In this document: in pieces, positions 1 through 37,306 of the stretch
Layout: each line of letters starts with the position of its first letter
Position numbering within the stretch: position 1 is the first letter of the stretch
NCBI GenBank assembly: GCA_007127745.1
Contig: SKYV01000117.1
Span: forward strand, 1 to 37,306
Direction of reading: 5' to 3'
Source of the DNA: Balneolaceae bacterium
GTDB lineage: Bacteria > Bacteroidota > Rhodothermia > Balneolales > Balneolaceae
DNA: 37,306 bases
Notes under the pieces: generated by a model
What the model saw: the letters and a program-made list of their open reading frames with translations, nothing else
The model's database searches: none
What the model was told of the DNA's origin: nothing
Translations under genes and position numbers: made by a program

Positions 1-588
1 CCCCAGGTTTTCAAGCAGGGCAGGCAGTGCGTGCGACCCGGCACCGTTTACGGCATCCACGGCAACGGTAAAGTTTTGCTGCCGGATGGCTTCCCGGTTG
101 ATATATGGCAGGTCCAGAATTTTTTGGATGTGATAATCAGTCAGCTCCTCGTCATAGGTAACCGAGCCGATTTCATCATACATTTTATATGAGAATTCTC
201 CTTTTTCGGCAATGTCAAGCACAGCACTTCCCTGGTCTGAATCCAGAAACTCACTTTTGTTATTCAGCAGTTTCAGCGCGTTCCATTCGGCCGGGTTGTG
301 GCTTGCCGTTAAAATAATTCCGCCTGAAGCGCTGTGTTTCAGAACACCCATCGCCACGGTAGGGGTTGTGGCAATTCCGGTTTTTACCACATTGCAGCCC
401 ACGCTCTGCAGGGTGGCACTAACAATATCTTCGCAGATTTGTCCGGTTATGCGCGAATCCCGGCCAACAACTACGGTGCCGCCATCCAGCCATGTGCCGT
501 AAGCTGCAGTGAAGGTGACAAGGTTTTCGGGGGTGAGGTGGGTTCCGAAAATTCCGCGAATTCCGGAAACAGAAATCATTAAAGCCAT
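1..588 (-). CDS. Phosphoglucosamine mutase/phosphomannomutase family protein, 3' part outside window
   Basis: Reverse-strand reading from ATG at 588 gives MALMISVSGIRGIFGTHLTPENLVT..., then GTVVVGRDSRITG and the catalytic-type TASHNPAEWN motif. The frame stays open to position 1. Confidence 0.88.
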   Translation of the reverse strand, partial: MALMISVSGIRGIFGTHLTPENLVTFTAAYGTWLDGGTVVVGRDSRITGQICEDIVSATLQSVGCNVVKTGIATTPTVAMGVLKHSASGGIILTASHNPAEWNALKLLNNKSEFLDSDQGSAVLDIAEKGEFSYKMYDEIGSVTYDEELTDYHIQKILDLPYINREAIRQQNFTVAVDAVNGAGSHALPALLENLG

Positions 589-666
589 AAAAATATTATT
601 TATTAATCAATTAGGTTAGATGTCAGTTCGGAATAATCATTCATCAAATATCGAACTCAACTTTTG

Positions 667-1212
667 TTAAGATCGGGGCAGCCATTTTGTTTCCTGATTA
701 CCGGCTTCCCGGTTCTCAAATCTGGCGAGTACAAAAAGCAGGTCGGAAAGACGGTTCAGATAAATAACTGCATCATCCGAAACGGGCTCAGAGGTTTTTA
801 ACTCTACCGTATGGCGCTCTGCCCTTCGGCAAACGGTGCGAGCCAGATGCAGCGCGGCACCCTGTGCAGAACCACCCGGTAGTATAAATGACGTCAGATC
901 TGGTAACTGCTCGTCCAGTTCATCAATCCAGCCTTCGAGCTGTTTTATCTGCGTGGATCCAATTCGTTCAATTTTTGATTTTTTTGACGGCAACGTTGCC
1001 AGATCGGCTCCCAAAACAAAAAGCTGTTCTTGAATATCGTTGAGGATGTCGCTGCCACGGCGGCTTACCGGATTTGAAAGTGCAATACCCAGCACGGAAT
1101 TGAGTTCATCGACCGTCCCGTATGCATGAATTCTGGCACTGTTTTTGGGTATGGTTGTGCCGCCAAACAGTGATGTTTGCCCCTTATCGCCTCTTTTCGT
1201 GTAAATTTTCAT
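667..1212 (-). CDS. Cob(I)yrinic acid a,c-diamide adenosyltransferase, PduO type
   Basis: 181 aa; MKIYTKRGDKGQTSLFGG...YGTVDELNSVLG and FILPGGSAQGAALHLARTVCRRAER motifs are typical of the PduO/MMAB family. Confidence 0.93.
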   Translation of the reverse strand: MKIYTKRGDKGQTSLFGGTTIPKNSARIHAYGTVDELNSVLGIALSNPVSRRGSDILNDIQEQLFVLGADLATLPSKKSKIERIGSTQIKQLEGWIDELDEQLPDLTSFILPGGSAQGAALHLARTVCRRAERHTVELKTSEPVSDDAVIYLNRLSDLLFVLARFENREAGNQETKWLPRS

Positions 1213-1319
1213 GATGAGAATGTTTAATGGTGATCGAAAGCAAATTTTGGAGTTGAAAATTCCTTATGATATCCAAAATCGAAAGAAAGGTAAAAAGCTT
1301 GTACGTGTTTATCAGAATT

Positions 1320-1937
1320 TTATTTCACGATATGAAATGTCTCCCCGGTAACATCAATGTCATCGAACAGATGGGCTGACTTTTTTAGTGCTGCAAGAAA
1401 ACGGTTGGCTTCCGATACGGGACATCCACATTTCAGGGTTACTTTTTCGAGATAGGATGAGTCCAGTTCAATCCAGGTAAAATCGTGTTTTAATTTGTCG
1501 ATCAAACCCTGGTGCGGGTAATCATACACAATTTTGAATGTTTTCACCGGAAGGATTTTATACAGCTTTGCCTGTTTAATGGTCAATTCGGCGGTATGGC
1601 CATACGTCTCAATCAAGCCGGCTTTACCGAGCTTGGTGCCTCCATAATAGCGAACTACAATCAGTACAATGTTGATCAGATTGTAAGCTTTGGCAGAGTT
1701 CAATATTGGGAGGCCGGCTGTTCCTCCGGGTTCTCCGTCATCGGAAGCAAACTCATCCGGTTCGTTTGGGTTTATCCGGTATGCATAGCAGTGATGTGTG
1801 GCTGTCGGGTGTTCTGCTTTGATGTTATTCAGGAACTGTTCAGCCTCATCGAGGGTGGTGGCAGGGGCCAGATATCCCAAAAACTTTGATCCTTTAACAC
1901 GGTAGTCCGAATGCCAGGTTTTTGTAACTGTATCCAT
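1320..1937 (-). CDS. YigZ/IMPACT (UPF0029) family protein
   Basis: 205 aa; KGSKFLGYLAP...THHCYAYR...SDDGEPGGTAGLPIL...VVRYYGGTKLGKAGLI signature. Confidence 0.93.
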   Translation of the reverse strand: MDTVTKTWHSDYRVKGSKFLGYLAPATTLDEAEQFLNNIKAEHPTATHHCYAYRINPNEPDEFASDDGEPGGTAGLPILNSAKAYNLINIVLIVVRYYGGTKLGKAGLIETYGHTAELTIKQAKLYKILPVKTFKIVYDYPHQGLIDKLKHDFTWIELDSSYLEKVTLKCGCPVSEANRFLAALKKSAHLFDDIDVTGETFHIVK

Positions 1938-2141
1938 CTGAACGGATTAAATTATTTTTGATAATTGTTTGGCAATTTAGACCCTTTCTGAATAAGCTAT
2001 TTTGGATAAAATGGTACGGTTATCCTTGCCTTTTATGGCAAAAGAAACGAATTTATTACTCTAAAACATAGGGGATTAAAAAGAAAGTACCCTGTTTCTT
2101 TAGAGTTAAAAGAGTCATTGTTTCACATCAAATAATAAAAT

Positions 2142-2849
2142 ATGCCATCTATCATCGAAGCGTTTCAGTCTCAGGTTGGCCGTAAAATTTTAACAGGTAT
2201 AACCGGATTTTTACTTGTCTTTTTTATCATTTTTCATCTTGTCGGAAATCTTGCCATATTTGGCGAGCCGGATGCCATGAACAGCTATTCGCATTTTTTG
2301 CATGAATTTGGTCCGATACTTTGGTTCGCCAGAATCGGGTTATTGGCTGTATTCGTCATTCATGCCTGGATTGGTATTTCCATCTGGCTGAAGAAAAGAA
2401 AGGCAAGGCCCGTAAATTATAATGTTTACAGCAGTAAAGGTGGGCCCAGTAAACAGGGGTTAAGCTCCCGCAGCATGGCGTTTACCGGAGTAGTACTGTT
2501 GATCTTTGTAATTTTTCACGTAAACACATTTGCCTTTGGAGATATGGGAACCGCCGAACTTGCCGACGGTACTCAGGTGCACGATATCAAAACCCTGGTG
2601 CTCGATACATTTCAAAATCCGTTGTATGCCTTCGGATACACATTTGTCATGATCCTGCTGGGTGCACATCTCGGGCACGGTATCTGGAGTGCATTTACAT
2701 CACTGACACTCAAAAGCAAGAAAGCCTCGGCTACCATCTATACGATTGGAATTATCGCTGCTGTAATTCTTGCAGTTGGATTTTTGTTTATTCCTCTCTA
2801 CATCTATTTTGGCGGAGGCTGCGAAGCTGCGCTCATCCAATGTAATTAA
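2142..2849 (+). CDS. sdhC: Succinate dehydrogenase cytochrome b subunit
   Basis: 235 aa multi-TM protein with conserved His-containing helices (FHLVGNL, IFHVNTF, HLGHGIWSA), directly upstream of sdhA and sdhB. Confidence 0.93.
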   Translation: MPSIIEAFQSQVGRKILTGITGFLLVFFIIFHLVGNLAIFGEPDAMNSYSHFLHEFGPILWFARIGLLAVFVIHAWIGISIWLKKRKARPVNYNVYSSKGGPSKQGLSSRSMAFTGVVLLIFVIFHVNTFAFGDMGTAELADGTQVHDIKTLVLDTFQNPLYAFGYTFVMILLGAHLGHGIWSAFTSLTLKSKKASATIYTIGIIAAVILAVGFLFIPLYIYFGGGCEAALIQCN

Positions 2850-2879
2850 CCAGTTTGTAACTTACAGATTTTTCAGATT

Positions 2880-4799
2880 ATGAAATTAGATCCAAAAATA
2901 CCTTCGGGACCATTAGAAGAGAAGTGGGACAGGCACTTAAAAGATATTAAGCTTGTTTCCCCAAACAATAAGAGAAAACATAATATCATTGTGGTTGGAA
3001 CCGGGCTTGCCGGTGCCTCGGCCGCAGCAAGCCTTGCAGAACTGGGCTACAACGTGCAAACATTTTCGATCATGGATTCGGCACGGCGGGCTCACAGTAT
3101 TGCTGCTCAGGGCGGAATTAATGCAGCGAAAAATTATCAAAACGACGGCGACAGCGTTTGGCGTCTTTTTTATGATACAATTAAAGGCGGCGATTATCGC
3201 AGCCGGGAAGCCAACGTTTACCGGCTGGCCCAAAACTCGAACCACATTATAGATCAGGCAGTGGCACAGGGCGTGCCGTTCGGACGTGAATACGGAGGCC
3301 TGCTCGATAACCGCTCTTTTGGTGGTGCTCAGGTATCCAGAACGTTTTATTCCCGTGGACAAACCGGCCAGCAGCTTCTTCTTGGAGCCTATCAGGCCAT
3401 GATGAAAGAAGTGTATTCCGGGAAAATCAAAGATTATCCGCGCCAGGAAATGCTCGACCTTGTTGTGGTTGATGGCGTAGCGCGTGGCATCATCACCAGA
3501 AACCTGGTTACCGGTGAAATTCAGAAATGGGAAGCCGATGCCGTTGTACTCTGCACCGGCGGATACGGCAACGTTTTTTACCTTTCCACAAACGCAAAAA
3601 ATTCGAATGCAACAGCCATGTGGAGATGCCACAAACGCGGTGCTGCATTTGCAAATCCATGCTTTGTGCAGATACATCCAACATGTATTCCGGTTTCGGG
3701 CGACTATCAGTCCAAACTGACACTGATGAGTGAAAGCCTTCGAAATGACGGCCGAGTGTGGGTGCCCAGAAAAAAAGGAGACAAACGCCCGCCTCACGAA
3801 ATCCCCGAAGATGAGCGCTATTATTATCTTGAAGAGCGCTATCCGAGTTTCGGAAATCTGGTGCCGCGTGATGTAGCCTCAAGAAATGCCAAACTGGTAA
3901 CCGACGATGGCCTCGGTGTTGGAGAAACCGGCCTTGCCGTTTATCTCGATTTCCGGGATGCCATTAAGCGTGATGGAATTGAAGTGATCCGTGCCAAGTA
4001 CGGCAACCTGTTTGATATGTATGAAAATATCACCGATGAAAACCCATACGAAACCCCGATGAGAATTTTCCCGGCGGTTCACTACACCATGGGCGGCCTT
4101 TGGGTGGATTACGACCTGATGAGTAATATTCCGGGACTATTTGTGGCCGGTGAAGCCAACTTCTCCGATCACGGTGCCAACAGGCTCGGAGCCAGTGCAC
4201 TGATGCAGGGACTCTCCGACGGATACTTTATTATCCCTTACACAATCGGAGACTATCTGGCCGGTACCGAACTGCCTAAAGTTGACACCGATCACGATGC
4301 ATTTAAAGAAGCAGCTGATTCTGCTTCCGGCCTTCTCGATAAACTGCTTGCCGTAAAAGGCAACAAAACCATTATCGAATTCCACAGAGAACTCGGTAAA
4401 ATTTTATGGGACAAAGTTGGAATTTCCAGAAGCAAGGAAGGACTCGAATCGGCCATTAAAGAGATTCGGGAACTGAGGGAGGAGTTCTGGCAAAACGTGA
4501 AAGTTCCGGGCGAAGCTAACTACTTTAACAAATATCTCGAGTATGCATCCCGTTTGGCCGATTATTTTGAGCTTGCTGAGCTGATGGCACTGGATGCATT
4601 AGACAGAAACGAATCCTGTGGCTGCCATCTGCGTGATGAGTATCAGACCGAAGATGGGGAAGCCATCCGAGATGATAAAGATTACGCCTTCGTATCGGCC
4701 TGGGAGTTTGTGGATGTAAATGGAGAACTCGAAACCAAACTTCACAAAGAACCTCTTGAGTTCGAATTTGTGGAAATGAAACAAAGAAGTTATAAATAA
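2880..4799 (+). CDS. sdhA: Succinate dehydrogenase flavoprotein subunit
   Basis: 639 aa; FAD-binding [40 protein letters not shown] and [12 protein letters not shown] motifs. Confidence 0.98.
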
Positions 4800-4810
4800 C
4801 AGGATTTTTT

Positions 4811-5557
4811 ATGAGTGAGATGACAATCAACCTGAAAATTTGGCGACAAAAAAACGCAGACGATCCTGGCCGTTTTGAAGAATACAGGCTTCCGGAAGTG
4901 AACGAGCATATGTCGTTTTTGGAAATGCTGGATGTACTGAATGAAAAACTGATTAAAGAGGATAAAGATCCTGTTGAATTTGACTACGATTGCCGTGAAG
5001 GTATCTGTGGTTCGTGCAACCTGGTGATTAACGGCCGGGCACATGGCCCCAAGCACAAAACGGCGGTTTGCCAGCTTCATATGAGAAATTACAGCGACGG
5101 CGACACCATCGTAATCGAACCACCGCGGGCAGCAGCATTTCCCGTTATCAGAGACCTGGTGGTAGATCGAACTGCATTCGACAGAATCATTGAAGCAGGA
5201 GGATATATCAGCGTTGGAACAGGGGCAGCTCCGGAAGCTAACCTGATTCCTGTGCCGCGCGATACTTCCGAGGAAGCTTTTGACTACGCCACCTGTATCG
5301 GCTGTGGTGCCTGTGTGGCGGCCTGCCCGAACTCTTCGGCAGCACTCTTTACAGGAGCAAAAATTGCCCATCTAAACCTGTTGCCACAAGGGTCTCCGGA
5401 ACGGGAGAAACGCACCATTGCAATGGTAGAACAGATGGAAAATGAAGGCTTTGGCGATTGCTCCAACTATGCAGAGTGTGAGGCTGTTTGTCCTGTGGGT
5501 ATCAGTATTTCAGCCATTGCACAGATGCGGAAAGACTATATGAAGGCTGTTTTTTAG
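4811..5557 (+). CDS. sdhB: Succinate dehydrogenase iron-sulfur subunit
   Basis: 248 aa; [2Fe-2S] [23 protein letters not shown] and CEAVCPVGI clusters. Confidence 0.98.
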
Positions 5558-5578
5558 CAAAAAGTCTTGACAAAACCT

Positions 5579-5599
5579 GTCTGCCTGATAGTGGCAGAC
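5579..5599. other. Perfect 7-bp stem hairpin (GTCTGCC-tgatagt-GGCAGAC)
   Basis: Read directly from sequence; lies between the sdhB stop and the terminator-like hairpin. Confidence 0.6.
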
Positions 5600-5611
5600 G
5601 TCATTAATTTC

Positions 5612-5650
5612 AAAAAAAGGGTGTGAGCAGTAGTTCACGCCCTTTTTTGT
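5612..5650 (+). terminator. Rho-independent terminator of sdhCAB
   Basis: aaaaaaagggtgtgagcagtagttcacgcccttttttgt: near-perfect stem followed by a T run, 55 bp after the sdhB stop. Confidence 0.85.
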
Positions 5651-5802
5651 GGATTTGTGTTTGCCAGGTAAAAAATTACTTCATTCGTTATAAATTCAAT
5701 GCAAACAGAGAAAAAGCCAAAATAAAACTTGAACAATCCACTGATTTTCTCTTTTTTAACTTCGACTGCATATAAAATCTATTAATTAAAAGGGGATGTG
5801 TT

Positions 5803-6534
5803 ATGAAAAAGGGGTTGTTATATATACTGTTTACTGTTCTGTTGTTTGGTTTTTCTGATATCAGAGCACAGGAGGTTCAGTTCGGGCTGGATTTTCAGGT
5901 CGGAGTTCCTCAAAACGAATTTAGTGATCAGCTTGGTGACCGGCTCGGAGTTGGCCTGGGCGGTTTCTTCGGGTATCGTTTTGGAAATACCCCGGTAATG
6001 CTTGGAGCCGATCTCGGTTTTATGAATTTTGGAACTGAAACACGTCAGGAACCCTGGAGCACTACAATTCCGGATGCTACGGTTGATGTTGAAAACAGCT
6101 ACAATTTGTTTCACGGAGATCTGCTGCTTCGGATCATCCCGCCCGAGCGTGCTTTCAGGCCGTTTGTCGACGGATTGTTTGGATTGAATTACTTTTTTAC
6201 GGAAACCAAAATCAGAGACCGCGGCACAACAGGAGCCGATGATGTGATTGCCAGTGACACAAATTTCAGGGATACGGCGATGAGTTATGGTTTTGGGGGT
6301 GGCTTTCAGTTACGTATATATAGTGACGACGGAAGCGGAAATAATGGAGAAAGTGCCACACAAACTCCTTATTCAGTTCATCTGCATTTTCAAGGTCGGT
6401 ATATGATAGGGCAGGAAGCCGAATACCTAAGAGAAGGCTCGATTAATATTGACAATGGAACTGTCACCTATGATGTATTGCAATCCGAAACCGATTTGTT
6501 GCATTTCCAGGTAGGGATTACCGTAAGTTTGTAA
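5803..6534 (+). CDS. Outer-membrane beta-barrel protein
   Basis: 243 aa; signal peptide (MKKGLLYILFTVLLFGFSDIRAQ), alternating beta-strand pattern (GVGLGGFFGYRFG, YGFGGGFQLRIYS), and C-terminal strand ending LHFQVGITVSL. Confidence 0.78.
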   Translation: MKKGLLYILFTVLLFGFSDIRAQEVQFGLDFQVGVPQNEFSDQLGDRLGVGLGGFFGYRFGNTPVMLGADLGFMNFGTETRQEPWSTTIPDATVDVENSYNLFHGDLLLRIIPPERAFRPFVDGLFGLNYFFTETKIRDRGTTGADDVIASDTNFRDTAMSYGFGGGFQLRIYSDDGSGNNGESATQTPYSVHLHFQGRYMIGQEAEYLREGSINIDNGTVTYDVLQSETDLLHFQVGITVSL

Positions 6535-6615
6535 GAACAATTCATTTTAAGAGAGATCACTTTGATGTAACAAATCTGAAATCACTCTTCTGTTTCTTCT
6601 GTAATTGATTTAATA

Positions 6616-8556
6616 TTGGGTGGTATGGATGAAGTGAATTTACAAAAGGCAGAAGAAGTACTAAAAAAGTACTGGGGATACGAATCATTCCGTGAGGGTC
6701 AGAAAATGGCCATTCAGTCGGTACTTGAGGGAAAAGATACACTGGTTCTTTTCCCCACGGGTGGTGGTAAATCGCTGTGTTACCAGGTTCCATCGTTGAT
6801 GCTCGATGGGCTTACTGTTGTACTTTCCCCTCTTGTTGCATTGATGCAGGATCAGGTTGAGCATCTGAAGAAAATCGGGATACGTGCCACTTTCATTAAT
6901 AGTACACTGCCGGGATATGAAGTTGAACAGCGTCTGGTTAATGCCCGGAACGGTATGTACAAAATGCTCTATATTGCCCCGGAGCGATTATCAACCAATC
7001 TGTGGAAAGTTGAAGAACCAAACCTGAACATCAAACTGGTAGCCATCGACGAGGCTCACTGTATTTCGGAATGGGGCCACGATTTCAGGCCGGCTTACCG
7101 TAATATCCGTGAAGAATTATCAAACACTCCGGAAGAAACCCGCTGGATAGCATTAACAGCCACCGCCACCCCCGAAGTGCGTAAAGATCTTCTGGAAGTA
7201 CTGAAGTTTGAAAATCCTGCCACTATCACCAGTGGATTCAAAAGAGAAAACCTGCACTGGTGGGTAACAGAGAGCGAAAACAAGCAAAAGGTTTTAAAAA
7301 AATCTGTACAAAAAGCAGCAAAACTGGGCAGTGGTATTGTTTATGCATCCACCCGGCGGGATTGCAACCATTGGGCGGATTGGTTCAACAAAACCGGAGT
7401 GAAGAGTGAACCGTATCATGCAGGACTTGCAAGCGATCAGCGAAAAACCGTACAACACGCCTGGGTGGAGGGCAGCCTTCCTCTTGTTGTGGCAACCAAT
7501 GCATTCGGAATGGGAATTGACAAGGCCGACTGCCGTTTTGTGATTCACCATACGATGCCGTTTTCTTTGGAGTCTTACTATCAGGAGGCAGGCCGTGCAG
7601 GCAGAGACGGGAAGGTGAGCTATCCTGTGCTTTTATTCAAAAAAAGCGATATTGATTATTTGGAAAACCGGATCAAACAATCCTATCCGGATTACGAAAC
7701 CCTTCAAAAGGTGTATAATGCGCTTTGTGATGAGCTTGACCTTGCTGTAGGCAGCGAACACGAAGAGCCTGATACCGTCAGTTTCAGCAATGTTGCCAGG
7801 CGCATTGCAATTACAGAAGGCCGCCTTAATACAGCATTACATCTTCTGCAGCGGCTTGGTTTGCTGCATCTTGTGGAATTACGAGAACCGAGAGTGGGAA
7901 TCAAGTTTATCGCCAGTCCCGACTATCTTCTTGATTTTGTAAATAATGCGGAACCTAAAAAAGGAGAATTTCTGGATAAACTTTATCGCATGCTTGGCCC
8001 TCAATCTGTTCATGAATTTATCTATATGCGGGAATCCGTGCTGGTTAACAAACTGGAGGTAACATCCAGGCAACTGCAAAAAGCGTTGAATGTATTTTCC
8101 GGGTACGATCAGATTTTACAGTATAAATGGCAGGGAGAAACTCACCTGGTTCAGATTGCCGAAGCCCGAATGAAGAAATTACAGATCGATCACAAATCAG
8201 CCTATCAATACAAAGATGTACTGCTGAAAAAACTCGAATACATGGCGAGATATGCTGTGACATCTGAGTGCAGGGAAGTTTTTTTGCGCACCTATTTTGG
8301 AGAAACCGATTGCAAACCGTGTGGCAATTGTGATAACTGCCGGGCAAAAAGCAAGAGAGATGTTTCCATCAGTAATCGTGATTTGGAAAAAATCATCGGG
8401 TATTTGGCCGAAGGAGATAAATCAGCACGGGAAATTGCAGAACATACCGGGTGGACATCGGAAAAACTAAAAAAAGCGGTGTCTTACATGGTTCGTGAAG
8501 AAATGATTGTTGTAAATGAGGGCAATACGGAAAGTTATCGGTTAAGAATCCGCTGA
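6616..8556 (+). CDS. recQ: RecQ-family ATP-dependent DNA helicase
   Basis: 646 aa; FPTGGGKSLCYQVP (Walker A), DEAHCISEWGHDFRP, QEAGRAGRDG, and zinc-binding cysteines C...CKPCGNCDNC of the RQC region. Confidence 0.95.
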   Translation: MGGMDEVNLQKAEEVLKKYWGYESFREGQKMAIQSVLEGKDTLVLFPTGGGKSLCYQVPSLMLDGLTVVLSPLVALMQDQVEHLKKIGIRATFINSTLPGYEVEQRLVNARNGMYKMLYIAPERLSTNLWKVEEPNLNIKLVAIDEAHCISEWGHDFRPAYRNIREELSNTPEETRWIALTATATPEVRKDLLEVLKFENPATITSGFKRENLHWWVTESENKQKVLKKSVQKAAKLGSGIVYASTRRDCNHWADWFNKTGVKSEPYHAGLASDQRKTVQHAWVEGSLPLVVATNAFGMGIDKADCRFVIHHTMPFSLESYYQEAGRAGRDGKVSYPVLLFKKSDIDYLENRIKQSYPDYETLQKVYNALCDELDLAVGSEHEEPDTVSFSNVARRIAITEGRLNTALHLLQRLGLLHLVELREPRVGIKFIASPDYLLDFVNNAEPKKGEFLDKLYRMLGPQSVHEFIYMRESVLVNKLEVTSRQLQKALNVFSGYDQILQYKWQGETHLVQIAEARMKKLQIDHKSAYQYKDVLLKKLEYMARYAVTSECREVFLRTYFGETDCKPCGNCDNCRAKSKRDVSISNRDLEKIIGYLAEGDKSAREIAEHTGWTSEKLKKAVSYMVREEMIVVNEGNTESYRLRIR

Positions 8557-8927
8557 CGGATGGAGTCCGGAGCTTCAATATTTTGCCTTCGGTGTTCTTC
8601 TTCGGCTTCGCTTATTTTATCTCTTTCTTCCCGTATAATCTGATTGATTCTTTCCAGTCGTTCAAGCTGTTCATCAAGGTCGTTTTCGTAATATTCGTGC
8701 GATAGAGAAAACTCTTCTTCGGTAACTCCATAAAAGTCATATATTTTTGCACGTAAATCATCTCGTGTCTGATTTTCTTCCAGCAGATTTCTGTCCATTT
8801 GATTGACAATGGCAAATTCGATGAACATCCTTTCGTAGGTCTCTTCATCAATCACATGTTCGGGGACGGAGTCGGTACAGGCAACAAATAACAGAAAAAA
8901 GGCAGAAATAGTTAAAATCCGCTTCAT
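8535..8927 (-). CDS. Small lipoprotein, DUF4296-like
   Basis: 130 aa; lipoprotein signal peptide MKRILTISAFFLLFVAC, then a charged helical body. 3' end overlaps the 3' end of recQ convergently. Confidence 0.72.
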   Translation of the reverse strand: MKRILTISAFFLLFVACTDSVPEHVIDEETYERMFIEFAIVNQMDRNLLEENQTRDDLRAKIYDFYGVTEEEFSLSHEYYENDLDEQLERLERINQIIREERDKISEAEEEHRRQNIEAPDSIRQRILNR

Positions 8928-9640
8928 GATTCATCCGGGTTTTTCGGATTTAACGGACGAAGAGCAATTTCATTGACCAGAAAATTGTCGGGTGTTTCAA
9001 GCAGATGGATCAGGGTATCTGCAACGTCATCTGGTTGCAACATATTTGAATGAGTGCCTCCAAACTGGTCGAAAAAACTGGTGGCAATGGAGCCGGGAAA
9101 CATGGTTGTTACTTTAATTTTATCGTATCGGAGCTCCTTAAACAGTGCTTCGCTGAATCCCCTCAGGCCAAATTTAGTGGCATTATATCCGGATAGCTGC
9201 GGATTTCCAAGCAGGCCCGCCACAGAAGCAATATTCACAATGTGGCAATGCCCGTCATATTTTTTCATCAGGGGCACGACCTCTCGTGTGAGATAGAAAA
9301 CACCGTTCAGGTTTGTGTTTACCATGGTATGCCAGTCATCCAGCGAAACGTCTTCTACATTTCCAAAGAGCCCGAGTCCGGCATTATTAATCAAAATATG
9401 CGGGTTTTCATCTCCTGAAAATTGGCTTTTAATCCAGGATCTGATTTCTTCATGCCGTGTTACATCAGCCTGAATGGGGGAGAATTGATTGCCCAGTTCA
9501 TTTTGAATTTCCATCAGACGATTCAGGCGTCTTGCCAGCCCGTATACTTTCGCCCCTCTCTCAATCAACTTTTTACTGAAGGAAATGCCGATTCCACTGC
9601 TCGCCCCGGTTACAATGGCAATTTTATTGCTTAAATCCAT
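8924..9640 (-). CDS. Short-chain dehydrogenase/reductase (SDR) family oxidoreductase
   Basis: 238 aa; IVTGASSGIG, NNAGLG, YNATKFGLRG (YxxxK). Overlaps the downstream lipoprotein by 4 bp. Confidence 0.93.
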   Translation of the reverse strand: MDLSNKIAIVTGASSGIGISFSKKLIERGAKVYGLARRLNRLMEIQNELGNQFSPIQADVTRHEEIRSWIKSQFSGDENPHILINNAGLGLFGNVEDVSLDDWHTMVNTNLNGVFYLTREVVPLMKKYDGHCHIVNIASVAGLLGNPQLSGYNATKFGLRGFSEALFKELRYDKIKVTTMFPGSIATSFFDQFGGTHSNMLQPDDVADTLIHLLETPDNFLVNEIALRPLNPKNPDES

Positions 9641-9737
9641 ATTTACTCTTTACTATTGCTTACATTAACATTTAGAATTTGTATAAACTGCTTAGACGTT
9701 TCAAATTTAACAAACAATCCGACTGCAGCGTTTAAAA

Positions 9738-10493
9738 TTGCAAGATCAGCGAAAAACGGATGAAATGAAACCTATTTATCTTGATATCGGAAATACGAAC
9801 GCAAAAGTGACAGAATATACAGGGTCAGAATGGAGAGTGCTGTTTTCCGATTCCATCCGGCAAGTAGAGGCTCTTGTCGAAATTTTTCAAACACAATTTT
9901 CTACCCGCAAAGTGATAGCCAGCTCCGTACGCCGGGATATTACAAAGCAATTAAAACAACGGCTGCCTGATTTCAGGTTCAGGGAGATCCGCTTTAGTGA
10001 TATTCCCGCAATGCAACTTAATTACAATACACCTCAAACCCTGGGAATGGATCGTTTTTTGACGTGCCTGGGAGCTGTTTCTCAAACAAATCAGTCTGCC
10101 GTGGTGATTGATGCGGGCAGTGCCTGCACGGTAGATTTTATGACGGCGGATTTTGTATTTCAGGGAGGGGTGATTTTTCCCGGGCTGAAAGTACTGAAAA
10201 GAACTTTTAACGAGGAATTACCTGAGCTGCCGGTTCCAAAGCCGGAAATACCGGATGAATGGCCGGGCAGGTCCACCGAAGATTCTATCCGGTGGGGATT
10301 ATATGGCGGATACAAGGCTGCTCTGCAAAAATTTATCGATAAATACAGGGAGAATAATCCTGAGTTGACCATTTACCTGACCGGGGGGAGTGCTGCCGAT
10401 GTTCAGCTATTGTTTGAAGCAGAAGTAGAGTTTAGTGTCAATCCGTTTTTATTGTTTGAGGGGATGAAAGTAGCATCGGAACGGTGGCTATAA
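9738..10493 (+). CDS. coaX: Type III pantothenate kinase (start may be Met at 9765)
   Basis: 251 aa; YLDIGNTNAK, LGMDRFLTCLGA, VIDAGSACTVDFM, FPGLKVL, YLTGGSA motifs. Confidence 0.92.
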   Translation: MQDQRKTDEMKPIYLDIGNTNAKVTEYTGSEWRVLFSDSIRQVEALVEIFQTQFSTRKVIASSVRRDITKQLKQRLPDFRFREIRFSDIPAMQLNYNTPQTLGMDRFLTCLGAVSQTNQSAVVIDAGSACTVDFMTADFVFQGGVIFPGLKVLKRTFNEELPELPVPKPEIPDEWPGRSTEDSIRWGLYGGYKAALQKFIDKYRENNPELTIYLTGGSAADVQLLFEAEVEFSVNPFLLFEGMKVASERWL

Positions 10494-10676
10494 AAACTAT
10501 CAGCATAAGATCAATGCACTGTCGGTGTCGGATCTGTGCCATTTCAAGGCTTATCAACGGATAGAATTGACCGATGCAGGGCACTCTATAGATATCTGGT
10601 GTCCATGCCTGAATCAGTAGCCTGTTTGGAGTTTGAGATTTCTTCTAAATTTTGGCCAGCACTTGAAAACAAGATC

Positions 10677-11297
10677 CTAAAGGTGCCCTTCAATCCGTGC
10701 AATCACCATTTCAAGGGCAACATTGTTTTCACCGCCCCGGGGAATGATGATATCAGAGTAGCGTTTACTGGGCTCAACAAACTCCAGATGCATGGGGCGA
10801 ACATATTTTTCATATTGATCGAGAACCCCGTCAAAATCGCGGCCGCGTTCGGTAATATCCCGTTTGAGGCGCCTGATCAACCGTACATCATCATCTGTAT
10901 CCACAAAAATTTTTATATCAATCCGTTTGCGCAGTTTGGGTTCGCTGAAAATCAGAATGCCATCGACAAGTATAATTTTTTTGGGGAATGCAGTTATGGT
11001 ATTCGCTGAACGGGTATGCTCTACAAAATCATAAACCGGTATGTCAATTTTGTAACCATTTACCAGGGCATCAAGATGGCGGATCATCAGTTCGGTTTCG
11101 AGCGATGTGGGATGGTCGAAGTTCTGTTTTTTGCGCTCGGAAAAAGGAAGGTGGCTTAAGTCACGGTAGTACGAATCGTGCTCTATAATCAATACTTTTT
11201 CTCTGCCGATTCCCTCCACAATTTTGTTTACAACCGTGGTTTTTCCCGAACCGCTGCCTCCGGCTACTCCCAAAATAAGTGGGGTGTCTTTAGTCAT
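10677..11297 (-). CDS. udk: Uridine kinase
   Basis: Start set at Met 11297 (MTKDTPLILGVAGGSGSGKTTVV...) rather than the longer ORF start inside the amidase gene. P-loop GGSGSGKT, DSYYRDLSHL, FDHPTSLETEL. Confidence 0.93.
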   Translation of the reverse strand: MTKDTPLILGVAGGSGSGKTTVVNKIVEGIGREKVLIIEHDSYYRDLSHLPFSERKKQNFDHPTSLETELMIRHLDALVNGYKIDIPVYDFVEHTRSANTITAFPKKIILVDGILIFSEPKLRKRIDIKIFVDTDDDVRLIRRLKRDITERGRDFDGVLDQYEKYVRPMHLEFVEPSKRYSDIIIPRGGENNVALEMVIARIEGHL

Positions 11298-12552
11298 TAC
11301 TGGCTGTACTGTTTTGGCGTACGGTTTTATCGTGTTCCACTTTAAAATCCCGGATTGCCCGGAAGATGGCTGAAGCCAAAATGGTTTGGCCGTATTCACT
11401 GGTCATATAACGGGCCTCGTTGGGATTGGAAACAAAACCAAGTTCAACCAGTACAGCCGGCATGGGCAGGTTCCACAGCACTACAAAGCCAGCCTGTTTT
11501 ACACCGCGAGAACGGCGCTGAGCCCTTGTTCTGAACTGATCTTCAATCATGGAGGCAAGGCGTTCGCTTACGGCCATATTTCCCGCATTGGCCAGTTCGT
11601 AAATCAAAAGTTCTTCTTCGCTTAGTTGCATCGGCCCGCCGCCCTCTTCAAGTTCGATTACACTATTTTCCCGTTTCATAGCTTCCAGGGCCGATTGGGT
11701 TCGGGCAAGTCCGAGAAAATAGATCTCTGAACCGTATGCGTGTACATTCCGGGCAGAGTTGGCATGAATTGAGACAAACAGATCACCATTTGCCTGCGAT
11801 GCTATACGTCCGCGTTCTTCGAGTTCTACAAAACGGTCGTCGCTCCGGGTATATACGACTTCCACTTCCGGCATGTACTGGTTGATGTAGTCTCCCACTC
11901 GTTTTGCCACTTCCAGTGCAATATCTTTTTCACGGATGCCAAGCTGGCGATTCACTGCTCCGGGATCGCGGCCGCCATGTCCCGGATCGAGAACAACCAC
12001 GTTAATATTTTCGCCATTTCTGATTCGTAAAAATGAATCATCTCCATCATCGAATGTAAAATCAAACGATGGAATATCCTCTTCTTCCTGATAGTCAAAC
12101 CAGTAGATGAAGTCGGAGTTCGATGCGATCTGATCAATTTCACCGGATGTGGATTGTTCGAATGCAATGAGCAGGTGCCGCCCGTTTTGATCCTGATAGG
12201 CATTGGCTTTGTAATATTGATCCTCTTCAAGAACAATATCAGTTCCAAAGCCGGAGTGGTTGTTGTGATAGGTAAAGTTCTGAACTATTTCGTGATCATC
12301 AGGCAGGGTAAAATCAACAGGGTCAAGGCCCGGCGCGTAAATCATAAACTGAATTAAATCGGGAGCAGGATGGGATATTTTGAATGAATCGGCCGGTTCG
12401 GTGAGATGGTATCTCACCACAATTCCTTTTCCGTCACTTCGTTCGGTTACCGATACCCTTTCCAGATCTGCCTGGGCGGAGAGGTGTACAGGCAATAGCA
12501 ATGCGAATATACCTGCTACGACAAGAATGGCAAGAATCTGTATTCTTTCCAT
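11290..12552 (-). CDS. N-acetylmuramoyl-L-alanine amidase (Amidase_3)
   Basis: 420 aa; signal peptide, then VVLDPGHGGRDPGAVN, TRSDDRFVELEERG, SIHANSA, VLVELGFVSNPNEA zinc-amidase motifs. Confidence 0.95.
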   Translation of the reverse strand: MERIQILAILVVAGIFALLLPVHLSAQADLERVSVTERSDGKGIVVRYHLTEPADSFKISHPAPDLIQFMIYAPGLDPVDFTLPDDHEIVQNFTYHNNHSGFGTDIVLEEDQYYKANAYQDQNGRHLLIAFEQSTSGEIDQIASNSDFIYWFDYQEEEDIPSFDFTFDDGDDSFLRIRNGENINVVVLDPGHGGRDPGAVNRQLGIREKDIALEVAKRVGDYINQYMPEVEVVYTRSDDRFVELEERGRIASQANGDLFVSIHANSARNVHAYGSEIYFLGLARTQSALEAMKRENSVIELEEGGGPMQLSEEELLIYELANAGNMAVSERLASMIEDQFRTRAQRRSRGVKQAGFVVLWNLPMPAVLVELGFVSNPNEARYMTSEYGQTILASAIFRAIRDFKVEHDKTVRQNSTASND

Positions 12553-12815
12553 TTTCAGGGATTTAGGGTGTGTAACAATGTCTGGATGATATTATCTCTA
12601 ATGTACTGAAAAAATTAACAAAACGATAAATATCCTCTTCAACATATAAAATTCTGTATTATAATAGTTCTATATCAGGAGCAGAGTAAAAAAAATTATG
12701 CACAATACTTCCGTGATTGGGTGACAAATTAAAACCTACACAATGAAAGGTTTCTGTAATTCCGAAGGTCCGTCAGTCAAACTGCCTGGTGCAAAAAACA
12801 TGAAGATTGTTCGGG

Positions 12816-13601
12816 TTAATCTTTACGCTGCTGGATGAAGCGTGCCACTCTGGTTACAAAACTCCGTGGTGATATTCCTACAGCTTTTGGAATGAATTTA
12901 TTTATCAAACCGTAAATAGCCACTCTTTTTCCTTTTATCATCGTCTTATAGCCATATTCGGCTATTTCTTTGGAAGTTGCAACCGGGAAACGGTCGAACA
13001 GTTTGGACTTTTCCATATTGGCTTCTTTTTGAAACTCGGATTCGGTGGGTCCGGGACAGAGGGTTGTAACTGTAACACCGGTATCCTGGAGCTCATTGGC
13101 AATGGCTTCGCCGAAAGAGAGTACATAGCTTTTGGTGGCATAATAAACACTCATCAGAGGGCCCGGCTGAAAAGCTGCTGTGGAAGCAACATTCAAAATG
13201 TATGCACGGTTTTGTTTTATCATCTCGGGCAAAATGAGATGGGTCAGATGAGTCAGCGCCCGGATGTTCAGATCGAGCATGGCAGCCTGCCTGTTCCAGT
13301 CCGATTCGTGAAAAAACCCGTAATCTCCTACACCGGCATTATTGACCAAAATCTGCACGGAAATAGCATTTTCCTGTACAAACTCAAACAATTTTGGAGG
13401 AGCTTCATGCTCGGCCAGGTCAACGGTAAAAAACATCACATCCACGCCAAATTCAGTTTCCAGTTCATTTTTCAATTCCATCAGGCGTTGTTCACGCCGT
13501 GCTGTAAGAAGCAGGTTATGGCCTTCCCGTGCACAAATCCTTGCAAGTTCCATTCCAATTCCGCTTGATGCTCCTGTGACTAATGCTGTGTTTGGCTGCA
13601 T
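12816..13601 (-). CDS. SDR family NAD(P)-dependent oxidoreductase
   Basis: 261 aa; ALVTGASSGIG, NNAGVGDYG, YYATKSYVLSF. Confidence 0.93.
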   Translation of the reverse strand: MQPNTALVTGASSGIGMELARICAREGHNLLLTARREQRLMELKNELETEFGVDVMFFTVDLAEHEAPPKLFEFVQENAISVQILVNNAGVGDYGFFHESDWNRQAAMLDLNIRALTHLTHLILPEMIKQNRAYILNVASTAAFQPGPLMSVYYATKSYVLSFGEAIANELQDTGVTVTTLCPGPTESEFQKEANMEKSKLFDRFPVATSKEIAEYGYKTMIKGKRVAIYGLINKFIPKAVGISPRSFVTRVARFIQQRKD

Positions 13602-13710
13602 AATTTATAAGATGATTTGTTTCGAATCGGGAGTATGGTAAAAGATAACAAATCCTGAGACAGCAGTTTAAGAAAGGATTTTTAGATCCTCTGGCAGACC
13701 TGGTTTCACA

Positions 13711-13760
13711 AAATAAAAAAAGCAACAGGCCTCCTGCTATGAGCGGGAAAACCTGTTGCC
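13711..13760 (-). terminator. Terminator-like hairpin for the universal stress protein gene
   Basis: GCAACAGG...CCTGTTGC stem; on the minus strand it is followed by a T-rich run (aaataaaaaaa on plus strand). Lies just past the 13792 stop. Confidence 0.65.
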
Positions 13761-13791
13761 CCAACGAGGTGTATTTATGATATTTTTCTTC

Positions 13792-14646
13792 TTACGATGT
13801 TTCTTTTTCTTTGTCGCCGACAAACACCAGAATCGGTACTGTGGTGTAAATGCTCATCTGTTTCGTGTGATTTTTCTCCATCAGCATGCCAACAACGGAT
13901 TTTTTATACCGGTTCATTACAATCATCGAAATGGAGTATTCCTTTACAAAATCGGAGATTCCATCAAAGAAGTCTTTTCCGGTTTTCAGGTGAAATTCAA
14001 CCTTTTTATACACTTCTTTTTCTGCGGTCAGCTCCTTCAACCCTCTGAATTTGATGTCGGTTGACAAGTCACTTTTTTCTGATACATGAAGCACATGAAT
14101 ATCAGAATCAAAGAGTGAGGCAAAATCTGCTGTTTTTTCCAGATTCCTCATATCGTTGTGCCGGAAATTGGTTGTGAACAGAATATTGCTGAAATCCACG
14201 GACGTAATATTCTCGGGAATGGCCAGCACCGGCTTATGTGATTTAAGTAAAATATCGGTTGAGACACTTCCGAAAAGTGCCTTTCTGGATGAATTTTCAG
14301 TGGCGCTGCCAAGGGTGACGAGGTCGATATTCAGGTCGTCGATGGCCTCCAGAATTTGAGAAACCGGCTTTCCGATCCGGATTTTAGAGTCTACTTTAAT
14401 TTTTTCGCCTGATTTATTTTGAGTTACCGACTCCTTCATTTTTTCCAGATGCTGTTCGGCATTTTCTTGTAAATAGTCGAGCACCCCGTCGATGTTGGAA
14501 GGAAAATTAAACGGCGGATCGATTACATGCAGTAGAGTGATACGTGCTCCTACAGCCCCGGCAATGGCAGATGCATACTTCAGGGCATTTTTGGAACATT
14601 CAGAAAAATCGGTTGGAATGAGTATACGTTTAACAGATGAAATCAT
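13792..14646 (-). CDS. Universal stress protein, tandem UspA domains
   Basis: Start set at Met 14646 (MISSVKRILIPTDFSECSKNALKYA). Second domain begins VDFSNILFTTNF... Confidence 0.9.
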   Translation of the reverse strand: MISSVKRILIPTDFSECSKNALKYASAIAGAVGARITLLHVIDPPFNFPSNIDGVLDYLQENAEQHLEKMKESVTQNKSGEKIKVDSKIRIGKPVSQILEAIDDLNIDLVTLGSATENSSRKALFGSVSTDILLKSHKPVLAIPENITSVDFSNILFTTNFRHNDMRNLEKTADFASLFDSDIHVLHVSEKSDLSTDIKFRGLKELTAEKEVYKKVEFHLKTGKDFFDGISDFVKEYSISMIVMNRYKKSVVGMLMEKNHTKQMSIYTTVPILVFVGDKEKETS

Positions 14647-14824
14647 AGCTCTCCGGTCTTTTTTATTTTGACCCTGTTTTATAAAACAATGTATAAATTC
14701 TTTGTACGGAGTGTTATACAGCAAGGGATGATGCTGTAGTCAGGGAAAACCTGAGGAGATGGAATGTTACGAAAGCTGTATTAAGAATTATTTAAAAATT
14801 GACCGGTCAAACTGGCGTCTCTCA

Positions 14825-17512
14825 CTAATTCTCAAATTCAGAAAGCTGGGCTTTGAGCTTTTGCAGGTTGGTTTCTGCATCGCCCATTTTTTGGCGCTCT
14901 TTCTCCACCACGGCTTCGGGAGCGTTTTCCACAAATTTTTTATTGGCCAGTTTTTTCCTGACTCCTTTCAAAAAACCTTCGGTGCGCCCGATCTCTTTTT
15001 GGATTCGCTCTTTCTCTTTTTCAAAATCGATCAACCCTTCGAGCGGAACGTAGATTTCGGAGCCGTCAACCACAGCGGAAGCAGAAGCTTTGGGTTTTAT
15101 TGCGTCTATAACAAACGAAATCTGCTCTACAGGCAGCAGTTTTCTGTAAATCCATTCAGCCGATGATAACTGACCGGCAAGTACACCGTTTTTAGGTTTT
15201 ACGTGGATGGTAAGCGGTGCTTTCGGAGCCAGGTTCATCTCTGCCTGGATGTTTCGAACAGCCGATATTTGTGATTGTACTGTTTTGAACAGTTCAACAG
15301 AGTCATCAAACGTTTGCCCGGTATCCTCCGGCCAGGAACTGACGGTCAGTGCTTCTCCGCTGCCACGCTCCTGAATACGCTGCCAGATCTCTTCGGTGAT
15401 GAACGGCATGAAAGGATGCAGCATTTTCATCAGCAGCTCAAAAATCCCGAGTGCACGCTCCAGGTTTTCTTTCGGCATCTGTTTGTTGTAATCATCTGCC
15501 TTGCACACTTCGATGTACCAGTCGCAAAAATCGTCCCATATCAGCGAATAGATTTTTTTCAGCGCTTCGTTGAGCCGGTATTTCGAAAAATCATCTTCCA
15601 TCTCACGCAATGTGGCTTGTAGCCGTCCCATCATCCATTTATCGGCAATGTTTTCGGGATCGATTTTCGTGGTTGGCTTGTAGGTTCTCCCGCTTTCCAT
15701 GTTCATGGTGAGAAAACGGTACGCATTCCAGATTTTGTTGGAGAAATTGCGTCCCTGTTCGCAAAGGCTCTCTTCAAAAAGAAGGTCGTTGCCGGCGGGA
15801 GAGGAGAACAGCATGCCGGCCCGCGTTCCGTCGGCACCGTACTGCTCAATCAGTTGCAGTGGGTCGGGTGAATTTCCCAGCGATTTCGACATCTTCCGGC
15901 GCTTTTCATCCCGCACAATCCCGTGGTAATACACATTGCTGAATGGTTTTTCATCTCTAAAAGCGTATCCCGCCATAATCATCCGGGCCACCCAGAAAAA
16001 CATGATTTCCGGGGCTGTAACAAGGTCATCGGTCGGGTAGTAGTAGCTTATATCTTCGTTATCGGGATCTTTAAACCCGTCAAAAACGGTGATGGGCCAA
16101 AGCCACGATGAAAACCAGGTGTCCAGAACATCTTCATCCTGGCGAATCTGAGATTCATCAAGCCGCGAATTGCCGGATTTTTCTCTCGCTTTTTCGAGGG
16201 CTTCACCGGCGGTTTTGGCAATCACGTAATCGTCATCTCCATCGCCGTAATACCAGGCCGGGATGCGCTGTCCCCACCAGAGCTGACGCGAGATACACCA
16301 GTCGCGGATGTTTTCCATCCAGTTGCGGTAGCTGTTTTTGAATTTGGCAGGATGGAATTTGATTTCATCATTCAGGACATGCTCCAGTGCGGGTTTGCTC
16401 AGCTCATCCATCCGGCAAAACCACTGAAGCGAAAGGCGCGGCTCAATCACCGAATCGGTCCGCTCGGAATAGCCGATACTGTTTTTGATATCTTCAACTT
16501 TCAGGAGCAGCCCCTCTTTCTCGAGGTCTTTTACGATTTTTTTGCGAGCCATGAAGCGGTCTTCGCCGGTATAAAACCCGATGGAATCTGTAACGGTTCC
16601 GTCAGGATTAAACATGTCCACAACGTCAAGGCCGTGTTTTAGTCCCAGCTCATAGTCATTTGGGTCGTGGGCCGGGGTAATTTTCAGGCATCCGGTTCCG
16701 AACTCGGGGTCCACATAATCGTCGGCAATAATTTTCACTTCCCGGTTCACCATGGGGATGATGGCAGTTTTTCCAATCAAATGGCTGAATCGCTCATCCT
16801 TTGGGTTCACACAAACTGCCGTATCCGCCAGAATGGTTTCCGGGCGGGTCGTGGCGATGACGACATGTTCATCCGAATCTTTCAGCCGGTACCGAACATG
16901 GTAAAATCTAGATGTAACTTCTTTGTGGATCACTTCTTCATCACTCAGGGCGGTTTGTGCGGTGGTATCCCAGTTTACCATCCGCAGGCCGCGGTAAATG
17001 TAGCCGCGATCGTAAAGATCAATAAAACAGTCAATAACCGCGTCATAGAGGTCATCTTCCAGAGTGAAACGGGTTCGCTGCCAGTCGCAGGAGGCGCCCA
17101 GTTTTTTGAGCTGTTGAAGAATGATGCCGCCGTGTTCGTCGGTCCAGTTCCAGGCATGCTGCAGGAATTCTTCACGGGAAAGGTCGCTTTTTTTGATGCC
17201 TTCTTTGCGAAGTTTCTGTACAACCTTGGCTTCAGTGGCGATGGAGGCGTGATCGGTTCCAGGCACCCAGCAGGCGTTTTTGCCCAGCATCCGGGCGCGG
17301 CGCACCAGAACATCCTGGATGGTATTGTTGAGCATGTGGCCCATATGCAATACGCCGGTTACGTTGGGAGGGGGGATGACTACGGTGTAAGGTTCGCGTT
17401 TGTCCGGTTCGGAGTGAAAATATTCGTTTTCTTCCCAATACTTGTACCACTTTTCTTCGGTGACATTGGGATTGTAATGCTTGGGGATGTCCTGTGTGTT
17501 AGTTTTTGCCAT
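14825..17512 (-). CDS. valS: Valyl-tRNA synthetase
   Basis: MAKTNTQDIPKHYNP...; PPNVTGVLHMGHMLN (HIGH), KMSKSLGNSPDP (KMSKS), C-terminal coiled coil. Start preferred at 17512. Confidence 0.97.
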   Translation of the reverse strand: MAKTNTQDIPKHYNPNVTEEKWYKYWEENEYFHSEPDKREPYTVVIPPPNVTGVLHMGHMLNNTIQDVLVRRARMLGKNACWVPGTDHASIATEAKVVQKLRKEGIKKSDLSREEFLQHAWNWTDEHGGIILQQLKKLGASCDWQRTRFTLEDDLYDAVIDCFIDLYDRGYIYRGLRMVNWDTTAQTALSDEEVIHKEVTSRFYHVRYRLKDSDEHVVIATTRPETILADTAVCVNPKDERFSHLIGKTAIIPMVNREVKIIADDYVDPEFGTGCLKITPAHDPNDYELGLKHGLDVVDMFNPDGTVTDSIGFYTGEDRFMARKKIVKDLEKEGLLLKVEDIKNSIGYSERTDSVIEPRLSLQWFCRMDELSKPALEHVLNDEIKFHPAKFKNSYRNWMENIRDWCISRQLWWGQRIPAWYYGDGDDDYVIAKTAGEALEKAREKSGNSRLDESQIRQDEDVLDTWFSSWLWPITVFDGFKDPDNEDISYYYPTDDLVTAPEIMFFWVARMIMAGYAFRDEKPFSNVYYHGIVRDEKRRKMSKSLGNSPDPLQLIEQYGADGTRAGMLFSSPAGNDLLFEESLCEQGRNFSNKIWNAYRFLTMNMESGRTYKPTTKIDPENIADKWMMGRLQATLREMEDDFSKYRLNEALKKIYSLIWDDFCDWYIEVCKADDYNKQMPKENLERALGIFELLMKMLHPFMPFITEEIWQRIQERGSGEALTVSSWPEDTGQTFDDSVELFKTVQSQISAVRNIQAEMNLAPKAPLTIHVKPKNGVLAGQLSSAEWIYRKLLPVEQISFVIDAIKPKASASAVVDGSEIYVPLEGLIDFEKEKERIQKEIGRTEGFLKGVRKKLANKKFVENAPEAVVEKERQKMGDAETNLQKLKAQLSEFEN

Positions 17513-17892
17513 AAATAATCTGGAAGTACCAGGCACGCCAAAGGCCCGGAGAGTTACTTTATTCTTTTTCTATTTGGTAAATTCTTATTGAATGAATCCT
17601 AAATGTTACGACTTTGTACTAAAAAGGAAGGAAGTTTTTCCAATAAAAATTGTAATCAAGTTCAAAAATTCTTTTTAAAGTGCCAGATAAATAAAGTTGA
17701 GCTAAAACAAATTACAACAACTTCTTCGGTCAGTTCTCAGTCAGCAGATTTTTATCGTTCATTTCATCTTATTTGACCTGCAATCCCGAAAACTTGGGAT
17801 ATTGCTATCACGCTACTCGCGCCCAGCATCCCTGACCTACCGATAGATCGGGATGTCGCATTCGCGCCACCTGAACCCTGCACCTTGCCCGC

Positions 17893-19221
17893 TTATTTCA
17901 CCCGGATCAACCGTACGCCGAAGTGGCCGTCACAGCCGTGTTGATGCGGCAGGGTTTGATAGGCAAACCCATCTTCCACAAGAACTTCTTCAGGTAAAAA
18001 GTCTTCGAGTGATTCCAACTCGAAGTTGTCATATTTTTCCAGGAATTTCTGAACCTGTTCCCAGTTTTCTTCCGGCTCGATAGAGCATGTGCTGTAAATT
18101 AGCCTTCCGTCCCGTTTCACGTGATTTGCAGCCTCATCCAGCAGTTCTTCCTGAAGTTTTACGGCATTTTCGAGATCCTCTTCCGTGCGTTTCCAGCGCA
18201 GGTCGGCCCGTTTGCTCAAAACACCGGTTCCGGTACAGGGAGCATCCAGCAGTACGCCATCGGCCAGCTTCAGCTTGAGTTCACGCACATCATCCTTCCG
18301 GATTTTGATGTTTTCGGCATTGTAATCCATGGCACTTTGAGCCAGCATTTCGAGGCGGTTCGGGTTGATGTCGACGGCCATAATGGTTCCTTCACCCTGC
18401 ATCATATCCGACATCACAATGCTTTTGGTGCCTGGTGCGGCACACAGATCATAGATGGTTTCACCGGGCATCGGTTCAACAATGGTCGGGGCAAATCCTG
18501 CAGAAATATCCTGAACCAGGCAAATTCCTTTTTTCAGCAGCCCTTTTGAGATAAACGGGGCTACAGAATCTACCTTAAAATAGCCGGGAAGCCAGTCGCT
18601 CTCCTCAAATTCGATATCGAGCTTCTCCATCCGAAGTTTGAAATACTCGGTTTTGGTGCGGAGATTATTGACACGCACATAGTAGTTTGGCCGTTGATTG
18701 TTGGCCTGCATGAGCTGAAATGCTTCCCGTTCTCCGAAACGTTGTACCCACCGCTTCACCATCCATTCCGGATGAGAAAATGTGGTGGCAATCAGTTTGG
18801 TGCGATCTTCAAAAGCGGGTTTGGGGAGTTTGTTGATGTCTCGCTGAATATTTCGGAGGATGGCATTGACCAAATCGCCCGATTTGGAACCGAGTTTGAG
18901 TTTGGCAATTTCCACCGCTTCGTTGATCGTGGCATAATCCGGTGTGCCGCCCATAAACAGAAGCTCGTAAAGGCCGAGCCGGAGAATATTTTTCAGCATC
19001 GGTTTCATCTCTTCAACGGCGATGCTGGAAAACTGATTGATGATGAAATCGAGGTAACTTCTTCGCCGGAGAATGTTCTGCACATATTCGCGGGCCTGTG
19101 CACGTTCTCTGGGTTCAAGTTCATCGGCTGATGCAAAACTAAGCGAGCCGGTTTCGTCAAACGCTATTAAAATATCGATACTTTCAGATCGTGCAGTAGC
19201 TTCCGTTTCCAATGCTGTCAA
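17893..19221 (-). CDS. rsmB: 16S rRNA (cytosine(967)-C(5))-methyltransferase
   Basis: 442 aa; N-terminal NusB-like domain, YDLCAAPGTKS, DAPCTGTGVLSKRADLRWKR, YSTCSIEPEENW. Confidence 0.93.
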   Translation of the reverse strand: MTALETEATARSESIDILIAFDETGSLSFASADELEPRERAQAREYVQNILRRRSYLDFIINQFSSIAVEEMKPMLKNILRLGLYELLFMGGTPDYATINEAVEIAKLKLGSKSGDLVNAILRNIQRDINKLPKPAFEDRTKLIATTFSHPEWMVKRWVQRFGEREAFQLMQANNQRPNYYVRVNNLRTKTEYFKLRMEKLDIEFEESDWLPGYFKVDSVAPFISKGLLKKGICLVQDISAGFAPTIVEPMPGETIYDLCAAPGTKSIVMSDMMQGEGTIMAVDINPNRLEMLAQSAMDYNAENIKIRKDDVRELKLKLADGVLLDAPCTGTGVLSKRADLRWKRTEEDLENAVKLQEELLDEAANHVKRDGRLIYSTCSIEPEENWEQVQKFLEKYDNFELESLEDFLPEEVLVEDGFAYQTLPHQHGCDGHFGVRLIRVK

Positions 19222-19485
19222 TAGGTTTAAAGTGTTAAAATTTCTGTCTCAATGAACTGATTTGCCCTTATTATACATCATAAAACAAGTCAGTTTTAAA
19301 TATAGAGCTTTGAACGTCTTTTTGCTAATTCAGGGTTGGATTAAAAAACATAATTCCGGCGGGATTTGGAATAGAGCAAATATTAGATGCAAATGAGACC
19401 TGGAATTTAAAAAGAAATCGAAGCCACTGAAGTCAAAATGCGCCATGCACCGGGCGTTAAGCGGAATGTGGTTTGGGGCGTGTGG

Positions 19486-19588
19486 AGTTCTGTCCTTAAA
19501 AAAATGGGAATGTTTTTTTAACCGCAGAAGGAAGTAAGGCAGAAATTGCAGTCATCAAAAACCTCCGCGGTTACTTCCTGACAGAACT
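19486..19588. repeat. Putative MITE-like element with 9-bp terminal inverted repeats (AGTTCTGTC ... GACAGAACT)
   Basis: Inverted ends read directly at 19486-19494 and 19580-19588, in noncoding DNA between rsmB and ade. Confidence 0.4.
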
Positions 19589-19654
19589 TTGGCCTTGTTC
19601 GTTTTAACTACAGGAGCCGCTGAGGTGGATAGACCAGGATATAAAAACCAATAA

Positions 19655-21271
19655 TTACTGCTCCACGAACTCGAAGTTTTCTCCGTCAAAAAGGCCTTTG
19701 TCGCTCATCTTCAGACTGGGGATCACCAGCAGGGCCATGAACGAGATCAGCATAAACGGAGCTTTCAGGGTACTGCCCATTTCGCGGGATATTTTGCTGA
19801 GCCGTTCATATCCCCTGGCCACATCTTCCCCGGGGGCATCACTCATAATCCCGCCGATGGGAAGAGGAAGAATATTGGTTTGATCTCCGTGAACGGCCGA
19901 AATACCACCCTCATGTTCCATGATCAGATTCACAGCACGGCTCAAGAAATCATCCGAAGTTCCCACCACAATAATATTATGCGAATCGTGCGCCACGGAT
20001 GAGGCAATCGCACCGTTTTTCAGCCCAAAATTTTTGATGAACCCAACCGCCGGAGCTGATTCTTCGTAGCGGTTTACCACAGCAACTTTCAGGATATCAT
20101 TTTTGGGATCGGGTAAAACTTCGCCGTTCATAACCGGCAGGTTAACGACCTCTTTTTCTGTGATCAGCTCACCGTCACGGGCTACAATAACCTGCTGGGC
20201 CGAACGGTCCGAGCGCAGTTTAAAATCATCGGCTTCTACCTTGTATGAAGTGAAATTGTTGATTCGCCTGGACTCCACCTCGGGAAACTGAACCGCGTTA
20301 TCTTTAAATACCGGAATCCCGTCAATCCAGGTTTCCTTCACATTCATGGATTCGGGGCTGTCCACTACAATGAAATCTGCGGGATCACCCTTTTGAAGTA
20401 ATCCTATGTGCAAGTTGTAATGTTTTACGGGCAGCACCGATGCAGCGTGAAGAACATCAAACAGATCGTACCCGAGTTTGAGTGTGCGCGGCACCATTTC
20501 GTTGATGTGGCCGCGAATCAGGTCATCGGGATGTTTATCATCCGAACAAAACATCATTTTGCCGGGATACTCTCCAAGCAGGCTGATCAGTGCATTATAA
20601 TTTTTGGCCGCACTACCTTCGCGGATGGCGATCAGCATTCCCTGTTTCAGTTTATCCTCAGCCTCTTCTTTCGAAAAACTTTCGTGATCGGTACTGATTC
20701 CGGCTGATGCATATTTTACAGCCCGTTCACCTTTCAGCCCTGGCGCGTGGCCGTCAACCGGTTTTCCCAATTTTCTGGCCGACTCAATTTTTGCGAACAC
20801 CTCCGGATCATCATTCAGCACTCCCGGCCAGTTCATCATCTCGGCGAGATAGTGAATCTCATCTCTCTGCATTAATTCAGCCACATCATCCACATTCAGT
20901 TCGGCGCCGGCAGTTTCGAACGGAGTGGCCGGCACGCAAGACGGGGCACCAAAATAGAACTTCAGCGGCACTTTTTTTCCGTTTTCAATCATAAATTCCA
21001 CACCCTCTTTTCCGCAGACGTTGGCAATTTCGTGCGGATCGGAAACAGTGGCAACGGTGCCGTGTTTTACAGCAAGCCTGGCAAATTCCGAGGGCACCAG
21101 CATCGAGCTTTCGATATGAATGTGTGCATCCACCATACCGGGCATGATGTATTGTTTGGGTACATTCTCAGCCGGTTTGATGACGGTAATTTTTCCATTC
21201 TCAATCCTGACCTCTCCTTTAAAACGCTTTCGCTGAACCGGGTCGATAATGAATCCTTTCACTGATTTCAT
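19655..21271 (-). CDS. ade: Adenine deaminase
   Basis: 538 aa; PGMVDAHIHIESSMLVPSEFARLAVKHGTVATVSDPHEIANV, CSDDKHPDDL, VAHDSHNIIVVG. Confidence 0.96.
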   Translation of the reverse strand: MKSVKGFIIDPVQRKRFKGEVRIENGKITVIKPAENVPKQYIMPGMVDAHIHIESSMLVPSEFARLAVKHGTVATVSDPHEIANVCGKEGVEFMIENGKKVPLKFYFGAPSCVPATPFETAGAELNVDDVAELMQRDEIHYLAEMMNWPGVLNDDPEVFAKIESARKLGKPVDGHAPGLKGERAVKYASAGISTDHESFSKEEAEDKLKQGMLIAIREGSAAKNYNALISLLGEYPGKMMFCSDDKHPDDLIRGHINEMVPRTLKLGYDLFDVLHAASVLPVKHYNLHIGLLQKGDPADFIVVDSPESMNVKETWIDGIPVFKDNAVQFPEVESRRINNFTSYKVEADDFKLRSDRSAQQVIVARDGELITEKEVVNLPVMNGEVLPDPKNDILKVAVVNRYEESAPAVGFIKNFGLKNGAIASSVAHDSHNIIVVGTSDDFLSRAVNLIMEHEGGISAVHGDQTNILPLPIGGIMSDAPGEDVARGYERLSKISREMGSTLKAPFMLISFMALLVIPSLKMSDKGLFDGENFEFVEQ

Positions 21272-21906
21272 GTCTGTTCCGTAAGTTTATGTTGATATTG
21301 GCCGGGATCGTTGCTGCTGCGGACGAATCCAACCTTTTCCAGATAGTGGTTGTGTGCTTTGTTTCCGGCCGGAGTGGTGATAGTCCGAACCCCCTGGTTT
21401 CTAAAATAATGAACCTTATCGTTAAAAAGATAGTTGCCGATTTTAAAATCTCGGTAATCGGGAATCACATAATCGAGGTCGATGGCCAGTTTACCGTTCT
21501 CATCCAGATTCCCGAGAACAAGCCCGGCCGGGATCATATTACGCAGCACAAACAGGGTAAAGTTATGATTGTTACTGACCGTGAAATCCGGCTGAAAAGT
21601 ATGGATGCTCTCCCGGTGAAAGTTTAAAAATTCTTTCAAATATTCAGATTCTCCATGAATGCGAAGTAACCTGAAAAAATCTTTGTCTTTATAGATCTGA
21701 ATCAGATAGTAGATGTTTATCAGCACAATGAAACCGTTCATGGCGGCAACGGGTATTGAACCAATCAAAATTCCGTACACCGAAAACGTAAAGGCGCCGA
21801 TCATGTTCACGACTCTCAGTTTTACGATGGCGCTCATCATCAGGGAAATGGCTACCAGAATGGATGCCAGGTAGCCGATCAATTCATAAATAAGAGTGGT
21901 TTCCAT
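21268..21906 (-). CDS. Membrane protein: N-terminal YgjV-like TM segment fused to a C-terminal GNAT-like domain
   Basis: 212 aa; about three TM helices (GYLASILVAISLMMS, VVNMIGAFTFSVYGILIG, AAMNGFIVLINIYYLIQIY), then a soluble part with GNAT-like pattern (LAIDLDYVIPDYRDFKIGNYLF...YLEKVGF). 4-bp overlap with ade. Confidence 0.65.
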   Translation of the reverse strand: METTLIYELIGYLASILVAISLMMSAIVKLRVVNMIGAFTFSVYGILIGSIPVAAMNGFIVLINIYYLIQIYKDKDFFRLLRIHGESEYLKEFLNFHRESIHTFQPDFTVSNNHNFTLFVLRNMIPAGLVLGNLDENGKLAIDLDYVIPDYRDFKIGNYLFNDKVHYFRNQGVRTITTPAGNKAHNHYLEKVGFVRSSNDPGQYQHKLTEQT

Positions 21907-22074
21907 AAATCAGGCAGTTTGTTAAGAAAGTTCTTTTTTGTTTGATTTGAGTAATTAAAAAAAAGTTTTCCGTACTGTGCCATGGGAAAATAACTAAAAT
22001 AACGTGAGTTCGAGATAAAATCGTTGAAATAAGCATCCAAAGGGGCGCACAACGAGTTAATGAATGTTCGATTC

Positions 22075-22210
22075 CGTCATGCCGGGCTTGATCCGGCATC
22101 TCCTGCTTAAATCAAAGATAGGAGATTTCATTACATGGGTATCGCTACGCTCGGAGCACTCCGCTATCGCTGCGTGTTCAGAAAATGAGCGTATCCAGTA
22201 CGGGATGACG
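22075..22210. repeat. Intergenic repeat-like element bounded by CGTCATgccgg...GGGATGACG ends
   Basis: Contains ATGCCGG-gcttgat-CCGGCAT hairpin and ends in cgggatgacg; ends are inverted CGTCAT/ATGACG. Confidence 0.5.
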
Positions 22211-22348
22211 CCCTTTTTGGACAGCCTCAGACTCATTTTTCCTTTTCTTATGTCGAACTGACGTTAAAATAAAATTATGCCCTTAAGAATTTAACCGCAG
22301 TGGGCGCAATGGAACGCTGAGGGGTGTAGAGTAAAATCACATCTATCG

Positions 22349-22385
22349 AAAACCTGCGCGCCTCCCCGTACGCTCGCGGTTTTTA
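22349..22385 (+). other. GC-rich hairpin with T run (terminator-like)
   Basis: AAAACCtGCG ... CGCGGTTTT arms around a GC-rich loop, followed by ttttt. Confidence 0.3.
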
Positions 22386-22393
22386 TTCATCAC

Positions 22394-22424
22394 TCGTCTG
22401 ACGATTGCTTTTTTCGTCTGACGA
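22394..22424. repeat. Two identical palindromic 11-mers TCGTCTGACGA, 20 bp apart start-to-start
   Basis: 22394-22404 and 22414-22424; each is a 5+1+5 inverted repeat. Confidence 0.7.
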
Positions 22425-22527
22425 ATATTAAGGTCCATTTCTATCTATCAAAGTGCCAAGCGCCGGGCGCTATGCAGAATGTGGTGGGATGATTTTCTAA
22501 CAGACAGAACTTTAGGCTTGCCCATTT

Positions 22528-23037
22528 TTAATCCATTTTGTCGTGTGTTACCTCAATGCTAACCCCGCCGGCAAGAGTCTGATAAACCACACAAAAACGT
22601 TCGGTCAGTTTCAGAAGAGTTGCTATATCTTCATCAGACGCATCGGTTTGAAGCCTGTAATGAAGGCGGATATTTTTGAAACCTACCGGCGCTTCTTTGG
22701 ATACACCCAATGTTCCCCGGAAATCGAGATCGCCCTCTGCTGAAACTTCGGCATCTTCAAGGTTCAGTTCTATAGCTTTGGCTACGGTATTGAGGGTAAC
22801 GCCGGCACAGGCCACGAGGGCTTCAAGCAGCATATCCCCCGAGCAGGCTTGAATTCCCGAGCCTCCGGTGGCCGGATGGTGGCCCGCCTCAACAAGTGCT
22901 TTGCCCGTTTCAACTTTGCAGGAGAGATTTTCACCGATTCGCCCGGAGGCCCTTAGCGTAACCACCGCCGATTCCGGGTCCTCTTTATACTTTTGTTTGA
23001 TTGGAGCCTGAATGGCTCTCAGTTTTTCAGCATCCAT
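22528..23037 (-). CDS. OsmC family protein
   Basis: 169 aa; ETGKALVEAGHHPATGGSGIQACSGDMLLEALVACAGVTL with OsmC-like cysteines. Confidence 0.9.
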   Translation of the reverse strand: MDAEKLRAIQAPIKQKYKEDPESAVVTLRASGRIGENLSCKVETGKALVEAGHHPATGGSGIQACSGDMLLEALVACAGVTLNTVAKAIELNLEDAEVSAEGDLDFRGTLGVSKEAPVGFKNIRLHYRLQTDASDEDIATLLKLTERFCVVYQTLAGGVSIEVTHDKMD

Positions 23038-23088
23038 GGGTTTGTTTTATTGTTGAAGGATTGATGCAGTTATTGTCAGAATTAAATA

Positions 23089-23466
23089 TCAATATTTAAG
23101 CCCCTGTTCATCTTTGTAATGTCCGGCAAGAAAAAGAGCTCCACCAGCCAGGGCGATATCTTTTAACAAATTAGGCAGTGCCTGGGGATTCTCCGCAAGA
23201 ACTCCCGGCAGGTGAACCGTAAGTGCCAGAATAAGCAACATAAGGGCAAGCAGCAGGCTGGTCAGCTTTACCTGGATTTGCGCAACAATACAGATGCTTG
23301 CCGCCAGAAATGCAACTCCGGTTAAATAAATCCAGATGATGTCGCCGGGCATAAATTCGGGAACCATTCCGGCCATATCGCTTCCCATCATAAAGTGGAT
23401 AATCCCAAAAATTCCAAACGGAAGTGCAAACAGCATACGGGCAACTCGGTCAGTTAGAAAAGTCAT
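23089..23466 (-). CDS. DoxX-like small membrane protein
   Basis: 125 aa, four predicted TM helices; LPFGIFGIIHFMMG and LPNLLKDIALAGGALFLAG resemble DoxX family. Confidence 0.75.
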   Translation of the reverse strand: MTFLTDRVARMLFALPFGIFGIIHFMMGSDMAGMVPEFMPGDIIWIYLTGVAFLAASICIVAQIQVKLTSLLLALMLLILALTVHLPGVLAENPQALPNLLKDIALAGGALFLAGHYKDEQGLKY

Positions 23467-23650
23467 AATTTAACTCATTTTAATTAAGGTTGTAATCTGC
23501 AACGAATGTAAGCGATCAATCGTTGCAGAATCTCTGTCAATAACACGTACACAACAGATTCCGGATTGTGTGTCAGTTACGATTCACCTCAAAATAACGG
23601 CTATCCGGCATTATTTCAGCGTATATATTATAATTTGTTTAAGGCTCATA

Positions 23651-23764
23651 AGCACAAGCGGGACGCTTGCGCCATCACTTGAATGGCAATGGCGCAAACG
23701 TCTCGTTTGTGCCGTGTGTGTCTTAGCATTCGTATCTGGATGGCGCAAACGTTTCGTTTGTGCC
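23651..23764. repeat. Cluster of three 23-bp REP-like hairpin repeats
   Basis: agcacaagcgggacgcttgcgcc (23651-23673, inverted orientation), ggcgcaaacgtctcgtttgtgcc (23691-23713), ggcgcaaacgtttcgtttgtgcc (23742-23764). Confidence 0.8.
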
Positions 23765-23904
23765 AAATGTACCCTTATCATTTGTACTACTCTTTCACAA
23801 CTCTGCCAGGATCCGAAAAAGCACGGCGCTCTGGCAGTTTGTATGATTCTGTTTTCTAATTCTTTATTCCTGGCGAACCGAGGCGTCGGGATGCCTTTGA
23901 TGCA

Positions 23905-25599
23905 TTAACCTTTGGAACTTGTACTTACCCTGTATGGTCCAGGCAGACGCTTGAACCAGATTTTACCGTCTGACATTGCATAAAAACGATCGGCCATGTT
24001 TAGTCTGCTCTTGTCGTGGGTGATGTGGAGCACGGTTTTATCTTTTGTCAGTTCAGAGACAGACTCCGAGATCTCATCGGCCATGGCGCGGCCCAGGTTC
24101 GAGAGAGGTTCATCCAGTATCCAGATGGGTGTGTCTTTCAGCAGTGCCCGGGCGATGGCTACCCTCTGACGCTCCCCGCCGCTTAGCCGCAGACCCAGCT
24201 CTCCAACCTGTGTATCCAGCCCGTTTGGAAGTTTGGCAAATGCATCATCAAACCGGACGGCAGTCAGTGCTTCAATCAAGTCGCGGTCGGTGGCATCGGG
24301 ATTGGCAATCAGCAGATTGTTTCGGAGCGAGGTGTTGAAAAGGCGCGTGTGCTGTCCAACCACGGAGATAAACTTCCTGACACTTGCCCCATCAGCCATG
24401 CGAATGGACTGGTCTCCAATCAGTATGTCTCCGTCATCGGGTTCAAACCATTTTACCAGTAAATGGGCGATGGTGCTTTTGCCGCTGCCCGATGGCCCGG
24501 TTAAAAGTACGTGTTCTCCTGCACCGATTACCAGGTCGATGTGTCTGAGGACCCGGTCTTTGTTGTAGCTGAACGAAACGTTCATCATTGAAATGGAGGC
24601 GTCCTGAGGTTTAAAAACAGTGGTCAGTTTTTTGGGTTTTTCATCTGCTTTCACAGACGTTATGTCATCCAGCCGTTCGGCCGATTCCCTTGTTTCGTAA
24701 GCGTGCTGAACCGCATTTCCAATCTGCTCGAACGCCTCAAACGCCGTAAATACCCCGAGTACAACCGCCACCATTAGCAGGCCGCTCAATTCTCCGGATA
24801 AAACGAGTGGAAGCAATATCAGGAATGATGCCGGCAGGGATGCGTGGCTGACAGCGGTATAAAACCCCGATTCAAGGCTGAATGCTTTGGTGCGCCGTTT
24901 TTGTATATCCGATATATTTTCAATGGCTTTTTCCCCTTCGGCCATCCAGTTTTTGTGGCTGCCGGAATGAAGCAGGTCGGACGCACCCTGAACATGATCG
25001 TTCATAAACTGGCTTAAACCGGCAAAGTCATCGGCCAGATGATCGGTGATATCCCCGGCTTTTTTTCGGATGAGAAACGGAATAGCAAACACATTGATTA
25101 CCATCAGCAGCAGGATGGCCGCAGATAGCGTGAGCGAAAACCAGGCAGTGACGACTGTAGTCAAAAGGATAAAAAAGAGTGCAGAAAAAGCAGGAGAAAT
25201 TACTCTCAGGTAGAACTCCTGAAGCTGATCCACATCGTCTGAAAACCGGCTGAGCAGATCTCCCGACCGGTAACGGATGGCTTTTGCCGGCAGAACGGGT
25301 TCGACTGCATTGTAGAAACCGACCCGCAATTTCTGAAGAATTCTGAACGTAAGATCATGTGAAAAGAGCCGTTCGGTATAGCGGAACACTGCCCTTGAAA
25401 TACCGAAAAAGCGCACAGCAACAAGAATCAGGATCATGTCTAAAATGGGTGGCTGCAGGGCTGCCCAGGTAATCAGGTAACCGGAAGCCGCAATCAGCCC
25501 CACTCCGGCAAGAATGGTGAGCAGTACAAAAAACAGGCTGAGGGAAACCCGCCCTTTAAAACGGTGAAGCTCTGATATGATTTTTTTCAGTATATTCAT
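23905..25599 (-). CDS. cydC: Thiol reductant ABC exporter subunit CydC
   Basis: 564 aa; ABC TM domain plus LTGPSGSGKSTIAHLL, LSGGERQRVAIARALL, WILDEP. 4-bp overlap with cydD. Confidence 0.9.
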   Translation of the reverse strand: MNILKKIISELHRFKGRVSLSLFFVLLTILAGVGLIAASGYLITWAALQPPILDMILILVAVRFFGISRAVFRYTERLFSHDLTFRILQKLRVGFYNAVEPVLPAKAIRYRSGDLLSRFSDDVDQLQEFYLRVISPAFSALFFILLTTVVTAWFSLTLSAAILLLMVINVFAIPFLIRKKAGDITDHLADDFAGLSQFMNDHVQGASDLLHSGSHKNWMAEGEKAIENISDIQKRRTKAFSLESGFYTAVSHASLPASFLILLPLVLSGELSGLLMVAVVLGVFTAFEAFEQIGNAVQHAYETRESAERLDDITSVKADEKPKKLTTVFKPQDASISMMNVSFSYNKDRVLRHIDLVIGAGEHVLLTGPSGSGKSTIAHLLVKWFEPDDGDILIGDQSIRMADGASVRKFISVVGQHTRLFNTSLRNNLLIANPDATDRDLIEALTAVRFDDAFAKLPNGLDTQVGELGLRLSGGERQRVAIARALLKDTPIWILDEPLSNLGRAMADEISESVSELTKDKTVLHITHDKSRLNMADRFYAMSDGKIWFKRLPGPYRVSTSSKG

Positions 25600-27347
25600 T
25601 GGAGCCTCTCAGGGTCGAATATCAGTTCATCCTTGAGGCCGGGAAGCAGCCGGTCAGGCTCTCCGGATTCCACAATCACACCATTTTTTATGACCGACAG
25701 ACGGTCTGATGCCAGTACAGAGTGGGTGCGGTGACTCACCATCATTATAATACGGCCACGGCTGAATTCTTTTAACGACTCCATAATTTTCTCTTCGAGC
25801 TCGGTATTTAGCGATGCAGCCGGTTCATCCAGAAGAAGAATCGGAGACTGTTTTAAAAATGACCGGGCCAGAGCAATTCGTTGCCGTTCTCCGCCGCTCA
25901 GGTTCATTCCGTTTTCACCCAGCATAGTGTTGAAGCCGTCGGGCATATTCTGAATAAAATCAAACGCGTGGGCGGCACGAGCAGCTTCGGCAACTTCAAA
26001 GAGCGGCGCATCGGGGTCGCCGATTTTTATGTTTTCGGCCACACTTTTAGAAAAGAGGTGCGGAAACTGCGGCACATAGGTGATTTGATTTCTCCAAAGA
26101 TCAGGAGGGAAGTTTTCCAGCAGCCTGCCGTTGACTAAAACCGAGCCGGAGTCCGGTTCAATAAATTTACTAAGCAGATGGAGCAGAGTGGTTTTTCCTT
26201 CACCGCTTGCCCCGGTCAGTGTGTGAATTTCACCGGGATTGAGCTGAAGGTTTACGCCATTTAATACAATTTCTTCCGTGAGGGGGTAAGAGTATTCAAC
26301 CTTTTTCAGTTCGATCGTGAAGGGTGGAGAAGGTAATTTTTTTGATGCATTTGCTTGAACCGAATGTTCTTTCCGGTCTAAAAGATCAAAAAGCTGCGCT
26401 CCGGATTCAGCCCCTTCCATCCCGGCGTGATGGGCAGCCCCGAAGGTTCTGAAGGGCAGGTAAAATTCTGGCGCCAGCAACAGTACAAACATTCCGGTCT
26501 GGAAGATCATCATTCCTTCAATCAGCCTCACCCCGACTTCTACCGCAACTACGGCAGTACTGACCGATGCGGCAAGCTCCAGCACCATCCCGGACAGAAA
26601 CGCGATTTTGAGTACACGCATGGTTGTGACCCTGAAAAGACGGCTGACATTGTTGATACTGCGACCGGCATATTTTTCGCGCCCGAAAAGCTTCAGCGTG
26701 TCCATTCCCTGGATGGTGTCGAGAAAATGGGCATTCATCCGGCGCAGGGAATTCCACTGTTCATGGATTTTGTCACCCGCTTTTGTGCCGATCAGGTACA
26801 TGAAAATGGGAATCAGCGGACCTGTAATCAGAAAGACGAGGCCGGTGGGCCAGTCAACCCACATCACAAAACCGAAAATGACCACCGGTATGGTGGCCAC
26901 CTGAATGGCGGCCGGAACGTATTGGGCGAAGAAATCATCAAGCCGTTCCACACCATTTAACTGGAGAGAGATGAGGTCACCGGTTTTTTCCTGCCTGAGC
27001 CGTACAGGGCCGAGCCTGTGCAGCTTTCGGAGTATTTTTTTTCTGTATTCAGTTTTAAGCACAACAGCCAGTCTCATGCCCAGCCAGGTTCTTATCCAAA
27101 CCAGCAGTGCTCTGACCAGTATGGCTGCAACGAGAATCAGAATCCAGGGCTGCATGGCATTGGGAATCCACTCCTGAAGAAATGCAGCATCGATCAGAAT
27201 ACTCAGGCTATACATCTGTGCAAGGATAACCAGGCCGCTCAAAACCGAAACGAAAAAGATTGCCAGGATAAATCCGCGCTGATGCAGAGCATCCCTGAAA
27301 AGCCTCGATTGGGCTTCGGCCACTTTATGGGGATGCACGGATTTCAT
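25596..27347 (-). CDS. cydD: Thiol reductant ABC exporter subunit CydD
   Basis: 583 aa; ABC TM domain plus LTGASGEGKTTLLHLL, LSGGERQRIALARSFL, LLLDEP. Lies between cydB and cydC. Confidence 0.9.
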   Translation of the reverse strand: MKSVHPHKVAEAQSRLFRDALHQRGFILAIFFVSVLSGLVILAQMYSLSILIDAAFLQEWIPNAMQPWILILVAAILVRALLVWIRTWLGMRLAVVLKTEYRKKILRKLHRLGPVRLRQEKTGDLISLQLNGVERLDDFFAQYVPAAIQVATIPVVIFGFVMWVDWPTGLVFLITGPLIPIFMYLIGTKAGDKIHEQWNSLRRMNAHFLDTIQGMDTLKLFGREKYAGRSINNVSRLFRVTTMRVLKIAFLSGMVLELAASVSTAVVAVEVGVRLIEGMMIFQTGMFVLLLAPEFYLPFRTFGAAHHAGMEGAESGAQLFDLLDRKEHSVQANASKKLPSPPFTIELKKVEYSYPLTEEIVLNGVNLQLNPGEIHTLTGASGEGKTTLLHLLSKFIEPDSGSVLVNGRLLENFPPDLWRNQITYVPQFPHLFSKSVAENIKIGDPDAPLFEVAEAARAAHAFDFIQNMPDGFNTMLGENGMNLSGGERQRIALARSFLKQSPILLLDEPAASLNTELEEKIMESLKEFSRGRIIMMVSHRTHSVLASDRLSVIKNGVIVESGEPDRLLPGLKDELIFDPERLQ

Positions 27348-27356
27348 GAATATGGA

Positions 27357-28370
27357 TTAACTTGTTGGGATCGAATCTCGGGTCACTCGTTGGCGGAATA
27401 CATAGTAACTGTAGGCCTGATAGCCAAGGACGATTGGCAGAAAAATAAGTGCCACCACACTCATGATGGTCAGGGTCAGCTCACTGGAAGATGCATTGTA
27501 TACCGTCAGAGACCAGTCGATGTTTAACGTTGACGGCATTAATTTCGGAAACAGTCCTTCGAATGCCACAATGGTTCCGAAGATGATAGTACCGCCCGTT
27601 GCGGCAAACGACCAGCCAAACCGGTTTGCCCGCAGCAGAAAATATCCGGCTATAAAGCTGATGATAGCCAGCAGCGGAAGGGTTCCGGGAATCAATCCAA
27701 ATTCATCAAACAAAACGGTGTAAAGATAGCCGAGAAGGGCAAAAACCAGCAGCAAAACGCCGGAGGGAATCCAGATCATTTTGGCAACTTTTTCGGCACG
27801 TTCCATCAGCGGCCCCTCAGTTCGAAGTGTGAGGAAGATAGCCCCGTGCAGGGTAAACATGGCAGTGGAGGCAAGGCCGCCCAAAATGGCGTACGGAGAC
27901 AGCAGGCCAAACAGTCCTCCATGAAAGTTCATGTCTTCCCCGATCGGCAGCCCCATTACGATGTTGGTAAGTGCCACGCCCCAGATAAAAGCTGGAATCA
28001 GGCTTCCCCAGAAGATGAAATGGTCGGCCGTTTTTTTCCAGAACGGTTTATCCACTTTTGAGCGGAATTCAAACCCGACAGCCCTGACAATCAACGCGAG
28101 GAGAATGAGCAGAAGCGGCAGGTAAAATCCGCTGAACAGAGTGGCATACCAGTGTGGAAAGGCGGCAAACATGGCACCGCCTGCTGTAATCAGCCACACT
28201 TCGTTGGCATCCCAGAACGGGCCGATGGTATTGATGCAGACCCGGCGGTCTACATCATCCCGGCTGATAAACGGCATCAGAATGCCCACGCCAAAATCAA
28301 AACCTTCAAGAAAGAAATAGCCGATAAAGAGAACGGCAATCAGAATAAACCAGATCAGTTGAAAATCCAT
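27357..28370 (-). CDS. cydB: Cytochrome d ubiquinol oxidase subunit II
   Basis: 337 aa; FFLEGFDFGVGILMPF, GPFWDANEVWLITAGGAMFAAFPHWYA. Confidence 0.96.
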   Translation of the reverse strand: MDFQLIWFILIAVLFIGYFFLEGFDFGVGILMPFISRDDVDRRVCINTIGPFWDANEVWLITAGGAMFAAFPHWYATLFSGFYLPLLLILLALIVRAVGFEFRSKVDKPFWKKTADHFIFWGSLIPAFIWGVALTNIVMGLPIGEDMNFHGGLFGLLSPYAILGGLASTAMFTLHGAIFLTLRTEGPLMERAEKVAKMIWIPSGVLLLVFALLGYLYTVLFDEFGLIPGTLPLLAIISFIAGYFLLRANRFGWSFAATGGTIIFGTIVAFEGLFPKLMPSTLNIDWSLTVYNASSSELTLTIMSVVALIFLPIVLGYQAYSYYVFRQRVTRDSIPTS

Positions 28371-28441
28371 AACATTATTTAAATCATTAATTTAATTCTA
28401 TTTCAATGTGCTACTCTAAGTCGCTTTGTTCAGCACCGGTT

Positions 28442-29842
28442 TTAATACACGAATGCATCGGAGTCTTTGGAGTCATCATCCTCAGAAGCCTCTTTTTTCT
28501 TCTTGTTCTCTTTCGGAATTCCGGGCTTGGAAAATCTGATGATAAGAAAGACGGCAACGGCAGCCAGAAAACCGTAAACAAGTGTGAATGATGCCATGCT
28601 GATCCAGATGGATGTGCCGGTTACCGCCGGAGAAACCCCGTCGGCCGTTAACAGCAGCCCGTACACTACCCACGGCTGACGCCCCATTTCAGTAACAATC
28701 CACCCGGCCGTGTTGGCGATGTAGGGGAGGAAAATGAAGGCGATAGCTATTTTATGAAACCAGGTGGCGGTCTGAAGTTTATCCTTCCACCACAGAACGA
28801 GCCCGGTGATTGCCAGGAAAATAAACAGCATGCCAAGGCCCACCATAATGCGGAATCCCCAGTAAACTACAGCCACCGGTGGTATGTAACTTCCTTCACC
28901 GTGTATTTCTTCCATTTCGGCCTGAAGATCATTCATTCCCCTTACTTCCGATGTAAGATTATTGTGAGCCAGTACACTGAGCATGTAGGGCAGGCGTACT
29001 TCACGCATGGAGGTTCGGTTTTCCTGATCGATAATCGCAAATAGTGAAAAACTGGCCGGTTCTTCAGTTTCCCAAAGGCCTTCCATGGCGGCCATTTTCA
29101 TCGGCTGGCTCTGTACGGTATCCTGTGCCTGGCTGTGGCCGGTGGTTGCTGTGAGCAGAGAAGCAACCGCGGTAAATACCAGTGCAATGCGTGCAGATTT
29201 TTGAAAAATCTCTTTTTGATTACCCCGCAACATCATCCAGGCGCTGATACCGAGCACAAACAATCCGCCCGTGACGAATCCAGCAATAATGGTATGCGGC
29301 ATCTGAACCAGCAGTCGTTCATTCAGCAGAATGGCAACAAAATCGGTCAGTTCTGCCCGGCCGCCTACAATATGATACCCGACCGGTACCTGCATCCAGG
29401 AATTGGCCATCAAAATCCAGATGGCCGACAGGTTGGAGGCAATGGCCACAAGCCAGATACAGAGCAGGTGCACTCCTTTTTTCAGTCGGTTCCAGCCAAA
29501 AATCCAGAGCCCCAGAAAGGTTGATTCCAGGAAGAAGGCCATCAGGGCTTCAATGGCCAGAGGAATCCCGAAAATATCACCCACAAACCGGGAATATTCA
29601 CTCCAGTTCATGCCAAACTGAAATTCCTGCACTATTCCTGTAACCACTCCCAGAGTAAAAACAATGATAAAGAGCTTGCCAAAATACTTGGTTAGTTTTT
29701 TATATGCCGTATCTCCGGTGCGGTACCAAAAGGTTTGCATGATGGCGACAAGAACCGAAAGGCCGAGTGTTAAGGGAACAAAAATGAAGTGATAAATCGT
29801 GGTAATGCCGAATTGCCAGCGGGCTAAATCTAATTCTTCCAT
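28442..29842 (-). CDS. cydA: Cytochrome ubiquinol oxidase subunit I
   Basis: 466 aa; LARWQFGITTIYHFIFVPLTLGLS, NSWMQVPVGY, EMGRQPWVVYGLL. Confidence 0.96.
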   Translation of the reverse strand: MEELDLARWQFGITTIYHFIFVPLTLGLSVLVAIMQTFWYRTGDTAYKKLTKYFGKLFIIVFTLGVVTGIVQEFQFGMNWSEYSRFVGDIFGIPLAIEALMAFFLESTFLGLWIFGWNRLKKGVHLLCIWLVAIASNLSAIWILMANSWMQVPVGYHIVGGRAELTDFVAILLNERLLVQMPHTIIAGFVTGGLFVLGISAWMMLRGNQKEIFQKSARIALVFTAVASLLTATTGHSQAQDTVQSQPMKMAAMEGLWETEEPASFSLFAIIDQENRTSMREVRLPYMLSVLAHNNLTSEVRGMNDLQAEMEEIHGEGSYIPPVAVVYWGFRIMVGLGMLFIFLAITGLVLWWKDKLQTATWFHKIAIAFIFLPYIANTAGWIVTEMGRQPWVVYGLLLTADGVSPAVTGTSIWISMASFTLVYGFLAAVAVFLIIRFSKPGIPKENKKKKEASEDDDSKDSDAFVY

Positions 29843-30079
29843 GTGGTCCGTTAAAGTTCAATTTCGTTGACAAAAGAATCTTACTGAATGTTACAGCGGG
29901 TTTATGAACTTCGTGTTAAATCACGGAAATTATTCGTTTTTTGAATATGCAGACCGAGTATCTGTAACACTTCCAATGAGTAACTTCGGTTTATTATGGC
30001 GAGATGCCTCTGCGATTTGGATCATCATCTTTTCCCAAAGTTTGTTATAATGGCCATTTTGCAAACATGCCCAGCTCGA

Positions 30080-32506
30080 ATGAATAGAAAATTATCACTC
30101 CTTATCGTTCTTCTTGTCACCGCAAGTATTTTGTTTCTCTTCTCTCGGCCGATAGGCCCATTGCCACCGTTAGGCACATTTTTTCATCCCGTTCAGGGTT
30201 TTTGGGCCAATGCAGAAATCAGAGAACGTTCCGGAACAATTCAAATCCCGTCAGAAAATATTTCCGAACCGGTAGAAGTTTACTTTGATGAACGGGGAGT
30301 TCCTCACATTTTCGCTCAGAATGATGACGATCTCTATTTTGCCCAGGGTTATATAACGGCACGAGACAGGCTCTTTCAAATGGAACTCCAGATCCGTGCT
30401 GCCGGAGGGAAACTTTCGGAGTGGCTTGGGCCGGATATGATAGAATATGACCGGAATCAGCGGCGTCTCGGGTTGCTGTACGGAGCTGAACGGGCAATAG
30501 AAGCCATTGAGCAGGATGAAGTGATAAAAAATGCGCTGAAGTCTTATGCCGATGGGATAAATGCTTTTGCAGAAACCCTGACATACGAAACCTTGCCGTT
30601 GGAATACAAAATTCTGGATATGGAGCCCGGCCGCTGGGAACCGCTCAATACCGCACTGCTGCTGAAATATATGACTCAAATGCTTGCAGGCCATAATCAG
30701 GATGTGCGGACAAGCAATGCACTTGCCCATTTTGGCGAAGAGTTTGTGAACCGGTTTTTGAGTACACGCTCATCGCTGATGGATCCCGTAATTCCTCCCG
30801 GCTCCCCCTGGGAATTTGAACCGATCCCGGCCGAAAAACCGGAAGAACTTTTTTTACCCGGATTTACCGACAACATTGAATTGTGGCAGCCCAATCCGCT
30901 GAACGGCAGCAATAACTGGGTGGTGGATGGTTCTAAAACGAATGCCGGATATCCGATACTTTCAAACGATATGCACCTGGGAATGACAATGCCCGCCATC
31001 TGGTACGAAGTTCAGCTCCACACTCCCGATCATAATGTGTATGGCGTGAGCCTGCAGGGCACCCCCGCGGTGATTGTCGGTTTTAATGAACATATTGCCT
31101 GGGGCTCAACAAATACCGGCTGGGATGTGATGGACTGGTACGAAATTACGTTTCGGGACGAAAACCGGCAGGAATATCTGCATGACGGTGAATGGCTGCC
31201 TGTCTCTGAGCGGGTTGAAATCATCAATGTAAAAGGGGCTGAAGCTGTACGGGATACCATTCTGTTTACCCATCACGGTCCGGTTTACGAAACAGGGCAG
31301 GAAACACCGGTTTCGCAAACCATACAGCGCGATCATGCACTGAGATGGATTGCACACGACCCCTCCAACGATCTCAGAACGTTTTATGAACTGAACCGGG
31401 CCCGAAATTATGACGATTTTCGTGAGGCTTTTCGTCACTATCAGGCGCCTGCCCAGAATATGAATTATGCCGGAACCGATGGCAATATTGCCATGCAAAC
31501 GGGAGGAAAGTTTCCGGTAAAATGGGAGTACCAGGGGCGAAGTGTCGGCGACGGCTCTGATTCTCGATACGACTGGCAGGAATTTATTCCATTTGAACAA
31601 AACCCCTATTCACTGAATCCCGGACGTGGATTTTTAAGCGCAGCAAACCAGTATCCGGCCGATGTGGATTATCCGTACTACCTGGGAGATTTTTTTGCGC
31701 CATACGAACGGGGAAGGAGAATCAACGATCTTTTGCATGAGATGGAGAACATCACAATAGAAGATTTTAAAACCATGCTGATGGATAATTTCAGCTACCA
31801 TGCATATAATTTGCTGCCGGTTTTGCTTCAGCGAACCGACACCTCGGAGCTGAATGAATCAGAACGTGAGTTGTTCGGGATGCTTGGCGACTGGAATTAT
31901 TGGAATGACGGTGAAAAAATTGAACCGTCCGTTTTCAGAGCCTGGTGGAGTGAAATATACAGTGCCATCTGGGACAATAAATACGATACAGAATATCCCA
32001 TGCGCCGGCCAACCAGAGATATTACACTGGATCTGATTATGGAAGATCCCGATTCTCATTGGTTCAACAATATCCAGACCGACACAACGGAAACACTGGA
32101 TGACCTGGTATTGATGTCGTTCAAAAGCGCCGTTGAAGAGTTGACCGGACGATATGGTGACCCCGGAGAAACCTGGCAGTGGGGATATGTGAACAACACC
32201 AATCTGAATCATATTGCCCAGATCCCCGGATTGGGTGTAATGAATGTATTTACCGGCGGCGGGCCCGAATCGATTAATGCAATATTTGGAAGCCATGGCC
32301 CGTCGTGGCGAATGCTCGTGGAGCTCGATCCTGATGGCGTACGGGGTTACGGGGTTTATCCCGGTGGACAGAGCGGCAATCCGGGCTCAAAAACCTTCGA
32401 TGAGTTTGTCGAAACCTGGCGTGCCGGTGAATTGTATGAGCTGAAATTTCTGAGTGAAGTTCCGGAATTCGGCGAAGATTTCTTGTTGGTAATACGGTTT
32501 GATTAA
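30080..32506 (+). CDS. Penicillin acylase family protein (Ntn hydrolase); ORF extends upstream to 29996 but Met at 30080 preferred
   Basis: MNRKLSLLIVLLVTASILFLFSRP signal/anchor; VYFDERGVPHIFAQNDDDLYFAQGYITARDRLFQME; NPLNGSNNWVVDGSKT (autoprocessing Ser); HHGPVYE. Confidence 0.92.
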   Translation: MNRKLSLLIVLLVTASILFLFSRPIGPLPPLGTFFHPVQGFWANAEIRERSGTIQIPSENISEPVEVYFDERGVPHIFAQNDDDLYFAQGYITARDRLFQMELQIRAAGGKLSEWLGPDMIEYDRNQRRLGLLYGAERAIEAIEQDEVIKNALKSYADGINAFAETLTYETLPLEYKILDMEPGRWEPLNTALLLKYMTQMLAGHNQDVRTSNALAHFGEEFVNRFLSTRSSLMDPVIPPGSPWEFEPIPAEKPEELFLPGFTDNIELWQPNPLNGSNNWVVDGSKTNAGYPILSNDMHLGMTMPAIWYEVQLHTPDHNVYGVSLQGTPAVIVGFNEHIAWGSTNTGWDVMDWYEITFRDENRQEYLHDGEWLPVSERVEIINVKGAEAVRDTILFTHHGPVYETGQETPVSQTIQRDHALRWIAHDPSNDLRTFYELNRARNYDDFREAFRHYQAPAQNMNYAGTDGNIAMQTGGKFPVKWEYQGRSVGDGSDSRYDWQEFIPFEQNPYSLNPGRGFLSAANQYPADVDYPYYLGDFFAPYERGRRINDLLHEMENITIEDFKTMLMDNFSYHAYNLLPVLLQRTDTSELNESERELFGMLGDWNYWNDGEKIEPSVFRAWWSEIYSAIWDNKYDTEYPMRRPTRDITLDLIMEDPDSHWFNNIQTDTTETLDDLVLMSFKSAVEELTGRYGDPGETWQWGYVNNTNLNHIAQIPGLGVMNVFTGGGPESINAIFGSHGPSWRMLVELDPDGVRGYGVYPGGQSGNPGSKTFDEFVETWRAGELYELKFLSEVPEFGEDFLLVIRFD

Positions 32507-32585
32507 TCCCACAATAGTGATTGGTCCAAAGATAATTTTTGGATTAAATTATTTAGAAAGAATTAGCTTTTAAAGCCTGAAAAGA

Positions 32586-33593
32586 ATGAGAATTGAACGA
32601 TTCAAATTCCCGCCTGTTAAAATAAATTCTGCGGGAGAGCAACGCAGTGTAGGGTACGAATTTGAATTTACCGGTGTAGATATGGAAGAAGTGGCCTTGA
32701 TAATCACAGATCTGTATGGCGGATCGGTTGTGAAAAAAACCGCTTATCTGTTTGAGATTCAGAATACGGCTTGTGGCACCTTCAAACTGGAGCTCGATGC
32801 ACAGCTTTTGCGGGATAAGAAATACGAAAAAATGCTCAAATCTGTAGGTATTGATCTCAATAAATTCAGGAAAAAAGATACCATGGAAGACTCCATCCGC
32901 GATATGGCGTCTGCCATTGTGCCATTCGAGATTATTACGCCACCGGTCAGGCTTTCAGCCATGAAGGTTCTGAACAAACTGGTTGATGCGCTCCGTGAAC
33001 ACAAGGCAAAAGGTACGGGGAGTTCGGTGCTCTATGCATTTGGCCTTCATTTGAATCCCGAAATTCCGGATAAAAGTATCGAAAGTTTGCTGAACCATCT
33101 GCGGGCCTATGTGATGCTCGACCCGTGGATTCGCCGGGACGCTGACATCAACATCAGCCGGCGATTAACACCGTTCATTAACGAGTATGAAGAGGAGTAC
33201 ATTCAGCACATCCTCAATCCGGATTACCGGCCGAACCTGGAAAAATTGATACGCGATTACTTCAAATATGATAACTCCCGAAATCGTCCACTCGACATGC
33301 TGCCTGTATTTATGCATCTCAATGAAGAGCTGACAACAAGCCTGATTAAAGATACCATCACCTCATCCCGGCCAACCTATCATTACAGGCTGCCAAATTG
33401 TTCACTCGAAGATGAAAACTGGACCCTGGCCGCTGAATGGAACCGTTGGGTGTTGGTAGAGAAAATGGCGGCCGATGAAAAGGTTTTGAATCAATATTCA
33501 AGAGCCTGGCTGAAAATGCGAAAAGACACCCTGATCGGGTTTGAAAACAAATGGGTTGAACTGATGAACCGGTGGGTGAAAAATGCCGTTTAA
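32586..33593 (+). CDS. Amidoligase-like protein (glutamine-synthetase-fold COOH-NH2 ligase, Amidoligase_2-like)
   Basis: 335 aa; SVGYEFEFTGVD (GxEfEf), FKLELDAQL, YAFGLHLNPEIPD, NSRNRPLDMLPVFMHL are consistent with the family. Confidence 0.75.
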   Translation: MRIERFKFPPVKINSAGEQRSVGYEFEFTGVDMEEVALIITDLYGGSVVKKTAYLFEIQNTACGTFKLELDAQLLRDKKYEKMLKSVGIDLNKFRKKDTMEDSIRDMASAIVPFEIITPPVRLSAMKVLNKLVDALREHKAKGTGSSVLYAFGLHLNPEIPDKSIESLLNHLRAYVMLDPWIRRDADINISRRLTPFINEYEEEYIQHILNPDYRPNLEKLIRDYFKYDNSRNRPLDMLPVFMHLNEELTTSLIKDTITSSRPTYHYRLPNCSLEDENWTLAAEWNRWVLVEKMAADEKVLNQYSRAWLKMRKDTLIGFENKWVELMNRWVKNAV

Positions 33594-34380
33594 ACAAAGG
33601 CCGGTTATAGGAGTTACAGGACCTGATGAAGGCGGCACCGGCGCATGGCTGTTTACGGCATTATCTGTACGATTGGCAGGAGGAAAGCCGGTCAGGGTAA
33701 CGGTAGAATCACCCCGTAATATTGATGAACTTGACGGTTTGATACTCGGCGGCGGGGCTGATGTGGAACCTTTAAAATACGGTCAGGAACGCATAGAACG
33801 GGCAACCCTCGCCAAAGATGCCAGAACCATTTTTGAGTGGATTTTGTCCATTCTCTTTTTTCCGGTTTACTGGCTAGCCCGATACTTCCAGCACACCAAA
33901 TCGGCTCCGATAGATACCGAAAGAGATAAACTGGAACTGAATCTGCTGGAACAGGCGCTGAACCATGGCAAGCCGATTCTCGGAATTTGCCGGGGAATGC
34001 AGTTGATGAATGTTCATTTTAAGGGGACCCTGCATCAGGACATTAGCGGATTTTATGAAGAAACGCCGCAGGTATCATCCATCTTTCCCAAAAAGCGAAT
34101 TACGGTCAATAAGGGCTCAACACTGGAAGCTATTCTCCAAACCGATATCTGCAATGTAAACGCGCTGCACAATCAGGCCATAGACCGCCCGGGCGAGGGG
34201 GTGATACCGGTTGCCAAAGAACAGAATAACAGTGTGATACAAGGTGTTGAGCACCAGGATTACCCGTTTGTGATTGGTGTGCAGTGGCATCCGGAATATT
34301 TGATTCAGATTCGAAGGCAGCGCCAACTTTTTAAAACGTTGGTTAAAGAAGCGAAAAGAAGTTTTTTATCGTTACATTGA
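33583..34380 (+). CDS. Gamma-glutamyl-gamma-aminobutyrate hydrolase / peptidase C26 family (class I glutamine amidotransferase fold)
   Basis: 265 aa; DGLILGGGADVEPLKYGQE, PILGICRGMQLMNV (nucleophile Cys), ALHNQAID, GVQWHPEYL. Overlaps the amidoligase gene by 11 nt. Confidence 0.9.
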   Translation: MPFKQRPVIGVTGPDEGGTGAWLFTALSVRLAGGKPVRVTVESPRNIDELDGLILGGGADVEPLKYGQERIERATLAKDARTIFEWILSILFFPVYWLARYFQHTKSAPIDTERDKLELNLLEQALNHGKPILGICRGMQLMNVHFKGTLHQDISGFYEETPQVSSIFPKKRITVNKGSTLEAILQTDICNVNALHNQAIDRPGEGVIPVAKEQNNSVIQGVEHQDYPFVIGVQWHPEYLIQIRRQRQLFKTLVKEAKRSFLSLH

Positions 34381-34618
34381 GTGGAAGTTTGGTATTGTAA
34401 ATAATGGATAAATCCGTGTTAAAATAAATTTCTAGCATATAAAATAGCACGGTATGTTATTACTGCTTTTTTTCAAAAAAACATTTTCAGCACCATCTGA
34501 TCGCAACATCATAGGCCGAGCGGACAGTATTACAAATTGCTCTGATTTAATAGATTATCTTATCTAAAGATCATTTCGAAAATAAACTATAGGTAAGGAT
34601 GTAACTAATTGCCGGATA

Positions 34619-34759
34619 ATGATTTCTTATTGCAAGGAATATGACTGGCAGAGGGTTTCTGATGAGGGGGCACATGACTCTCAAGATTTTGATTGGAACA
34701 GAACCTGGTATAGACATTTTTTGGAAAAGGTAAACTATGTCAAGCTATATATCATATAA
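34619..34759 (+). CDS. Possible small ORF (46 aa), unknown
   Basis: MISYCKEYDWQRVSDEGAHDSQDFDWNRTWYRHFLEKVNYVKLYII*; ends one base before the convergent kinase stop codon. No clear RBS seen. Confidence 0.2.
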   Translation: MISYCKEYDWQRVSDEGAHDSQDFDWNRTWYRHFLEKVNYVKLYII

Positions 34760-37306
34760 TCAATTACCGTGATTTCCCAAATTATGTAGCTGCATCCGGT
34801 ACTGTTCAATTTGGTTGTACAGAGGATGTTGAGGCGTGCCAACAGATTCAAGCCGTTTATCTGCCTGGTCCAGGATTTCAGCAGCTTTTTTAAATTTGTC
34901 CAAAGCCGCATAACCATTAGCAAGCCATATTTTTCTGTTTACCGATGAGTAAATTTGTCCAGGCAAATCATGAGCTTCAAGAGATGCGGTCATTTCATCT
35001 ACACTTAATTGATAATTTCCCGATTGGAAATGGCAGATGGATCGGGTTTCAAGCAGATTTGCTTTATCGTTTGGATACTCAAGGAATTTTTCTCCATCGT
35101 TATCTGTCATTTCATCGAGTAAAACAAGCCCCCGATCCGGATCTCCTTTTGAGCAGTAAGCCCATGCCAGCCAAACTTTTGATGCCGCACCGATATATTG
35201 GTTTTGTCGTCCCGTTTGTTCTGTGATTTCGGCAACTCGTGAAAAGTTTTCAAGGGCATTGTCAAAATCATTGAGCCACATGAAGTACCGGCCGCGTACA
35301 ATGTAGTGTGAAATCCAGTTTTCAAATTCCTGACGGTGAAATTCAGCCCATTCGCGATTAGCCTTTTCCGATTCTTCGAAAGCTTTCTTTGAGTGCCCCA
35401 TCAAAAAAAGTGTTTCTGCCATGGCGTTTCTTACTGAAGCCCTGTAATCTCGAGGTTCTTCATAAATTTGATCATAGAGCGCAATCGCTTTTCGGGCATT
35501 GGTTATTGCCTGATCAAAATTGCCAAGATTGCGTTCCAGGCTCACACTGTTGGCAAGGCTCACGGCATACGGCCTGCTTTCATCACCGTGATTTTGTCTG
35601 AAACGCTCCGTTGCCATACTTCTGTGTTTCGATGCTTCCTCCAAATTACCCATGTTTTGATACATACTTGCCAGCCTGTCGAAAAGCAGTGCTTCGGTAT
35701 CCGGATCTTCGCTGAGATGATTACTGTAATTGGCGTAAACATCCTCCAAAAGTTCTAAAGCGTTATGTGGATTGCCGCGGTACTGTTCCAGCCAGCTGCG
35801 GGAAATGCGTATTTTTGCAAAATCGGATACGTACTGATCCGGTTCTGATTTCAAAGATTCGGCTTCCAGCAGTTTATCTTCAACTTCATCCAAATTGTTG
35901 CCAGCAAAAATGAGATTTTGGGATTTCTGTTGGAGTGCACGGGCAAGATCTTCCGGGCGCAGGGAGTCTTCGTTGCGGGCAAGCTCAACGGCGGTATCCA
36001 GTAAAAGGTTTGTTTTTTGCTGGCTTGGCTGCGAATAGTAGGAGTAGACACCTGCAATGGCCAGTAATATTTCAAAACGCTCTTCAGGAGATGCCCCATC
36101 GGGATCCAGGGCACGTTCAGCGCCAATTTCAAGAAGTTCATCAGTTGTTGGAAGCTGATCGCGGGGCTGATCCGGTTCTGCTGCACGAAACAGATCAAGC
36201 AGAAAAACCTGCAACGCTTCTGCTCTGCTGAGGGCCTGTTCTGCCCGTTCGGTTTCCTGTTGTGCCTGTAAAAGTGCTGCTTGTGTTTTCTGCGAATGCC
36301 AGGTGATGGTAGCCGCGTAACCAATAAGCAGCAGTACAATGGCAGCCGCCGAAATTACGCCGACAGTGTGCCGTTCAAAAAATTTTTTGCCGCGATAAAT
36401 TACAGAATTGGGATGGGCAGAAACCGGATTTCCGGTGAGATAATTCTCAATATCCGATGCCAGTTTTTCGGCCGATTCATACCGGCGTTCCGGTTCTTTG
36501 CGCAGAGCTTTCAGTACAATCGTGTCCAGATCTCCCTTCAGGTGCTTTTTCAGCTGATCCGGTTTCGTTCGGCCGGCCGCACTGACCTGTATTCCTGTGG
36601 CATCATTTTTCTTTTGGTTCGACGGAGTTTTTGTGATGGCCGTGCTCGGGCGGGTGGGTTCTTCCTGGCAGATAATCTGCTCAATTTCGCTGGGAGAACG
36701 TCCGTTTACTTCATAAGGCCGGCAGCCGCTCAGCAGTTCGTAAAGCACCACGCCGAGCTGGTAGATATCCGATGCGGTGGTGATGGCGTCGCCGCGCACC
36801 TGTTCGGGACTGGCATAGGCCGGTGTGAGCGGCAGCAAGCCTGTTTGGGTAACCGGCAGATCTGTGGTATCAGTAATTTCCGGGTTCAGGATTTTTGCAA
36901 TGCCGAAGTCGAGTAGTTTAACCTGTCCGTTATTTGTTACCAGAATATTCGATGGTTTCAGGTCGCGGTGCACCACCAGTTTTTGATGAGCGTATTGCAC
37001 AGCACCACAAACTTTTCGGAAAAGGTCAAGCCGTTCGGCAATGGTTAGCTGCTTCTCATTGCAATAGCGATCAATCGGTTTGCCGTCGACATATTCCATG
37101 GCAAACCAGGGCTGACCGTGTTCGGTGATGCCGCCGTCGAGCAGTTTGGCGATATGGCGGTGGCTGAGGCTGGCCAGGATCTGGCGTTCGGTCAGAAACC
37201 GTTGGGTTTGGTTTTGGGAGGTGATGCCGCCGGGAATCAGCTTGAGTGCCACCTGCTGGCGGAACTGTTCATCATCGCGTTCGGCCAGGAACACCGTACC
37301 CATCCC
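34760..37306 (-). CDS. Serine/threonine protein kinase with TM helix and C-terminal TPR-like region, N-terminus outside window
   Basis: Frame open at window end (GMGTVFLAERDDEQF is a glycine-rich loop); VVHRDLKPSNILV, LLDFGIAKIL, TM segment VGVISAAAIVLLLIGYAATI, then helical repeats. Confidence 0.92.
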   Translation of the reverse strand, partial: GMGTVFLAERDDEQFRQQVALKLIPGGITSQNQTQRFLTERQILASLSHRHIAKLLDGGITEHGQPWFAMEYVDGKPIDRYCNEKQLTIAERLDLFRKVCGAVQYAHQKLVVHRDLKPSNILVTNNGQVKLLDFGIAKILNPEITDTTDLPVTQTGLLPLTPAYASPEQVRGDAITTASDIYQLGVVLYELLSGCRPYEVNGRSPSEIEQIICQEEPTRPSTAITKTPSNQKKNDATGIQVSAAGRTKPDQLKKHLKGDLDTIVLKALRKEPERRYESAEKLASDIENYLTGNPVSAHPNSVIYRGKKFFERHTVGVISAAAIVLLLIGYAATITWHSQKTQAALLQAQQETERAEQALSRAEALQVFLLDLFRAAEPDQPRDQLPTTDELLEIGAERALDPDGASPEERFEILLAIAGVYSYYSQPSQQKTNLLLDTAVELARNEDSLRPEDLARALQQKSQNLIFAGNNLDEVEDKLLEAESLKSEPDQYVSDFAKIRISRSWLEQYRGNPHNALELLEDVYANYSNHLSEDPDTEALLFDRLASMYQNMGNLEEASKHRSMATERFRQNHGDESRPYAVSLANSVSLERNLGNFDQAITNARKAIALYDQIYEEPRDYRASVRNAMAETLFLMGHSKKAFEESEKANREWAEFHRQEFENWISHYIVRGRYFMWLNDFDNALENFSRVAEITEQTGRQNQYIGAASKVWLAWAYCSKGDPDRGLVLLDEMTDNDGEKFLEYPNDKANLLETRSICHFQSGNYQLSVDEMTASLEAHDLPGQIYSSVNRKIWLANGYAALDKFKKAAEILDQADKRLESVGTPQHPLYNQIEQYRMQLHNLGNHGN

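Follow-up and report, generated by a model that had tools for sequence, protein, structure and literature searches.

A two-gene amidoligase and C26 hydrolase cassette in Balneolaceae, with a predicted role in the synthesis and cleavage of gamma-glutamyl amides

The locus and its genes

The window, i.e., the whole stretch of DNA that was analysed (37,306 nucleotides of a Balneolaceae genome, from a source assembly of 3.07 Mb in 287 contigs), carries three consecutive open reading frames on the plus strand, which encode a predicted exported, Ntn-type acylase of the penicillin-amidase family (30080..32506, 808 aa), an Amidoligase_2 protein predicted to be a carboxylate-amine ligase (32586..33593, 335 aa), and a Peptidase C26 protein predicted to be a gamma-glutamyl hydrolase of the PuuD-SpuA kind (33583..34380, 265 aa). 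The positions given in a preliminary description of the locus were confirmed, and both the 79-nt gap between the end of the acylase and the start of the ligase and the 11-nt overlap of the ligase and C26 genes proved exact. The three family calls made there were borne out by Pfam, with E-values of 7.1e-206 for PF01804, 1.8e-62 for PF12224, and 5.7e-47 for PF07722, and, given that all three open frames are kept in dozens of relatives, they are not chance ORFs.

On the opposite strand, cydAB and a pair of ABC transporters lie upstream of the locus, and a Ser/Thr kinase with TPR repeats lies downstream. A scan of the locus for promoters and terminators returned little or nothing above chance and was uninformative; the overlapping ligase and C26 genes may be translationally coupled.

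Of the two possible acylase starts, 30080 was preferred to 29996, given the length of many orthologues (807-812 aa) and the hydrophobic export signal that opens at Met29, as judged by eye. The protein presents an invariant Ntn nucleophile motif, G304-S305-N306-N307-W308, with the beta-chain nucleophile in GSNNW, and its closest solved structure is the D-succinylase 7eby.

The amidoligase

The ligase, of which the genome has one copy and 14 control genomes have none, scores 211.9 bits over 32586-33593 against PF12224, for which the gathering cut-off is 22. In an alignment of 12 diverse homologues, the motifs G23-Y-E25-F-E27, E69/D71, E115, H155-x-N157, R232/R234, R262, and H266-x-R268-xx-N271 were invariant, and these were compared with the motif list of the carboxylate-amine ligase superfamily in PMC2588565. 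The GhExE motif is represented by G23-Y-E25-F-E27 on strand 21-29, where the G and both E residues are invariant, and the HxN-type motif by H155-x-N157 on strand 4 (154-159), while E69/D71 and E115 sit on the strands after strand 1. The candidate motifs of strands 5 and 6, which were assigned by eye, are the conserved R232/R234, R262, and H266-Y-R268-L-P-N271, in which H replaces E at the first place of the Ex[RK]x2D-type motif, and the last position is D in two homologues (L082 and L084).

The AlphaFold2 model of the ligase has a pLDDT of 86 and places these motifs on or near strands, and a Foldseek search with this model against the PDB returned YbdK, plant glutamate-cysteine ligase, and glutamine synthetase as the top matches, all of them weak (E 0.008 or worse, TM ~0.3) and intermixed with unrelated kinases. 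The sequence itself gave no significant match to solved structures. Given the position of the conserved motifs in the model and the nature of the fold matches, it is likely that ATP activates a carboxylate, which is then attacked by an amine.

The C26 partner and its hydrophobic insert

The Cys-His-Glu triad of the C26 protein (C136/H236/E238, in the GICRG and QWHPE motifs) is intact, and it is kept in all the aligned partners that cover those positions. The protein also matches the glutamine amidotransferase family PF00117, with an E-value of 3.3e-17. When it was compared with solved proteins using phmmer, gamma-glutamyl hydrolases were recovered at E 1e-22 to 3e-12 and glutaminase subunits at 8e-7 or weaker, and Foldseek returned SpuA (with Glu or a glutamyl-thioester), Lin1909, and PuuD at 6e-19 to 3e-18, against 1e-11 for the GATase of GMP synthase. 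By both sequence and modelled fold, the protein is thus nearer to the solved gamma-glutamyl hydrolases than to the glutaminase subunits. It scored 61.8 bits against the PuuD equivalog NF008471, well below the NCBIfam cut-off of 266, and is best described as PuuD-like rather than as a predicted PuuD.

The C26 protein has an inserted hydrophobic helix, a putative membrane-associating segment, at 33829..33894 of the plus strand (residues about 83-104, IFEWILSILFFPVYWLARYFQH; DSSP helix 83-104), which was modelled at only moderate pLDDT and whose best 17-residue hydropathy mean, 1.78, is borderline for a membrane-spanning helix. Apart from the protein of the window, 76 partner C26 proteins were compared, of which 47 have the helix and 29 do not. 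When its presence was mapped on the ligase tree, three changes were needed, against a mean of 17.6 after shuffling (0/500 shuffles were as low), a contrast that is inflated by close relatives on a tree with weak deep forks. Given this low number of changes, the ligase and hydrolase subtypes travel together. The inserted helix could bind the membrane, and in the lineage with the insert, to which this genome belongs, the hydrolase may be located on the inner side of the cytoplasmic membrane; alternatively, the helix could be a dimer or ligase contact. The insert is a concrete hint that the chemistry may happen at the membrane in about 60% of the sampled pairs.

Joint inheritance of the ligase and the C26 gene

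A comparison of 61 related genomes found the ligase together with this C26 subtype in 39 and neither gene in 22, with no mixed cases, a pattern for which the p-values overstate independence, given that the genomes are related. A strong C26 homologue in the 39 ligase carriers had an E-value of 8e-43 or better, and the other 22 genomes gave either no match or one at background level (1e-4 or weaker). In 30 regions from these relatives, the C26 gene comes after the ligase in every case in which the contig extends far enough. In the best 80 ligase matches among 85,462 species genomes, which represent several phyla, the C26 gene is adjacent in 76, with the ligase first and an overlap that is commonly 4-26 nt; the remaining four are lone ligases. 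The linkage of the amidoligase and the C26 gene that had been proposed from the locus alone is therefore upheld by the co-occurrence (39/39 versus 0/22), by the adjacency, and by the earlier description of such a neighbourhood in PMC2588565, and the unit is a two-gene overlapping cassette, always inherited jointly in this lineage.

Of 398 genomes sampled from the phylum, only 33 had the ligase, nearly all within this order, so the pair is an accessory cassette. The closest named relatives of the ligase are from Balneolaceae, including Rhodohalobacter, and the pair is also carried by plasmids of Rhodobacterales, where it is annotated as an amidoligase with either a gamma-glutamyl-GABA hydrolase or a type 1 glutamine amidotransferase; one plasmid pair has an aldehyde dehydrogenase beside it. 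The more distant ligases of alphaproteobacterial plasmids are single, without a C26 gene, and no close relatives of the ligase were found in deposited phages. PF12224 ligases as a whole are widespread, with at least 590 confirmed stretches, and both phages and plasmids carry them; proposals that connect them with gamma-glutamyl peptides or the modification of the cell wall go back more than 15 years. Many of the ligase hosts are halophiles or alkaliphiles by name; a link with saline habitats is not claimed, given that the hosts were ranked by their similarity to a query whose own group is rich in halophiles.

The clustering of neighbours at 63 dereplicated loci returned no third gene conserved across phyla. 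As for a hidden third partner, the mechanosensitive channel by the Halomonas-type copies and the GlnE after the Wenzhouxiangella-type copies were considered and set aside, as both look lineage-specific.

The neighbouring acylase

The preliminary description had joined the acylase to the pair in a single unit of amide-bond enzymes, of which the ligase and C26 part stood and the acylase part was not supported. A lack of linkage in relatives, which that description had named as grounds for refutation, was seen for the acylase and not for the other two genes. Among 37 genomes of the family, an acylase orthologue (at least 49% identity) is present without the pair in nine, and the pair is present without an acylase orthologue in four; the exact counts depend on the identity cut, and some of these genomes are incomplete. 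No significant association between the acylase and the pair was found within the family (Fisher p 0.26, or 0.66 when only the more complete genomes are counted). Two genomes, G002 and G013, have the same flanking genes, but only G002 carries the ligase-C26 pair. In the closest species, the acylase and the ligase are separated by 1272 nt that contain PIN-domain and DUF6364 genes, a toxin-antitoxin-like pair.

The acylase adjoins the pair only within this genus; outside it, a DDAH-like gene is found beside the acylase, as is carAB in several genomes, the latter name having been assigned by eye. Given the independent distribution of the acylase, the interruption in the closest species, and the different neighbours outside the genus, its adjacency to the pair is best interpreted as an insertion site peculiar to this lineage. 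As a minimal pair of genes that are inherited together without exception and are naturally present or absent between matching flanks, the cassette is well suited to a search for the product by metabolite comparison.

Proposed mechanism and alternative explanations

Our preferred reading, to which we give slightly better than even chances, is that of a two-gene cassette in which the ligase, probably of the GS fold, makes a gamma-glutamyl amide and the PuuD/SpuA-like hydrolase cleaves one. In the ligase reaction, a carboxylate would be activated with ATP and joined to an amine; analogy with the superfamily of the ligase and the nature of its C26 partner suggest that this is most probably the gamma-carboxylate of glutamate. 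The Cys-His-Glu hydrolase would cleave a gamma-glutamyl amide, either at the same bond once this has served its purpose or at a form that it takes later. We infer the direction and the coupling of both reactions, which would follow the logic of PuuA and PuuD, i.e., glutamylate, use or process, and deglutamylate. To our knowledge, no substrate has been proven for the PF12224 ligases, and no member of the ligase-C26 pair has been biochemically characterised.

The gamma-glutamyl-type product suggested in the preliminary description is plausible, given that the partner resembles gamma-glutamyl hydrolases. In Firmicutes, the same ligase family adjoins an Aig2-type gamma-glutamyl cyclotransferase instead of the C26 gene (PMC2588565), and the gene lists of phages and prophages show an amidoligase with a gamma-glutamyl cyclotransferase. 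A product of this type is favoured because two unrelated enzymes that cleave gamma-glutamyl bonds adjoin a single ligase family. On the other hand, with no step in between, the two enzymes would merely undo each other's work in a futile cycle, and the neighbourhood has no conserved gene for an intermediate enzyme. The existence of lone amidoligases, which means that the hydrolase is not obligatory everywhere, also counts against this reading, as do the match of the C26 protein to class-I GATases and the individually weak fold matches of the ligase.

This GATase match, together with the strict pairing and co-evolution that fit a two-subunit enzyme, speaks for an alternative in which the C26 protein is a glutaminase subunit, from which ammonia derived from glutamine is channelled to a ligase that amidates a carboxylate, in the manner of MurT/GatD. 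We consider this unlikely, given that the sequence and the fold of the C26 protein are closer to PuuD, SpuA, and Lin1909 than to any GATase, that the ligase also occurs alone, and that enzymes with the GS fold are able to work with free ammonia or amines. Nor would a glutaminase role explain the gamma-glutamyl cyclotransferase that takes the place of the partner in Firmicutes (PMC2588565).

A modification of the envelope or the membrane, in which a lipid, a peptidoglycan precursor, or a membrane protein receives a glutamyl or similar group from the ligase, which a membrane-bound hydrolase removes or edits, seems distinctly unlikely. The hydrophobic helix, which is largely clade-specific on the ligase tree, is consistent with such a role, as are the cell-wall modification suggested for phage amidoligases (PMC10580990) and the inserted TM segments of some Pup ligases (PMC2588565). 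Against this, 29 of the 76 partners have no helix, the helix itself is of moderate confidence and could serve other contacts, and the pair has no conserved envelope gene as a neighbour. A fuller and about equally doubtful form of this idea is that, in a broad and largely saline or alkaline bacterial set, the pair runs a membrane-associated cycle of gamma-glutamylation and deglutamylation on a lipid-linked or envelope amine, in which an inserted helix, co-evolved with the ligase, would anchor the hydrolase to the cytoplasmic membrane.

Finally, a system in which the ligase makes, the C26 protein trims, and the exported acylase finishes the product outside the cell is very improbable and already largely refuted by distribution. 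Most genomes of the genus that have both do carry the three genes in a row and in the same direction, with gaps of 29-228 nt, but the acylase and the pair are gained and lost independently, a toxin-antitoxin-like pair is interposed in the closest species, and the acylase is not adjacent outside the genus, lying elsewhere in the family by a DDAH-like gene or carAB; the acylase was therefore rejected as a third component on distribution and synteny.

Comparison with known systems

The two-gene cassette favoured here shares with PuuA/PuuD of E. coli and SpuA of Pseudomonas, which break down polyamines via gamma-glutamyl intermediates, the combination of a ligase, here of probable GS fold, and a C26 hydrolase that is closest to PuuD and SpuA. 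It differs in that the ligase is a GCS2/YbdK-sized Amidoligase_2 rather than a GlnA-type PuuA, and in that no conserved oxidase or aldehyde dehydrogenase adjoins the pair. The YbdK/GCS2 carboxylate-amine ligases provide the best, though weak, fold matches and have the ExE and HxN motifs in common with the ligase, whereas its sequence matches no solved structure significantly. The glutamine-dependent amidation of MurT/GatD resembles the present case in that a ligase gene lies beside a partner of the class-I GATase fold, but MurT is Mur-ligase-like, whereas the ligase of the window has GS-type motifs and its partner is C26/PuuD-like.

The "second family" of the 2008 pupylation paper is presumably PF12224. 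The neighbourhood of a ligase and a glutamine-amidotransferase-like thiol peptidase was described in that year in Biology Direct (PMC2588565), with proteobacteria named for this partner, and the pair agrees with it in the superfamily and type of the ligase, the type of the partner, and the motifs. It differs in its presence in Balneolota and other phyla, its strict co-inheritance, and the sub-lineage of hydrolases with the hydrophobic helix. The ligase-C26 pair thus belongs, in a new lineage, to a neighbourhood known since 2008, of which it is possibly a membrane-associated sub-variant.

Genes adjoining the amidoligase and C26 genes

Among the dereplicated loci used for the clustering of neighbouring genes, nine carry a gene with a mechanosensitive-channel domain that is divergent to the ligase gene and lies approximately 50-90 nt away from it, as exemplified by Halomonas (L115:7530-9881). 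At one Azospirillum locus (L156:7914-8738), a two-component system and a gene for undecaprenyl-diphosphate phosphatase come after a lone amidoligase gene, a downstream neighbourhood which possibly hints at a role related to the cell envelope.

Nitrogen metabolism is faintly hinted at by the gene of GlnE, the glutamine synthetase adenylyltransferase, which is found downstream of the C26 gene (the PuuD/SpuA-like hydrolase) and on the same strand in four loci, including that of Wenzhouxiangella (L125:11919-14468).

Between the acylase and the ligase of G012, which is the closest relative, lie two genes, one with a PIN domain (PIN_3) and one of the DUF6364 family (L032:9872-10544), in an arrangement that is VapBC-like, i.e., of the toxin-antitoxin type. 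Beyond the C26 gene, the minus strand of the window encodes a Ser/Thr kinase with TPR repeats (34760-37303), which extends almost to the end of the contig, with only a few bases left, and homologues of this gene come after the ligase and C26 pair in a few relatives (L043 and L061).

Likeness to known systems

On the minus strand of the window, cydA, cydB, and two ABC transporters (23905-29842) resemble the cydABCD cluster. One other likeness, seen in a single case, is that of a Rhodobacteraceae plasmid, in which an aldehyde dehydrogenase gene (L158:3296-4822) directly upstream of the amidoligase and C26 genes recalls the Puu pathway, by which E. coli breaks down polyamines via gamma-glutamyl intermediates.
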